This document shows, one piece after another, positions 1 through 64,000 of a DNA stretch of 64,000 nt. Numbering within the stretch: position 1 is the first letter of the stretch; each line of letters opens with the position of its first letter. Origin of the DNA: Pelagerythrobacter marensis (GTDB taxonomy: Bacteria > Pseudomonadota > Alphaproteobacteria > Sphingomonadales > Sphingomonadaceae). The stretch is taken from the NCBI RefSeq assembly GCF_036700095.1, contig NZ_CP144918.1:2109001-2173000 (forward strand), read 5' to 3'. The translations under genes were made by a program, and so were the position numbers. The notes beneath the pieces are model-generated. The model made no database searches, was not told the DNA's origin, and was given only the letters and a program-made list of their open reading frames with translations.

Positions 1-3
1 CGG

Positions 4-795
4 TCACGGGGCGCCTGCGGCGAGCGGGCGCTCGCTCGCCAGGTCGGGGCCGGACTGCGGCACCCTGGCTGCTTCCAGAGCCGGTCCGATCAGGATCACG
101 GCGGGGCCATGGCCCAGCACCGACCGGGCGGCGATCGGCAGCAGGTCGAGCCGGCTATGGAATCGGCGCTCGCCGGGCAGGCTGGCGTTTTCCACCAGGG
201 CGACCGGGGTTGCCGGGTCGAGTCCCGCCGCGATCAGCTGGTGCGCGATATGCCCCGCCATTGCCTTGCCCATGTAGATCGCCAGCGTGGCTTGGGGATC
301 GGCCAGGGCTTTCCAGTCGATGTCCGCCCCTTCCCCGGCGCAGGCATGTGCGGTCATGAATGTCAGCGCCCGGGCCTCTCCCCGCAGCGTCAGCGGGACG
401 GCGAGGCTCGCCGCGGCGGCCGAGGCTGCGGTAATCCCCGGACAGATGCGCACCGGAATGCCCGCCGCCCGGCACGCCGCGAGTTCCTCGGCCGTTCGGG
501 CGAAAATTGCCGGATCGCCGCCTTTCAGGCGCACGACTCGTTGTCCGGCCAGCGCGGCGGCCACGATCATCCGGTCGATCGCCGCCTGGCTCCGCGAATG
601 GCGGCCGGCGCGCTTGCCCACCGGAACCAGCCGGGCACCCGGGCCGACCAGTTCCAGGACGCCGGGGCCGACCAGCGCATCGTGAAAGACAACGTCGGCC
701 AGGGCGAGCACCCGTTCCGCCTTGCGCGTCAGAAGGTCGGGATCGCCGGGGCCGGCCCCGACCAGCCATACGGTGTGCGGCTTGAAGTCGGTCAT
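4..795 (-). CDS. cobA: Uroporphyrinogen-III C-methyltransferase (SUMT)
   Basis: A 263-aa SAM-dependent methyltransferase that converts uroporphyrinogen III to precorrin-2, the precursor of siroheme, which the NirB of the same operon needs. Family motifs are visible: VGAGPGDPDLLT at residues 12-23, then KGGDPAIFAR and PGITAASAAAA. There is no fused CysG dehydrogenase/chelatase domain, so later siroheme steps must be encoded elsewhere. The start at 795 was chosen over the longer frame because its ATG forms an ATGA overlap with the nasA stop. It is the last gene of the nirB-nirD-nasA-cobA operon. Confidence 0.95.
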   Translation of the reverse strand: MTDFKPHTVWLVGAGPGDPDLLTRKAERVLALADVVFHDALVGPGVLELVGPGARLVPVGKRAGRHSRSQAAIDRMIVAAALAGQRVVRLKGGDPAIFARTAEELAACRAAGIPVRICPGITAASAAAASLAVPLTLRGEARALTFMTAHACAGEGADIDWKALADPQATLAIYMGKAMAGHIAHQLIAAGLDPATPVALVENASLPGERRFHSRLDLLPIAARSVLGHGPAVILIGPALEAARVPQSGPDLASERPLAAGAP

Positions 796-3356
796 ATGGC
801 AGGCTCCATCGTGGGGCGGGATTCCAGCATCCGGGCAATTACGGGGCGACAACTGCCGCAGTTCGTCCCGGCCCTGGTCGCGGCGCCGACGGCGCCGGTG
901 TCGCGGGCGCCGGCAGCGATCGCGGCGGCAATCTGCCGTTCGCCGACATCATGGCACAGGCAGACCAGCGGCCCGTTGTCGGGCGCGGGGACGGCGGGAC
1001 GCCCGGCAAGCCACTCGGCCCCCGTGCCAGGCGTGCCGAGCCGATCGGCGATCCAGTCGCGCGAGGGCAGGGTGCCGCGGCGAGTCACGAACAGCGCGGC
1101 GGCCAGCGCCCCCGCGTCGTCGGGCACGGCAATTCTTCGCATACCGCGTTCGCGGTCGGCCGCTTCTATCCGGGGACCGGGGGGCAACAGGGCATCGCAG
1201 TCGACCGCGCCGAATCCTGCGAGTTCGGTCAGCCATCCGTGTGCGACCCGCGAGCGGACCCAATAGGGCGCCTGCGGTGTCACGGGCTCGCGCGAGGCGA
1301 GAAATGCGCGCCAGTCCGGCACCACTGGCGCAACGCGAGCGGGCGTGTTCTTGAACCCCGGCTGCCCGGACAGCGGATCTGTGGCCGGCTGGACCAGTTT
1401 CCCGGTCCGCCCGCCTCCGGCCAGCATATCGGTCCAGTGCATGGGGACGAAGATTTCGCCCGGTCGCTGGCTCTCGCTGGTCGCGATGCGGAACAGCTCT
1501 GCGCCGAATGGCGTCTCGATTCGCCCCAGGCCCCCTTCGACCAGACCGTAGCGGCGGGCGTCGACGGGGTGCATTTCCAGTATCGGCTCGCGTCGATGGT
1601 GCGAAAGCCGGGGGCTGAGACCGGTGCGGGTCATCGTGTGCCACTGGTCGCGATAGCGGCCGGTGTTGAGGCGGAGCGGGAACCCGGGATCGGGCGCCCG
1701 GGCGGCAGGCGGGCTCACGGCGACGATCCGCGCCTTGCCGTCGGCGGTGGGAAAGCGGTGGGCGAGGGGGTGCCGCCCACCCCATTGAAACGGCTGCATT
1801 TCGTTATAGCGGCGATCGCTGCATCCGGCCCAGTCGGCCAGATCCAGACGTTTCCCGTGCTGGCGCGCGAGCCGGGTCATTGCGGCATATTCGCGGAACA
1901 CTTCGGCGGGCGAGGCCCATGCGAAGGCATCCCGCCAGCCCATGCGCGCGGCGACATCGGCGACGATGCGCCAGTCGGCCCGGGCTTCGCCGGGGGGTGG
2001 AAAGAGGCGGCGCTGGCGGCTGACCCGGCGTTCCGAATTGGTGACCGTGCCGTCCTTCTCCCCCCAGGCCAGCGCCGGCAGGCGGACATGGGCCAGGCGC
2101 GCGGTGTCGGTCTGCGCGATCACGTCCGACACGACGACGTGGGGGCAGCGCGCCAGCGCCTCGCGCACGAACCCGGCATCGGGCATCGAAACCGCGGGGT
2201 TGGTCGCCATTATCCAGAGGAACCTGACTTCGCCCGAATGGACCGCGCGAAACAGGTCCACCGCTTTCAGGCCCGGTTCGCGGCAGAGCCGGTCGGTGCC
2301 CCAGAAGCGGGCGACCGAGGCGCGCTCGGCAGCCGAGAAGCCGAGATGGCAGGCAAGCGTGCTGGCAAGCCCGCCGACTTCGCGCCCTCCCATGGCGTTG
2401 GGCTGACCGGTGATCGAGAAAGGCCCTGCGCCGGGCCGGTTGATGCGGCCGGTCGCGAGGTGGAGATTGATGATCGCATTGCCCTTGTCGGTGCCGCCGA
2501 CCGACTGGTTGGCGCCCTGGCTGAACATCGTGATCGCGCGCGGGCTGGCGGCGAACAGGTCGGCGAGCTGCATGAAAAGCGTGCGATCGATGCCGGGATC
2601 GCGGTTGAGATCGTCCCAGAAGCCGGACGGCACCGAACAGCGGCTGCGCAGGAAAGCCTCGTCGAGCGCACCGCGGCGGCGCATCTCGGCGAGCAGCGCG
2701 GTGAACAGCGCCGTGTCGCCGTCGGGCGCGAGCGGGACGTGGAGGTCCGCCTGTTCGGCGGTTTCCGTCCGTCGCGGATCGATCACCACCAGTTTCGTGC
2801 CGCGCCGTTCGCGCGCCGCCTCCATCCGCTGCCACACGACGGGGTGGCACCAGGCCGTGTTCGATCCGACCAGCAGGATCAGATCGGCCTCGGCGATATC
2901 GTCATAGGAGCAGGGAACCACGTCTTCGCCCCACGCGCGATTGTGCGCGGCGACAGCGCTGGCCATGCACAGGCGCGAATTGGTATCGATGTTCGCGCTG
3001 CCGACGAAGCCCTTCATCAGCTTGTTGGCGACATAGTAATCTTCGGTCAGCAACTGGCCGGAAACGTAGAACGCCACGCTGTCCGGCCCGTGCCGTTCGA
3101 TGCAGTCGCGCATATGCGCAGCGACCCGATCGAGCGCCTCGTTCCACGAGACGCGCGCGTCGCCGATCATGGGGTGCAGCAGGCGCCCTTCGAGGCCGAC
3201 AGTCTCGCCCAGATGGGTGCCCTTGGAACAGAGCCGGCCGCCATTGGCCGGGTGGTCGTCGTCGCCCGCGATGGCGACCGAACGCGGGCCAGTGACTTCT
3301 GCGCGAATGCCGCAGCCGACCCCGCAGTAGGCACAAGTCGTGCGAACCGGGTCCAT
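792..3356 (-). CDS. nasA: Assimilatory nitrate reductase, molybdopterin catalytic subunit
   Basis: An 854-aa molybdenum (bis-MGD) enzyme reducing nitrate to nitrite in the cytoplasm. The N-terminus carries a 4Fe-4S ligand set (Cys8, Cys11, Cys15, Cys43). The middle holds the molybdopterin oxidoreductase and dinucleotide-binding domains. The C-terminus has a fused BFD-like [2Fe-2S] domain with Cys799, Cys801, Cys833 and Cys836, seen in other assimilatory enzymes and probably an electron entry site. The gene lies 6 bp after nirD and overlaps cobA by 4 bp, so it sits in the nitrite reductase operon. No separate NasB reductase subunit is present here; the electron donor is unknown. Confidence 0.95.
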   Translation of the reverse strand: MDPVRTTCAYCGVGCGIRAEVTGPRSVAIAGDDDHPANGGRLCSKGTHLGETVGLEGRLLHPMIGDARVSWNEALDRVAAHMRDCIERHGPDSVAFYVSGQLLTEDYYVANKLMKGFVGSANIDTNSRLCMASAVAAHNRAWGEDVVPCSYDDIAEADLILLVGSNTAWCHPVVWQRMEAARERRGTKLVVIDPRRTETAEQADLHVPLAPDGDTALFTALLAEMRRRGALDEAFLRSRCSVPSGFWDDLNRDPGIDRTLFMQLADLFAASPRAITMFSQGANQSVGGTDKGNAIINLHLATGRINRPGAGPFSITGQPNAMGGREVGGLASTLACHLGFSAAERASVARFWGTDRLCREPGLKAVDLFRAVHSGEVRFLWIMATNPAVSMPDAGFVREALARCPHVVVSDVIAQTDTARLAHVRLPALAWGEKDGTVTNSERRVSRQRRLFPPPGEARADWRIVADVAARMGWRDAFAWASPAEVFREYAAMTRLARQHGKRLDLADWAGCSDRRYNEMQPFQWGGRHPLAHRFPTADGKARIVAVSPPAARAPDPGFPLRLNTGRYRDQWHTMTRTGLSPRLSHHRREPILEMHPVDARRYGLVEGGLGRIETPFGAELFRIATSESQRPGEIFVPMHWTDMLAGGGRTGKLVQPATDPLSGQPGFKNTPARVAPVVPDWRAFLASREPVTPQAPYWVRSRVAHGWLTELAGFGAVDCDALLPPGPRIEAADRERGMRRIAVPDDAGALAAALFVTRRGTLPSRDWIADRLGTPGTGAEWLAGRPAVPAPDNGPLVCLCHDVGERQIAAAIAAGARDTGAVGAATRAGTNCGSCRPVIARMLESRPTMEPAI

Positions 3357-3362
3357 CGGGAT

Positions 3363-3737
3363 TCAGGCCGCCTGCGGTTCGGCTGCCGGACCGTCCGCCG
3401 GTCGCGGCGCCACCACGGCTTCGCGCAGAAGATAGATCCGTCCGCAATCGATCTTGAGCGGGATGGTCGGGACGCAGCCTTCGTCGTCACCCAGGACCTG
3501 GCCGCTTTTCAGCGAGATGCGCCAGTTGTGCAGCGGGCAGGTGACGCTGTCGCCGTGGACGATGCCCTGGCTGAGCGGCCCCTGCCGGTGCGGGCACTTG
3601 TTGACGAGCGCGTAGAACTCGCCGCGCATCGTATGAAAAACCGCGATTTCCTCGCCGCCGATCACCGGCAACGTGGCCGCCATGCCCGCCTCGATCTGCG
3701 TCGTCGGGCCCAGGTCGAGCCATTTCGCTTCCATCAT
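3363..3737 (-). CDS. nirD: Nitrite reductase small subunit, Rieske-like
   Basis: A 124-aa Rieske-fold partner of NirB. The two Rieske motifs are visible as NKCPHRQ (Cys48, His50) and CPLHNW (Cys67, His70), with ligands intact, so a 2Fe-2S cluster is expected; in some NirD proteins these ligands are lost. The start is a double Met, and the first ATG (3737) makes an ATGA overlap with the nirB stop. The tail after about residue 108 is Ala/Pro rich and probably disordered. nasA follows after 6 bp. Confidence 0.94.
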   Translation of the reverse strand: MMEAKWLDLGPTTQIEAGMAATLPVIGGEEIAVFHTMRGEFYALVNKCPHRQGPLSQGIVHGDSVTCPLHNWRISLKSGQVLGDDEGCVPTIPLKIDCGRIYLLREAVVAPRPADGPAAEPQAA

Positions 3738-6220
3738 GCGTACTCCTTTCCGGCGGGGACGACGGTGGCGAGGTGGCCGTGCAGGTCGCGCCGCTCGCCG
3801 GCTGCGCGCTTCGCCCATGGGTCGTCCTGCATAAAGCGCTGCGAATGGCGGAACCGTGCCGCCAGCCGCCGCACCGCGTCGGGATCGTCGAACAGCTGCG
3901 CCTTGATCCAGTCGAGCCCCTTGCGCTCGAGCCAGGGGGCGGTCCGTTCGAGGTAATGCGCATCCTCGCGGTAAAGCTGGATGAAGGCGGCGCAGTGCTC
4001 CAGCGCCGCTTCCTCGGTTTCGACCTTGCACAGCAAGTCGGTGGCGCGGACTTTCATGCCGCCGTTGCCGCCGACGTGCAGTTCGTAGCCGCTGTCGACG
4101 CAGACCACGCCGAAGTCCTTGATCGTCGCCTCGGCGCAGTTGCGCGGACAGCCGCTGACCGCGATCTTGAACTTGTGCGGCATCCAGCTGCCCCAGGTCA
4201 TCTGTTCGATCCTGATGCCAAGGCCGGTCGAATCCTGCGTGCCGAAGCGGCACCATTCGCTGCCGACGCAGGTCTTCACCGTGCGCAGCGATTTGCCATA
4301 GGCGTGGCCGGAGACCATGCCCGCGGCGTTCAGGTCGGCCCAGACGGCGGGCAGGTCTTCCTTGCGAATGCCGAAAATGTCGAGCCGCTGGCCGCCGGTG
4401 ACCTTGACCATGCGGGCATCGTATTTCTCGACCACGTCGGCGATCGCGCGCAGTTCCTTCGGATTCGTAACGCCGCCCCACATCCGCGGGACAACCGAGT
4501 AGGTTCCGTCCTTCTGGATATTGGCGTGCAGGCGCTCGTTGACGAACCGGCTTTTCTGGTCGTCCTCGTACTCGCCCGGCCAGGCGCACAGCAGGTAATA
4601 GTTCAGCGCCGGGCGGCACGCGGCGCAGCCGTCGGGCGTGGTCCAGTGCAGTTCCTGCATGACCTGCGGGATCGCTTTCAGTTCCTTCTCCAGGATCAGG
4701 CGGCGCACGTCGTCGTGCGTGAAGCTGGTGCATTTGCACATGCTGGCCGGCCCGCTTTCGACTTCGCCGCCCAGTGTCAGCGACAGGAGGCTTGCGACGA
4801 GATCGGTGCACGAACCGCAGCTCGCGCTCGCCTTGCATTGCGAGCGCACGGCATCGAGGCTGTGCGCGCCGGCATCGATGCACCGGACGACCTGGCCTTT
4901 GGAAACGCCGTTGCAGCCGCAGATTTCTGCGTCGTCCGAAAGGGCGGCAACGGCGGCATTAGGGTCGGCAAGGGCGCCTCCGCTGGCAAAGGCCTGGCCG
5001 AAGATCAGCCCTTCGCGGATGTCCGAGACATCCTCCTCCTTCCTCAGCAGGTCGAAATACCAGCTGCCGTCCGCCGTATCGCCGTACAGCACAGCGCCGA
5101 TCAGCTTGTTGTCTTTCAGAACCACGCGTTTGTAGACCCCGCGCGCGCCATCGCGCATCACGATGTCCTCGCAATCTTCCCCACCCGAGAAATCGCCGGC
5201 GGAAAACACGTCGATGCCGGAAACCTTGAGCTTGGTGGACGTGACCGAGCCGGCATAACCGGTGGACGCGCCGGTCAGGTGATCGGCCAGAGCGCGGCAC
5301 ATCTCCCACAGCGGGGCGACGAGGCCGTAACAGGTTCCGCGATGCTGAACGCATTCGCCGACCGCCAGAACGTCCGGGTCGGAAGTGACCATGTGGTCGT
5401 CGACCACGATGCCGCGCTCGCATTCGATCCCGGCGGTCCTGGCCAGTATCGTCGCCGGGCGGATGCCGACCGCCATGACCACGATGTCGGCGGGGATCTC
5501 GCGCCCGTCCTTCAAACGCACGGCGCCGACGTGGCCGTCTTTCTCGACGATTTCCTCGGTATCCGCGCCGGTCAGGATCGTCTGCCCGCGCCGCTCCAGC
5601 TCCTGCTTCAGCAGCCAGCCGGCCGCTTCGTCGAGCTGCCGCTCCATCAGCGTCGGCATGAGGTGGACGACAGTGACTTTCATGCCGCGCAGCGAAAGGC
5701 CGTGCGCCGCCTCCAGCCCCAGCAGCCCGCCGCCGATCACGACCGCGTTACCGCCGCGTTCCGCAGCGGCGAGCATTCTGTCGACATCGTCGAGATCGCG
5801 GAACGTCACCACGCCCGGCAGGTCGCGGCCCGGCACCGGGATGATGAACGGGTCGGAGCCGGTCGCAATCAACAGCTTGTCGTAAGGCGTGACGCGACCG
5901 GAGCGGCTGACCACCGTCTTGCGCGCGCGATCGATGTGATCGATCGGGTCGCCGGAAACCAGCGCGATGCCGTTTTCTTCATACCATTCGGCGGTATTGA
6001 GCACGATCTCGTCGAACGTCTTCTCGCCGGCGAGCACGGGCGAGAGCATGATACGGTTGTAATTCACCCGCGGTTCGGCGCCGAAGATCGTGATCTCGTA
6101 ACGATCGCGGTCGCGCTCGAGGATTTCCTCCACCGCGCGGCAGCCGGCCATGCCATTGCCGATTACCACGAGCTTTTCGCGCGCCGGGATCATGTCCTTC
6201 AGCCGGGTCTGTGCGTTCAT
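3734..6220 (-). CDS. nirB: NAD(P)H nitrite reductase, large siroheme subunit
   Basis: An 828-aa enzyme reducing nitrite to ammonium with NAD(P)H. Order of domains: FAD/NAD(P)H pyridine nucleotide-disulfide reductase (about 12-290, starting with a GNGMAG dinucleotide fold), a BFD-like 2Fe-2S domain rich in Cys (about 420-490), then the nitrite/sulfite reductase half-domains. Siroheme/4Fe-4S ligands are Cys651, Cys657, Cys691 and Cys695 (SGCPRNC). The start at 6220 was preferred to a frame 13 codons longer because GGAGG lies 6-7 bases before this ATG. A terminator-containing leader precedes the gene, so expression is probably set by antitermination. Confidence 0.95.
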   Translation of the reverse strand: MNAQTRLKDMIPAREKLVVIGNGMAGCRAVEEILERDRDRYEITIFGAEPRVNYNRIMLSPVLAGEKTFDEIVLNTAEWYEENGIALVSGDPIDHIDRARKTVVSRSGRVTPYDKLLIATGSDPFIIPVPGRDLPGVVTFRDLDDVDRMLAAAERGGNAVVIGGGLLGLEAAHGLSLRGMKVTVVHLMPTLMERQLDEAAGWLLKQELERRGQTILTGADTEEIVEKDGHVGAVRLKDGREIPADIVVMAVGIRPATILARTAGIECERGIVVDDHMVTSDPDVLAVGECVQHRGTCYGLVAPLWEMCRALADHLTGASTGYAGSVTSTKLKVSGIDVFSAGDFSGGEDCEDIVMRDGARGVYKRVVLKDNKLIGAVLYGDTADGSWYFDLLRKEEDVSDIREGLIFGQAFASGGALADPNAAVAALSDDAEICGCNGVSKGQVVRCIDAGAHSLDAVRSQCKASASCGSCTDLVASLLSLTLGGEVESGPASMCKCTSFTHDDVRRLILEKELKAIPQVMQELHWTTPDGCAACRPALNYYLLCAWPGEYEDDQKSRFVNERLHANIQKDGTYSVVPRMWGGVTNPKELRAIADVVEKYDARMVKVTGGQRLDIFGIRKEDLPAVWADLNAAGMVSGHAYGKSLRTVKTCVGSEWCRFGTQDSTGLGIRIEQMTWGSWMPHKFKIAVSGCPRNCAEATIKDFGVVCVDSGYELHVGGNGGMKVRATDLLCKVETEEAALEHCAAFIQLYREDAHYLERTAPWLERKGLDWIKAQLFDDPDAVRRLAARFRHSQRFMQDDPWAKRAAGERRDLHGHLATVVPAGKEYA

Positions 6221-6376
6221 CTCTGCCTCCGCGGGGTCGAGCCCCGATTGCGCACGCAAAAAAGCCGCCAGGTCCTGCCCAAAGGCGAGACTGGCGGCGT
6301 CGTTGCCACGTTTTTGCGATTCTTCGTTCGAAAGCGACCGGAATCGTCCGGCGTTGGACGGGTACGCTTGTCGTCG
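6221..6376 (-). ncRNA. ANTAR/NasT-type antitermination leader of nirB operon
   Basis: The untranslated leader between a predicted promoter and nirB. Reading the minus strand it has hairpin P1 at 6360-6345 (stem CGTCC/GGACG, loop AACGCC), a 35-base linker, hairpin P2 at 6309-6294 (stem GTGGC/GCCGC with one G-U, loop AACGAC), and then a terminator. Both loops are six bases with A at 1 and G at 4, the known recognition feature of ANTAR regulators such as NasT. P2 uses the same GCCGC bases as the 5' arm of the terminator, so the two folds exclude each other. The nasS/nasT genes are not in this window. The ends are inferred from the promoter and the start codon. Confidence 0.85.
6258..6298 (-). 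terminator. Intrinsic terminator in the nirB leader
   Basis: On the minus strand GCCGCCAG pairs with CTGGCGGC around a 19-base loop and is followed at once by six T. It stands 38 bases before the nirB ATG, so it would stop transcription of nirBD-nasA-cobA unless hairpin P2, which shares its first arm, is stabilised. Confidence 0.9.
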
Positions 6377-6383
6377 TGCCGGC

Positions 6384-6413
6384 TAGATAACCGATCCCGG
6401 GGGAGCCCGGCAA
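6384..6413 (-). promoter_or_regulatory. Predicted promoter of the nirB leader
   Basis: A -35 TTGCCG (6413-6408) and a -10 TATCTA (6389-6384), 18 bp apart, place the start near 6376, about 16 bases before hairpin P1. Directly upstream (6434-6417) is ATGCTGCAGCGCAAAAAG, which has a close relative at the same place in the second leader (9771-9753). This motif may bind an activator; its owner is unknown. Confidence 0.55.
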
Positions 6414-6512
6414 GACCTTTTTGCGCTGCAGCATGGGCCTGTTGCAACCGCGCGGCCGGTTTGCTGCCGGCTCCGGCCGATCGTGTTGCAAGGGGGCGGG
6501 GGCCGTTCGCAA

Positions 6513-7766
6513 TCAGATGCGCACGCCCTGCACCGCCGCGCCCCATGTTGTGCGCCAGCGGCTTTTCACGGCCGTCAGCCCGAGCAGGGCGATGAGGGCG
6601 ATCGCGGCAAAGACAAGAAAGCCCAGTTGCGGACTGCCGGCATATTGCTTGGCCAGGCCGAGCGAGCTGGCGAGGAAGAAGCCGCCGATCCCGCCGCCGC
6701 AGCCGACCAGCCCGGTCATGACCCCGATTTCCTTGCGGAAGCGCTGCGGAACGAGCTGGAACACCGCCCCGTTGCCGGTCCCGAACGACAACATCGCGAC
6801 CACGAAGAGACCGAGAGCGAGTGCCAGCGATGCCGGCCCGGTGCTGATCGCGACGAGCGCGCCGGCGGCGATGGCATAGACTGCGGTCAGCGTGCGGATT
6901 CCGCCAAACCGGTCTGCCAGAGCGCCACCCAGCGGCCGCACGAGCGAGCCGGCAAAGACACAGCCTGCGGCGCAGTATCCGGCCTGCACCGCAGTCAGAC
7001 CGAACTGATCGACGAAATAGATCGAAAGCGAGGCTGCAAGTCCCACGAAGCCGCCGAACGTGACCCCGTAAAACAGCATGAACCACCATGCGTCGCGGTC
7101 GCCCAGCGGCTGGAGATAGGCCGAAAGGCGCATCGGGGCAGGCTGTTCGGGGGAATCCTTGGCCATCGCGAGATAGAACGCGAGAACGATGGCCAGCGGG
7201 ATGCACGCCAGTCCGAGCACGCCTGTCCAGCCGACGGCGACGGCCAGCGCGGGGGCGAAGAGCGAGGCGATGACCGTGCCCGAATTGCCCATGCCGGCAA
7301 CCCCCATGGCCTTGCCCTGGTGTTCTGGCGGGTACCAGCGGCTGGCGAGGGGCAGTGCAACCGCGAAGCTGGCACCGGCGAAGCCGAGCACCAGCCCGAG
7401 CGCGATCGTTCCCGAGAACGATCCGACCCCCAGCAGCCAAGCCGCCAGCAGGCCGGCGATGACGATCACCTGCCCGATTGCGCCGGTCTTCTTGGGCCCG
7501 ATGCGGTCGCCGAGAAAACCCATCGGAATGCGCAGAAGCGCCCCGGCCAGAGTGGGGACGGCGACCATGAACCCTTTCTGCGCCGCGTTGAGGCCCAGGT
7601 CCGCCGCGACGAGCGGGGCCAGCGGGCCGAGTATGACCCAGACCATGAAGGCGAGATCGAAATAGAGGAAGGCCGCAACCAGCGTGGGCCAATGACCCGA
7701 TTGCCAGAAACCGGCTTTGCCCGTTCGCGAGGAAGGGCCGTCGGAGGAAGCGAAACTTGCCATCAT
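6513..7766 (-). CDS. narK: MFS nitrate/nitrite transporter, NNP family
   Basis: A 417-aa transporter with about twelve hydrophobic segments that brings nitrate into the cell, or exchanges it for nitrite. Two Gly-rich nitrate-signature-like stretches are visible (AGMGNSG and VGCGGGIGG), one in each half. The start at 7766 was chosen because AAAGGA lies just before it; the longer frame has no such site. The gap to the nirB leader holds the promoter of that leader. No convincing narK promoter is visible in the 98 bp up to the divergent kinase gene, which raises the possibility that transcription comes from the far leader at 9592-9771. Confidence 0.93.
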   Translation of the reverse strand: MMASFASSDGPSSRTGKAGFWQSGHWPTLVAAFLYFDLAFMVWVILGPLAPLVAADLGLNAAQKGFMVAVPTLAGALLRIPMGFLGDRIGPKKTGAIGQVIVIAGLLAAWLLGVGSFSGTIALGLVLGFAGASFAVALPLASRWYPPEHQGKAMGVAGMGNSGTVIASLFAPALAVAVGWTGVLGLACIPLAIVLAFYLAMAKDSPEQPAPMRLSAYLQPLGDRDAWWFMLFYGVTFGGFVGLAASLSIYFVDQFGLTAVQAGYCAAGCVFAGSLVRPLGGALADRFGGIRTLTAVYAIAAGALVAISTGPASLALALGLFVVAMLSFGTGNGAVFQLVPQRFRKEIGVMTGLVGCGGGIGGFFLASSLGLAKQYAGSPQLGFLVFAAIALIALLGLTAVKSRWRTTWGAAVQGVRI

Positions 7767-7864
7767 GCTGTCCTTTCGATGCTTGACGTGGGGCCCCCGC
7801 GGGAGAAGCTCGCGCGGGCGGGCGCAGCGCGCACGTGCACGTGAGAGGCGGGGGAAACCGGGCA

Positions 7865-9553
7865 ATGCGGAATCGGAACGAACTGGTGTTCGCGGCGGGC
7901 TTTGCCAGCGAGGCCGGCCGGCGCGAGCAAAACGAGGATTTCGGCGCGGTCTATCTCGGCACGCCGCTGGAGCGCGCGCGCCACGGTGCCGTGGCCGCCG
8001 TGGCCGACGGGGTGAGCGAGGGGCGGGGCGGGGGGGAGGCCGCGGAACTCGCGGTCAGCGCTCTGATCGAAGGATTTTACGCCATGCCCGAAACGCTCGG
8101 CGCGGCGCGGGCGATGGAAAGGCCGATGGCCGCTTACAACCGGTGGCTGCATTCCCAGAGCCGCGGAGAAACCATGCGCGGGGCAGCGACGACGTTCACG
8201 GCCTTGGCGCTGCGCGGCCGCCGGGCGGATATCGTTCACGTCGGAGACAGTCGCGCTTGGCGTTTTGCTGGCGAACGCTTGGTGCAGCTGACGACAGACC
8301 ACGTTCGGCCGGAGCCGGACCTGCGCCATGTCCTGATCCGGGCGATAGGCCTCGAACCGGAACTGCGCCTCGACCATCTTGCCATCGAACTGGCGGAACA
8401 CGACCGTCTGGTTCTGACCACCGACGGGGTTCATGGCCCGCTGGGCGAACGCCGCATGGCCGCGGTCCTCACGGCGAACGGTTCGGCCGAAACCGCGGCC
8501 GCGGCGCTGGTCCGCGAGGCGCTGCACGCCGGCGGGCGCGACAATGCCACGGCAGTCGTGATCGATGTCGTTCGTCTTCCGCCGCCCGATTACGATTTCG
8601 TGCTTGCCGGGATCGAAGGTTTGCCGGCCGTTGCTGCTCCCCGCCCGGGCACGACGATCGACGGGTTTCGTATCGATCGGGTGATCAGCGAGGGGCGTTA
8701 CGCCGTTCTCCTGGCCGGATGGGACACGGAAACGGGAGAACCGGTGGCGCTGAAGTTTCCGCGCCAGGGCGCACTGGCCGACCACGCCATCCGCATGGCC
8801 TTCGCCCGCGAGATGCTGATCGCCAGGCGAGTGGACAGCCCGTTCCTCGCCCCTTCGCACCCGGTGCGTCCGGGACGCCAGACCGCGCTCTACGGTGTCC
8901 AGCCCCTGCTCGAGGGGGAGACGCTGGAAGCGCGCCTGGCGCAAGGCAACCTTCCGCTGGCCAAGGCGCTCGACCATGCGATCGAGCTGACCCGCGCGGT
9001 GGCGGCGTTGCACCGGCTCGAAATCGTCCATCGCGATATCAAGCCGGAAAACTGCATCCTGACCGCAGACGGCTTGAAGCTGATCGACCTCGGCGTGGCG
9101 CGGTTGCCGCGTGTCGAGGACTTCCGTGGAGACGAGATACCCGGCACGCCGGGCTACATGGCGCCCGAACAGTTCGACGGGCACGGCGGCGATGCCCAAA
9201 CCGATATCTTCGCGCTCGGCGTCACGCTCTACCGGCTTTTTTCGGGGGCCTGGCCCTTCGGCGAACAGGAGGCGTTCCAGCGCCCGCGATTCGCCACGCC
9301 GGCGCCGCCTTCGCGCCACCGCCCGGAGATCCCCAGCTGGCTCGACGATGCGATCCTGACGGCCATCGCACCCCAGCGGGAGGCGCGTTTCGACGACGCG
9401 GTGGGGCTTTTGCGCCGTCTCGAAGGCGGGGGGGCCGTTCCGCGCGCAATCCCGCGGCACGTCCCCCTTGCAGAGCGCGATCCGGTGCGGTTCTGGCAGG
9501 TCGTCAGCGCCGCCCTTGCGATCGCACTGGTCCTTGTCCTGATACTGCGCTGA
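7865..9553 (+). CDS. PP2C phosphatase-Ser/Thr protein kinase fusion, C-terminal anchor
   Basis: A 562-aa protein. A PP2C phosphatase domain (about 5-230) shows REQNED at 20-25, VADGVSEG and GGRDNATAV. A protein kinase domain follows (about 260-520) with the ATP lysine Lys297, HRD at 389-391, a DLG motif from Asp408 and GTPGYMAPE. A single membrane segment ends the chain (about 540-560), so both domains face the cytoplasm. Homologues of this fusion sit inside nitrate operons of other Proteobacteria on the same strand as narK and nirB (for example in Pseudomonas). Here the gene is inverted. Its substrates are unknown. The start at 7865 was taken because the PP2C fold begins right after it; 7835 is possible. 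Confidence 0.9.
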   Translation: MRNRNELVFAAGFASEAGRREQNEDFGAVYLGTPLERARHGAVAAVADGVSEGRGGGEAAELAVSALIEGFYAMPETLGAARAMERPMAAYNRWLHSQSRGETMRGAATTFTALALRGRRADIVHVGDSRAWRFAGERLVQLTTDHVRPEPDLRHVLIRAIGLEPELRLDHLAIELAEHDRLVLTTDGVHGPLGERRMAAVLTANGSAETAAAALVREALHAGGRDNATAVVIDVVRLPPPDYDFVLAGIEGLPAVAAPRPGTTIDGFRIDRVISEGRYAVLLAGWDTETGEPVALKFPRQGALADHAIRMAFAREMLIARRVDSPFLAPSHPVRPGRQTALYGVQPLLEGETLEARLAQGNLPLAKALDHAIELTRAVAALHRLEIVHRDIKPENCILTADGLKLIDLGVARLPRVEDFRGDEIPGTPGYMAPEQFDGHGGDAQTDIFALGVTLYRLFSGAWPFGEQEAFQRPRFATPAPPSRHRPEIPSWLDDAILTAIAPQREARFDDAVGLLRRLEGGGAVPRAIPRHVPLAERDPVRFWQVVSAALAIALVLVLILR

Positions 9554-9591
9554 ATGCACCGGACGTTCCTCCGCCTGTTTGCAGCGCACAC

Positions 9592-9636
9592 AAAAAAGCC
9601 GCCTCGGACCCGGTCTGGAAACCGGATACGGGCGGC
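9592..9636 (-). terminator. Intrinsic terminator of the orphan leader
   Basis: On the minus strand GCCGCC pairs with GGCGGC around a long loop that itself can pair (CCGGT with ACCGG) and is followed by six T. There is no T run on the plus strand, so this is not the terminator of the kinase gene. Confidence 0.8.
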
Positions 9637-9711
9637 GACGTTGCCACGCGCTGTCTGCAATATGACCGGCCGGCCGCGTGACCATCCGCCAGTGGATGGA
9701 AAGCCGGCAAT
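9592..9711 (-). ncRNA. Second ANTAR/NasT-type leader, orphaned
   Basis: The same architecture as the nirB leader. P1 lies at 9698-9683 (stem CATCC/GGATG, loop ACTGGC) and P2 at 9647-9632 (stem GTGGC/GCCGC, loop AACGTC), separated by a 35-base linker, exactly as in the first copy. Both loops have A1 and G4. P2 again shares its 3' arm with the terminator. No minus-strand gene follows directly; read-through would run antisense to the kinase gene and reach narK 1.8 kb on. The two P1 loops differ while stems and spacing are kept, which suggests selection rather than a recent copy. Confidence 0.8.
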
Positions 9712-9718
9712 CGCGCGC

Positions 9719-9748
9719 ATGGTAGGCATGCGGGACGACATTTGCCAA
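9719..9748 (-). promoter_or_regulatory. Predicted promoter of the orphan leader
   Basis: A -35 TTGGCA (9748-9743) and a -10 TACCAT (9724-9719), 18 bp apart, the same spacing as at the nirB leader. Just upstream lies ATGCTGCAATTGCGAAAAG (9771-9753), the relative of the motif upstream of the first leader. The -10 is weak by itself; the shared layout is the main support. Confidence 0.5.
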
Positions 9749-9999
9749 GCCTCTTTTCGCAATTGCAGCATTATGCCGGTGCCGCGTTTCGTAAGGCAGG
9801 GCGGCCAGGGGGCCCCGACAGGCCGAAAATGGGCGGGGCGCCCGTTACAAAACGGTCAGGTTTTAAATGGCTTGTATGGCGGACGGCGGATCGGCAATCC
9901 GCGCCGCTTCGGCCTTGCTGAAAACGATTCCAGCGTACCGAAGGGCATACCGTCGCCGGGACGGCCACCGGCCTTGCAACGGTCGGCGGCAAGAATGGC

Positions 10000-10074
10000 T
10001 GGCTGGGGTGGCAGGATTCGAACCTGCGCATGGCGGTACCAAAAACCGCTGCCTTACCACTTGGCTACACCCCA
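10000..10074 (-). tRNA. tRNA-Gln (anticodon TTG)
   Basis: A full cloverleaf of 72 bases plus an encoded CCA. The acceptor stem is TGGGGTG-type, pairing with the 3' ACCCCA. The anticodon stem GCGGT/ACCGC holds loop TTTTGGT, giving TTG (glutamine), and the T loop is GGTTCGAATCC. The discriminator base is G. It follows the GST gene on the same strand and has its own predicted promoter. Confidence 0.97.
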
Positions 10075-10077
10075 GCA

Positions 10078-10115
10078 GGCGCGGGCTCCTATAGCGAAGC
10101 CCGCGCCGATGTGAA
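10078..10115 (-). promoter_or_regulatory. Predicted tRNA-Gln promoter inside an inverted repeat
   Basis: A -35 TTCACA (10115-10110) and a -10 TATAGG (10093-10088) are 16 bp apart. A perfect 10-bp inverted repeat (10078-10087 with 10098-10107) flanks a 10-base spacer that contains the -10. No T run follows on either strand, so this is not a plain terminator. Confidence 0.5.
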
Positions 10116-10141
10116 GGGGCGCTGGCTGCCGGTGCGCAGCG

Positions 10142-10987
10142 TCAGACGTTCTTGCCCGCGAAATCGCCGGCGGAATGGCGCTCGCGAAGCTGCTCGTCCT
10201 CCTCGCCCCAGGTCTTGTTGACGATTCGCCCGCGGCGCACCGCCGGACGCTGGGCGATCTGGTTCACCCAGCGTTCGACATGCTCGTATTCATGGATCGA
10301 GAGGAACTTGCGCGCCTCGCCATAGATGCCGCCCTGCACGAAGGGGGCGAACCAGGGAAACGTGGCGATGTCGGCCACGGTATAGTCGGCCCCGCCGAGG
10401 TATTCGCTCTGCGCCAGGCGCCGGTCGGCGACGTCGAACAGCCGCTTGGTCTCCATCGCATAGCGGTTGATCGGATATTCGTACTTCTCCGGCGCATAGG
10501 CGTAGAAATGGCCGAAGCCGCCGCCGATGAAGGGGGCGCTGCCGACCTGCCAGAACAGCCAGCTCAGCACTTCGGCACGGGTCCGGTCGGTCGGCAGGAA
10601 AGCGCCGAACTTTTCCGCCAGGTGCACCAGGATCGCGCCGCTTTCGAACACGCGCACCGGCTCGGGCCCGCTGCGGTCGAGCAGGGCGGGAATCTTCGAA
10701 TTGGGATTGATGTCGACGAAGCCGCTGGCGAACTGGTCGCCGTCGGAAATGCCGATGTACCAGGCATCGTATTCGGCCGCGTGACCGGCCTCGAGCAGCT
10801 CCTCGAACATGATCCCCGCCTTCACCCCGTTGGGCGTGGCGGAGGAATAGAGCTGGAAAGGATGATCGCCGACCGGCAGATCGCGCTGTTCGCGCGCACC
10901 GGCCGTGGGGCGGTTGATCCCGGCGAACTTGCCGCCGCTTTCGGTGTTGGTCCAGACTTCGGGCGGGGTGTAGGTCGGATCGGCCAA
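10142..10987 (-). CDS. Glutathione S-transferase, YghU-like
   Basis: A 281-aa GST of the YghU/Ure2-like group (E. coli YghU has 288 aa). The thioredoxin-like N-terminal part has the motif SKIPAL and an FESGAI segment for glutathione binding; the C-terminal helical domain carries DYTVADIATFPW. No Met precedes the conserved N-terminus. A TTG start is chosen at 10987 because AGGAG lies seven bases before it and the protein then begins LADPTYTPP. Such enzymes reduce disulfides or peroxides with glutathione; the substrate here is unknown. Confidence 0.88.
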   Translation of the reverse strand: MADPTYTPPEVWTNTESGGKFAGINRPTAGAREQRDLPVGDHPFQLYSSATPNGVKAGIMFEELLEAGHAAEYDAWYIGISDGDQFASGFVDINPNSKIPALLDRSGPEPVRVFESGAILVHLAEKFGAFLPTDRTRAEVLSWLFWQVGSAPFIGGGFGHFYAYAPEKYEYPINRYAMETKRLFDVADRRLAQSEYLGGADYTVADIATFPWFAPFVQGGIYGEARKFLSIHEYEHVERWVNQIAQRPAVRRGRIVNKTWGEEDEQLRERHSAGDFAGKNV

Positions 10988-11083
10988 GGCGGGTCTCCTG
11001 TCTGATGGATGCAGGCGAAATGGGTAGCGGTTCTTTTGCCGACAAGCGGAACCGCCCGAGCAATCGCGGAGTTTCGCCTTCGC

Positions 11084-11278
11084 ATGACGAAGCTGATCTA
11101 TGTCGCCGATGACCTGCCGGGCATTTCGCGCAAGCGCGCGGGGCGCGGCGCTTCGCTTCCGCTCGTGCGCAAACCGGGGGAAAGCGATCTCGCGGCGCGG
11201 ACGCTGACGCGCGAGGAACGCGGGCCGATCGCGCTGTTCGAAGGCGCGCCCGGCGCGCGGGAGCCGCTGGCGGCGTGA
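11084..11278 (+). CDS. Small protein, topoisomerase-IB N-terminus-like, possibly a remnant
   Basis: A 64-aa frame. Its first 22 residues, containing YVADDLPGISRKRAGRG, look like the opening of bacterial DNA topoisomerase IB, which usually continues with an aromatic motif and about 300 more residues. Here the likeness stops at once and the rest is Arg/Ala/Glu rich with no recognised fold. It ends in a GTGA overlap with the pncC start, which suggests it is translated. It may be the remnant of a deleted topoisomerase gene now acting as a coupling frame, or a short protein with chance likeness. Confidence 0.5.
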   Translation: MTKLIYVADDLPGISRKRAGRGASLPLVRKPGESDLAARTLTREERGPIALFEGAPGAREPLAA

Positions 11279-11790
11279 GCACGACCGAAACGCTCGACCC
11301 GATCCTGCCGCCGGATCTTTCGCAACAGGCACGCGCGGTGCTGGCCCTGGCGTGCGATCGCGAAATGCCGCTGATCACTGCGGAAAGCTGCACCGGCGGA
11401 TTGCTCGCCGCGCTCCTGACCGACGTGCCGGGGCGCAGCCATATCTTCGAACGCGGGTTCGTCGTCTATTCCGACGATGCGAAGTGCGATCTGCTGGCGG
11501 TCGATCGCGCGCAGATAGAGCGCTGCGGCGCGGTCAGCCGCGAAGTCGCGGTGGCAATGGCACGCGGAGCGCTGGACCGGTCGGGCAACGGTGTCGGCGT
11601 TGCCATCACCGGCTTTGCCGGGCCGGGCGGGGAAAGCGACGAGGAAGGGCTGGTCCACTTCGCCTGCGGCCGGTTCGACGGCCCGGTCGCCCACCGCGAG
11701 GAGCATTTCGGCGCGATCGGGCGCGACGGGGTGCGCATCGCGGCGCTTGCAGTTGCGCTGGACATGATGGACAACGCGCTCCGCGCATGA
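11275..11790 (+). CDS. pncC: CinA-C family nicotinamide-nucleotide amidohydrolase
   Basis: A 171-aa stand-alone CinA C-terminal domain that hydrolyses NMN to nicotinate mononucleotide, returning it to NAD synthesis. Family motifs are TAESCTGG (about 35-42) and ITGFAGPGG (about 112-120). The GTG start overlaps the previous frame (GTGA), and the stop overlaps the nadE start (ATGA). Its pairing with nadE fits a joint NAD recycling role. Confidence 0.9.
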   Translation: MSTTETLDPILPPDLSQQARAVLALACDREMPLITAESCTGGLLAALLTDVPGRSHIFERGFVVYSDDAKCDLLAVDRAQIERCGAVSREVAVAMARGALDRSGNGVGVAITGFAGPGGESDEEGLVHFACGRFDGPVAHREEHFGAIGRDGVRIAALAVALDMMDNALRA

Positions 11791-13856
11791 CCGAGAAAAC
11801 CGACCACCCCTTCTTCGATCGACGCACGCACGGCTTCGTGCGCGTCGCCACCGCCACCCCGCACGTTCGCACCGCCGACGTGGCCGGGAACGTGGAGGGC
11901 ATTCTTGCCGAATTGCGCAAGGCGCACAGGGCCGGCGCCGACCTGGTGCTGTTCCCCGAGCTTTCGCTGTCGTCCTATGCGATCGACGACCTCCACCTGC
12001 AATCGGCGCTGCTCGATGCGGTCGAGCGCGGCGTGGCCGACCTGGTCGCCGCGAGCAAGGAGCTTTCGCCGGTGGCGGTGGTCGGCGCCCCGCTGCGGCG
12101 CAACGGGCGGGTATACAATTGCGCGCTGGCGATCGCCGGCGGGCGCTTGCTGGGCGTCGTGCCCAAGAGCTTCCTGCCAAACTACCGCGAATTCTACGAG
12201 AAGCGCTGGTTCGCGCACGGTCGCGGATGCATCGGGCTGGCGATCGAGGTGAACGGTGAGAGCGTGCCGTTCGGCACCGATCTGCTGTTCGAAGCGCCGG
12301 CGTTGCCCGGTTTCTGCTTCGCGATGGAAATCTGCGAGGACGTCTGGGCGCCCGATCCGCCCTCGACCCGGGCGGCGCTGGCCGGGGCGACGATCGTGCT
12401 CAATCTTTCCGCCTCCAACATTACCATCGGCAAGTCGGACGAACGGCACCTGCTCTGCCGCGCCCAGTCGAGCCGCGCGGTCTGCGCCTATGCCTATTCC
12501 GCCGCGGGCCACGGCGAGAGCACGACCGACCTTGCGTGGGACGGGCAGGGGATGGTTTACGAACTCGGCGACCTGCTGGTCGAAAGCACGCGCTTCGATC
12601 TCGAACCCGAGCTGTGCCTGGCCGACGTCGATACCCGCCGCATCCTGGGCGACCGGATGCGGATGCAGACTTTCGGCGACGCGGCGGAAGCGGCGGGCCG
12701 GCCCGAGGATACGTTCCGCCGCGTGCGGTTCGAACCATCGGCCGCGCCCGGGCCGGACGACCGCCTGCTGCGGCCGATCCGCCGCTTCCCCTTCGTTCCC
12801 AACCGCGCGCACAAGCTGGACGAGGATTGCTACGAAGCATTCAATATCCAGGTCGATGCCCTGCTCCGGCGCTTCCGCGCGACCGGCGGGAAGCACATGG
12901 TGATCGGGATTTCGGGTGGGCTCGATTCGACCCACACGCTCCTGGTCGCGGCCAAAGTCTGCGACCGGCTGGGCCTGCCGCGCACGACCATCCGCGGCTA
13001 CACGATGCCGGGTTTCGGCACCTCCGAGGGCACGAAATCGAACGCCTGGAAGCTGATGAAGGCAATGGGCATCGCGGCCGAGGAAATCGATATCAAGCCG
13101 GCCGCCCAGCGAATGCTGGAAGATATCGGCCATCCGTTCGCCGATGGCGAGCCGGTTTACGACACCACGTTCGAGAACGTTCAGGCCGGCCTGCGCACCG
13201 ATTACCTGTTCCGCCTTGCCAGCCAGCATTCGGGTTTCGTGCTCGGCACCGGCGATCTGTCGGAACTGGCGCTCGGCTGGTGCACTTACGGCGTCGGCGA
13301 CCAGATGAGCCACTATGCGGTCAATGCGGGGGTGCCCAAGACCCTGATCCAGTATCTGATCCGCTGGGCCATTCGGACCGATCAGTTCGACCCGGAAACC
13401 GATGCCGTGCTGGAAGCGATCGTCGCCACCGAAATCAGCCCCGAGCTGGTGCCGGTGGGCGAGGATGGCGAGATCCAGAGCACCGAGAGCGCGATCGGCC
13501 CTTACGAGTTGAACGACTTCTTCCTCCACCATACGATCCGCTGGGGCCATGCGCCCAGCCACGTCGCGTTCCTGGCCTGGCATGCCTGGCGCGACGCCGG
13601 GCAGGGCCTGTGGCCCGCGGAATTTCCCGAAGCCGCGAAGAACGAATACGACCTGGCGACCATCGCCCATTGGCTGGAGCGGTTCCTGCAGCGGTTCTTT
13701 GCCTTCAGCCAGTTCAAGCGCAGCGCGCTGCCCAACGGGCCGAAGGTCAGCCCGGGCGGCGCGCTCAGCCCGCGGGGCGACTGGCGCGCGCCGAGCGATG
13801 CGACCGCCGGCCCATGGGTGGAGGAACTGCGGCGCGCCCTGCCGCCGCCTGCCTGA
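11787..13856 (+). CDS. nadE: Glutamine-dependent NAD+ synthetase
   Basis: A 689-aa two-domain enzyme that makes NAD from deamido-NAD using glutamine nitrogen. The N-terminal nitrilase-type glutaminase has the glutamate in FPELSLSSY, the lysine in VPKSFLPNYREFYE and the nucleophile Cys183 (MEICEDVW). The C-terminal ATP-dependent synthetase has the P-loop SGGLDS at 376-381. The length fits the large glutamine-dependent type. Translation is probably coupled to pncC through the ATGA overlap. Confidence 0.96.
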   Translation: MTEKTDHPFFDRRTHGFVRVATATPHVRTADVAGNVEGILAELRKAHRAGADLVLFPELSLSSYAIDDLHLQSALLDAVERGVADLVAASKELSPVAVVGAPLRRNGRVYNCALAIAGGRLLGVVPKSFLPNYREFYEKRWFAHGRGCIGLAIEVNGESVPFGTDLLFEAPALPGFCFAMEICEDVWAPDPPSTRAALAGATIVLNLSASNITIGKSDERHLLCRAQSSRAVCAYAYSAAGHGESTTDLAWDGQGMVYELGDLLVESTRFDLEPELCLADVDTRRILGDRMRMQTFGDAAEAAGRPEDTFRRVRFEPSAAPGPDDRLLRPIRRFPFVPNRAHKLDEDCYEAFNIQVDALLRRFRATGGKHMVIGISGGLDSTHTLLVAAKVCDRLGLPRTTIRGYTMPGFGTSEGTKSNAWKLMKAMGIAAEEIDIKPAAQRMLEDIGHPFADGEPVYDTTFENVQAGLRTDYLFRLASQHSGFVLGTGDLSELALGWCTYGVGDQMSHYAVNAGVPKTLIQYLIRWAIRTDQFDPETDAVLEAIVATEISPELVPVGEDGEIQSTESAIGPYELNDFFLHHTIRWGHAPSHVAFLAWHAWRDAGQGLWPAEFPEAAKNEYDLATIAHWLERFLQRFFAFSQFKRSALPNGPKVSPGGALSPRGDWRAPSDATAGPWVEELRRALPPPA

Positions 13857-13859
13857 CCG

Positions 13860-14747
13860 ATGCCGGTCCGCGCGGTCGCCATACTCGTGCTGTGCAATGT
13901 CGTCTGGGCGTTGAACGTCGTGGTGAGCAAGATCGCGGTGGACCAGCTCGGTGCGCCGCCGCTCGCCTATGCTTTCGCGCGCTCGGCGCTGGTGATGATC
14001 GTTCTCCTGCCGCTGCTGCGCCCGCTGCCGTCCGGGCTGGGCCGGATCATGCTGGTCGGGCTGGCGATCAGCGGCGGATCGTTCGCGCTGCTGTTCATGG
14101 GGCTGGAAACCGCCAGCCCCTCTTCGGCCGGCGTGGTCAGCCTTTCGGGGGCGCCGATGACGGTGCTGTTCGCGATCCTCTTCCTGGGCGAGCGGGTGCG
14201 CTGGCGGCGCGGGCTCGGCATCGCGCTCGCCTTCGGCGGGGTGTCGATCTCGGTCATGTCGGACAGCGCGCTGGAGGCGGGGCCGGGGCTGATGCTGGTC
14301 TTCGCATCGGCCGCGGTCGGGGCGCTGGGCTCGGTCTTCGTCAAGCGGATCGAGATTTCCTCGATCCGCCTTCAGGCCTGGGCGGCAGTCGCCTCCAGCG
14401 TGGTTCTCCTGCCGTTGTCGCTGGCGATCGAGAGCGATCAGCTTGCCGCTTTCGCGCGCGAGCCGCTGCTGCTCGCAGGCTGCGTCATCTTTGCCGGGCT
14501 GGTGGTCTCGGTCGGCGCCCACACGGCCTATTTCCGCATTCTCCAGGAAAACGACACCAATGCGGTCGTGCCGATGACGCTGCTGACGCCGCTGTTCACC
14601 ATTGCCCTTGGCGCCTGGCTGACGGGCGATCCGGTCGGCTATCGCCTGCTGCTGGGCGGCGCGATCGCGATCGCCGGGGTGGCGATCATCCTGATCCGCC
14701 CGAGCGATACCTTTACCAAGCGGTTCCTGGTTCGCAGCCGTCTGTAA
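13860..14747 (+). CDS. EamA/DMT family transporter
   Basis: A 295-aa membrane protein with ten predicted hydrophobic segments in two EamA repeats, typical of drug/metabolite exporters. The second repeat carries AAYFR-like HTAYFRILQENDT. It starts 3 bp after nadE, so it is probably co-transcribed, but the substrate cannot be read from the sequence. It converges on ilvE with a 15-bp gap. Confidence 0.88.
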   Translation: MPVRAVAILVLCNVVWALNVVVSKIAVDQLGAPPLAYAFARSALVMIVLLPLLRPLPSGLGRIMLVGLAISGGSFALLFMGLETASPSSAGVVSLSGAPMTVLFAILFLGERVRWRRGLGIALAFGGVSISVMSDSALEAGPGLMLVFASAAVGALGSVFVKRIEISSIRLQAWAAVASSVVLLPLSLAIESDQLAAFAREPLLLAGCVIFAGLVVSVGAHTAYFRILQENDTNAVVPMTLLTPLFTIALGAWLTGDPVGYRLLLGGAIAIAGVAIILIRPSDTFTKRFLVRSRL

Positions 14748-14762
14748 CGGCGCCGTCGCGGT

Positions 14763-15860
14763 TTACGAAAGGCGCGTCATCCAGTCGTAGGTATCGGCGA
14801 CCCGCCCCCGCTGGATGCCGACCAGCTTGTCGCGCAGCTTGCTGGTCAGCTGGCCCGGCCCGCCGCTGCCGATGGTGAATTCGCCGTCCCGCCCGGCAAC
14901 CGTGCCGACGGGCGTCACGACCGCGGCGGTGCCGCAGGCCATCGTCTCGACCAGGCGGCCGCTGTTCGCGTCTTCGCGCCACTGGTCGATCGAATAGGGT
15001 TCCTCGCGCACGTTCAGCCCCTCCTCGCGCAAGAGGCGGATCAGGCTGTCGCGGGTGATGCCGGGCAGGATCGTGCCGGTCAGCGGCGGGGTGACGACGG
15101 AGCCGTCGTCGAACACGAAGAACAGGTTCATGCCGCCCAGTTCCTCGATCCACTTGTTCTCCACCGCATCGAGGAAGACGACCTGGTCGCACCCCTTCTC
15201 GATCGCCTCGGCCTGCGGGACCAGGCTGGCGGCGTAATTGCCGCCGGTCTTGGCCGCGCCGGTCCCGCCCGGGGCCGCGCGGACATAGTCGCTGCTGACC
15301 CAGATCTTCACCGCCGGCGCGCCGGACTTGAAATAGTTGCCCGCCGGGCTGGCGATGACGAGATACTTGTATTGCCGCGCCGGCCGCACGCCGAGAAACG
15401 CCTCGCTTGCGAACATGAAGGGGCGCAAATAGAGCGATCCGCCCTCGACCGTGGGGAACCAGTCCTTGTCCACCGCGATCAGGCGGCGGATCGATTCGAT
15501 GAACAGCTCTTCGGGCAGTCGCGGCATCGCCATGCGGTCGGCGCTGGCATTGAAGCGGCGCGCGTTCGCCTCGGGCCGGAACAGAGCAATGCCGCCGTCG
15601 TCCTGGCGATAGGCCTTCATCCCTTCGAAGATTTCCTGCGCGTAGTGCAGCACCGCCGCCGCCGGGTCGAGCGCGATCGGTTCGCGCGGACACACCCTCG
15701 CCGAATGCCAGCCGTCCCCGTCGGAACCAACGCGATCGGCATCGTAATCGATCACGACCATGTGGTCGGTGAACAGCGTGCCGAAACCGGGATTGGCAAG
15801 CGCCTCGTCGCGCGTGGCGGACGGGACGGGTGCGGCGTGGGGAATATGCTCGAAATCCAT
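14763..15860 (-). CDS. ilvE: Branched-chain amino acid aminotransferase
   Basis: A 365-aa class IV PLP aminotransferase making Leu, Ile and Val from their keto acids. The long eukaryote-like form is visible, with LHYAQEIFEGMKAYR near the N-terminus, the PLP lysine region VENKWIEELGGMN, and ETMACGTAAVVTPVG. No Shine-Dalgarno sequence precedes the ATG at 15860. A promoter-like pair, TTGCCC (15895-15890) and TACCCG (15872-15867) 17 bp apart, would put the transcript start at the ATG, so the mRNA may be leaderless (inference). Confidence 0.95.
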   Translation of the reverse strand: MDFEHIPHAAPVPSATRDEALANPGFGTLFTDHMVVIDYDADRVGSDGDGWHSARVCPREPIALDPAAAVLHYAQEIFEGMKAYRQDDGGIALFRPEANARRFNASADRMAMPRLPEELFIESIRRLIAVDKDWFPTVEGGSLYLRPFMFASEAFLGVRPARQYKYLVIASPAGNYFKSGAPAVKIWVSSDYVRAAPGGTGAAKTGGNYAASLVPQAEAIEKGCDQVVFLDAVENKWIEELGGMNLFFVFDDGSVVTPPLTGTILPGITRDSLIRLLREEGLNVREEPYSIDQWREDANSGRLVETMACGTAAVVTPVGTVAGRDGEFTIGSGGPGQLTSKLRDKLVGIQRGRVADTYDWMTRLS

Positions 15861-15979
15861 GCGGGCCGGGTAATGGGGTGCGGCGCGCAGGGCAAGTCCC
15901 TCTGCCGGGCCGGCGCCGCTTCATCCGTGCCGAAAACGCCGACAGGCAGGGTGGCGGGAAACCCGCCGGGCAGGAGCGC

Positions 15980-16021
15980 AAAATGAGAAGGGCAGCTCCG
16001 CCCGTCGGGGAACTGCCCTTC
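15980..16021 (-). terminator. Terminator of the small peptide RNA
   Basis: On the minus strand GAAGGGCAG pairs with CTGCCCTTC (nine perfect bp, 16021-16013 with 15995-15987), with further TCC/GGA pairing inside, followed by TCATTTT. The T tract is interrupted, so the terminator may be leaky towards ilvE, which begins 120 bases on. Confidence 0.65.
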
Positions 16022-16073
16022 GCATGGTCAGCGGCCCGATAGCGCCGCTCACGAAACCTCTATCGCTGTCTGC

Positions 16074-16130
16074 TCAGCGATAGTGCCTCGCGCGGAAACG
16101 TACCGACCTCTCTGCTGAACCATGAGACAT
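16074..16130 (-). CDS. 18-residue Arg-rich peptide behind a full-length Shine-Dalgarno site
   Basis: Encodes MSHGSAERSVRFRARHYR. The bases just upstream (GAAAGGAGGTGATCC, 16146-16132) are complementary along their whole length to the 3' end of 16S rRNA, far longer than any other site in the window, with 7 bases from GGAGG to the ATG. Five arginines plus two histidines make it very basic; there is no signal peptide or hydrophobic segment. It has no run of Ile, Leu or Val codons, so it is not a classical leader for ilvE attenuation. Whether the peptide or the ribosome binding itself matters is open. Confidence 0.55.
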   Translation of the reverse strand: MSHGSAERSVRFRARHYR

Positions 16131-16215
16131 CGGATCACCTCCTTTCGCGCTATGAAAGCCAACCCCGCATCTCACTGCGGAGTGAGTGCCGCGTTCGCCG
16201 CTGGCCTCGAGGCTC

Positions 16216-16244
16216 AATTTGAGTCAGCGGATGGGCGAAAACAA
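16216..16244 (-). promoter_or_regulatory. Predicted promoter of the small peptide RNA
   Basis: A -35 TTGTTT (16244-16239) and a -10 CAAATT (16221-16216), 17 bp apart. The -10 lies in the CTCAAATTGAG palindrome (16223-16213), which could serve as an operator. Modest match to the consensus. Confidence 0.4.
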
Positions 16245-16287
16245 GCCTTGAAAAAAACTTATCCCACGTCAGAATTGGTCGCTGTGG

Positions 16288-16315
16288 CTCGCGAGGTTCG
16301 GCGGGCTTTTTTGTC
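16288..16315 (+). terminator. Plus-strand terminator without an upstream gene
   Basis: GCTCGC pairs with GCGGGC (one G-U) around an 8-base loop and is followed by six T and a G. On the minus strand no T run follows, so it does not serve the lipoprotein gene to its right. It implies a plus-strand transcript starting inside the intergenic region, antisense to the peptide RNA. Confidence 0.6.
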
Positions 16316-16348
16316 CCGGCCGTCCGCCGTCCCGGCTATCCGCGCCGT

Positions 16349-16894
16349 TCAAACGCAATCCTCGATCACCCGCGTCACCTCGGGCCAGCTGGGGATGTAG
16401 AGCGCGGGGAGGCCGGGGGTCTCGACCGCGAAGCGCCCTTTCGAAAAGGCCATGGCCGCCAGCAGCGGATCGTTCGCCGGCAAAGTCGCGGCAATCGTCG
16501 GCAACTCGCGCCCAGCCCTGCTCGCGGAGAGAGTCTGCTCGCGCGTTTCGGTGCGGATATGCATCGTGGTTTCGCCGTTCGCCGTTCCGGCCCGCGTCAG
16601 TGTGACCGCGCGCTGCGCCCGGTTGCAGGTGAGCGCGAAGGCCGCTTCGCTGCTTGCCGGGCCATAGACCGCCTGCGATCCGCCATCGACGGTTCGGAAA
16701 TGCCAGTCGCCCGGGGTGGCGGGGGCATCCATCCAGTTCTCGTGGCTCGGCTGTGCGACCGGCGGCGGTGCCGGCTGCGGCGCCGGTGGCGGGGGCGGCG
16801 CGGGGGTGGGCTCGGGCGCGGGCTGCACACAGCTCGCCAGCGCGATACAGGCGGCTGCGGCAAGGACGCGGGTATAAGTCAAGCGAATCTCCAA
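16349..16894 (-). CDS. Putative lipoprotein with a Pro-rich linker
   Basis: A 181-aa protein of unknown function. The signal peptide ends in a lipobox (ALASC, Cys22), followed by an Ala/Pro linker (about 25-48) and a globular part that contains one conserved-looking Cys near the middle (LTCNRAQ) and one near the end (EDCV). No family motif is recognised. It is probably anchored to the inner face of the outer membrane or the outer face of the inner membrane. It starts 42 bp from the divergent tlyA gene. Confidence 0.75.
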   Translation of the reverse strand: MEIRLTYTRVLAAAACIALASCVQPAPEPTPAPPPPPAPQPAPPPVAQPSHENWMDAPATPGDWHFRTVDGGSQAVYGPASSEAAFALTCNRAQRAVTLTRAGTANGETTMHIRTETREQTLSASRAGRELPTIAATLPANDPLLAAMAFSKGRFAVETPGLPALYIPSWPEVTRVIEDCV

Positions 16895-16936
16895 GGTTTC
16901 TCGATCCGATAATGATCGCTAACCGCTTTCGGGTCC

Positions 16937-17674
16937 ATGCCTGCCAGACAACGCCTCGACCAGCTCCTCGTCGCCCGCGGCCTCGCCGAAAGCCGCACGC
17001 GCGCGCAGGCATTGATAATGGCGGGGCTGGTTTTCTCCGGCGAGACGAAGATGGCCAAGCCGGGCCAGCAATTGCGCGACGATGCCCCCCTGGAGGTGCG
17101 CGGACGCGACCATCCCTGGGTGTCGCGCGGGGGCATCAAGCTGGCCCATGCGCTCGACCATTTCGCGCTCGATCCTTGCGGGGCGGTGGCGATGGACGTG
17201 GGCAGTTCGACCGGCGGCTTTACCGACGTGCTGCTGAGCAAGGGCGCGGCGCACGTCTTTGCGATCGACAGCGGGACCAACCAGCTCGCGTGGAAGCTGC
17301 GGCGGGACCCGCGCGTCACCGTGCTGGAACAGACCAGCGCCCGCATCCTCACGCCCGCCCAGATCGATCGCGAGTGCGACTGGATCGTTTGCGACGCCTC
17401 CTTCATTTCGCTGGCCAAGGTATTGGAAAGGCCGATGGAACTGGCCGCGCCGCGATGCCGGCTCGTGGCCCTGATCAAGCCGCAGTTCGAGGTCGGGCGC
17501 GAGGAAGTGGGCAAGGGCGGGGTAGTGCGCGATCCGGCGCTTCACACGCGCGTCTGCGACGAGGTGCGCGACTGGCTGACCGGCACCGGCTGGACGGTCG
17601 ACGGCATCGTCGAAAGCCCGATCACGGGGCCGGAGGGCAATGTCGAGTTCCTGATTTCGGCTCTGCGCGGCTGA
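16937..17674 (+). CDS. tlyA: TlyA-type rRNA methyltransferase, S4 domain
   Basis: A 245-aa protein with an N-terminal S4 RNA-binding domain (about 5-65, RLDQLLVARGLAESRTRAQ) and a FtsJ-like SAM methyltransferase domain starting at WVSRGGIKL. The SAM motif is MDVGSSTGGFTD; the catalytic lysine region is LIKPQFE. Known members 2'-O-methylate 16S or 23S rRNA; the older name is hemolysin A. The ATG at 16937 is the first in frame. Confidence 0.92.
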   Translation: MPARQRLDQLLVARGLAESRTRAQALIMAGLVFSGETKMAKPGQQLRDDAPLEVRGRDHPWVSRGGIKLAHALDHFALDPCGAVAMDVGSSTGGFTDVLLSKGAAHVFAIDSGTNQLAWKLRRDPRVTVLEQTSARILTPAQIDRECDWIVCDASFISLAKVLERPMELAAPRCRLVALIKPQFEVGREEVGKGGVVRDPALHTRVCDEVRDWLTGTGWTVDGIVESPITGPEGNVEFLISALRG

Positions 17675-17786
17675 AACGCGGCCATCCCGCCGCGGCACAG
17701 ATCGCGCGGGGCCGCTTGCGCGCGGCGGGGGCGACGGCCACTATCCGCCGGGCCGATTCGACAGGCCACGGTTTCGGGGGAAACAG

Positions 17787-18338
17787 ATGACTTCTCTTGC
17801 CTCGCGCGGGCAGTTGCGCGCCAGCTTCATCCGCTGGGCGCTTTTCGCCGTGCCGGCCTGCCTGCTGCTGGGTATCCTGCCCGGACGCATCTGGACCGCC
17901 GACAGCGAATGGTTCCGGGCACTGGCCAAGCCCGCGATCTATCCCGAGCCGATGTGGTTCGGCATTGTCTGGACCGCGCTGTTCGTGCTGATGGGTCTGG
18001 CGCTGGCCCTGGTGTGCAGCGCCTGGGGCGCCCGCGGACGCAATGCGGCGATCGCCATTTTCGTGGTGCAGTTCCTGCTCAATTTGGCCTGGACCCCGAC
18101 GTTCTTCGGCGCGCATCAGATCAGCGCGGCGCTCGGCATTCTCCTCGCGCTCGACCTGCTCGTTATCGTGACGATCGCCCTGTTCTGGCGCGTGCGCCGG
18201 CTCGCCGGCGTGCTGCTGCTCCCCTATCTCGCCTGGATCCTGTTCGCGACCGCGCTCAATTACGAGTTCCTGCGGATGAACCCGTCGGCCGACGGCGCGC
18301 GCGGGGGCAGCGGCGCGGTCGAGCGGATCGCGATCTGA
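17787..18338 (+). CDS. tspO: TspO/MBR family protein
   Basis: A 183-aa tryptophan-rich membrane protein with five predicted helices. Family features are KPAIYPEPMWFGIVWT in helix 2 and FLLNLAWTPTFFGAH. TspO proteins bind tetrapyrroles; in phototrophic alphaproteobacteria TspO affects photosynthesis gene expression. No pigment genes lie in this window. It stands alone after a 112-bp gap that holds nothing clear. Confidence 0.92.
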   Translation: MTSLASRGQLRASFIRWALFAVPACLLLGILPGRIWTADSEWFRALAKPAIYPEPMWFGIVWTALFVLMGLALALVCSAWGARGRNAAIAIFVVQFLLNLAWTPTFFGAHQISAALGILLALDLLVIVTIALFWRVRRLAGVLLLPYLAWILFATALNYEFLRMNPSADGARGGSGAVERIAI

Positions 18339-18399
18339 CCGCAAGCCCTGCTGCCCCTTGGGACTGGACAATAAATCCTCACAGGCCCATTTGGATCGA

Positions 18400-18651
18400 A
18401 TGCAGAGCCAGAACCCGATGATCGCCGACTTCGTCAAGCTGCTGAACGGCGCGGCAGGTACTTTCGCGGGCATGACGCGCGAAGCGCGCGAGAGCGCGCG
18501 CGAGCGGGTCAAGGAAGCGATGGGCGGGATGGATTTCGTCAGCCGCGAGGAATTCGACGCGGTGAAGGCGATGGCCGCCCGTGCGCGCGAGGAGAACGAA
18601 GCGCTCGCCGACCGTATCGCCGCGCTCGAAGCGCGCATCGGCGGCGGGTAA
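18400..18651 (+). CDS. ubiK: Ubiquinone biosynthesis accessory factor, BMFP family
   Basis: An 83-aa membrane-fusogenic coiled-coil protein of the UbiK/YqiC family. The N-terminal half is amphipathic; the C-terminal half is a leucine-zipper-like coil (EFDAVKAMAARAREENEALADRIAALEARI). In enterobacteria UbiK helps the ubiquinone-making enzymes. The ATG at 18400 is preferred because MQSQN matches the usual N-terminus; the frame is open 14 codons further up. Confidence 0.85.
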   Translation: MQSQNPMIADFVKLLNGAAGTFAGMTREARESARERVKEAMGGMDFVSREEFDAVKAMAARAREENEALADRIAALEARIGGG

Positions 18652-18681
18652 CGTAAGACACCTTCGACGCGGGGAAACGCG

Positions 18682-19284
18682 TTGCAACTGACAGCCCCGG
18701 CCATCGTCGTCGCCGCGCGCCTGCATGGCGAGACGGCGGTGATCGTGCGGGCGATGACCGAGGGGCATGGCCTGGTCGCGGGATATGTCGCGGGCGGCCG
18801 GGGGCGCGTGCTGCGTCCGGTGGTCATTCCCGGCAACCTGGTCGAGATCGACTTGCGCGCGCGCTCCGAAAGCCAGCTTCCTTTCGCCCGTCTCGAACTG
18901 GTCGAAAGCCGGGGGCCGTGGCTGGGCGAGCCCTTGCCGGCCGCGGCGATCGGCTGGGTCACCGCGCTGACCGCCACGGCCTTGCCCGAACGCCATGCCT
19001 ATCCCAACATCTACAAGGCGCTGCAGGCGGTTCTCGATGCCATCTGTCATGCCCCTTCGGCCCGCGGCTGGTTCCCGGGTCTGGTCGCTTACGAAGCGCT
19101 GCTGCTGCGCGAGCTGGGATTCGGGGGAGCGCCGCCCCCGGCTGAAGCGGGGCTTGAGCCGCTGCTGGAAATCTTTGCCGCCAACGGCCCCATGCTCGAA
19201 CGCTACCTGCTTGCCGACAGGCGGGGCGATGTTATGGCCGCGCGCACTATGCTGCACGAGCGACTGGGGCGGATGAAATCATGA
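18682..19284 (+). CDS. recO: DNA repair protein RecO
   Basis: A 200-aa RecO with the N-terminal OB fold (about 1-75, [21 protein letters not shown]) and the C-terminal helical domain ([12 protein letters not shown]). RecO helps load RecA on gapped DNA with RecF and RecR. It starts with TTG after GGGGA. The Cys4 zinc module seen in many RecO proteins is absent: only one Cys is present and the protein is short. It overlaps leuB by an ATGA. Confidence 0.88.
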
Positions 19285-20339
19285 AAATTGCGGTGTTTCC
19301 CGGCGACGGGATCGGCCCCGAGGTCACTCGCGAAGCGGTGCGGGTGCTCCAGGCGCTCGACCTGCCCGAACTGACCCTGTTCGAAGGCGATGTGGGCGCG
19401 ATCGCCTATCGCCGCCACGGCCGCCCGCTGCCGGACGAAACGCTGGAGATGGCGCGCGCGGCCGATGCGGTGCTGTTCGGCGCGGTCGGCGATCCCTCGT
19501 GCGACGGGCTGGAGCGCCACTTGCGCCCCGAACAGGCGATCCTGGGCCTGCGCGCCGATCTCGGGCTGTTCGCGAACCTTCGCCCGGCGACCACCTTTGC
19601 GGGGCTGGAGGGGATGTCCGCCCTCCGCCCGGAGATCGCAGCGGCAATCGACCTGCTGATCGTGCGCGAGTTGAACGGCGACGTCTATTTCGGCGACAAG
19701 GGCACCCGCCGGCTGGACGACGGCCAGCGGCAGGGATGGGACATGATGGCCTATGCCGAAGACGAGGTGCGCCGTATCGCCCATCTCGCCTTCCGCGCGG
19801 CGCAAGGGCGCAAGGGGCAGCTGGTCAGCGTCGACAAGGCCAATGTCCTCGAAACCAGCCAGCTCTGGCGCGACGTGGTGGGCGAGGTCGCGGCCGATTA
19901 CCCCGATGTCGCGCTCGAGCACATGTATGTCGACAACGCCGCGATGCAGCTCGTGCGCGATCCGGGCCGGTTCGACGTAATCGTGACCGGCAACCTGTTC
20001 GGCGACATTCTGTCCGACCAGGCGAGCATGTGCGTCGGTTCGATCGGCCTGCTGGCCAGTGCCTCGCTCGGGCAGCGCGAGACCGCATTCGGCACGTTCG
20101 GTCTTTACGAGCCGATCCACGGCAGCGCGCCCGACATTGCCGGGCAGGGCCGGGCCAACCCGATGGCGACGATCCTCTCGGCAGCCATGATGCTGCGCCA
20201 TTCGTTCGGGCGCGAGGACGATGCGGCGCGGATCGAAAGCGCGGTTGCCCGGGCGCTGGCCGACGGCGTGCGCGGGGGCGATCTGGGCGGCGATGCCGGA
20301 ACCGGCGCGATCGGCGATGCGGTGCTGGAGCGCCTTTGA
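19281..20339 (+). CDS. leuB: 3-isopropylmalate dehydrogenase
   Basis: A 352-aa enzyme of leucine synthesis that oxidises and decarboxylates 3-isopropylmalate with NAD. Typical segments are [10 protein letters not shown] at the N-terminus, [28 protein letters not shown] and NLFGDILSD with the metal-binding aspartates, then [14 protein letters not shown]. It is translationally linked to recO upstream and, by a TTGA overlap, to the glycosyltransferase gene downstream. leuCD are not nearby. Confidence 0.96.
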
Positions 20340-21427
20340 CGCTGCGCCTCGCCATCGTCCTGCCGACGCTCGACGAACGCGAAAATATCGCGCCGCTGCT
20401 GACGCGGATTGCCGAGGCGATGGGGCCGGAGGGTTGGGAAGCGATCGTCGTCGACGATGCCAGCGCCGACGGCACGGCGGACGAGGCGCGCCGCCTTGCG
20501 CGGAACGACCTGCGGGTGCGGGTGATCGAGCGGATCGGGCGCCGCGGGCTGGCCTCGGCCGCGATCGAGGGCATTTGCGCGACCGCCGCGCCTTTCGTCG
20601 CAGTGATGGACGCCGATCACCAGCACGATCCCGCGCTCCTGCCGGCAATGCTCGCCGCGCTCGAATCCGGCGCCTGCGAGGTGGCGGTTGCCAGCCGCTA
20701 CGTCGCCGGGGCCAGTGCCGAAGGATTGGCCAGCACGCGGCGCGAGCGCGGTTCGCGCCTGGCGGTGCGGTTGGCCCGGCGTCTGGCGGGCGTGGACCTC
20801 AGCGACCCGATGAGCGGCTATTTCGCGCTTCGTACCGACACCGCACGCGCGCTTGCCCCGCGCATGTCGCAGATCGGATTCAAGGTCCTCCTCGACCTGC
20901 TCGCCAGCGCTCCCCGGCCGCTGCGGGTGCGCGAGTTTCCGCTCCATTTCGCCGAACGCCGCAGCGGTGTCAGCAAGCTCGATCGCGCGGTGGCGTTCGA
21001 CTTTCTCGTCGGCCTCTACGACAAGACGTTCGGCAGCGTGGTGCCGACCCGGTTCGCGCTGTTCGGGACGGTCGGCGGGCTGGGCGTGCTGGTCCATCTC
21101 GCCGTGCTTGCCGCGCTCTATCGGGTCGGGGGGGCCGCTTTCATACCGGCGCAGGCGCTGGCGACCTTTGCCGCGATGACGTTCAACTTCTGGTTCAACA
21201 ACTGGCTGACCTACCGCGACCGCCGGTTGCGCGGAGTCCGGGCCCTGCTGCGCGGCTGGGCGGGATTCTGTGCCGCCTGCGCGGTGGGGGCGGTCGCCAA
21301 CGTCGCCGTCGCCGGCTTGCTCGAGGGATACGGCCTGCACTGGCTGCTGGCAGCGGGGGCCGGGATTCTGGTGGGCGCGGTGTGGAACTATGCCCTGTCG
21401 AGCCGCTTCGTCTGGAAGCGGCGCTGA
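20336..21427 (+). CDS. DPM1-like glycosyltransferase fused to a GtrA membrane domain
   Basis: A 363-aa protein. The N-terminal GT2 domain (about 1-215) shows [10 protein letters not shown] and the DxD-type motif [10 protein letters not shown], as in polyprenol-phosphate mannose/glucose synthases. The C-terminal GtrA domain (about 225-363) has four hydrophobic helices, including [14 protein letters not shown]. It probably makes a polyprenyl-phosphate sugar and flips it across the membrane. The start is TTG at 20336, overlapping the leuB stop. The convergent PMT gene downstream could use the product. Confidence 0.88.
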
Positions 21428-21430
21428 CGC

Positions 21431-22702
21431 CTATCGCCAGCCGTCAAGCCAGGTCCATGCGGTGAAGCTCTGCTCGTTCGCCAGCGGCGCGGCGCTGAGG
21501 ATCGGGTAGAACCAGGCGAACAGCGCTGCGCTGGCGGCCAGGGTGCCTGCGGCCAGCCGGCGCCGCCCGCTCCGCCACAGCGCGTCGAGCGCCAGCGCCA
21601 GCGCGGCCAGCAGGAAACAGCTCGGCAGGAAATAGTGATAGTAGAACTGGATCGGCTTGTTCACGACGATCCAGAAACCGAGGCTGACCGCATAGAGAAC
21701 GGTCACCGCGAGCGCTGCGCGATCGCCCGCGAAGGCGCGCCAGGCGGCCCAGGCCAGGGCAGGCAGACCGAGCAGCATCGTCAGCGGGTTGCCGATCAGC
21801 ACGATTCCGCGCTGCGCCCCCTCGATCGGGTCGTAGAGATACCAGATCGCACGCAAATTGAAGATCCATTCGGGCCAGCGCGACTGGTACGGATGGGGTT
21901 CGACCACGCTTTCCTGCAACGCGATGATCTCGCGATGAAGGGCGATCAGGCCGTTTGCGGGGAGCGCGCCCCGATCGAAGAAATAGGCCGGAAGAAAGGT
22001 TAGCCAGTAAACCGCGAGCGGCACGAGGCCGAGCCACAGCGCGGCCTCGACCAGCGACACGCCGGGGACGGGGATACCCCGGCGACTGGTGAACAGGCGC
22101 CGTCGCCCGGCGGCGAACCGCGCGGCGAGGAAGGTGAGGCCGGGCAGTATCGCGATCGGCACCGCGTTCCATTTCGCCGCCATCGAGAGGCCCAGCGCCA
22201 CGCCGGCCAGAGCGAGGCGCGAGCGCCCGGTCTCCGGCTCGCGCACCGCGGCCGCGCACTGCCACAGGGCAAGCGCGATGAAGGCGACGAAAAACGCCTC
22301 CAGCATGGCTATCCGGCTGTGCACGAAGAGCGCGAAACCGCTCGCCAGCAGGATCGCATAGGCGATCGCAGCGAAGCGCGAGAGCGTGGCGAACCACATC
22401 GCCCGCGCGAATGCGAATAGCGCCCCCGCCCCTGCCAGCGCCGGCATGATCCGCCAGCCCAGTCCATTGTCGCCCAGCAGTGCAATGCCGAGCGCGATCG
22501 CTTCCTTGCCCAGCAGGGGGTGTTCGCGATTGAGATATTCGCTGCCTTCGATCAGCGCCCGGGCTGCCGGGAGATAGTGGATCTCGTCGAAATAGGGTTC
22601 GGCCGGAACCGCGATGCGAATCAGGCACAGGCCGAAGAACACGACGGCGATCGCGGCGCTCCATCCGATCGGGTCCCGCGGATGGTCGTACACCTGGCTC
22701 AT
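21431..22702 (-). CDS. Polyprenol-phosphate-sugar-dependent glycosyltransferase, PMT family
   Basis: A 423-aa polytopic membrane protein with 10-11 hydrophobic segments. The first periplasmic loop has YFDEIHYLPAAR and NREHPLLGKE, the acidic and His-Pro-Leu motifs of PMT/ArnT-like enzymes that take sugar from a polyprenyl phosphate. Acceptor unknown (protein or lipid). The start at 22702 is the ATG closest to the first membrane segment; the frame is open 73 codons further. It converges with the DPM1-GtrA gene, 3 bp apart. Confidence 0.85.
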   Translation of the reverse strand: MSQVYDHPRDPIGWSAAIAVVFFGLCLIRIAVPAEPYFDEIHYLPAARALIEGSEYLNREHPLLGKEAIALGIALLGDNGLGWRIMPALAGAGALFAFARAMWFATLSRFAAIAYAILLASGFALFVHSRIAMLEAFFVAFIALALWQCAAAVREPETGRSRLALAGVALGLSMAAKWNAVPIAILPGLTFLAARFAAGRRRLFTSRRGIPVPGVSLVEAALWLGLVPLAVYWLTFLPAYFFDRGALPANGLIALHREIIALQESVVEPHPYQSRWPEWIFNLRAIWYLYDPIEGAQRGIVLIGNPLTMLLGLPALAWAAWRAFAGDRAALAVTVLYAVSLGFWIVVNKPIQFYYHYFLPSCFLLAALALALDALWRSGRRRLAAGTLAASAALFAWFYPILSAAPLANEQSFTAWTWLDGWR

Positions 22703-22751
22703 CGCGCGGATCGATAGGGGCTGTCCCGCGTTGGAGCAAGTGCACCGTCGG

Positions 22752-22800
22752 AGTGTTTTACACTTAAGCCGCCCCCGGACATGGTGTATGTAAAGTTTAC
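22752..22800. promoter_or_regulatory. Two short palindromes in a divergent promoter region
   Basis: AGTGTTTTACACT (22752-22764) and GTAAAGTTTAC (22790-22800) are perfect inverted repeats whose centres lie 37 bp apart, in the 183-bp gap between the PMT gene and the small gene at 22886. They could be operators for a repressor dimer. The binding protein is not identified. Confidence 0.4.
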
Positions 22801-22885
22801 CACAAGAACCGGCCGCCCGGCGATTCGCGGGCAGGCGGGACACATTATCGGCATGACGGGGCGCTCGGAACTGGAGGATGGTTCG

Positions 22886-23077
22886 ATGGCTCGTCATTGG
22901 ATGTGCACGGTATTCGGCCACAAGGTCAGGCGAAAGCGCGTGCGACGCGAAGGCAAGGTGTACGTCGGTCGCTGCCGCTGGTGTCGCACACTTATGGTGC
23001 GCACCGACGAAGGCTGGCGCGAAGGTTCGCCGGCCGAGATCGATCCGGGCGATTTTCGGAACGCGCAGTCGTCCTGA
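22886..23077 (+). CDS. Small basic protein with a Cys/His motif
   Basis: A 63-aa protein. CTVFGHK near the N-terminus and CRWCR around residue 31 give a Cys-His-Cys-Cys pattern that resembles small zinc-ribbon proteins of the DUF1660 kind. The N-terminal half is very basic and the C-terminal end acidic. The start at 22886 is chosen for GGAGG eight bases upstream; the frame is open 35 codons further up but without such a site. Function unknown. Confidence 0.65.
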   Translation: MARHWMCTVFGHKVRRKRVRREGKVYVGRCRWCRTLMVRTDEGWREGSPAEIDPGDFRNAQSS

Positions 23078-23232
23078 ACCCGTGACCGGAGCTACCGGCG
23101 AGGCGAACCGTTGTTCTCATGGGACGAACCGTGTTGCGGTGACATGCAAGGGGTTGGAGGCAAGGGAACATTCTGCTTAGACATTTCGTTGTTCCTCGGT
23201 GACATCACCAAGAAACGGAAGGGTCAATATTT

Positions 23233-23460
23233 ATGAAGCTTCGTAATATCTTTTTCGCAACCGCAGCGGCCTCGCTCGCGGCGGCGCCTATCGCTGCGCA
23301 GGCCGAGACGACCGCCCGCGTTTCGGAACCCGTCACCGAGGCCTCGGAGCTTGGCGGTGAAGGCATCGGTGCCGGCCTGATCGTCGCGGCGATTGCGGCC
23401 GTCGGCATGATCGTTCTCATCGTGAGCGACGACGACGACGAGGATCCGGTCAGCATTTAA
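23233..23460 (+). CDS. Small exported or membrane protein
   Basis: A 75-aa protein. A signal peptide (about 1-24, ending AAQA) is followed by a short polar part, one hydrophobic helix (about 46-65, GAGLIVAAIAAVGMIVLIV) and an acidic tail (DDDDED). Such small proteins occur in sphingomonads; the function is unknown. Its own terminator follows 23 bp on. Confidence 0.7.
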   Translation: MKLRNIFFATAAASLAAAPIAAQAETTARVSEPVTEASELGGEGIGAGLIVAAIAAVGMIVLIVSDDDDEDPVSI

Positions 23461-23482
23461 GACCTGAACCGAATACGACAGG

Positions 23483-23511
23483 AAGGGCGGTGCCGCGGCG
23501 CCGCCCTTTTT
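23483..23511 (+). terminator. Intrinsic terminator
   Basis: GGGCGG pairs with CCGCCC around a GC-rich loop that also pairs internally, followed by five T. It ends the small gene 23233-23460. Confidence 0.85.
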
Positions 23512-23530
23512 CGTTGCACCGCCGTGCCGC

Positions 23531-23552
23531 GCACTACTAGTGCGTCGCGACG
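23531..23552. promoter_or_regulatory. Tandem inverted repeats before metZ
   Basis: GCACTACTAGTGC (6-1-6 inverted repeat, 23531-23543) directly followed by the palindrome CGTCGCGACG (23543-23552), 22 bp before the metZ ATG. Position and symmetry suggest an operator. No riboswitch fold was recognised here. Confidence 0.35.
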
Positions 23553-23574
23553 AAACAACGTTGGAACGGCGGCG

Positions 23575-24780
23575 ATGAAGAAGACCGATGGAATGAACCG
23601 CGCGATCACGCGCACCTGGCGCCCGGCAACGCGGGCCGTGCGCGGGGGCACGTGGCGTAGCGAACACGGCGAGACGAGCGAGGCGCTGTTTCTCACCTCC
23701 GGCTACACTTACGACGATGCCGCGACCGTCGCCGCGCGTTTTGCCGGGGAAGCGGACGGGATGACATACTCCCGCCTCCAGAACCCCACCGTCGCCATGC
23801 TGGAGGAACGAATCGCCTTGATGGAAGGCGCCGAGGCCTGTCGTGCACAGGCCAGCGGCATGGCGGCGATGACCGCGGCGCTGTTGTGCCAGCTTTCGGC
23901 CGGCGACCATGTTGTCGCCGCGCGCGCGGCTTTCGGGTCGTGCCGCTGGCTGGTCGATCATCTGTGCCCCCGGTTCGGAATCGAAACCACCGTGATCGAC
24001 AGCGCCGACAACGCTGCGTGGGAGGCTGCCATCCGGCCGAATACCAGGGTGCTCTTCTTCGAAACGCCGGCCAATCCGACGCTCGACGTGGTCGACCTGG
24101 AATATGTCTGCGGCCTGGCGAAAGCGCACGGCATCGCGACCTTGGTGGACAATGCGTTCGCCACCGCCGCATTGCAGCGTCCGCTGGAATTCGGCGCCGA
24201 TATCGTGGCCTACAGCGCGACCAAGCTGATGGATGGGCAGGGGCGGGTCCTGGCCGGCGCGATCTGCGGCAATCGCGAATTCATCGACGAAGTCCTGCTG
24301 CCGTTCCAGCGCAACACCGGTCCCAACCTGTCGCCGTTCAACGCCTGGGTGGTTCACAAGGGATTGGAGACGCTGAGCCTGCGGGCCCATCGGCAGAGCG
24401 AAAATGCGCTCGAAATCGGCCGGTTCGTCGAAGAGCGCGGCCCCCGCGTGCTGCATCCGGGCCTGGAAAGTCATCCCGGCCATGCCCTTGCGGCCAAGCA
24501 GATGGATGCATTCGGGCCGATCTTCGCTTTCGATGTCGGCAGCCGGGAGAAGGCCTTTGCCGTGCTCGATGCGCTGGAGCTGATCGATATTTCGAACAAC
24601 ATCGGCGATTCGCGCAGCCTGATGTGCCATCCCGCCAGCACGACCCATGCAGGCATGAGCGAGGAGGCGCGGGCGGAGATGGGCGTTGCCGAGGGGCTGC
24701 TGCGGATCAACGTCGGGCTGGAAGATGTCGAGGATCTGCGCGAAGATCTCGACCGTGCGCTCGCCGCGGCAGGATACTGA
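23575..24780 (+). CDS. metZ: O-succinylhomoserine sulfhydrylase
   Basis: A 401-aa PLP enzyme of the Cys/Met metabolism family, making homocysteine from O-succinylhomoserine and sulfide. The PLP lysine is Lys217 in SATKLMDGQG. Also visible are TSGYTYD and YSRLQNPTV near the N-terminus and VDNAFATAAL before the lysine. The ATG at 23575 is used; the frame is open 17 codons further up without support. A related cystathionine enzyme cannot be excluded, but DGQGRVLAGA after the lysine is typical of MetZ. Confidence 0.92.
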   Translation: MKKTDGMNRAITRTWRPATRAVRGGTWRSEHGETSEALFLTSGYTYDDAATVAARFAGEADGMTYSRLQNPTVAMLEERIALMEGAEACRAQASGMAAMTAALLCQLSAGDHVVAARAAFGSCRWLVDHLCPRFGIETTVIDSADNAAWEAAIRPNTRVLFFETPANPTLDVVDLEYVCGLAKAHGIATLVDNAFATAALQRPLEFGADIVAYSATKLMDGQGRVLAGAICGNREFIDEVLLPFQRNTGPNLSPFNAWVVHKGLETLSLRAHRQSENALEIGRFVEERGPRVLHPGLESHPGHALAAKQMDAFGPIFAFDVGSREKAFAVLDALELIDISNNIGDSRSLMCHPASTTHAGMSEEARAEMGVAEGLLRINVGLEDVEDLREDLDRALAAAGY

Positions 24781-24838
24781 CCGCCTCCGGCAGAGCCATT
24801 GCACCCTTTACCGCACCTGCCGCTTGCCATTATCGTGG

Positions 24839-25243
24839 ATGGCGATGAAACAGCTGTTCCAACATGCCGCGATTACCGAGGGGATCACCGTTCGCGTGGC
24901 GGTGAATTTCCTGCCCGAACAGTCGCAGCCCGATGCGGGAAAGTGGTTCTGGGTCTATCATATACGGATCGAGAACGGATCGAACGAGCGGGTGCAGCTC
25001 AGGACTCGCCATTGGCGAATCACCGATGCGCGCGGCGCGGTGAATCTGGTCGATGGGGAAGGGGTGGTTGGCGAAATGCCGATTCTGGCTCCGGGCGACA
25101 GCCACGATTACGTGTCGGGCTGCCCGCTGGCGACGCCGCACGGATCGATGGAAGGATTCTATACCTTCCACCGCACCGACGGCACACCGCTGGAAGTGCG
25201 GATTCCCTTCTTCCCGCTGGCAGCGCCGGCAACCGCGGATTAA
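24839..25243 (+). CDS. apaG: ApaG family protein
   Basis: A 134-aa ApaG/DUF525 protein with an FnIII-like beta fold; E. coli ApaG has 125 aa. Typical strands are WVYHIRIENGSNERVQLRTRHWRITD and SGCPLATPHGSMEGFYTF. The family is linked to Co/Mg resistance and Ap4A metabolism, but the molecular function is not settled. ATG at 24839 or two codons later; neither has a strong Shine-Dalgarno site. It follows metZ by 58 bp on the same strand. Confidence 0.93.
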   Translation: MAMKQLFQHAAITEGITVRVAVNFLPEQSQPDAGKWFWVYHIRIENGSNERVQLRTRHWRITDARGAVNLVDGEGVVGEMPILAPGDSHDYVSGCPLATPHGSMEGFYTFHRTDGTPLEVRIPFFPLAAPATAD

Positions 25244-25359
25244 GACGGGGAGCATGAAGGCCGGGCAAGTCCGCCACACCGAAAGCTCCCGCCGCTTCGG
25301 CGCGCTGCCAGCCTGTCCCGATCTCGTCATCCCCGATTTGAAACGGCGACACGGCGGCG

Positions 25360-25683
25360 ATGGCCGGTTCGCCCGCGAAACCGCGCGTGCGGCCGGTGGC
25401 CTGTGACTGCCCCTCCATCTGCTGGCTTTGCCACCGCTCTCTCGGCACACGCGTTCAGTGGCACCATCCGGTGCCCAGGGCCAGAAAGGGGCGGGCGACG
25501 GTACCGGTCCATCCGATCTGTCACCGGACGATTCACGCCAACTTCACCAATGCCGAACTGGCCCGGATCGGGGCGGATCGCGACCGTCTGACGGCCGAAC
25601 CCGCGATTGCCAGATTTCTCGCCTGGGTGGCTGACAAGCCGCCCGATTTCCACGCTCCCACGCGCGGAAGACGGGGGCGTTGA
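25360..25683 (+). CDS. HNH endonuclease-like small protein
   Basis: A 107-aa protein with an HNH-type pattern: CWLCHR at 22-27, WHHPVPRA (first His pair), then HPICHRTIHANFTN with Cys and His ligands. The order Cys-Cys, His-His, Cys-His, Asn fits a minimal zinc-braced HNH fold. The target, DNA cleavage or only nucleic acid binding, is unknown. The gene stands alone between apaG and the convergent methyltransferase gene. Confidence 0.7.
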   Translation: MAGSPAKPRVRPVACDCPSICWLCHRSLGTRVQWHHPVPRARKGRATVPVHPICHRTIHANFTNAELARIGADRDRLTAEPAIARFLAWVADKPPDFHAPTRGRRGR

Positions 25684-25704
25684 CGCTGTTCTTCAAAGCC
25701 GACT

Positions 25705-26268
25705 CTAGTCGACCCCGCCGAAGCCGGGGATGAACGTGTTCGGCACTGTCCACTTGTAGACCGGGCGATTGGCGACCACCCGCCTTTCGTCCGGGGACCA
25801 GTCGCCCATGCCGAAATCGTGGCTGACCACGCGCGCGCCCGGTTCCAGCTGCTCCAGCAATTGCGGGCGCAGGCGCAAGTTCAGCGTATCGCCGAGATAG
25901 AGCGTGACGACGTCGGCATCGGAAAAATCGGTCGCGAACAGATCGGCTTCGCGGAATTCGACCAGGTGCGCGACGCCGGCCGCTTCGGCATTGGCGCGCG
26001 CCTCGCGGATCAGGCGCGGATCGATCTCGATCCCCACCGCGCGCACGCCGAACTCGCGCGCTGCGGCGATGGGGATGCGTCCATCGCCCGAACCGAGGTC
26101 GTAGAGCACGTTGCCCGGTTCGATCTCGGCCATTTCCAGCATGGCGTCGACCACCGGCTCGGGCGTGGGCACATAGTGGATGTCCACCCGCGGCCCGCAC
26201 GATGCGAGCGTGGCGAGAAGCGCCGCGAGGATCGGCAGCAGGCGAAGCGGGGAGGATGCGGCCGTCAT
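25705..26268 (-). CDS. Lipid-anchored SAM-dependent methyltransferase-like protein
   Basis: A 187-aa protein. The SAM-binding motif LYDLGSGDGRIP and a later acidic GIEID are clear, typical of class I methyltransferases. Unusually the N-terminus is a signal peptide with a lipobox (LATLASC), which would place the domain outside the cytoplasm, where SAM is not expected. Either it has another ligand or the leader acts as a membrane anchor. The ATG at 26268 gives exactly this leader. A similar frame extends upstream without support. Confidence 0.8.
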   Translation of the reverse strand: MTAASSPLRLLPILAALLATLASCGPRVDIHYVPTPEPVVDAMLEMAEIEPGNVLYDLGSGDGRIPIAAAREFGVRAVGIEIDPRLIREARANAEAAGVAHLVEFREADLFATDFSDADVVTLYLGDTLNLRLRPQLLEQLEPGARVVSHDFGMGDWSPDERRVVANRPVYKWTVPNTFIPGFGGVD

Positions 26269-26355
26269 ATGCACGAGAGTGAGCCGGTTCAGGTGACGAC
26301 AGTATGAATATCGGCGGGATGGCAGCGCGCGCGCTCGGGGCAGGGCGCGCATACG

Positions 26356-26384
26356 AAAAGGGCGGCCATCGGCGGCCGCCCTTT
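26356..26384 (-). terminator. Terminator of the atp operon
   Basis: On the minus strand GGGCGGCC pairs with GGCCGCCC around GCCGAT, followed by TTTT, 22 bases after the atpC stop. The plus strand also ends in TTT, so it may work both ways. Confidence 0.8.
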
Positions 26385-26405
26385 CCTCATCCGGCGATAG
26401 AGCGC

Positions 26406-26663
26406 TCAGCCTTCGACATGTTCGGCGAGAACGGTCAAGCCGGCCTCGCTGACTTCGGCGAAACCGCCGCGAACCTCGATCTCCTCCGGCGCCGCGCCTT
26501 CGGTCTTGTAAACCTGGACCGCGCCGTCGCGGATCGTCGACATGAAGGGGGCGTGCCCTTCCAGCACGCCGAACTCGCCTTCGGCGCCGGGGACGACCAC
26601 CATGTGGACATCCTCGCTGCGGACGAGCTTGGCCGGGGTCACGAGTTCGAAATGCAGTGCCAT
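26406..26663 (-). CDS. atpC: ATP synthase F1 epsilon subunit
   Basis: An 85-aa epsilon subunit containing only the N-terminal beta-sandwich domain ([38 protein letters not shown]). The C-terminal helical hairpin that inhibits the enzyme in E. coli (138 aa) is absent, as is usual in many alphaproteobacteria. It is the last gene of the operon and is separated from atpD by a repeat cluster. Confidence 0.93.
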
Positions 26664-26678
26664 TGTTCCTACCTTGCT

Positions 26679-26799
26679 CCCCTCCCGCTCGCGGGAGGGG
26701 TGGGGGGTGGGCATGGGCCCGCAAGGGCCCACCCCGTTGCGACTAGGCTCCCCTGCGGGGTTCGCCAAGTCTCACTGCCCCTCCCGCAGGCGGGAGGGG
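26679..26799. repeat. Hairpin repeat cluster between atpD and atpC
   Basis: Two near-identical palindromes (CCCCTCCCGC with GCGGGAGGGG at 26679-26700 and 26778-26799) bracket GC-rich inverted repeats (GGGCCCGCAAGGGCCC, and CCCCTGCGGGG). This looks like a mobile intergenic palindromic element. In the mRNA it forms stable hairpins between two cistrons. Confidence 0.7.
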
Positions 26800-26810
26800 A
26801 AATCCGTTCG

Positions 26811-28641
<1,831 letters not shown>

Positions 28642-28664
28642 GATTGTATTCCGGTAGCTGGGGC

Positions 28665-29543
28665 TCAGAGCGCTTCCGCGCCGGCGATGATTTCGATGAG
28701 TTCGGTGGTGATCGCGGCCTGGCGGCTGCGGTTGTACTGGATGGTGAGCTTGTCGATCAGTTCGCCCGCGTTGCGGGTCGCATTGTCCATTGCCGTCATC
28801 GACGCACCCTGTTCGGAAGCGGCGATTTCCAGCAGCGCGCCGAACACCTGCGTTTTGACGTAACGCGGCAGAAGCTCTTCCAGAATGGCTTCCTCGTCCG
28901 GTTCGTATTCCACCACGGCATCGCCGCCGGTGCGCGCCTTGCCTTGTTCGGGGGCGGGGACGGGGATCAGCTGCTGCACGGTGGGGTTCTGCACCAGCGC
29001 CGACTGGAATGTCGGATAGATCAGATGCGCGACATCGAACTCGCCCGCTTCGAACAGCGCGATCAGCTCGTCGGCGATTGCCTCGGCTTCCTCGAAGCCC
29101 GGATTGCGCACCGTGCTGGTGTCGAACTGGTGGCCGATCTGCTGCGCGAAATCGCGCTTGATCGGCGCCCGGCCCTTCTTGCCGACGAGGTAGAAGGACA
29201 CGTCCTTGCCCTCGGCAGCCAATGCGCGGGCCCGGACCTTGGCGGCCTTGACGATGTTCGCGTTGAGGCCGCCGCACAGGCCCTTGTCGGTGTTGACCAC
29301 GACCAGCAGATGCCGCCGATCCGCCCCGGTTCCGGCGAGCAGCTTCGGTGCGTTGTCGCCGCCGACTTTGCCCGCGAGCGAGGCCATGACCGCCGACAGC
29401 CGCTCGGCATAAGGGCGCGCGGCCTCGGCCGCGGCCTGCGCCTTGCGCAGCTTGGCCGCGGCGACCATCTGCTTGGCCTTGGTGATCTTCTGGGTCGACT
29501 TGACCGAGTTGATCCGGCCCTTGAGTTCCTTGAGTGAAGCCAC
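28665..29543 (-). CDS. atpG: ATP synthase F1 gamma subunit
   Basis: A 292-aa rotor stalk subunit. The N-terminal helix [23 protein letters not shown]-like and the C-terminal helix with [25 protein letters not shown] are typical. It begins with GTG at 29543, with GGAG about 8 bases before it. A repeat cluster separates it from atpA. Confidence 0.96.
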
Positions 29544-29560
29544 TCTTCGGTCTCCAAACT

Positions 29561-29675
29561 CCCTCTCCCCTTCAGGGGAGAGGGCGGGGGAGAGGGGGCT
29601 TTCGCCACCTCGGTTGAACGGTTTCGGGAACGGGGTAATCCCCTCTCCCAACCCTCTCCCCTGCAGGGGAGAGGG
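29561..29675. repeat. Hairpin repeat cluster between atpA and atpG
   Basis: Two copies of the palindrome CCCTCTCCCC-N4-GGGGAGAGGG (29561-29584 and 29652-29675), the second 7 bp from the atpA stop. It belongs to a widespread class of short palindromic intergenic repeats and differs in sequence from the other clusters here. Confidence 0.75.
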
Positions 29676-29681
29676 CTATTC

Positions 29682-31795
<2,114 letters not shown>

Positions 31796-31960
31796 GCGTC
31801 TCTCGTCCTTTAAAGGTCCGGAAAATAGCGGTGCATCGCCCATGCCGATGCGGGCGGAACGAGCCACCCCGGCAAGGCTGGCGCGCGACTAGCACCGGGT
31901 TTCCTACTATGCAACCCGCCTCGGCGGCGAAGGGATGGGTTTCGACGGTGCGCCGATCGC

Positions 31961-33502
31961 CTACCGCTTGGCCTCGCACGAATAGACCAGCCGTTCGTTG
32001 GGGGCGGAAGGGAGCAGCGCGGTCACCCCCGACTGGAGATCGCCCAGCGTGCTCGCGGCCCCTTCGGCGCTGCATTTGGGCGGGGAGTAGTTGCCGCGCG
32101 CCTCGCGCGCCGCGGCCATGTCCGCACGGCTCAGCAGATAGCGGTCGGTGCGGAATGTGCCCGTCGCGGGATCGAACACGTTCACCGAGACCGCCTGTTC
32201 CTGGTTCGGCACGAACACGCGCGACCAATCGCCCCCGGAAAAGCCGTATTGCGTGCGGCCGTTGACACAGCCGTCTTCGCGCCAGGAGAATTCCAGTTCG
32301 CGATCGGGCGCACCGATCACGCGGCTGCGCGACAGGTCGAGCGTGCAGGTCAGCATCCCGTCGCCGGTCGCGTCGGCGCCGGGGGCGTCGGGCGTCTCGT
32401 CGACCTCGCCCATCGCCGCGGCGATGCGGCGTTCCACTTCGTCCAGCCCGGGCCGCGTGAACCACAGCGCCAGCGCGGCAATGGCGGCCACGGCAGCGAG
32501 AGTGCCCGCGATCATCATGCGGCGCTCCCCATCTTCGTCCGCCTGCCGGGCCTGCCACGCGACCGCCACGCCGCCTGCGGCGACCAGCGCCAGCACGAAA
32601 GCCAGCGCCATCGCATTCTCGCGGTCGACCTGCACCGATTCGCGCGCTGCGTCCTCGGCGCGGGCGCGCCGCTCGCGGGTTTCCTGCGCGCGTGCGGCGA
32701 GCTGCTGCCGCGCTTCCGCCTGCTGCCGCTCGACCCGCGCACGCTCGGCTTCGTTCAAGTCTTCCAGGCTGCGGCACGGCAGGTCGGCGACACGCGCCTC
32801 GACATCGTTGGCGCGCAGGAAGGGGAGAAGCTCGCGAGTCGAAACCGCGAAGTAGAACTCGCCGTCCGATCCGCCCGAATCGGTGCCGAAGCTGTTCACG
32901 CCGATCACCCGGCCGCAGCCGTCCAGCAGCGGGCCGCCCGAATTGCCGCGCGCGATCGGCGCGGTGTGCAGGATCGTGTCGAACAGACGGCTTGGCCGCT
33001 GGCCCGACAGGAACCCGCGGCTCTTCACCGGAGGCTGAGAGCGAAAGATGTCGCCGATTTCCAGACCCTGCGCGCGATCGACGTTCATCGGGTAGCCGAC
33101 TGCCGAAACCTCTCCGTCGCGCACGGCCCCTGCCGCGATGGTCAGCGGGGGCAGGCGCAATTCGCCGGTGATCTCCACCAGCGCCAGGTCGTTGCTCGGG
33201 CTGACCGCGAGCGGGCGGGCATAGTCGGCCGCCTCGCCGCCTTCGCTGGGCACGATGCCGATCCGCAGAGTATCGTCCTGCAAGGCTTCGCGCACGACAT
33301 GCGCGTTGGTGACGATCGTGCGCGGGCCCACGGCAAATCCGGTGCCGTGGCTGACGGGGAAGACCTCGTCGCCGTCGGTCCCCATGATCACGACGCGCAC
33401 CACGCCGCGCGCCGCGGCATCGATATCGGCCGGATCGGCCTGCGCCGCCGCCGGAACGATCAGCGCGAGCAGCGCGGCGGCAAGGGTGATCAGGCGCATC
33501 AT
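31961..33502 (-). CDS. Trypsin-like serine protease with membrane segments
   Basis: A 513-aa protein. A signal peptide (about 1-20, ending AAAQA) precedes an S1C-type protease domain with the catalytic triad in VTNAHVV (His), PSNDLAL (Asp) and ARGNSGGPL (Ser). An Arg/Glu/Ala coil rich in charged residues follows, then two membrane helices (about 300-360) and a C-terminal domain with four Cys. The PDZ domain of DegP types is absent. It probably works in the periplasm or envelope; the substrate is unknown. The start at 33502 (first of two Met) fits the signal peptide. Confidence 0.85.
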   Translation of the reverse strand: MMRLITLAAALLALIVPAAAQADPADIDAAARGVVRVVIMGTDGDEVFPVSHGTGFAVGPRTIVTNAHVVREALQDDTLRIGIVPSEGGEAADYARPLAVSPSNDLALVEITGELRLPPLTIAAGAVRDGEVSAVGYPMNVDRAQGLEIGDIFRSQPPVKSRGFLSGQRPSRLFDTILHTAPIARGNSGGPLLDGCGRVIGVNSFGTDSGGSDGEFYFAVSTRELLPFLRANDVEARVADLPCRSLEDLNEAERARVERQQAEARQQLAARAQETRERRARAEDAARESVQVDRENAMALAFVLALVAAGGVAVAWQARQADEDGERRMMIAGTLAAVAAIAALALWFTRPGLDEVERRIAAAMGEVDETPDAPGADATGDGMLTCTLDLSRSRVIGAPDRELEFSWREDGCVNGRTQYGFSGGDWSRVFVPNQEQAVSVNVFDPATGTFRTDRYLLSRADMAAAREARGNYSPPKCSAEGAASTLGDLQSGVTALLPSAPNERLVYSCEAKR

Positions 33503-33604
33503 CGCGGCTATGTAGGCGAGTGCGGCTTTTGACCGCAAGCCGCGGGATGTCCGGCGGCGCTAGATCGAACATAGCGGGCATCGCGAATGAAGGAGCTTGC
33601 CGCT

Positions 33605-34657
33605 ATGAAGGGTGCCGCAATGATATCCGACGACACCGCCTGGGCCGCAGTCAAACGGCGCGACCGCAGTTTCGACGGGCACTTCGTGACCGGAGTGCTC
33701 TCGACCGGGATCTACTGCCGCCCCTCGTGCGCCGCACGCCATCCGCGGCGCGAGAACGTGCGCTTCTACGCCAGCGGGGCGGAGGCGCGGGCGAACGGGC
33801 TGCGCGCCTGCAAGCGCTGCCGGCCCGACGATGTCGCGCGCGACGAAGCGGCAGTGGTCGCCGCGATCGACGAGATCCGGCAGGCGGCCGACGGCCTCGA
33901 AGGCACGCCATCGCTCGATACGCTGGCGCAGGTTACCGGCTATTCGCCGAGCCATTTCCAGCGCGTGTTCAAACGCGCCATCGGCCTTTCGCCGGCCGCC
34001 TATGCCCGCGCCCTGCGCGAAGAGCGCGCACGCGATGCCTTGAGCGAGGGGGCGAGCGTAACCGGCGCGATCTACGATGCCGGCTTCTCCGGCCCCTCGC
34101 GCTTCTACGATTCGACGAGGGGGAAACTGGGTATGGCACCGAGTGCATGGGCAAATGGCGGCGCGGGCGTGGCGATCCGCTGGGCCGTGGTGGAGACCAC
34201 GATGGGGCCGATGCTCGTCGCCGCGACCGACAAGGGCGTGTGCCGCCTCTCGTTCGGTGAAGGCGAGGCGGACTTGCGGCGGCGTTTTCCCAACGCCGAG
34301 CTGGTCGAGGGCGGGGCGGCCTTCGCGAAATTGCTCGCCGACGTTGTCGCCACGGTCGAATCGCCGGGCGATTTCGCCCACATCCCGCTCGACGTGAAAG
34401 GCACCGCCTTTCAGGAGGCGTGCTGGAAGGCGCTGCGCGAAATACCGCCCGGTGAAACCCGCACATATTCCGATATCGCCGCTGCCGCCGGCAACCCGAA
34501 GGCCGTGCGCGCCGCGGGCAGCGCCAACGCGCGCAACAACGTCGCCGTCCTGATCCCGTGTCACCGCGTGGTCCGGTCCGACGGCGATCTGGGCGGATAT
34601 GCCTATGGCCAGGATATCAAACGTGAACTGCTCAAACGCGAAGGAGCGAAGACATGA
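33605..34657 (+). CDS. ada: Ada: methylated-DNA repair protein and transcription activator
   Basis: A 350-aa three-part protein. The N-terminal zinc domain has Cys38, Cys42, Cys69 and Cys72, the same numbers as E. coli Ada when the start is at 33605; AAGGAG nine bases before this ATG supports it over 33587. An AraC-type helix-turn-helix follows (about 100-185), then the O6-methylguanine methyltransferase domain with IPCHRVV (Cys319). It removes methyl groups from DNA phosphates and O6-meG and activates the adaptive response. It overlaps the next gene by ATGA. Confidence 0.95.
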   Translation: MKGAAMISDDTAWAAVKRRDRSFDGHFVTGVLSTGIYCRPSCAARHPRRENVRFYASGAEARANGLRACKRCRPDDVARDEAAVVAAIDEIRQAADGLEGTPSLDTLAQVTGYSPSHFQRVFKRAIGLSPAAYARALREERARDALSEGASVTGAIYDAGFSGPSRFYDSTRGKLGMAPSAWANGGAGVAIRWAVVETTMGPMLVAATDKGVCRLSFGEGEADLRRRFPNAELVEGGAAFAKLLADVVATVESPGDFAHIPLDVKGTAFQEACWKALREIPPGETRTYSDIAAAAGNPKAVRAAGSANARNNVAVLIPCHRVVRSDGDLGGYAYGQDIKRELLKREGAKT

Positions 34658-35424
34658 GCGAAACGAGCAAAGTCGATGCGTTCCGCGCGCTGCACATTCC
34701 CGGCGATCCGCTGGTGCTGTTCAACATCTGGGATGCCGGTTCGGCCCGCGTCGTGGCGAAGGCGGGCGCCCCGGCGATCGCGACGGGCAGCTACGGCGTG
34801 GCCGAATCGCTCGGCTATTCCGACGGCGAGACCGTTCCGCTCGACCTCGTGCTCGCCAACCTCGCGCGGATCGTGGCGGTGACCGACCTGCCGGTGTCGA
34901 TCGACATGGAGGCCGGCTATGGCGAAAGGCCGGAGGACGTGGCCGCCTCGGTCGCCCGCGCGCGCGATGCCGGCGCCGCCGCGATCAATATGGAGGATCG
35001 CGGACCGGGCCAGGATGCGCTGGTCCCCGTGGCGGAACAGGCCGAACGCCTCGCCGCCGCCGCGTCGACGGGTCTTTTCATCAATGCCCGCTGCGACGTG
35101 TTCCGCGGCCGCGACGCTGCGAGCGACGGTGCGGAGCTGGTCGCCGCAACGCTCGACCGTGCGCGCGCCTACGCCGATGCCGGCGCGGGCGGCCTGTTCG
35201 TGCCATTCCTCGCCGACGCGGGCTGCATTGCCGCAATCTGCGAGGCGTCGCCGCTCCCGGTCAATATCCTCTGGTCCCCGGCCTGCGGCGACCGCGCTGC
35301 GCTGGCGAAGCTGGGCGTGGCGCGGATCAGCCACGGGCATCAGCCGTGGGAAGCCGCGATGACCCTGCTTGAGCGCGAAGCGCGGGCCGTGCTCGCCGGC
35401 GGAACGCCCGGCTACGCGGCCTGA
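34654..35424 (+). CDS. Isocitrate lyase/PEP mutase family enzyme
   Basis: A 256-aa TIM-barrel protein of the ICL/PEPM superfamily. Recognisable parts are NIWDAGSARVV, SIDMEAGYG with metal-binding acids, INMEDR and NARCDVF. The KKCGH-type loop Cys of true isocitrate lyases is not seen, so it may be a lyase of another 2-hydroxy- or 2-methyl acid. Its ATGA overlap with ada means co-translation, but no functional link is known. Confidence 0.85.
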   Translation: MSETSKVDAFRALHIPGDPLVLFNIWDAGSARVVAKAGAPAIATGSYGVAESLGYSDGETVPLDLVLANLARIVAVTDLPVSIDMEAGYGERPEDVAASVARARDAGAAAINMEDRGPGQDALVPVAEQAERLAAAASTGLFINARCDVFRGRDAASDGAELVAATLDRARAYADAGAGGLFVPFLADAGCIAAICEASPLPVNILWSPACGDRAALAKLGVARISHGHQPWEAAMTLLEREARAVLAGGTPGYAA

Positions 35425-35432
35425 CCGAAGGT

Positions 35433-36059
35433 CTAATCGATCCTGGGCGCCATTCCCGGCTCGCATTTCTCCATCGCGCGGCGGTAGGCCTCACGCCGGC
35501 CGATGCGCTGGAGATAGGCGGCGATATTGGGGAAGGCGTCCAGGCTCGGGCCGCCGAAACTGCGGGCGGTGGTGAGGCTGAAGCCCATCATGATGTCGGC
35601 GGTGGTCAGCTGCGCGCCGCCGAAGAATTCCGCCTCGCCCAGCCGCGCCTCCGCCAGCGCCCAGGCCTTTTGCGTCCGTCCGGTCACGAATTCGGGCACT
35701 TCGCCCATGCGCGCGGTGACAAGCGCCATCAGGCCATTGGTCATGAAGGTCGCGTTGGCGAAGTGGAACCAGAACAGATGCCCGGCGAAATCGGGATGGT
35801 CGGGCCCCGGCGACAGCTTCGCCCCGCCATATTTGCGATCGAGGTATTCGCAGATCGCGCCGCTTTCGCCCAGCGTCAGGTCGCCGTCGGTGATCACCGG
35901 GGCGATCCCCATCGGATGCAGCGCCTTGTATTCGTCGGGCGCGAGGTTGTTGTCCTCCCGCCGCGAATAGAGCCGGAGCGTATAGTCCAGCCCCAGCTCC
36001 TCGCACAGCCACACGATCCGTTCCGATTGCGAGATGCGAAGATGATGGACAGTCAGCAT
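35433..36059 (-). CDS. Glutathione S-transferase
   Basis: A 208-aa canonical GST. The N-terminal thioredoxin-like domain has HHLRISQSERIVWLCEEL and the glutathione-binding GESGAICEYL; the C-terminal domain has LTTADIMMGFSL. The ATG at 36059 is preceded by GGAGAG. It is close to priA (11 bp) on the same strand and converges with the previous gene. Substrate unknown. Confidence 0.92.
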   Translation of the reverse strand: MLTVHHLRISQSERIVWLCEELGLDYTLRLYSRREDNNLAPDEYKALHPMGIAPVITDGDLTLGESGAICEYLDRKYGGAKLSPGPDHPDFAGHLFWFHFANATFMTNGLMALVTARMGEVPEFVTGRTQKAWALAEARLGEAEFFGGAQLTTADIMMGFSLTTARSFGGPSLDAFPNIAAYLQRIGRREAYRRAMEKCEPGMAPRID

Positions 36060-36070
36060 TCGGGGCTCTC

Positions 36071-38236
36071 CTAGACGAAACTGTATGGATCGATGTCGAT
36101 CGATACCCGCACGCCGCGGGGGAAGTCGAGCGCGTTCAGCCAGGTTCGGATCGTATCCTGCAGGCGGGCGCTGCGGCGGGCGTTGATGAGCAGGCGATAG
36201 CGATAGCGGCCGCGCAGGAGCGAGAGGGGCGCGGGCGCGGGGCCGAAGATCGCGATGTCGGGCAAGTCGGGTCGGGTCCCGCCGATCGCGCGGGCGGCCT
36301 CTTTCGCTTCCGCCTCGTCCTCGCTCGACACGATGATCGCGGCCCAGCGGCCGAATGGCGGGGCGCCGGCGTGGCGCCGCGCCTCTGTCTCGGCGGCGTA
36401 GAACGCGTCGCGGTCGCCGGCGGCCAGCGCCGCGATCACCGGCGCTTCGGGATGGCGGGTCTGGATCAGGACCTGTCCCGGCTTCTCCCCGCGTCCCGCA
36501 CGCCCCGCGACCTGAGCGACCTGCTGATAGGTCCGCTCCGCCGCCCGCAAGTCCCCGCCCTCCAGCCCGAGATCGGCATCGACCACGCCCACCAGCGTCA
36601 GCTCGGGAAAATGGAATCCCTTGGTCACCAGCTGGGTCCCGACGATCACGTCGATCGCCCCTTCCTCGACCTGGGAGACGAACTCGGCCGCGCGTTCGGG
36701 CGAATTGAGCGTGTCGCTGGTCGCCACGGCCACCCGCGCGCCGGGGAGGATCTCGGCCACCTCGTCGGCAATCCGCTCCACGCCCGGCCCGCAGGCGACG
36801 AGACAGTCCGGCTCTCCGCATTCGGGGCAGGTGGCGGGCGGCGCGGTCTCGTGCCCGCAATGGTGGCAGGCGAGGCGGCGGGTAAAGCGGTGTTCGACCA
36901 GCCAGGCGGTGCAGTTGGGGCATTCGAACCGGAAACCGCAGTTTCGGCACAGCGTCAGCGGGGCATAGCCGCGCCGGTTGAGGAACAGCAGCGACTGTTC
37001 CCCGCGCTCGAGCCGCACGGCCAGTTCCTGCGTCAGTCGCGGCGCCAGCCAGCGGCCGCGCTCCGGCGGGTCTTCGGTCAGGTCCACGGTCTCGATCGCC
37101 GGCAGCTCCGCCGCGCCGAAGCGGCTCGGCAGTTCGAGCCGTTCGTAAATCCCGCTTTCCGCCATCTGCAGGCTTTCGAGCGCGGGGGTCGCGCTGGCGA
37201 GCACGACCGGCAATGCCTCGAAATGCGCGCGCATCACCGCCACGTCGCGCGCGTTGTAGCGCACGCCCTCGTCCTGCTTGAAGCTGACCTCGTGCGCTTC
37301 GTCGACCACGATCAGGCCCAGCCGGGCATAAGGCAGGAACAGGGCCGAGCGCGCGCCGACCACGACTTGCGCCTCGCCGCCGGCGATCGCGCGCCAGGCG
37401 CGGCGGCGTTCGGTCGACTTGAGCGATGAGTGCCAGACGACCGGCGGCGCGCCGAAGCGATCCTCGAACCGGCGCAGAAACGCCTGGGTCAGGGCGATTT
37501 CGGGCAGGAGGACGAGGACTTGCCGCTCGCGTTCCAGCGCGGCGGCGACGGCTTCGAAATAAGTCTCGGTCTTGCCCGATCCGGTCACGCCGTCGAGCAG
37601 GAAGGGTGCGAAGGCGCCTTCGTTCACGGCCTCCACCAGCCGCGCCGCGACCGCGGCCTGCTCTGGGTTCAGTTCCACCGTCGCGTGGCCGGCGCGTGCG
37701 CGGGAGTAGGGGCGGTCGCAGTCGACGGTGATCGGCTCCAGCGCGCCCTGGTTCACCAGCCCGCGCAGAACGCCTTCCGAAACGCCGGCGGTGTCCGCCA
37801 GTTCGCGGATCGTCGCCTGCTCGCCCTCCAGCCGCTCCATCGCGCGTTCGCGCTGCGGGGTCATCCGCTCGGGCATTCCGCCGCTCAGCCGGTATTCGGT
37901 CATCGTCGCCGGGCCGCGCAGCGCGCCGCCGCTGGAAATCACCATTCGCGCGACGGCGGACAGCGGGGCGCAGTAATAGTCGGCGGTCCATTCGATCAGC
38001 CGCCGCAGTTCGGCGCGGAGCGGCGGCACCGGCAGCACCTCGACCAGCGGGCGCAGTTTGGCGTCGGGCACCGATTCGGCGGGCAGCCGCTCCTCCTCCC
38101 ACACGATGCCGACGATCTGGCGCGGGCCCAGCGGCGCGGCCACGACCGACCCGGGCGCGACCGCCATGCCGTCGGGCACGCGATAGTCGAGGGCGCCGAG
38201 CGCGGCGTTGAAGACGAGGAGGCGGACACGGTTCAT
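36071..38236 (-). CDS. priA: Primosomal protein N', replication restart helicase
   Basis: A 721-aa superfamily 2 helicase that reloads replisomes at stalled forks. Motif I is GVTGSGKTE, motif II VVDEAHE; between the helicase lobes lie eight zinc-binding cysteines in CRNCGF, CPNC, CHHCG and CPECG. The DNA-binding N-terminal domain begins VRLLVFNAALGALDYRVP. The start at 38236 was preferred for a partial Shine-Dalgarno (GCGGGACAG); upstream Met codons lack one. Confidence 0.95.
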   Translation of the reverse strand: MNRVRLLVFNAALGALDYRVPDGMAVAPGSVVAAPLGPRQIVGIVWEEERLPAESVPDAKLRPLVEVLPVPPLRAELRRLIEWTADYYCAPLSAVARMVISSGGALRGPATMTEYRLSGGMPERMTPQRERAMERLEGEQATIRELADTAGVSEGVLRGLVNQGALEPITVDCDRPYSRARAGHATVELNPEQAAVAARLVEAVNEGAFAPFLLDGVTGSGKTETYFEAVAAALERERQVLVLLPEIALTQAFLRRFEDRFGAPPVVWHSSLKSTERRRAWRAIAGGEAQVVVGARSALFLPYARLGLIVVDEAHEVSFKQDEGVRYNARDVAVMRAHFEALPVVLASATPALESLQMAESGIYERLELPSRFGAAELPAIETVDLTEDPPERGRWLAPRLTQELAVRLERGEQSLLFLNRRGYAPLTLCRNCGFRFECPNCTAWLVEHRFTRRLACHHCGHETAPPATCPECGEPDCLVACGPGVERIADEVAEILPGARVAVATSDTLNSPERAAEFVSQVEEGAIDVIVGTQLVTKGFHFPELTLVGVVDADLGLEGGDLRAAERTYQQVAQVAGRAGRGEKPGQVLIQTRHPEAPVIAALAAGDRDAFYAAETEARRHAGAPPFGRWAAIIVSSEDEAEAKEAARAIGGTRPDLPDIAIFGPAPAPLSLLRGRYRYRLLINARRSARLQDTIRTWLNALDFPRGVRVSIDIDPYSFV

Positions 38237-38386
38237 CTGTCCCGCCATATGAGAGCGCGGCCATGCGGGCGGCAAGGCGCGGGGCAAGAAATCCTGCGAA
38301 TTGTATCGCCGCCGGTCCGCCCCGGCCTAGCTCCGCCGGCCAGCCTTCGTTAGAGCGGAACGGGAATCGCCAATCGGAGCCGACCC

Positions 38387-39040
38387 ATGAAATTCTTCGC
38401 CGACACTGCCGACACCGCCGAGATCGAGGAACTGGCCGCGACCGGCCTGCTCGACGGGGTGACCACCAATCCTTCGCTGATCGCCAAGTCCGGGCGCGAC
38501 TTCATGGAAGTCACGAAAGAAATCTGCGGCCTGGTCGACGGGCCGGTCAGCGCCGAGGTCGTCGCGCTCGATCACGAAACGATGATGAAAGAGGCCGAAG
38601 TCCTGCGCAAGATCGCCGACAATGTCTGCATCAAGGTGCCGCTGACGATCGACGGGCTGAAGACGTGCAAGGCGCTGACCGGCGAGGGCACGATGGTCAA
38701 CGTCACGCTGTGCTTTTCCGCCAACCAGGCGCTGCTGGCGGCCAAGGCGGGGGCGACGTTCGTGTCGCCTTTCGTCGGTCGGCACGACGACAACGGGTTC
38801 GACGGAATGGAACTGATCCGCGATATCCGCCTGATATACGATAACTATTTGTTCGACACGGAAATCCTCGTTGCTTCCGTCCGTCATGCGACCCATGTGC
38901 TGGAAAGCGCGCGGATCGGGGCCGATGTGGCGACGATGCCGCCGGCGGTGATTAAGAGCCTGGTCAAGCATGTTCTGACCGACAAGGGCATCGACGGCTT
39001 CCTGGCCGACTGGGCGAAGACCGGACAAAAGATCGTATGA
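38387..39040 (+). CDS. fsa: Fructose-6-phosphate aldolase/transaldolase-like enzyme
   Basis: A 217-aa short transaldolase-family protein (TalC/MipB type). [29 protein letters not shown] is the family N-terminus, and the Schiff-base lysine lies in NVCIKVPLT (Lys86). Members cleave fructose 6-phosphate or act as transaldolase; the sequence alone does not settle which. The last codons form one arm of a 12-bp inverted repeat (39023-39034 with 39042-39053), probably a terminator-like stem. Confidence 0.9.
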
Positions 39041-39053
39041 TGATCTTTTGTCC

Positions 39054-39129
39054 GAGTCCCCGCGCAGGCGGGGACCTCGCGCCACTGGCGCTCCGCCTGT
39101 GGCCTGAGGCCCCTGCCCTCGCGGGGGCA
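39054..39129. repeat. 76-bp intergenic repeat, copy 1
   Basis: Starts GAGTCCCCGCGCAGGCGGGG, has GGCCTGAGGCC in the middle and ends CCCTCGCGGGGGC. The same 76-bp unit, with about three quarters identity by eye, is at 48639-48714. Both lie just after a stop codon on the same strand. Not coding. Confidence 0.75.
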
Positions 39130-39143
39130 CCGAAGGGATAGCA

Positions 39144-40964
39144 ATGGCAGACGAAACGCCCCTCGACCGCTTCAAGCGCGCGCTGACCGGAACGGCGCGG
39201 GCGATCGCGCGCGAGCCGGAAGTGGAGGTGGCGTGGAGCGCCGATGCGCCGGCCGCGTCGGGCCTGAATTTCCGCGTCCCGCTGCCCGGGCGGAACCTGC
39301 CGCCCGAACAGGCGCGCGAGGCACGCGGGTTCGCCGACAGCTTCGCGCTCCGCCTGCGCCATCACGACAGCGGCCTCCACGCCCGCAACGCTCCGCCGGA
39401 ACCGGTGGCGCGCGCGTGCTACGACATGGCGGAGCAGGTCCGGTACGAGGCGCTGGGGGCCAATGCCTTCGGCGGGATTCGCGACAATCTGGATGCCGCG
39501 GTGGAACTGCGCACCGCGGCCGACCCGATTGCGCGCGCGCAGAGCGAGAACGACGTTCCGCTGCAGACTGCGCTGGGCCTGATCCTGCGCGAGCGGCTGA
39601 CCGGGGCGCCGATACCCGAACGCGCACGCGCCGGTGTGGACATGGTGCGCGAATTCATCGAGGCGCGAGCCGAGCCGGATTTCGAGGCGCTGGCGTTGTC
39701 ACTCGATAATCAGGAGGCATTCCAGTCGCTTGCACTCGATATGTTGCGCCATCTCGAACTTGTCCGCCCGGAGGAAAGCGACCGCGGCGACGGTGAAGAG
39801 GGCGACGATGAGGACGGCGGCGAACAGGACGAGGACGACAGCGAAGGCGATGACAGCGGCGAGGCGGACCCGCAGTCGACTCAGATCGCCGGCGAGCCGA
39901 GCGAGGGCGAAAACGACGGCGAGAGCGAAAGCGAAGCCGAATCGGACGAGGATATGTCCGACGGGGAGGCTTCCGAAGAAGGGGAGGAGGGCATGTTGCC
40001 GGTTCGCCCCAACCGGCCCTGGACCGACATTCCCGGCGATTTCGAATACAAGCATTTCACCGACCGCTTCGACGAAGTGATCGAAGCCCCCGAGCTGTGC
40101 GATGCGGAGGAGCTGGACCGCCTGCGTAGCTATCTCGACAGCCAGCTCGCCGGATTGCAGTCGGTCGTGACCAAACTCGCCAACCGGCTCCAGCGGCGGC
40201 TGATGGCGCAGCAGAACCGCAGCTGGGATTTCGATCAGGAGGAGGGGCTGCTCGATGCCGCGCGGCTGGCGCGCGTGGTCATCAGCCCCGGCCATTCGCT
40301 CAGCTACAAGGTCGAACGCGATACCGAGTTCAAGGACACGGTCGTCACCCTGCTGATCGACAATTCGGGCTCGATGCGCGGGCGGCCGATCTCGATAGCC
40401 GCGATCAGTGCGGACATTCTCGCGCGCACGCTGGAACGGTGCGGGGTCAAGACCGAAATCCTCGGCTTCACCACCCGCGCGTGGAAGGGCGGGCAGAGCC
40501 GCGAGGCCTGGCTCGCCGACGGCAAGCCGCCGCAGCCCGGGCGGCTCAACGACTTGCGCCATATCGTCTACAAGAAGGCCGACGAGCCCTGGCGCCGCGC
40601 GCGGCGCAATCTCGGCCTGATGATGCGCGAGGGGTTGCTTAAAGAGAACATCGACGGCGAGGCGCTGTTGTGGGCGCACCAGCGCCTGCTCGGCCGGCCG
40701 GAGGATCGGCGTATCCTGATGGTCATTTCGGACGGCGCGCCGGTCGACGATTCGACGCTGAGCGTGAACAGCGCCGGCTATCTCGAAAGCCACCTGCGGC
40801 GGGTGATCGACTGGATCGAGAAACAGTCTCCCATCCAGCTTGCCGCGATCGGCATCGGGCACGACGTGACGCGGTATTACAAGCGCTCGGTCACGATCAT
40901 GGATGTCGAGCAGCTGGGTGGCACCATTATCGAGCAACTTGCGGACTTGTTCGAGGTGGAGTGA
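39144..40964 (+). CDS. cobT: Cobaltochelatase CobT-like protein with VWA domain
   Basis: A 606-aa protein. The N-terminal part is CobT-like, the middle (about 213-280) is a strongly acidic Glu/Asp/Ser stretch, and the C-terminal von Willebrand A domain (about 390-600) has the metal site DNSGSMRG. CobT works with the AAA+ partner CobS and the large subunit CobN to insert cobalt in aerobic B12 synthesis. Neither partner is adjacent here (cobA at position 4-795 serves siroheme). The repeat unit precedes its start. Confidence 0.93.
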
Positions 40965-40974
40965 CTTGGCCGGT

Positions 40975-40997
40975 CATACTCCGTGTGATAAAGTATG
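40975..40997 (+). promoter_or_regulatory. Inverted repeat operator before parD
   Basis: CATACT and AGTATG form a 6-11-6 inverted repeat, five bases before the parD ATG and just after the cobT stop. A TGATAAAG box inside it may be the -10. The layout fits autorepression by the ParD-ParE complex. Confidence 0.55.
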
Positions 40998-41001
40998 CGG
41001 C

Positions 41002-41286
41002 ATGGGCAAGCTTGAACGCATTACCGTGACGATGCCGGAAGAAATGGCCGCGAAGCTTCGTGCAGCGGTCGATTCCGGCAGTTATGCCACCACGAGTGAA
41101 GTGGTGCGGGAAGCGCTTCGCGACTGGAGCGATGAACAGGATCGCAGGGAAGCCGCGATCGAGCGCCTCAAGGAGATGGTCGACGAAGCTGAAGCGGGGC
41201 CGTCTTATCCTGCCGAACAGGCATTTGCTGACATCCGCCGGTATGTCGCCGAACAAGCAGCCAAGTATCGCTCCGAAGATCGGTGA
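41002..41286 (+). CDS. parD: ParD-like antitoxin, ribbon-helix-helix
   Basis: A 94-aa antitoxin. The N-terminal RHH domain (about 4-50) has ERITVTMPEEMAAKLRAAV and SEVVREALRDW; the C-terminal acidic part (DEAEAGPSYPAEQAF) is the toxin-binding segment. It would bind the palindrome at its own start and neutralise the ParE-like toxin whose GTG start overlaps its stop (GTGA). Confidence 0.92.
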   Translation: MGKLERITVTMPEEMAAKLRAAVDSGSYATTSEVVREALRDWSDEQDRREAAIERLKEMVDEAEAGPSYPAEQAFADIRRYVAEQAAKYRSEDR

Positions 41287-41582
41287 GAACCGTCGAGATC
41301 AAGCAGCGCGCGATGGACGATCTGCGCGAGATTTCGGATTATATCGCTCGTGACGATCCATCGCAGGCGGAAAGCTACATCGCCGAGCTTCTCAAACGAA
41401 TTGCATGGGTCGGCGACAATCCCCTGCTGTATCGTGTACGGTTGCGCTGGAAACACGATCTGCGGATCGCCCATCATGGCCGGTATCAGATTGTCTATCG
41501 TGCAGACGACGTTTCGGTCGTGATCTTGCGAATCGCGCATTCATCGCGCGACCTCAATGCCTTGCTCGAAGAGATCGAATGA
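41283..41582 (+). CDS. parE: ParE/RelE-type toxin
   Basis: A 99-aa toxin of the ParE/RelE superfamily: AMDDLREISDYIARDDPSQAESYI at the N-terminus and HHGRYQIVYRADD with ILRIAHSSRD at the C-terminus. ParE members poison gyrase and RelE members cut mRNA; the family name does not decide the target. The GTG start overlaps parD, and its stop overlaps the nitroreductase start (ATGA), so three genes are chained. Confidence 0.92.
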   Translation: MRTVEIKQRAMDDLREISDYIARDDPSQAESYIAELLKRIAWVGDNPLLYRVRLRWKHDLRIAHHGRYQIVYRADDVSVVILRIAHSSRDLNALLEEIE

Positions 41583-42256
41583 CCCCCAGCCAAGCCGTCG
41601 CCTCCCGCCGTTCCGTGCGCGCCTTTCTCGACAAACCGGTCGAGCGCGAGACGCTTGCCCGCATCCTCGAACAGGCGCAGCGCGCGCCGTCGGGCGGGAA
41701 CACGCAGCCGTGGCACGGGATCGTGCTGACCGGCGCGCCGATGCGGCGCCTGTTCGATCGGATCGCGCAGGAATTTCCCAAGGGCCGCGCCGCCCATGCG
41801 CCCGAATATCACATCTATCCGCCCGAGCTTGACGGTCCCTACGAACAGCGCCGCCGCGGCGTGGGGGAGGACATGTACGGCGCGCTGGACATCGCGCGCG
41901 AGGACAAGGCGCAGCGCCTGGCCTGGTTCGCCAACAATTTCCGCGCGTTCGGCGCGCCGGTGCTGATGCTGGTCCACACGCCGCAATACATGGGCCCGCC
42001 GCAGTGGTCCGACATCGGCATGTGGCTGCAGACGATCATGCTGCTCCTGCGCGAGGAAGGGCTCGATTCCTGCCCGCAGGAGGCATGGGCGGTCTATTCC
42101 CCGCAGATCCGCGAAGTGGTCGCGATCCCGGAGGATCACACGTTCTTCTGCGGCCTGGCGATCGGCTATCGCGATCCCGCTGCGCCGGTGAACAATTTCC
42201 CCGTCGCCCGCGCGCCGCTGGACGAGGCGATCCGGTGGGAGGGTTTCGACGCTTGA
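41579..42256 (+). CDS. Nitroreductase family flavoprotein
   Basis: A 225-aa FMN-dependent nitroreductase. RRSVRAFLDKPVE and the FMN-binding RAPSGGNTQPWH at the N-terminus are clear, then GMWLQTIMLLLREEGLDSCPQEAW and GLAIGYRDP. Members reduce nitroaromatics or quinones with NAD(P)H; the natural substrate is unknown. Its ATG overlaps the toxin stop, an unusual coupling of a toxin-antitoxin pair with a metabolic gene. The chain may simply be a chance insertion of parDE before it. Confidence 0.9.
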   Translation: MTPSQAVASRRSVRAFLDKPVERETLARILEQAQRAPSGGNTQPWHGIVLTGAPMRRLFDRIAQEFPKGRAAHAPEYHIYPPELDGPYEQRRRGVGEDMYGALDIAREDKAQRLAWFANNFRAFGAPVLMLVHTPQYMGPPQWSDIGMWLQTIMLLLREEGLDSCPQEAWAVYSPQIREVVAIPEDHTFFCGLAIGYRDPAAPVNNFPVARAPLDEAIRWEGFDA

Positions 42257-42290
42257 CCGCGGGGCCGCGCGCGCGCCAAGGCTGGCAGCC

Positions 42291-43763
42291 ATGACCGCGA
42301 CCTCTCTCAAGCTCTTCAACTCGCTCACCCGCCGGCTCGAAACCTTCGAACCGGTCCATCCGGGAGAGGCGCGCGTCTATTCCTGCGGGCCGACGGTCTA
42401 CAACTATCCGCATATCGGCAATATGCGTGCCTATGTCTTCGCCGATGTCCTGGGGCGCACGCTCGAAGCGCATGGCTATGCGCTCACCCATGTCATCAAC
42501 ATCACCGATGTCGGCCACCTGACCGACGATGCCGACGCGGGCGAGGACAAGCTGGAGAAAGCCGCGGCCGAACGCGCCCAGTCGATCTGGGACATCGCGA
42601 AGCACTATACCGAGGCCTATTGGGCCGATGTGAAGGCGCTCAACATCCGCGGCCCGATGAAGGCCGGGACGCCGGCGGCCGAGCACTGGTCGGTCGCGAC
42701 CGACTATATCGACCGGATGATCGATTTCGCCCGGAGCATTGCGGACAAGCACTGCTACGAACTCGGCAGCGGCCTCTATTTCGATGTCTCCACCGTCGCC
42801 GACTACGGCCGGCTCGCCCGCGCGAAGACGGAGGAGGGGGAAGGCCGGATCGAGGCGGTCGCAGGCAAGCGCAACGCGGCCGACTTCGCGATCTGGCGCA
42901 AGACCCCGCCGGGCGAGACGCGCCAGATGGAATGGGACAGCCCCTGGGGCCGCGGCGCGCCGGGCTGGCATCTCGAATGCTCGGTCATGGGCGAGGCGCT
43001 GCTCGGCCTGCCGTTCGATATCCATACCGGCGGGATCGACCACCGCGAAATCCACCACCCGAACGAGATCGCGCAGAACCAGGCGCGCTGCTGCACCGAT
43101 GGGCTCGACGACCCGCTGGCGAGCGGCGCGCGGTTCTGGATGCACAACAACTTCCTGGTCGAACGCTCGGGCAAGATGAGCAAGTCGTCGGGCGAATTCC
43201 TGCGCCTGCCGCTGCTCGTCGCGAAAGGGTACCACCCGCTCGCCTACCGCCTCATGTGCCTTCAGGCGCATTACCGCAGCGAGCTGGAATTTTCGTGGGA
43301 CGGGCTGGGCGCCGCCCTGACCCGGCTGAAGCGCATGGCGATTGCGGTCGAGCGGATCGCCGATGCGGACGAGGGCGGCGATCCGAACCACCCGCGGCTC
43401 GCGCCGTCGCTGGAACGCTTCGATGCGGCAATGGCCGACGATCTCAACACCCCGCTCGCCCTCACCGCGCTGGAGGAAGTGCTGGCCGTGCGGAAAGTCG
43501 ATCCCGCAGCCCGCCGCGCGGCGGTCGCCCGGATGGACGCGGTGCTCGGCCTCGACCTGCTTGCCCTCACCCGCGCCGACCTGCGCCTGCGCCCCGACAC
43601 CGCCGAGCTGGACGAGGACGACGTGGAAGACGCCCTCGAACGCCGCCGCGAAGCCCGCGCCGCGCGCGACTTCGCCCGCTCCGACGCGATCCGCGACGAA
43701 CTGTCGGCCAAAGGGGTGGAGGTGATGGACGGCGATCCGCTGGGGTGGGACTGGAAACTGTGA
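42291..43763 (+). CDS. cysS: Cysteinyl-tRNA synthetase
   Basis: A 490-aa class I synthetase charging tRNA-Cys. The HIGH motif is seen as GPTVYNYPHIGN and the KMSKS motif as KMSKSSG. Zinc ligands include Cys in YSCGPTV and ECSVM and the His in GIDHREIHHPNE. Stand-alone gene, 35 bp after the nitroreductase. Confidence 0.97.
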   Translation: MTATSLKLFNSLTRRLETFEPVHPGEARVYSCGPTVYNYPHIGNMRAYVFADVLGRTLEAHGYALTHVINITDVGHLTDDADAGEDKLEKAAAERAQSIWDIAKHYTEAYWADVKALNIRGPMKAGTPAAEHWSVATDYIDRMIDFARSIADKHCYELGSGLYFDVSTVADYGRLARAKTEEGEGRIEAVAGKRNAADFAIWRKTPPGETRQMEWDSPWGRGAPGWHLECSVMGEALLGLPFDIHTGGIDHREIHHPNEIAQNQARCCTDGLDDPLASGARFWMHNNFLVERSGKMSKSSGEFLRLPLLVAKGYHPLAYRLMCLQAHYRSELEFSWDGLGAALTRLKRMAIAVERIADADEGGDPNHPRLAPSLERFDAAMADDLNTPLALTALEEVLAVRKVDPAARRAAVARMDAVLGLDLLALTRADLRLRPDTAELDEDDVEDALERRREARAARDFARSDAIRDELSAKGVEVMDGDPLGWDWKL

Positions 43764-43771
43764 CTCTTTTC

Positions 43772-43855
43772 CGTCACCCCGGACTTGATCCGGGGTCCCG
43801 CTCCTTCTGCGCAACACCAGACCAGCGGGACCCCGGCTCGGAGGCCGGGGTGACG
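43772..43855. repeat. Nested palindromic repeat after cysS
   Basis: Outer arms CGTCACCCCGG and CCGGGGTGACG pair perfectly over 11 bp; inside them GGGGTCCCGCT pairs with AGCGGGACCCC. The CCGGGGTGACG end is frequent in alphaproteobacterial intergenic repeats. It could act as a terminator-like stem after cysS, though no T run follows. Confidence 0.75.
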
Positions 43856-43880
43856 ATATAAATTCAGGAGGTCTCCGAAC

Positions 43881-44819
43881 ATGACTGTCGCCGTCCTGTC
43901 CGGCCTGATCCGGCCCCTTGTCGAGGGGCAGCTCCCGCCGGAGATCGCGCCGCGCTGGTACACTTCGGTCGAGGAGCTGCACGCGCTCGCGCCCGAGGCG
44001 GAGATCGGGTGGTTCGATCTCGACGCCAAGGACCCGATGGTCGAGGCGGTCCGGCGGGCGGAGAAGCTGCGCTGGCTGAACTCGATCTACGCCGGGCTGG
44101 ATTTCCTGCCGCTCGACCTGCTGCAAGCGCGCGGGGTGACGATTACCAATGGCGCGGGGATCAACGCCATCACGATCGCCGAATATGTCGCGATGGGAAT
44201 GCTGACGATGGCCAAGGGCTATCGGGACGTGGTGCGTGCGCAGGACCGGCGCGAGTGGCTGACCGATTCGCCGGGCAAGCGCGAGCTGGCGGGCAGCCGG
44301 GCGCTGCTGCTGGGCTATGGCGCGATCGGCAAGCTGATCGCGCCGCGGCTGGAAGCGTTCGGGGTGGAGGTTTCGGTCGTGCGCCGCTCGGGCGGCGAAG
44401 GGGCGCTCGGCCCCGACGAATGGCGCGCGCGGCTGGGCGAATTCGACTGGGTGATCCTGGCGGTGCCCGCCACGCCCGAAACCGACGCGATGATCGGCGC
44501 GGCGGAGCTTGCCGCGATGAAGGAAGACGCGGTGCTGGTGAACATCGCGCGCGGCGCGGTGGTCGATCAGGACGCGCTCGTCGCCGCGCTGAAAGAACGG
44601 CGCATCGGCGGGGCTTTCCTGGACGTCACGACGCCCGAGCCGCTGCCGGCCGATCACCCGCTGTGGCGGCTCGACAATGCGCATGTGACGATGCACCTTT
44701 CGGGCCGCGCGCAGTCGAAGATGTTCGTCCGTTCGGCCGAGCGCTTCCTCGCCAATTGCCGGCGCTATGTCGCGGGCGAGCCGCTGGAGCCGATCTTCGA
44801 TCCGGTTCGCGGATACTGA
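43881..44819 (+). CDS. D-2-hydroxyacid dehydrogenase
   Basis: A 312-aa NAD(P)-dependent enzyme of the formate/glycerate dehydrogenase family. The dinucleotide fold has LLGYGAIGKLIAPRLEAFG, then ILAVPATPETDAMIG and the catalytic Arg/Glu region NIARGAVVDQDALVAAL and FLDVTTPEPLP. The usual catalytic His position reads THMHLSG-like (TMHLSG). Substrate unknown, possibly a glyoxylate/hydroxypyruvate reductase. Confidence 0.9.
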   Translation: MTVAVLSGLIRPLVEGQLPPEIAPRWYTSVEELHALAPEAEIGWFDLDAKDPMVEAVRRAEKLRWLNSIYAGLDFLPLDLLQARGVTITNGAGINAITIAEYVAMGMLTMAKGYRDVVRAQDRREWLTDSPGKRELAGSRALLLGYGAIGKLIAPRLEAFGVEVSVVRRSGGEGALGPDEWRARLGEFDWVILAVPATPETDAMIGAAELAAMKEDAVLVNIARGAVVDQDALVAALKERRIGGAFLDVTTPEPLPADHPLWRLDNAHVTMHLSGRAQSKMFVRSAERFLANCRRYVAGEPLEPIFDPVRGY

Positions 44820-44876
44820 CGGGCGCGTTCGCGGACCTTTCGCCCGCCGGCGGGATTGTTGGGGGAGGAGGACGCC

Positions 44877-46316
<1,440 letters not shown>

Positions 46317-46387
46317 CGGCGGCGGCGGCGCGGCGATCTGGCAGGCGGGAATCCATCCGCGGCGCGCGGGGCGGGGGTAGAAGATAA

Positions 46388-46762
46388 TCATGCGTCCTCC
46401 AGCAGCAGAAGCTCGCATTCCAGCGCCAGGCGCGGATGCGGCAGCAGGGTGTGATCGACCCGGGTGACGGTCGCGTCGGCGACGATCTGGCCGGGGATCG
46501 CGAATTCGTGTTCGGGCAGCTCGGCGATGAAATGCTCGGCCGCGGCGACGGCCTGCGCGCCGTCGAAATCCAGCTCCAGCGTATGGCGTGCGCCCTCGAA
46601 CGTGATGCTGGCCCAGGCTTTTTCGGCATGGCGCCGGATCTGCCCCCGCCCGCCGGCAAGCGCGCCCAGCGCGGCGCGCAGGCGATCGGCCGTGGTGCGC
46701 CGCACCGTGCGCGGCGGGCGCGGTGGGCGCGGTGGGCGAGGGGGCGTGGATTCATGCAACAT
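46388..46762 (-). CDS. Conserved hypothetical protein
   Basis: A 124-aa protein of unknown function. The N-terminus is a Pro/Arg-rich stretch (PPRPPRPPRPPR), then a basic helix and a compact alpha/beta part ending in LALECELLLLEDA. No motif is recognised. It overlaps by 11 bp with the small gene upstream (46752-46952), so the two probably form one operon under the putative LexA box at 46990. Confidence 0.6.
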   Translation of the reverse strand: MLHESTPPRPPRPPRPPRTVRRTTADRLRAALGALAGGRGQIRRHAEKAWASITFEGARHTLELDFDGAQAVAAAEHFIAELPEHEFAIPGQIVADATVTRVDHTLLPHPRLALECELLLLEDA

Positions 46763-46952
46763 GGCCGGTCTCCTCTGCGGCGGCTTCGTATCCGGCCATG
46801 AACCCGCGAATGCGCGCTTCCATGGCGCCGCGCGGTTCGCGGCCGTTTCGCAGATCGAGCACGAAACGCGGGTCCTGCGCGGCGAGACGGCCGAATTTGG
46901 TCGGCGAAATCTCGTGCGCGCGAAGGAATTTTTCGACGGATCGGATCAGCAT
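46752..46952 (-). CDS. Small XRE-like protein
   Basis: A 66-aa protein whose helices (KFLRAHEISPTKFGRLAAQDPRFVLDLRNGREPR) resemble a minimal Cro/CI-type helix-turn-helix. The ATG at 46952 follows GGGGAGAG. It is the first gene of a two-gene minus-strand unit with overlapping ends, transcribed away from an S24 repressor-like gene. Possible DNA-binding switch partner; not tested. Confidence 0.55.
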   Translation of the reverse strand: MLIRSVEKFLRAHEISPTKFGRLAAQDPRFVLDLRNGREPRGAMEARIRGFMAGYEAAAEETGHVA

Positions 46953-46989
46953 GGCTCTCCCCGGCAAGTGGTGGCGACTCGAATCGGAT

Positions 46990-47004
46990 GTTCCCGATTC
47001 GTTC
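46990..47004. promoter_or_regulatory. Putative LexA (SOS) box
   Basis: GTTC-CCGATTC-GTTC matches the alphaproteobacterial LexA site GTTC-N7-GTTC exactly. It lies 38 bp before the minus-strand start at 46952 and 86 bp before the plus-strand start at 47090. A perfect 7-6-7 inverted repeat (GAATCGG/CCGATTC, 46981-47000) overlaps it. Confidence 0.6.
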
Positions 47005-47031
47005 TCACCTTCGTTCCAGCTGAAATCCTAC

Positions 47032-47068
47032 TTGTCTAGGAAAAATACATCGTGTAGGCAGGAAAAAT
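47032..47068 (+). promoter_or_regulatory. Predicted promoter with direct repeats before the S24 gene
   Basis: A -35 TTGTCT (47032-47037) and -10 TAGGCA (47055-47060), 17 bp apart. The nonamer AGGAAAAAT occurs at 47038-47046 and again at 47060-47068, 22 bp apart, about two helix turns, so one copy lies in the spacer and one over the start. This would suit an autoregulator. Confidence 0.4.
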
Positions 47069-47089
47069 GTTGGCAGAGGGATTTTCGGC

Positions 47090-47725
47090 ATGAGCGACGC
47101 GCGCCAGCGCCTGCTCGAACTCGCCCGCGACCGCGGGGCGAGCCTGGCCGGGCTGTCCCATCTGATCGGCCGCAACCCCACGTATCTCCAGCAATTCGTG
47201 CGCAAGGGCAGCCCGCGCAAGCTGGAGGAACGCGACCGTCGGACGCTGGCGGAATTTTTCGGCGTGGCCGAATCCGAATTGGGTGCGCCGGGGGATAAAT
47301 CCTACACGCCGGCGCCGACGCGGGGCGAGTGGATCGAGGTGCCGCGCCTCTCGCTCGATGCCTCGGCCGGGGCGGGGGCGCTTGGCGCGCGGGAGATTCC
47401 CTTCGACGTCTTCCGTTTCTCGCGCCGCTGGCTGCGCGAGATGGGGCTGGAAGGGGCGGACCTCACCGCGATCCGGGTCGAAGGCGATTCGATGGAGCCG
47501 CTGCTGCGTTCGGGCGACGAGATCTTCGTCGACCGCCACAAGCGCGGGGGGGAGGGCATCCACGTCGTCCGCATCGGCGACGCGCTCCACGTCAAGCGGC
47601 TCCAGGCCGCGGCGCAGGGCCGGATCAAGCTGGTCAGCGAAAACAGTGCCTATCCGCCGATCGAGCTGGCCCGCGAGGAAGTCGAGGTGATCGGCCGCGT
47701 CGTGTGGAAAGGCGGGCGGGTGTAA
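47090..47725 (+). CDS. S24 family LexA/CI-like transcriptional regulator
   Basis: A 211-aa protein. The N-terminal half resembles a helix-turn-helix (LAGLSHLIGRNPTYLQQFVRKG); the C-terminal S24 peptidase domain has the Ser/Lys dyad Ser134 (VEGDSMEPLL) and Lys169 (LHVKRL). Ala-Gly pairs around 93-96 are candidate self-cleavage sites. Such proteins are released from DNA when RecA triggers cleavage. It diverges from a two-gene unit across a region with a LexA-type box. Confidence 0.88.
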   Translation: MSDARQRLLELARDRGASLAGLSHLIGRNPTYLQQFVRKGSPRKLEERDRRTLAEFFGVAESELGAPGDKSYTPAPTRGEWIEVPRLSLDASAGAGALGAREIPFDVFRFSRRWLREMGLEGADLTAIRVEGDSMEPLLRSGDEIFVDRHKRGGEGIHVVRIGDALHVKRLQAAAQGRIKLVSENSAYPPIELAREEVEVIGRVVWKGGRV

Positions 47726-47733
47726 GCCCACCC

Positions 47734-47878
47734 CCGGCCCCTCCACCGCTCGCTGTGCGAGCGGTCCCCCTCCCCATCGCAAGACGATGGGGAGGACTGG
47801 TCCCGGCCTCGATCGTTCCTCCCCAACGACTTGCGTTGGGGAGGTGGCAGCCGCGCCAGCGGCTGACGGAGGGGCCGG
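47734..47878. repeat. Hairpin repeat cluster with flanking arms
   Basis: The 231-bp gap between the S24 gene and the MBL gene is filled by this element. Outer arms CCGGCCCCTCC and GGAGGGGCCGG pair over 11 bp; inside are CTCCCCATCG/CGATGGGGAG and CTCCCCAACG/CGTTGGGGAG hairpins. No coding potential is seen in the rest of the gap. Confidence 0.75.
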
Positions 47879-47956
47879 CCGCCGAGCGCCGGGCATCATG
47901 AAATCGGGCCGACGCGCCGCTTGCAACCGGCCCTGTTCCCCGCCATCTCCCCCGCC

Positions 47957-48625
47957 ATGACCGATACCGCAACCCAGCGCCCTATGCGCGCCGCGATCAT
48001 GCCCGTCACGCCCTTGCAGCAGAACTGCTCGCTGATCTGGTGCACGAAAACGATGCGCGGCGCGCTGGTCGATCCGGGCGGCGATCTCGACAAGCTCAAG
48101 GCCGGCGTGGCCAAGTCGGGGGTGACGCTGGAAAAGCTGCTGATCACGCACGGTCATCTCGACCATTGCGGGCAGGCGGGCATTCTGGCGGAGGAGCTGG
48201 GCCTGCCGATCGAGGGGCCGCACGAGGAAGACCGGTTCTGGATCGCGCGGCTCGATGACGACGGGCGCCAGTGGGGCATGGCGGCGAAGAGCTTCGAGCC
48301 CGACCGGTGGCTCGACGACGGCGACACGGTGACCGTGGGCGAGCTGACGCTGGAGGTGATCCACTGCCCCGGCCACACCCCGGGCCACGTCGTGTTCTTT
48401 CACCGCCCGAGCAAGTTCGCGATCGTCGGCGACGTGCTGTTCAAGGGATCGATCGGGCGCACCGATTTCCCGCGCGGCAACCACCAGGACCTGCTCGATG
48501 CGATCACCGGCAAGCTCTGGCCGCTGGGCGAGGACGTGACGTTCATCCCCGGCCACGGCCCGACGAGCACGTTCGGCCACGAGCGCAAGACCAATGCTTT
48601 CGTGAGCGACGCCGCGCTGGCCTGA
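47957..48625 (+). CDS. MBL-fold metallo-hydrolase, glyoxalase II-like
   Basis: A 222-aa metallo-beta-lactamase fold protein. Metal ligands are in THGHLDHCG (HxHxDH), HCPGHTPGH and GDVLF, then PGHGP. Small members like this act on thioesters or persulfides; the exact substrate is unknown. Start uncertain: the ATG at 47957 is used, a second in-frame ATG is nine codons on, and neither has a clear Shine-Dalgarno site. Confidence 0.88.
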   Translation: MTDTATQRPMRAAIMPVTPLQQNCSLIWCTKTMRGALVDPGGDLDKLKAGVAKSGVTLEKLLITHGHLDHCGQAGILAEELGLPIEGPHEEDRFWIARLDDDGRQWGMAAKSFEPDRWLDDGDTVTVGELTLEVIHCPGHTPGHVVFFHRPSKFAIVGDVLFKGSIGRTDFPRGNHQDLLDAITGKLWPLGEDVTFIPGHGPTSTFGHERKTNAFVSDAALA

Positions 48626-48638
48626 TCGCCCGCCTCCC

Positions 48639-48714
48639 GAGTCCCGGCGAAGGCGGGGACCTCAGGCCGCTGGCGCTTCGCTCGATAGCCTGAGGCCCCT
48701 GCCTTCGCAGGGGA
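48639..48714. repeat. 76-bp intergenic repeat, copy 2
   Basis: GAGTCCCGGCGAAGGCGGGG at the start, GCCTGAGGCCCC in the middle, CTTCGCAGGGG at the end; same length and order as the copy at 39054-39129. It begins 13 bp after the MBL gene stop. Confidence 0.75.
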
Positions 48715-48755
48715 TCGGGAAGTTATTTCAGGATTCGCGCCGAGCCGCGAACCGG

Positions 48756-49148
48756 TCAGAACAGCCGCAGCACCGCGCCCACCGCCACGCCGGCGAGGAA
48801 AAGCTGGATGGCCAGCGTCACCAGCACGCCGATCGCGCGCGCGGCCTGGGCCTTGCCCCCGTCCATCCCGAACGCATGGGCGACTCGCGCCAGGATGAAC
48901 GCAGCGGCGACGTAGGCCAGCCAGACTTCGCCGATCCCGGCGATTTCGAGGCCCGCGATCAGCAGCAGCGTGATCGGCACGTTCTCCGCGAAATTGAGCT
49001 GGGCGCGCATCCGGCGCTGCAGCGCCTCGTTGCCGCCGTCGCCGACGCTGATCTTGTAGGTGCGGCGCAGCGCGCCGATCCGCAGGCTGAGCCAGATGTT
49101 GAGGATCGCGGCGGCGGCCACCGCGGTCAGAGTCACCGGAAGTATCAT
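48756..49148 (-). CDS. MAPEG family membrane protein
   Basis: A 130-aa protein with four hydrophobic helices and the family segment RRMRAQLNFAENVPITLLLI. MAPEG proteins in bacteria are mostly uncharacterised glutathione-linked membrane enzymes. The ATG at 49148 is preceded by AAGGGGGA-like bases. Stand-alone gene. Confidence 0.88.
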   Translation of the reverse strand: MILPVTLTAVAAAAILNIWLSLRIGALRRTYKISVGDGGNEALQRRMRAQLNFAENVPITLLLIAGLEIAGIGEVWLAYVAAAFILARVAHAFGMDGGKAQAARAIGVLVTLAIQLFLAGVAVGAVLRLF

Positions 49149-49250
49149 TGCATTCCCCCTTGTCGCGTCTTGCGTCGCGGTGCCCGTCTGTTACGGCCCG
49201 GGAACCTGGCGGGCAACGGCCAATCCTGCCGGCCCGGCAGGTCGCGCCGC

Positions 49251-49278
49251 TTGCAACGGGGGAAATATGCGCTATAGG
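49251..49278 (+). promoter_or_regulatory. Predicted promoter of the rpmF-plsX-fabH operon
   Basis: A -35 TTGCAA (49251-49256) and a -10 TATAGG (49273-49278) with a 16-bp spacer, giving a 5' leader of about 105 bases before rpmF. The remaining gap from 49149 shows nothing else. Confidence 0.55.
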
Positions 49279-49389
49279 GCGCGCCTTCCCGCCACGGTCG
49301 GGTCCATCATCAGGCGCGCGCTTGTGCGTTGCCGGACCTTCGCCTAGAGCGGCCCGCAACACACGGAATTTATTGGAACAGGTGCCGCA

Positions 49390-49569
49390 ATGGCTGTCCC
49401 CAAGAGAAAAGTATCGCCCCATCGCCGCGGCAACCGTCGCGCGCACGATTCGCTGAAGGTCGAGGCATTCCACGAATGCTCGAACTGCGGCGAGCTGAAG
49501 CGTCCGCACAATCTCTGTCCGCATTGCGGGCACTACAACGGCCGCGAAGTTATCGCCGTCGGCCTCTGA
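49390..49569 (+). CDS. rpmF: 50S ribosomal protein L32
   Basis: A 59-aa ribosomal protein. [19 protein letters not shown] is the family N-terminus, followed by a Cys4 zinc ribbon (CSNCG...CPHCG). It precedes plsX by 19 bp, the well-known rpmF-plsX-fabH order that links ribosome and membrane lipid synthesis. Confidence 0.97.
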
Positions 49570-49588
49570 CGGCTGGCTGGGGAACGTC

Positions 49589-50647
49589 ATGAGCCTGCCG
49601 CGTATCGCCGTTGACGCGATGGGCGGAGACGAGGGCGTGCGCGTCATGATCGAAGGCGCGGCGCTCGCCCGCCGCCGCCACGATCGGTTCAAGTTCCTGC
49701 TGGTGGGCGACGAGACGCGGATCAAGGCCGCGCTCGATACCCATCCGGGAATGCGCGGCGCATCCGAAGTCCTGCATTGCGACGATGTCGTGGGCGGCGA
49801 GGAGAAGCCGACCCAGGCGCTGCGCCGCGCCCGCACGACATCGATGGGCCTCGCGGTCAACGCGGTGAAGGCGGGCGACGCCGGCGCCGCGGTCAGCGCG
49901 GGCAACACCGGCGCGCTGATGGCGATGAGCAAGCTCGCGCTGCGCACCCTGCCGGGGATCGACCGCCCGGCGCTCGCCGCGCTGATGCCGACGCTGGGCG
50001 ACAACGACGTCATCATGCTCGACCTCGGCGCCAATACCGAGGCGGACGCGCGCAACCTGGTCCAGTTCGCGATCATGGGCGCGGCCTATTCGCGCATCGT
50101 CACCGGCCTCGCCGAACCGCGCGTGCGCCTGCTGAACATCGGGACCGAGGAAACCAAGGGCACCGATGCGCTGCGCGTCGCCGCGGCGCAGCTCCAGGCC
50201 GCGACCGGCCTCGCGCTCTCGTTCGACGGCTTCGTCGAAAGCGACAAGATCAACCGGGGCGAAGTCGACGTCGTCGTGACCGACGGATTTTCGGGCAATA
50301 TCGCGCTCAAGGCGATCGAGGGGGCGGCGCGCTTCGTCACCGATCTGCTGCGCAGCGCCTTCACCAGTTCGCTGCGGTCCAAGATCGGCTTCCTCGTCTC
50401 GCGCCCGGCGACCGAGCTGCTCAAGCATCACCTCGATCCCAACAATCACAACGGCGCGGTCTTCCTCGGCCTCAACGGCGTGGTGGTGAAAAGCCACGGC
50501 AGCGCCAATGCCAACGGCGTTGCCAATGCCGTGGCCGTCGCCGCGCGCCTGCTGGAGGACGATCTGACCCACCGCATCAGCGCCGATCTCGCCGCCCTGG
50601 GCGAAGCCCGCCTGCGCACCGGCCAGTCCGCCGGGGAGGCGACATGA
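49589..50647 (+). CDS. plsX: Phosphate acyltransferase PlsX
   Basis: A 352-aa enzyme making acyl-phosphate from acyl-ACP for phospholipid synthesis. [22 protein letters not shown] and [10 protein letters not shown], with [27 protein letters not shown] further on, are typical. Its stop overlaps fabH (ATGA). Confidence 0.96.
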
Positions 50648-51609
50648 TCCGCTCGCAGATCAGAGGCAGCGGCTCGGCCCTGCCGCGAACCGCGGTCAGC
50701 AACGCGCAACTGGCGGAGCGGGTCGATACCAGCGATCAGTGGATCGTGGAGCGGACCGGCATTCGCCAGCGCTATATCGCGGAAGACGACGAAACGACCG
50801 CTTCGCTGGCGGTGGAGGCGTCGCGCAAGGCGCTCGAAGCCGCCGGGATCGCGGCCAAGGATATCGACCTGATCGTGCTGGCGACCGCCACGCCCGACCA
50901 GACGTTCCCCGCCACGGCAACGATCGTTCAGCACGAACTCGGCTGCAACGGCGGGATCGCGTTCGATGTCGCGGCGGTCTGTTCCGGGTTTCTCTACGCG
51001 CTGGCGACCGCCGATTCGATGCTGCGCACCGGAATGGCGCGGCGGGCGCTGGTGATCGGCTCGGAAACCTTCAGCCGCATTCTCGACTGGAACGACCGCG
51101 CGACGTGCGTGCTGTTCGGCGACGGCGCCGGGGCGATCGTGCTGGAGGCGCAGGACGTGGCCGCAGACGGGCCGGGCGTCCTGGCGTGCAAGCTTCACGC
51201 CGATGGCGAGCACAACGGGTTGCTCTATGTCGACGGCGGGCCCTCGACCACGCAGACCGTGGGCCACCTGCGGATGCGCGGGCGCGAGGTGTTCCGCCAT
51301 GCCGTGGTCAACCTGGCCGAAGTGCTGGAGGAGACCCTGGCCGAAGCGGGCTATACCGCGTCCGACATCGACTGGGTCGTGCCTCACCAGGCGAACGCCC
51401 GCATCCTCGATGCCACGGCGCGCAAGCTGGGCCTGCCGGCGGAAAAGGTGATCGTGACGGTGGACCGCCACGCCAACACTTCGGCCGCCTCGGTTCCGCT
51501 CGCATTCGACGTCGGCGTGCGCGACGGGCGGATCAAGCCGGGCGACCTGGTCATGTTCGAGGCGATGGGCGGCGGGTTTACCTGGGGAGGCAGCCTCGTT
51601 AGGCTCTAG
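50644..51609 (+). CDS. fabH: Beta-ketoacyl-ACP synthase III
   Basis: A 321-aa condensing enzyme starting fatty acid synthesis from acyl-CoA and malonyl-ACP. The catalytic triad is Cys113 ([11 protein letters not shown]), His248 (VPHQAN) and Asn278 (RHANTS). The ATG at 50644 overlaps the plsX stop. It ends the lipid part of the operon; ihfA follows after 117 bp. Confidence 0.97.
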
Positions 51610-51726
51610 CCATAAACGCCGGTCGGCGATTTTCGGTGGTTCGACCGCAACACGTTGCGAAGGTGCGTTATCCTCGTTAGGGCGCAGCAGAGTCCGAAGT
51701 CGGGTCGCGATGGAGGAGAATGCCGC

Positions 51727-52023
51727 ATGCGTTCGGTGGGTACGCTGACACGCGCAGATCTGGCCGAAACGATCAATCGCAAGATGGGATTGTCGCGTGC
51801 CGAATCGCTCGACCTCGTCGAAGCGATCCTCGCACATATGTGCGAAGCCATGTCCAATGGCGAAAACGTCAAGATTTCGGGGTTCGGCAGCTTCGTGCTA
51901 CGCGACAAGAAGGAACGAATCGGGCGCAACCCCAAGACGGGGGTGGAAGTGCCGATCACGCCGCGGCGCGTGATCACCTTCCGCGCAAGCCAGCTCCTCA
52001 AGGACAGGATCGCGAAAGGCTGA
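51727..52023 (+). CDS. ihfA: Integration host factor alpha subunit
   Basis: A 98-aa DNA-bending protein of the HU/IHF family. [27 protein letters not shown] and the DNA-inserting arm [23 protein letters not shown] are typical of IHF-alpha. GGAGGAG lies nine bases before the ATG at 51727; the frame is open 24 codons up. merR follows 4 bp on. Confidence 0.95.
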
Positions 52024-52027
52024 AACG

Positions 52028-52411
52028 ATGGCGGCGGAATTCGACGATGGCAAGGATGCGGGCGCGCTCAGGACCATCGGCGAGGTCGGCCAGGCCCTGG
52101 GCATAAAGCCGCATGTCCTGCGCTATTGGGAACAGCAGTTTCCCATGCTCCGCCCGCTCAAGCGCAGCGGCGGGCGCCGCTATTACCGTGCGGAAGACGT
52201 CGCGCTGGTCGAACGGATCGACCGCCTGGTCAATCGCGAAGGCTATACCCTGAAAGGCGCGCTGGCGGCGCTGAAAGCGGGCACCGACGATCGCGCGCGA
52301 CCGGGGCAGGCGCCGGCGGCAGGCGATGGCGGCTCCGCGGCGGAGAACGCCGAGGTGCTCGCCCGGCTCAAGGCCATTCGCGCCGATCTGAGCGCCGCGC
52401 TGTCCCGCTGA
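52028..52411 (+). CDS. MerR family transcriptional regulator
   Basis: A 127-aa protein with the MerR winged helix (TIGEVGQALGIKPHVLRYWEQQFPMLRPLKRSGGRRYYRAEDVALVERI, about 18-66) and a short C-terminus without a metal-binding Cys set. Linked to ihfA in a conserved pair found in many alphaproteobacteria. Regulon unknown. Confidence 0.92.
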   Translation: MAAEFDDGKDAGALRTIGEVGQALGIKPHVLRYWEQQFPMLRPLKRSGGRRYYRAEDVALVERIDRLVNREGYTLKGALAALKAGTDDRARPGQAPAAGDGGSAAENAEVLARLKAIRADLSAALSR

Positions 52412-52457
52412 TTGCCGCAGCGGCTTCGCCCCGTGCGGCGGGCCGCCGGCCGCCCGA

Positions 52458-52910
52458 TCAGGCGCGCATATCCTTGGGCGATCCCATCACGACGTAGGAT
52501 GTGATCGACTGCACTTGCTCGACGGTGCCGAGCGTTTCGGTATGGAACCGCTTGTAGGCCGCCAGGTCCGCCGCCTCCACCCGCAGGAAGTATTCCACCG
52601 CCCCGGCGACATTGTGGCATTCCTTCACCTCGGGCGCTTCGGCCATCTTGCGTTCGAAAGCTTCCTGCGCCGCCTTGGTGTGCCGGTTCAGCCCGACCGC
52701 AACGATGGCGGTGAACCCGATTCCCAACTGGCGGGGATCGAGCACCGCGCGATAGCCCTTGATCGCGCCCGACTGCTCCAGATCCTGCACCCGGCGCAGA
52801 CAGGCCGAAGGGGAGAGGCCGACTCGGGCGGCAAGTTCGAGATTGCTGACTCGCCCGTCGCGGGATAGTTCTTGCAATATTTTCCGGTTTATCCGGTCCA
52901 GCTTCACCAT
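52458..52910 (-). CDS. Lrp/AsnC family transcriptional regulator
   Basis: A 150-aa protein with a helix-turn-helix (LDRINRKILQELSRDGRVSNLELAARVGLSPSACLRRVQDLE) and a C-terminal RAM/AsnC ligand domain (VKECHNVAGAVEYFLRVE). It is divergent from a LysE-type exporter 72 bp away, the classic arrangement in which the regulator senses an amino acid and controls its exporter. Confidence 0.93.
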   Translation of the reverse strand: MVKLDRINRKILQELSRDGRVSNLELAARVGLSPSACLRRVQDLEQSGAIKGYRAVLDPRQLGIGFTAIVAVGLNRHTKAAQEAFERKMAEAPEVKECHNVAGAVEYFLRVEAADLAAYKRFHTETLGTVEQVQSITSYVVMGSPKDMRA

Positions 52911-52913
52911 AAG

Positions 52914-52956
52914 TTGCAAACGATCTGCGATTATCGCGGTATTCGCAACCCTGTTC
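52914..52956. promoter_or_regulatory. Operator candidate in the lrp-lysE divergent gap
   Basis: TGCGA and TCGCA (52936-52957 region) form an inverted repeat with a 12-base spacer, next to TTGCAA at 52914. Located between two divergent starts, where an Lrp-type regulator is expected to bind. Confidence 0.35.
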
Positions 52957-52982
52957 GGCCCTGAATCGAATATTCTTGGGCC

Positions 52983-53585
52983 ATGTCCAGCGAACTTGTC
53001 GCCGCCCTTGCCGGCTTTGCCTTCGTGGCCTCGATCACGCCCGGCCCGAACAACCTGATGGTCATGGCGTCGGGGGCCAATTTCGGGTTTCGCCGGACGA
53101 TTCCCCACCTGGCCGGCATTTTGATCGGCTTCATGGTCATGATCTTCCTGGTCGGCATCGGGCTGGCGCGGATTTTCGAGGCGTTCCCCGCTGTCCGGCT
53201 GGCACTGGTGGTGGTCAGCTGCGCCTATCTGGGCTGGCTGGCCTGGAAAATCGCCACCGCCGCACCGGCGGAGGAAGGGGAGGGGGTGGGCCAGCCGTTC
53301 ACGTTCCTCCAGGCCGCGCTGTTCCAGTGGGTCAATCCGAAAGCCTGGATGATGGCGCTGACCGCGGTGACGCTCTACGGCGCGGATGGTTCCACGGCAG
53401 CGCTGGCGCTGGTGGCGCTGGTGTTCGGCGCGATCAACGTCCCGTGCGTCGCGGCCTGGGCGGTCGCCGGGCAGCAGGCGGGGCGCTGGCTGTCGAATGC
53501 CGGACGCCTGCGGATCTTCAACCGGACAATGGCCATACTGCTGCTGGCATCGCTGGCCCCCGCGATCGCCGGCGAGTTCGGCTAG
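52983..53585 (+). CDS. LysE family amino acid exporter
   Basis: A 200-aa membrane protein with six hydrophobic helices. The N-terminal family motif SITPGPNNLMVMASGANFGFRR is clear, as is QWVNPKAWMMAL. It probably exports an amino acid under control of the divergent Lrp-type gene. Substrate not readable. Confidence 0.93.
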   Translation: MSSELVAALAGFAFVASITPGPNNLMVMASGANFGFRRTIPHLAGILIGFMVMIFLVGIGLARIFEAFPAVRLALVVVSCAYLGWLAWKIATAAPAEEGEGVGQPFTFLQAALFQWVNPKAWMMALTAVTLYGADGSTAALALVALVFGAINVPCVAAWAVAGQQAGRWLSNAGRLRIFNRTMAILLLASLAPAIAGEFG

Positions 53586-53597
53586 GTCGGCGCCGCC

Positions 53598-56500
53598 CTA
53601 CTCCGCCGCCAGCAGGTCTTCCGCGGCGCCCAGGTCGACGCTGACGAGGCGGCTGACGCCCTTTTCGATCATCGTCACGCCGAACAGGCGGTGCATCCGG
53701 CTCATCGTCACGGCGTTGTGCGTCACGATCAGGTAGCGGGTGGCGGTTTCCTTCACCATCGCGTCGAGCAAGTCGCAGAAGCGGTCGATATTGGCATCGT
53801 CGAGCGGCGCGTCGACCTCGTCGAGCACGCAGATCGGCGCGGGGTTGGTCAGGAACAGCGCGAAGATCAGCGCGATCGCGGTCAGCGCCTGTTCGCCGCC
53901 CGACAGCAGGGTCAGCGATTGCAGCCGCTTGCCCGGCGGCTGGGCGTAGATTTCGAGGCCCGCTTCCAGCGGATCGTCGCTGTCTATCAGCGCCAGGTGC
54001 GCCTGACCGCCTTCGAACAGGCGAGTGAACAGGCGCCGGAAATGGGTGTCGACCTGCTCGAACGCGGCGCGCAGCCGTTCGCGTCCCTCGCGGTTGAGAT
54101 TGCCGATCGAGCCGCGCAGGCGGGCGACCGCTTCGGCCAGTTCCGCCTGCTCGGCCGCGCTGTTGCCGTGTTCCTCCTCGATCTTCGCCAGTTCCTCGGC
54201 CGCGACGAGATTGACCGGCCCGATCCGTTCGCGGCTGGCGACCAGGCGGTCCATTTCCGCCGCTTCGGTGGAGGAATCGCCGACATCGCCCTCGTCGAAA
54301 TCGAAGCGGCCGGCGAGCAGGGGCGGCGGGCACTGGAAACGCTCGCCCGAAATCCGCGCCATTTCCGCGCGCCGCGCTTCCTCGTTTTCCGCCCGGGCGG
54401 CGAGGGCGGCGCGGCTTTCGCGCGCGCTGGCCAGCGCCTCGTTGGCCTCGGCAAAGGCGCGGTCGGCCGCCTCGGCCGCGTCCTGCGCTTCGGCCACTGC
54501 CGTCTCGGCCGCGGCCAGCGCCTTGCCCAGCCGTTCGCGCACGGCATCGCCCTGCTCGATCTCGCGCATCAGCCCCTCGGGCTTTGCCGCGGTGATCGCG
54601 CGTTCCTCGGCAATTTCGGCAAACCGCTGCTCCATTCCCGAAAGCCGCTGCGCCGCCTCGCCCGCGCGTGCTTGCCAGCTCGCCATGTCGCTGCGCTGCG
54701 CCGCGGTGCGTTCGCGCGCGACGGCCAGCCCCTGATCGTGCGACGCGAGTTCGGCCGCGGCGGCGAGCTGCGTGGAGCGGGCGGCCTCGTTCTTCGCCTG
54801 CGCCGCTTCCAGCGAGGCGCGGCCGGTCGCGGGATCGGGCAGGGCGTCCAGCCTTTCCTGCGCCGCGGCGAGTTCGGCCGCCGCCTGGGCGCGCTGTTCC
54901 GCCAGCTCGCGCTCCGCCTCGTCCAGTTCGGCCCGGCGCGCCGCGAGCCGCTCGCGCGCACCCTCCGCCTGGTCGAGCGCGCGCAGGGCCTGCCGCTCGC
55001 GCTCGCTCGCCTCGGCGATTTCGCGCTCGGTAGCGACGAGGGCGCGCTGGAGGGCGGAAAGCTCGTCCTGCGCGCGGGCCTGCCCGGTTTCGGCGGCATC
55101 GACCGCCTGCCGCAAGCCGGGGAGCTGGTTTTCGAGATCGGCAAAGCGATTCTCCGCCTCGAGCCGGGCCGCTTCGGCCGCACCTTCGCCGCGCGCGACG
55201 AACCCGTCCCAGCGACGCAAGTGCCCGGCCGTGGTCACCAGCCATTCGCCGGGGCCGAGCGTGCGGCCGTCGTCCTCGTCCGCGACATGGACGAGGGCAA
55301 GGCGCGCGGCGAGTTCGCTCGGGCAATCGGGCACATGCGCGGCGAGGCTGTCGGCGACGCTCGCCGGCGCCGGTCCGCCGGTCCAGAACCGGCCGTCGCC
55401 CTCGGCCGCGCCCAGCGGCGCCCTGGCATCGCGACCGAGGACCGCCGCCAGCGCGCGCTCGTACCCTTTCGCGGCGCGCACTTTGTCGAGCGCCGCGGGG
55501 CGGCCCTTGCGCCCGGCGGTCTGCCGTTCGCGCGCCTCGCGGTCGCGCTTGAGCGCGGTCCATTCGCGCTCGACCCCGGCCAGTTCGGCGCGGACCGAAG
55601 CGAGCGCGCTCGCCGCTTCATCGCGCGCGGACTGCAGCGCATCCTTGCGCGCACGCTCCGCATCGAGCGTTTCGCGCAGCCGGGCGAGATCGCGTGCGGC
55701 ATCCTCCGCCGCCTTGCGCGCCCGTTCGACCGCTTCGTCGCAATCGCCCGCTTCGGCCAGCGCCCGGCGCGCGTCTTCCTGCCGCCGGGCTTCGCCATCG
55801 AGCCGTTCGAGCCTGGCGCGCGCCTGGTCGATCGCCGCCTCGGCCACGCGCCAGTCGGCCTCCACCCCGGCATGATCGGCGGTCGCACGCGCCAGCGCCA
55901 GCTCCGCCGCACGCCCGGCGCTTTCGCTTTCCTCCAGCCGCCGGGCGAGGGCGGGGCGGCGTTCCTCGGCCTCGGCCAGGGCTTTCTCGTTGGCGGCCAG
56001 GTCCTTCTCCAGCCGGGCGAGGGCTTCGGCCGCGTCGCGCGTCAGCCGGTCGGCATCGGCGCGGTCTTCCTCCAGCCGTGCCTTTTGCCGATCGAGATCG
56101 GCGAGCCGCTGCTCGGCCGCTTCGAGCTGGCTGGTGAGCGCGGCCATGCGGTGCCCGTGGGCGGAGGCATCGTCGCGCCGGTCGGCCAGTTCGTCGCGCG
56201 CTTCGGCCAGCGCCTGGGCGGCGGCGTGCTGCGCCTTCTGCGCCGCGTCGCTCGCTTCCTGGGCCGCGGTGACGCTTGCTTCGGCGGCCTGCGCTTCGCC
56301 CCGCGCAGCCTCGGCCGCGGCGGCGGCATCGCGCCAGCGGGCGAACAGCAGGCGCGCCTCGGCCACGCGAATCTCGTCGGACAGCCTGGTATAGCGCTCG
56401 GCCTGCCTGGCCTGCCGGCGGAGCGAGGCGATCTGCGAATCGAGCCCCGCCATCAGGTCTTCCAGCCGGGCGAGGTTGGCCTCGGTCTGGCGCAGCTTGC

Positions 56501-57017
56501 TCTCGGCATCGCGGCGGCGGACGTGGAGGCCGGCGATTCCCGCCGCTTCCTCCAGCATCATGCGCCGCTCGGCCGGCTTGGCGGCGATGACCTGGGCGAT
56601 CTTGCCCTGGCTCACCAGCGCCGGGCTATGCGCGCCGGTCGCCGCATCGGCGAAAGTCAGCGCGACATCTTTCGCGCGGACATCCTTGCCGTTGACGCGA
56701 TAGGCGCTGCCCGCGCCGCGCTCGATCCGGCGCATGACTTCGAAATCGCTGCCGTCGTCGGCTTCGGCCTGGAGCGAGACTTCGGCGAAATCGCGCGGCG
56801 GGCGGCTGGCGGTGCCGGCGAAGATCACGTCTTCCATCCCGCCCGACCGCATGGATCGGGGCGAGTTTTCACCCATGACCCAGCGGATCGCCTCAAGCAG
56901 GTTGGACTTGCCGCAGCCGTTGGGGCCGACGACGCCGGTAAGGCCCGGCTCGATGGTCAGGGTCGCAGGCTCGACGAAGCTCTTGAAACCGCTGAGCCTG
57001 AGCCGCCTGATCTGCAT
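53598..57017 (-). CDS. smc: Chromosome segregation ATPase SMC
   Basis: An 1139-aa protein with the standard plan: Walker A GPNGCGKSN at 31-39, a long Ala/Glu/Arg-rich coil, the hinge around residues 490-640 (GYERALAAVLGRD, FWTGGP), a second coil, the signature LSGGEQ at 1038-1043 and Walker B CVLDE at 1063-1067. It condenses and segregates the chromosome with ScpAB, which are not here. It lies 33 bp after the DsbA-like lipoprotein gene on the same strand. Confidence 0.97.
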   Translation of the reverse strand: MQIRRLRLSGFKSFVEPATLTIEPGLTGVVGPNGCGKSNLLEAIRWVMGENSPRSMRSGGMEDVIFAGTASRPPRDFAEVSLQAEADDGSDFEVMRRIERGAGSAYRVNGKDVRAKDVALTFADAATGAHSPALVSQGKIAQVIAAKPAERRMMLEEAAGIAGLHVRRRDAESKLRQTEANLARLEDLMAGLDSQIASLRRQARQAERYTRLSDEIRVAEARLLFARWRDAAAAAEAARGEAQAAEASVTAAQEASDAAQKAQHAAAQALAEARDELADRRDDASAHGHRMAALTSQLEAAEQRLADLDRQKARLEEDRADADRLTRDAAEALARLEKDLAANEKALAEAEERRPALARRLEESESAGRAAELALARATADHAGVEADWRVAEAAIDQARARLERLDGEARRQEDARRALAEAGDCDEAVERARKAAEDAARDLARLRETLDAERARKDALQSARDEAASALASVRAELAGVEREWTALKRDREARERQTAGRKGRPAALDKVRAAKGYERALAAVLGRDARAPLGAAEGDGRFWTGGPAPASVADSLAAHVPDCPSELAARLALVHVADEDDGRTLGPGEWLVTTAGHLRRWDGFVARGEGAAEAARLEAENRFADLENQLPGLRQAVDAAETGQARAQDELSALQRALVATEREIAEASERERQALRALDQAEGARERLAARRAELDEAERELAEQRAQAAAELAAAQERLDALPDPATGRASLEAAQAKNEAARSTQLAAAAELASHDQGLAVARERTAAQRSDMASWQARAGEAAQRLSGMEQRFAEIAEERAITAAKPEGLMREIEQGDAVRERLGKALAAAETAVAEAQDAAEAADRAFAEANEALASARESRAALAARAENEEARRAEMARISGERFQCPPPLLAGRFDFDEGDVGDSSTEAAEMDRLVASRERIGPVNLVAAEELAKIEEEHGNSAAEQAELAEAVARLRGSIGNLNREGRERLRAAFEQVDTHFRRLFTRLFEGGQAHLALIDSDDPLEAGLEIYAQPPGKRLQSLTLLSGGEQALTAIALIFALFLTNPAPICVLDEVDAPLDDANIDRFCDLLDAMVKETATRYLIVTHNAVTMSRMHRLFGVTMIEKGVSRLVSVDLGAAEDLLAAE

Positions 57018-57050
57018 CGCCGTTCCCTGATGCCCCTCCCGCGCGGCGGC

Positions 57051-57800
57051 CTATCGCGCGCCGGCGTCTTGCAGCATCGGTTCCAGCGTCGCCCAGCTTT
57101 GCGTGCCGACGTTGCGGCCGTTGATGATGAAGGTCGGCGTGCCGGTTACATTGAGTTCCTGCGACTGGCTGTCCGAATTGTTGGCGATCGCCTCGACCGA
57201 ATCCGCGTCGGACAGGCACTGGCGCGCCTGATCGCGGCTGACCCCGCGCGTGGCGAAGAAATCGAGGAAACCGGCGGCTTCGGCGACCGCGACGAAGCGC
57301 TGGTCTTCCGGCTGCTGCATCGCCGCCTCGAGCGCCTGCGGATTGGCCTGGGCGCCTTCCATAAGGCTGGGCAGGTTGAGCCAGACCTGTTCCGACAGGG
57401 GGTGGTAACTTTCCGGCGCGCCGCACCGAACGAGGCGAGCGAGGGTGAGGTCGAAGGCGTTATGGACCTGGTTGCGCAATTCGTAGCTGACGCGGCCGGT
57501 GGCGACGTATTTCTCCTTCAGCGGCTCCATCCCCGTGGCCGCGAAATTGGCGCAGGCACCGCAGGTCAGCGAACCGTATTCGATCAGCTTGATCGGCGCG
57601 TCGGGGTTGCCGAGCATGTAGCCGTCCGCCTCCGTCACGGTGACCGTGTCGACCCACTGCGTTCCGTCGGGCGCCGCCACGTTCTCGACCGGTTCGCCGG
57701 CCGGCGCCTCCCCTTCGGCCGGTTCCGATCCACAAGCGGCGAGGCCGAGCGCGAGCGGCGCAGCGAGTGCGGCGAGGGAGATCTGGCGGAACGTGGTCAT
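57051..57800 (-). CDS. DsbA-like thioredoxin-fold lipoprotein
   Basis: A 249-aa protein. The signal ends in a lipobox (LAACGSE, about Cys23) and is followed by an acidic/Pro linker. A DsbA-type thioredoxin fold has the redox motif CGAC (SLTCGACANF) and the cis-Pro loop GTPTFIING. Probably a periplasmic, membrane-anchored thiol oxidoreductase. It is followed by smc and preceded by a second DsbA-like gene, a frequent sphingomonad cluster. Confidence 0.9.
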   Translation of the reverse strand: MTTFRQISLAALAAPLALGLAACGSEPAEGEAPAGEPVENVAAPDGTQWVDTVTVTEADGYMLGNPDAPIKLIEYGSLTCGACANFAATGMEPLKEKYVATGRVSYELRNQVHNAFDLTLARLVRCGAPESYHPLSEQVWLNLPSLMEGAQANPQALEAAMQQPEDQRFVAVAEAAGFLDFFATRGVSRDQARQCLSDADSVEAIANNSDSQSQELNVTGTPTFIINGRNVGTQSWATLEPMLQDAGAR

Positions 57801-57894
57801 GGCAATCCTGCTCCTTTGCGGAATTGAACGAGGCTATACGAAGGGGCGGCGGGGTTGAAGCGGGTGGGGACACTTTCCACAGCTTGTCGCCGGT

Positions 57895-58572
57895 CTAGAA
57901 ATGCGCGTCGATCTGCGGGGCGAGCATCGACCAGTCGTGCGTTCCGGCCAGCGTGACGCCGTCGATGGCGAAACTGGGGGTGCCGGTAATGCCGTATTTC
58001 AGGCTCGCCGCCTGGCTGCTGGCGATCAGTGCCCGCGCGCCGGCATCGTCGGCCAGGCAGCGGTCGATTTCGCTGCGCGAATAGCCGCGGCTTTCCATCA
58101 GTTTGTAGAACCCGAGGTCGGACGCGATCGCGCGGCGGCGCGCGGCCTGGCTGCCGTTTTCCCATCGTGCGCGCTGCGCCGAAGTCGCGCGCGTATAGCG
58201 CTCGAGCCATTCGTCCTGCTTGTTCATGAACAATGTGTGGTTGCGCATGAATTTCGCGGGCGCGCCGCAGTTCACAAGCATGGTCGCCACCAGATCGGCC
58301 GCATTGCGGATCACCGGCTGGATTTCCAGCTCGACCCGCCCCTGGCCGATATAGGCGATCTGCAATGGCGCCTCGCCTTCGGTGGTGAAGCGCGCGCAGT
58401 GCGAACAGCTGTAGCTGACGAAAGCGGTCAGGTGGACTTTGGCATCGGGGTTGCCGATCCGGTGCGCGCCATCTTCCTCCGCCACGCGGGTGTTCCAGTT
58501 TCCGGCATTTCCCAGTGCCAGAAGCGCGGCGGCGGCAAGCGCCCCGGCGCGGGCAAGACGCGAAACCTTCAT
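57895..58572 (-). CDS. DsbA-like periplasmic thiol oxidoreductase
   Basis: A 225-aa protein with a signal peptide (about 1-23), the redox motif CSHC (SYSCSHCARF) and the cis-Pro loop GTPSFAIDG. It lacks a lipobox, unlike its neighbour; the two are probably an old duplication. Its start overlaps the upstream DUF721 gene (ATGA). Confidence 0.9.
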   Translation of the reverse strand: MKVSRLARAGALAAAALLALGNAGNWNTRVAEEDGAHRIGNPDAKVHLTAFVSYSCSHCARFTTEGEAPLQIAYIGQGRVELEIQPVIRNAADLVATMLVNCGAPAKFMRNHTLFMNKQDEWLERYTRATSAQRARWENGSQAARRRAIASDLGFYKLMESRGYSRSEIDRCLADDAGARALIASSQAASLKYGITGTPSFAIDGVTLAGTHDWSMLAPQIDAHF

Positions 58573-59105
58573 TGTCCCTCTTCCTCCTTGCTGCCCATGC
58601 TGCGGGCAAGCGATTCCAGCACCGTGCGCAGCTCGGGATCGCCGATATCGCGCAGGCTGTCGCCCAGCTCCATCGGAATCGGCTTGAGCGAAGGCGGCGC
58701 CTTGGCCGGTTCCCGAGCACGCGGCGGCTTAACCTCGCCTTGCCGCAGCTTGACCCGCGAGACGGCCTTGTATCCGAAAAAGCGGTTCACCCGTTCGATG
58801 ATCTCCGGGATAACGTGCTGGATCAGCGGGGCATGGGCGGGCAGCACGACCAGCTGCAGTATCCCCTCCGCCTTCTCCCCCGGGGGAAAACGGATCGCCT
58901 CGGGCATGCACACGCGGGCGTGCTGCTCGCCGACGATTTCCGGCCAGCGCGTGACCACGCTCGACTGGACGAAGCCGAAGCGGCGGAAGGCGGTTCGTCC
59001 GATCTGCGGCATAAGGTCCGCGATCTGGCGCGCGGGCCCGCCGCGAGGCCGTTCGTAGGCGCGCGGCTGGGCGCGCGATGTCTTTGGTTTGCCGTCCCGT
59101 TCCAT
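58569..59105 (-). CDS. dciA: DUF721 protein, DciA-like helicase loader
   Basis: A 178-aa protein of the DciA/DUF721 family, which loads DnaB in bacteria without DnaC. The KH-like core has VVTRWPEIVGEQHARVCMPEAI and LQLVVLPAHAPLIQHVIPEIIERVNRFFGYKAV. The C-terminal third is charged and Pro-rich. The start at 59105 is a guess among two close Met codons (59120 is the other). It is divergent from mutY. Confidence 0.8.
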   Translation of the reverse strand: MERDGKPKTSRAQPRAYERPRGGPARQIADLMPQIGRTAFRRFGFVQSSVVTRWPEIVGEQHARVCMPEAIRFPPGEKAEGILQLVVLPAHAPLIQHVIPEIIERVNRFFGYKAVSRVKLRQGEVKPPRAREPAKAPPSLKPIPMELGDSLRDIGDPELRTVLESLARSMGSKEEEGQ

Positions 59106-59134
59106 TGCACCGATGCCCATGCCATAGGCGGCGC

Positions 59135-60193
59135 GTGACTGCCAGCGGGGAGAGAACCGGAACGGATGTGGCGAGCGCGTTGCTCGCCTGGTACGACCGC
59201 CACGCGCGCGACCTGCCCTGGCGCGCGCCGCCGGGCGATCCGCCGCCTGATCCCGGTCGCGTCCGGCCCTATCGCGTCTGGCTGTCCGAAATCATGCTGC
59301 AGCAGACCACGGTTGCCGCGGTGAAGCCCTATTTCGCGACGTTCGTGCGCCGGTGGCCGACGGTGGAGGCGCTGGCCGCCGCGCCGGAGGAGGAGGTCCT
59401 CGCCGCCTGGGCGGGCCTGGGCTACTATTCGCGGGCGCGCAATCTGGTGAAATGCGCGCGAGCGGTGGCCGATCTGGGCGGTTTCCCCGACAGCGAAGCC
59501 GGCCTGCGCGCCTTGCCCGGCGTGGGGGAGTATACGGCAGCCGCGATCGCCGCGATCGCATTCGGCCGGCGCGCGGTCGTGGTCGACGCCAATGTCGAGC
59601 GGGTGGTTGCGCGGCTGTTCGCGGTGGAGGACAGCCTGCCCGCCGCGCGCAAGGCGATCCGGGCGGCGGCGGACGCGATCACGCCGCAGACGCGCAGCGG
59701 CGATTTCGCGCAGGCGATGATGGACCTCGGCTCGGCCGTCTGCACCGCGCGCCAGCCGAAATGCCTGCTCTGCCCGCTTTCGGCGAACTGCGCGGCGCAG
59801 CGGACCGGCGATCCCGCGCGCTTTCCGGTCAAGGCGCCGAAGAAGGCGAAACCCCGGCGCACCGGCACCGCCTGGTGGATCGCGCGCGGGGGGCGCGTCT
59901 GGCTGGTCCGCCGGCCGGGCAGGGGGATGTTGGGCGGAATGCGCGCACTGCCGGACGATGGATGGTCCGCGCGGGCGAGCGGCGACGGCGCGCCGCCGGT
60001 CGCGGGCGAGTGGCGCGCTGCGGGCGCGGTGCGCCACGGGTTCACCCATTTCGATCTGGAGCTTCGCGTGATGGCTCTGGTCGACGGGCCGCCACCGCCC
60101 GGCGAGGGCGAGTGGTGGCCGCTCGCCGATCTCGAGTCCGCAGGACTGCCGACCCTCTTTGCCAAGGCCGCGCGGCGTGCCATCGCGCGCTGA
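59135..60193 (+). CDS. mutY: A/G-specific adenine glycosylase
   Basis: A 352-aa glycosylase that removes A mispaired with 8-oxoG. The helix-hairpin-helix is LPGVGEYTAAAIAAIAFG, the catalytic Asp lies in VDANVERV, and the 4Fe-4S cluster is C-x6-C-x2-C-x5-C (CTARQPKCLLCPLSANC). The C-terminal NUDIX-like 8-oxoG domain is present. GTG at 59135 is used; a GTG eleven codons on is also possible. Confidence 0.95.
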   Translation: MTASGERTGTDVASALLAWYDRHARDLPWRAPPGDPPPDPGRVRPYRVWLSEIMLQQTTVAAVKPYFATFVRRWPTVEALAAAPEEEVLAAWAGLGYYSRARNLVKCARAVADLGGFPDSEAGLRALPGVGEYTAAAIAAIAFGRRAVVVDANVERVVARLFAVEDSLPAARKAIRAAADAITPQTRSGDFAQAMMDLGSAVCTARQPKCLLCPLSANCAAQRTGDPARFPVKAPKKAKPRRTGTAWWIARGGRVWLVRRPGRGMLGGMRALPDDGWSARASGDGAPPVAGEWRAAGAVRHGFTHFDLELRVMALVDGPPPPGEGEWWPLADLESAGLPTLFAKAARRAIAR

Positions 60194-60301
60194 ACCCGGC
60201 CGGCGCAAACTTCGACCATGGATGAGGTTTATGCGCGGGAAATATCTAAAGCTCGCTCGAACTTTTGCTCTTCCCCGAACCGCCGTTTTTGCGGTGCGGC
60301 G

Positions 60302-60523
60302 CTAGATGATTCCGCCGCCGAGCATCAGCCGGATCACCGCGATCGCGAACACGATCAGGCAGAAATTGCGGCCGCCGTTGGAAGACGACAGCGCGCCGAG
60401 ACCGATGCCGACGACCACGATCGGCAGGGCGAACCAGTTGCCCCAGCCGAGCAGCGGGATCGTGGAAGGGATGACGATCACGAGCGCGACTATCCCGACG
60501 AGGATGGAAAGCAGGTTCAGCAT
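60302..60523 (-). CDS. Small membrane protein
   Basis: A 73-aa protein with two or three hydrophobic stretches (LNLLSILVGIVALVIVIPS, WFALPIVVVGIGLGALS, FCLIVFAIAVIRLMLGG) and few charges. Function unknown. Short alphaproteobacterial membrane proteins of this type are common. It is divergent from the serine hydrolase gene. Confidence 0.65.
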   Translation of the reverse strand: MLNLLSILVGIVALVIVIPSTIPLLGWGNWFALPIVVVGIGLGALSSSNGGRNFCLIVFAIAVIRLMLGGGII

Positions 60524-60627
60524 GTGTTCTATATTAGTAACACAGTCGTCTTGTGCAAGGGGCAATTGACCGTTCGCGCGCGATGCCGCAAACCTCCGCC
60601 CGACCGATTGCAAAAGAGGATCGTTCG

Positions 60628-61947
60628 ATGGGATCGAGGACGTTCGACGATGCGGTGCTGTCGCGCCGCGCACTGCTTCGCGCCGGAGCCTTGCTGGGGG
60701 CAGGGGCTGCGCTGGGGACGCTGCCCTTCGGGCGCGCGGCGCTGGCCCATGCGGGCCACTGGCCTTCGGTAATGGCACTGGCGGACGATTACGTTTCCGC
60801 GCGCAAGGTGGCCAACATGGTCGCCGTCATGGGCTGGCAGCAGCGCGAGCCCGACGTGATTGCGCGCGGCACGCTGGCGATCGGGCAGGCGGTGCCGGCC
60901 GGGCTCGACAGCCTCTATCGCATCTATTCGATGACCAAGCCGATCACCGGCATGGCGACGATGATGCTGATAGAAGACGACAAGCTCGGGCTCGATCAGC
61001 CGCTGGCCGAAATCCTGCCCGCTTTCGCCGACATGCAGGTGCAGAAGACCTACGACGGATCGATCGCCGAGCTGGAGCCGGCGGAACGGCCGATCACCAT
61101 TCGCCATCTGCTGACCCATACCGCCGGGCTCGGCTATTCGATCATCCAGAAGGGGCCGATCAAGGCCGCATACGAACGTGCGGGCGTGGTGCCGGGGCGG
61201 GTGACCAGGCTGCCGCTGGGCGCGATCTTCGGCCGCGGCGAGGCGGCGCCCAGCCTGAAGGCTTTTGCCGACAACCTGGCGCGCCTGCCGCTCGTCGCCC
61301 AACCGGGAACGCGCTGGAGTTATTCGGTCTCGCTCGACCTTCTCGGCCGGGTGATCGAAGTGGTCTCGGGCAAGCCGTTCGACGCTTTTCTGAAAGAGCG
61401 GCTGTTCGATCCGCTGGGCATGACAAGCACATGGTTCCACGTCCCGGCGAGCGAAGTCGGGCGCCTGACGACCAATTACGGCGTCGTGAACGGCCGCCCC
61501 ATGCCGCTCGACCCGGCGCGCGCCTCGATCTATCTCGACCCGCCGGCGTTCCCCTTCGGCGGCGCGGGCCTGGTGTCGAGCCCGCGCGATTACGACCGTT
61601 TCCTGCAAATGCTGGTCGGCTACGGCCGGCTGGGCGGCAAGCGGGTGATGAGCGAAGCGGCGGTGCGCCTCGGCACCTCGAACCTCCTGCCCGACGGGGT
61701 GAGCACGGCGGGCACGTTTGCCGACGGGTCCGGCTTCGGCGCCGGCGGGCGTGTCGGGCTGGGCGAGCAGGCGGGCACGTTCGGCTGGGGCGGCGCCGCC
61801 GGCACGGTCGCCTTCGCCGACTTGCGGCGCGGCCTGCGCGCGGCGCTGTTCACCCAGTACATGCCGGCCGAGGCCTATCCGCTCCACAGCGCCTTCCCCG
61901 CGGCGGTGACGAAAGATCTGGCGGCCCTGGCCGCGGCGCAGACCTGA
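60628..61947 (+). CDS. Serine hydrolase, beta-lactamase/EstB family
   Basis: A 439-aa protein. A twin-arginine signal (SRRALLRAGALLGAGA) at the N-terminus points to export by Tat. The SxxK motif is SMTKP, the Tyr motif WSYSVS, and HTAGLGYS and FGWGGAAGT follow. Family VIII esterases and class C-like lactamases share these; hydrolysis of esters is the more usual activity. GAGGA lies ten bases before the ATG at 60628. Confidence 0.9.
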   Translation: MGSRTFDDAVLSRRALLRAGALLGAGAALGTLPFGRAALAHAGHWPSVMALADDYVSARKVANMVAVMGWQQREPDVIARGTLAIGQAVPAGLDSLYRIYSMTKPITGMATMMLIEDDKLGLDQPLAEILPAFADMQVQKTYDGSIAELEPAERPITIRHLLTHTAGLGYSIIQKGPIKAAYERAGVVPGRVTRLPLGAIFGRGEAAPSLKAFADNLARLPLVAQPGTRWSYSVSLDLLGRVIEVVSGKPFDAFLKERLFDPLGMTSTWFHVPASEVGRLTTNYGVVNGRPMPLDPARASIYLDPPAFPFGGAGLVSSPRDYDRFLQMLVGYGRLGGKRVMSEAAVRLGTSNLLPDGVSTAGTFADGSGFGAGGRVGLGEQAGTFGWGGAAGTVAFADLRRGLRAALFTQYMPAEAYPLHSAFPAAVTKDLAALAAAQT

Positions 61948-61949
61948 CG

Positions 61950-62858
61950 GTGCCAGCGGCAGGGAAGACGCTGGCGTTTACCGGCTGCACGCTCGACCGG
62001 GCGGACAACGTGCGGGCCGACGCGGATGCGCTGGCCGGGCACATGAACTGGCGCGCGCGGCTCCTCGCGCTCGACGGCATGATGCCCGCGCTCGACGATA
62101 CCGGGCGGCTGGCCTGGGGCACGCTGGCCGATGCGCCCGAAGATGCCGAACTGGTCTTCCTGGGCTTCGATGCCGGCGAGAACGGCGGGGGACGCGCCTG
62201 TTTCGCGGCCGTGCCGCCGCAGGGCGATCCGCGCCCGCGCATGGCCAATCCGCAGCTGTGGAACCTCATGGCGGCGCTCTCGCCCGAAGACCTGGCGCTT
62301 TACGGCGGCGCGCGCAGCCTGGTGGACTGGCACGCGCGGCATCGTTTCTGCCCGGCGTGCGGCGGCCCCACGCGGATCGCCAAGGGCGGCTGGCAGCGCG
62401 ACTGCGTGGCGGAGAGCGGCGGCTGCGGCGCGCAGCAGTTCCCGCGCACCGACCCGGTCACGATCATGCTGGTCGAACATGACGGGCGGCTGATGCTGGG
62501 CCGCGGGCTCGGCTGGCCGGAGGGGCGCTTTTCCGCGCTCGCCGGGTTCGTCGAGCCGGGCGAAAGCATCGAGGAGGCCGTGGCCCGCGAAGTGCTGGAG
62601 GAATCGGGCGTGCGCGTGCGCGACGTGTCCTACGTCGCCAGCCAGCCCTGGCCGTTCCCCAGCCAGCTGATGATCGGCTGCCATGCCCACGCCGAGAGCG
62701 ACGCCGTGACCGTCGACGAGACCGAACTGGCGGAAATCCGCTGGTTTACGCGCGACGAGGTTTCCGCTGCGCTCGCCGGAACGCCCGATGCGCCATTCAC
62801 CGCGCCGCCCCCGCACGCGATCGCGCATCACTTGCTCGAATGGTGGATTGCCGAATGA
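61950..62858 (+). CDS. nudC: NADH pyrophosphatase
   Basis: A 302-aa enzyme that splits NAD(H) and also removes NAD caps from RNA. The zinc ribbon has CPACGG and a second Cys pair (DC, GCG), the Nudix box is GFVEPGESIEEAVAREVLEESGV, and SQPWPFPSQLM is the NADH-specific motif. GTG at 61950, two bases after the previous stop, is the first usable start in frame. Its stop overlaps the next gene (ATGA). Confidence 0.93.
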   Translation: MPAAGKTLAFTGCTLDRADNVRADADALAGHMNWRARLLALDGMMPALDDTGRLAWGTLADAPEDAELVFLGFDAGENGGGRACFAAVPPQGDPRPRMANPQLWNLMAALSPEDLALYGGARSLVDWHARHRFCPACGGPTRIAKGGWQRDCVAESGGCGAQQFPRTDPVTIMLVEHDGRLMLGRGLGWPEGRFSALAGFVEPGESIEEAVAREVLEESGVRVRDVSYVASQPWPFPSQLMIGCHAHAESDAVTVDETELAEIRWFTRDEVSAALAGTPDAPFTAPPPHAIAHHLLEWWIAE

Positions 62859-63523
62859 AGACGCTGACGATCGACATCTGGTCCGATGTCATGTGCCCCT
62901 GGTGCCTGGTCGGCTGGGGCAATCTGCGCCAGGCGCTCGACACGCTGGAGGGCGAGATTGCGGCCGAGGTCCGTTGGCGCCCGTTCGAACTCAATCGCGA
63001 CATGCAGCCCGAGGGCGAGGAACAGCAGGCGCATCTGCGCCGCAAATACGGCCGCAGCGAGGCCGAGGGGCAGGCCGTGCGCGAGCGCATGCGCGCCATG
63101 GCCGACGAAGCCGGCGTCTCGCTCGACTGGAACGGGGAGGGCGAGGCTCCGCCGGCGATGATGTGGAACACGTTTGCCGCGCACCGCCTGCTCGGCTGGG
63201 CGCTGGAAGGTGCGGGGCCGGAACGTCAGACCGCGCTCAAGCTCGCGCTGTTCCGCGCCCATTTCAACCACCGCCGGCGGATCGGCGACGAAGCCGTCCT
63301 GCTCGACATTGCGGAAGAAACCGGGTTCGACCGTGCTGCCGCGCGCGCGGCGTTGGACGATGCCGCGCTGGCAGCCCGCGTGCGTGCCGAGGAAGAGCGG
63401 GCGCTCGATCTCAACATCACCGGCGTGCCGGCAATGGTGGTCGAGGGCAAGTTCCTGATCCCCGGCGCGCAGCCGGCCGCAACCTATAGCGAGGCGCTGC
63501 GCCGGGTTGCGGCGAAGACATAG
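62855..63523 (+). CDS. DsbA family protein, FrnE-like
   Basis: A 222-aa cytoplasmic thioredoxin-fold protein with CPWC (DVMCPWCLVG) at the N-terminus and the cis-Pro loop GVPAMVVEGKFLI. It resembles FrnE and 2-hydroxychromene-2-carboxylate isomerase-like proteins; no signal peptide is seen. The ATG at 62855 overlaps the nudC stop, so the two are co-translated. Confidence 0.9.
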   Translation: MKTLTIDIWSDVMCPWCLVGWGNLRQALDTLEGEIAAEVRWRPFELNRDMQPEGEEQQAHLRRKYGRSEAEGQAVRERMRAMADEAGVSLDWNGEGEAPPAMMWNTFAAHRLLGWALEGAGPERQTALKLALFRAHFNHRRRIGDEAVLLDIAEETGFDRAAARAALDDAALAARVRAEEERALDLNITGVPAMVVEGKFLIPGAQPAATYSEALRRVAAKT

Positions 63524-64000
63524 GGCCGATCGGCCGACGCCGAGCCCGCTTTTCCCCGTTTCGCGCCTGAGGCCGCCTGGTCTCGCATCTCCTGTCGTTC
63601 GATCCATCCGGGGCCGCTGAACGTTCGCGGCCCGATTCGCGCGGACAGGCGCCGTCTCGCGCCTTGCCCCATACCGAATTGCTCTTCCCGCCATCGCTTT
63701 GCGGCGGCGGGATCGCCGTCCTGCGCAAGTGCCGGCGCCCTCGCGGACGAGGCCGGTTTCCGCTCGCGAAACGCGGGCCGGACTCGGCTCCCGGTGAGAC
63801 AAATCTAGGGTTTTACAGTTCGAGATGTAAGTAAAATGTTGTAAACATAGAGACTTTCTCTTTGTGATTATCATTGTGTGGATGTAGGCAACAATTATTA
63901 ATTGGATGCCTTCGGTGAGAGAGGGTAATTTCCCTCATACCAATTTCAAAGATGGCAGCAAGTTTTCAAACTATATGAAAACCAGGCCAGATATCTGCCA
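63524..64000. other. Terminal region without a firm gene, turning AT-rich
   Basis: From 63524 to about 63770 the base composition is like the rest of the window and shows no convincing frame. From about 63790 on it becomes AT-rich, with TTACA/TGTAA and TTTTAC motifs and a 6-1-6 palindrome (CAATTA-T-TAATTG, 63892-63904). A frame opens at ATG 63906 and runs off the end (31 codons seen), without a Shine-Dalgarno site. It may be the start of a gene or of an acquired island. Confidence 0.4.

Follow-up and report, generated by a model that had tools for sequence, protein, structure and literature searches.

A putative NasT-type attenuation leader of narK, set apart from its gene by an antisense PP2C-kinase gene, in Pelagerythrobacter marensis

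Introduction

Among the closest known counterparts of the element reported here are the RNA leaders that act with NasT and other ANTAR proteins. In Paracoccus, NasS holds NasT until nitrate or nitrite is present, and NasT binds the nas leader RNA (PMC3795266). In Bradyrhizobium, NasT acts as an antiterminator at nosR (PMC6759348). According to the same article, narK-bjgb-flp expression rose when nasT was mutated, although a NasT hairpin is predicted for these genes, so that a NasT-type leader need not mean activation by NasT. The features of such leaders have been set out in work on EutV as A1/G4 hexaloops, a second hairpin (P2) that overlaps the terminator, and a linker of limited length (PMC8934654). 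Two further kinds of arrangement, non-contiguous operons and excludons, have been found by transcriptomics in individual species (PMC7154746).

The locus described here lies in a 64,000-nucleotide stretch of contig NZ_CP144918.1 (positions 2,109,001 to 2,173,000), referred to as the window, whose own numbering is used below unless a locus of another genome is named. On its minus strand, an element at 9592-9771 appears from comparison with relatives to be the leader of narK, from which it is separated by about 1.8 kb of antisense gene. It resembles the NasT/ANTAR leaders in the three accounts cited above (PMC8934654, PMC3795266, PMC6759348) in its A1/G4 hexaloops, the overlap of P2 with the terminator, the presence of NasT and NasS in the genome and its nitrate-assimilation neighbours, and differs from the leaders covered there in that some 1.8 kb, occupied by an antisense gene, separates it from its apparent target. 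With the Staphylococcus aureus non-contiguous operon menE-menC-MW1733-ytkD-MW1731, as outlined in PMC7154746, it shares an opposite-strand gene inside a stretch that would be co-transcribed, with reciprocal regulation predicted; in the window, unlike in that operon, the antisense gene comes after a regulated leader and ahead of any coding gene of the unit, and the gate is a predicted nitrate-responsive terminator. The layout also recalls the excludon as that source presents it, with divergent genes, one of which has a predicted long 5' UTR that runs across its neighbour, although in the present case the predicted overlap spans the whole kinase gene and an antiterminator would be the gate. Rli39/aspocR of Listeria and the S-box antisense RNA at ubiG of Clostridium, in the summary given by PMC7154746, likewise depend on a ligand-responsive terminator that follows the 3' end of a gene and decides whether RNA antisense to that gene is made; they differ in that control here would lie with a protein antiterminator instead of a riboswitch, and in that the predicted antisense RNA would double as a transporter mRNA. 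Finally, EutX and Rli55, which PMC8934654 describes as ANTAR-binding sponge RNAs, are dual-hexaloop RNAs with no adjacent target gene, whereas here narK lies downstream and is adjacent in relatives that lack the kinase.

Among the matches listed for open-access PMC full text, judged by titles and the starts of abstracts, no paper on such a nitrate arrangement was found. The layout can be read from the DNA together with a built-in switch, and kinase-less genomes, in which the leader directly precedes narK, provide natural controls that make the question of selection for antisense overlap directly testable. It also offers a first regulatory handle on the PP2C-kinase that adjoins nitrate genes in several other groups. 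If the stronger form of the mechanism proposed below is true, the arrival of nitrate would at a single stroke start transport and shut down the signalling kinase encoded next to it.

Anatomy of the leader

A preliminary description of the window had noted a minus-strand leader after the 3' end of the kinase gene, with an 18-bp promoter spacing, a 35-nt linker, A1/G4 hexaloops and a terminator, and each of these features was confirmed from the sequence. Read in the direction of transcription, the element begins with a conserved motif, ATGCTGCAATTGCGAAAA (9754..9771), which was read from the sequence as a candidate activator site upstream of the promoter; it is identical in the nearest relative, L029, and related elements precede other leaders. 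The sigma70-like promoter that follows, TTGGCA-18 nt-TACCAT (9719..9748), is the sole such site that a promoter scan of 7600-10000 found when both strands were read (mean of 0.2 in shuffles). The first hexaloop hairpin, P1, is CCATCC[ACTGGC]GGATGG (9682..9699), and the second, P2, is GTGGC[AACGTC]GCCGC (9632..9647). The intrinsic terminator GCCGCC...GGCGGC-TTTTTT (9592..9636) was recognized from sequence and folding, and its 5' arm shares GCCGC (9636-9632) with the 3' arm of P2, an overlap that would make the two structures mutually exclusive. A tRNA gene lies at 10003..10074, also on the minus strand.

A leader of the same design precedes nirB (6258..6363 from P1 to the T-run, minus strand), as seen by sequence and covariance model, with P1 CGTCC[AACGCC]GGACG and P2 GTGGC[AACGAC]GCCGC. 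Both leaders carry the six-base A1/G4 loops of ANTAR dual-hexaloop leaders, and in both the loop-to-loop distance is 45 nt, corresponding to a 35-nt linker counted from five inner P1 pairs. These two were the only matches when both strands of the whole 64-kb window were scanned. The relaxed form of the scanner, which overlooks some true leaders, matched in 1/780 dinucleotide shuffles and 5/713 random segments; it demands the loop letters and minimum stems, so these traits are not independent evidence.

Folding energy is no more than mildly unusual: z is -2.0 for the full leader (with 7/200 shuffles equally low), -2.8 for the terminator part and -0.2 for the P1-to-P2 part alone. Among 25 leaders, P1 shows 31 cells of compensatory change against a shuffled mean of 6.4, and the five pairs of P2 are invariant, though both statistics are partly circular because 22/25 rows came from the stem-requiring scan. 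The P1 loop starts with G rather than A in 5/16 distinct kinase-bearing rows of relatives, a point against the proposed function and a count that is itself partly circular, as the scanner also demands loop letters. A generic terminator scan of 7600-10000 returned nothing, the terminator of the leader included, since that scan allows loops of 3-8 only. No Rfam family reached its gathering score for 9592-9771. A TGCTGCA..TGCGAAA or TTTTGCACTTGCGAA-type element was seen upstream of many leaders, with the kinase present or absent, and is possibly the site of a nitrogen regulator.

Neighbouring genes and the genome

By Pfam, the genes around the leader encode a PP2C-kinase fusion, an MFS transporter, NirB, a Rieske-type NirD, a molybdopterin reductase and a tetrapyrrole methylase; we assigned the names nasA, nirD and cobA from these domains and the order of the genes. 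The fusion gene (7865..9553, plus strand; PP2C_2 and Pkinase) lies antisense to the predicted read-through RNA. The predicted target of the leader, narK (6513..7766, minus strand; MFS_1), encodes a nitrate/nitrite-type transporter for which the NCBIfam NarK family TIGR00886 is nearest, at 291.9 bits and slightly under the cut-off of 311.7. Behind the nirB leader follow nirB, nirD, nasA and a cobA-like gene (4..6220, minus strand).

A covariance model built from 25 leaders of one type finds exactly three leaders in the 2.9-Mb genome, all of which had belonged to its training set: the one at 9592-9771, the nirB leader and one near 1641 kb behind the only nasTS of the genome. The genome has a single ANTAR protein, which together with its NasS-like partner maps to 1639-1641 kb. 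In the genus, leaders and an ANTAR protein occur together in 6/7 genomes and the seventh has neither; the leaders of G001, G002 and G003 were outside the training of the model. The nasTS region near 1641 kb holds a second nitrate/cyanate-type cluster (L028 5108-11876; C1 about 1639-1646 kb), in the order nasT, nasS, third leader, porin-like gene, formate/nitrite transporter, collinear second PP2C-kinase and cyanase.

The leader in relatives

The element was compared across 397 genomes of the family, evenly drawn from a larger group. Close orthologues of narK were present in 76/397 genomes (77 matches) and close orthologues of the kinase (E up to 1e-100) in 21/397, the latter spread over 15/96 of the genera sampled. 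The 77 narK rows that were mapped divide into 20 with the kinase and 57 without. Rows without the kinase mostly read nasT-nasS-[leader]-narK: nasS adjoins in 52/57 rows, and by automatic scan the leader stands directly before narK in 45/57. Where the kinase is present, the order is nasT-nasS-[leader]-(kinase, antisense)-narK, and the same scan detects a leader just past the kinase stop, with nasS or another gene on its far side, in 17/21 genomes. As to the remaining four, a leader was recognized by eye in L063, L068 is cut by a contig end that leaves P2 and the terminator, and two (genomes G080 and G054) have atypical hairpins only. By eye, these two atypical loci (L034 8900-8960 and L039 about 9050-9200) share another design, in which a weak terminator comes after a pair of strong hexaloop hairpins.

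The covariance model (E up to 0.1) agrees in large part, with a leader in 15/20 kinase-bearing loci, 8 of which were outside its training (L033, L036, L037, L065, L066, L067, L069 and L070; the match in L036 is weak, E 0.045). It misses the leaders behind the kinase in L035 and L038 and gives two matches elsewhere (L029 707-754 and L035 15879-15966).

From the order with and without the kinase, the element appears to be narK's own leader, with an antisense kinase gene in between. The preliminary description had called it an orphan, which does not hold, as the same leader follows nasS in relatives and directly precedes narK where the kinase is absent. Its excludon-like link, in which read-through would run antisense to the kinase and reach narK, is supported by the comparison of genomes. 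The suggestion that the element is the trace of an inversion was abandoned as far as a recent event in this genome is concerned, since kinase and narK stand back to back in 20/21 kinase-bearing genomes (in G054 the contig stops before narK), and what sets the window apart is the missing nasTS.

Two other readings of the leader were considered. A recent copy of the nirB leader was rejected because 10/11 nirB leaders analysed form a separate clade (98/99), the one of L032 falling outside it, in a leader tree that has weak support at its deeper forks and a number of long branches. A leader of nasT, an idea that arose from the missing nasTS, was rejected because the leader in relatives comes after nasS and not before nasT.

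On the narK tree, the presence of the kinase gene takes 7 changes, 6 of them forced by well-supported branches, and it is found in the same place and orientation each time. Kinase-less L114, in which the leader ends 45 bp before narK, groups with kinase-bearing L031 at a weak fork (94/40). The gap between kinase and narK is about 50-110 bp, except in L062 and L064, where the narK alignment extends further upstream. No coding gene precedes the kinase in the leader-kinase-narK layout of the window; in L062-L064 a collinear porin-like gene follows the leader (in L062 with a weak Pfam match, under the cut-off), and since only 5 bases separate its stop from that of the kinase, a terminator would hardly fit between them.

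The nearest relative and the loss of nasTS

A lack of sequence conservation in relatives, which the preliminary description had named as a refuting condition, is ruled out. Identity with L029 is 103/110 for the leader, higher than the 92/106 for the nirB leader, 83/98 for the gap between kinase and narK, and 30/41 for the bases after the leader terminator. It is also higher than at fourfold sites, which are identical at 210/322 in the kinase and 172/268 in narK. L029 has tRNA-Gln followed by nasT-nasS where the window has its tRNA followed by the leader, from which it follows that nasTS is missing between tRNA and leader in the window; nasTS is also absent beside the leader in L034 and L035. 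Part of the 103/110 identity may predate this loss.

Proposed mechanism

The reading that we favour, with a probability of about 0.68, is that 9592-9771 is a nitrate-responsive NasS-NasT attenuation leader of narK, split off from its gene by the antisense PP2C-kinase, and that the locus is thus a nitrate-gated non-contiguous operon. Without nitrate, polymerase would start near 9712, a position inferred from the promoter, and be halted by the terminator near 9592. When nitrate is present, NasS would let go of NasT, which would bind P1 and P2 and block the terminator. Polymerase would then travel about 1.8 kb along the other strand of the kinase gene, past the kinase promoter region and into narK. 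The outcome would be that narK is on and that the kinase is opposed through transcription interference, antisense pairing or both. For the stronger statement, of a conserved arrangement in which one NasT-controlled terminator governs both the making of narK (in some genera of the whole narK-nirB-nasA operon) and the silencing of the PP2C-kinase by the same RNA, we see roughly even odds.

Predicted read-through to narK

As the preliminary description had stated, no minus-strand gene lies between the leader and narK. A translated 661-aa minus-strand ORF from leader to narK was considered and rejected, since similarly long ORFs oppose nasA and nirB; its frame is aligned with the kinase codons, stops there need TTA, CTA or TCA on the sense strand, and the ORF is taken as an effect of base composition. 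A 1.8-kb untranslated RNA would be open to cutting by Rho, which counts against read-through as far as narK, and the base content (C 0.353 and G 0.336 in the antisense RNA; C 0.337 and G 0.334 in narK) speaks neither for nor against Rho.

The strongest point for read-through comes from L033, L065 and L066, which represent three genera. In each of these loci, the model detects a single leader, which lies behind the antisense kinase. In L033, nirB follows 54 bp after narK; in L065 and L066 the one ORF after narK ends at nirB, and no terminator was seen by eye in the 260 bp before nirB. Without read-through, these narK-nirB-nasA operons would have no nitrate leader among those found. This list of loci omits L031 and L035, which have nirB leaders (in L031 at 13341-13447 by the covariance model and missed by the relaxed scan; in L035 by eye), L034 with its atypical leader and a narK-nirB distance of 26 bp, and L038, where the model places a leader before cobA.

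An alternative that we regard as unlikely is that the leader makes a nitrate-dependent antisense RNA for the kinase only, with read-through ending before narK and narK served by a promoter in the 98-bp gap (7767..7864), an arrangement that would resemble Rli39/aspocR. The identity of this gap with L029, 83/98, is above that of the fourfold sites, so functional sites may be present in the gap, and these might include a promoter of narK in addition to the kinase's. Strict scans of 34 kb of 19 loci found 1 promoter and 2 terminators on the narK strand and 0 promoters and 3 terminators on the kinase strand; since no kinase promoter was found either, the lack of a narK promoter in the strict scan means little, and alphaproteobacterial promoters may evade such a scan, as the kinase's own does. 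If narK had its own promoter there, however, the operons of L033, L065 and L066 would be without any nitrate leader: none was found inside the gap of the window, and neither the scan (20/20 rows, one with a partial kinase) nor the covariance model finds one within kinase or gap. The alternative also has to contend with the kinase-less relatives, in which narK comes immediately after the same leader.

A TTGACG at 7783-7788 (plus strand) faces the kinase, and a TTGAC box facing the kinase is present in most relatives' gaps. Between this box and the kinase start lies a G+C-rich inverted repeat (7789-7864, plus strand), seen as CCTCGC...GCGAGG in several relatives, with folding z-scores from +0.1 to -3.6 in 10 loci; it may serve as an operator or form a hairpin in the 5' UTR. 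A narK promoter within the 5' end of the kinase gene was also considered and rejected, as conservation at fourfold sites is not raised there in 14 orthologues. In the same 14 orthologues, identity at fourfold sites is highest around kinase codons 420-450 (about 9125-9215, plus strand), where it reaches 0.59 compared with an overall 0.49.

Quite unlikely, in our estimate, is a leader that works as a stand-alone small RNA, binding NasT and damping other leaders as EutX/Rli55 does for EutV. The element retains its promoter, hexaloops and terminator, and directly behind it the minus strand has no gene, as such an RNA would have it, but the leader precedes narK in kinase-less relatives and three operons are without another leader that could be found. 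A sponge role may still be a side function of a narK leader. It is very improbable that the element is a mere terminator for convergent nasS and kinase transcripts, in keeping with its site between convergent genes in most kinase-bearing relatives, or a decaying relic after the loss of nasTS, because a promoter and hexaloops would be superfluous in a simple terminator and because the leader is 103/110 identical to that of L029 though the window has no nasS here, an identity that, as noted, may partly be older than the loss.

The kinase in other groups

Of at least 80 contig-scan matches, which were mostly generic kinases, 17 loci were mapped. Among the matches listed, a PP2C-kinase stands beside nitrate genes in Bradyrhizobium, Pseudomonas and Acidovorax. 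In Acidovorax (L170 and L171), an antisense kinase lies inside the nitrate operon, between narK and nirB, and is possibly an independent case; these loci are uninformative on read-through because a terminator-like hairpin precedes nirB and, in L171, a leader precedes narK. In several other groups, including Pseudomonas and Bradyrhizobium, the kinase gene among the matches listed is collinear with narK and located after it.
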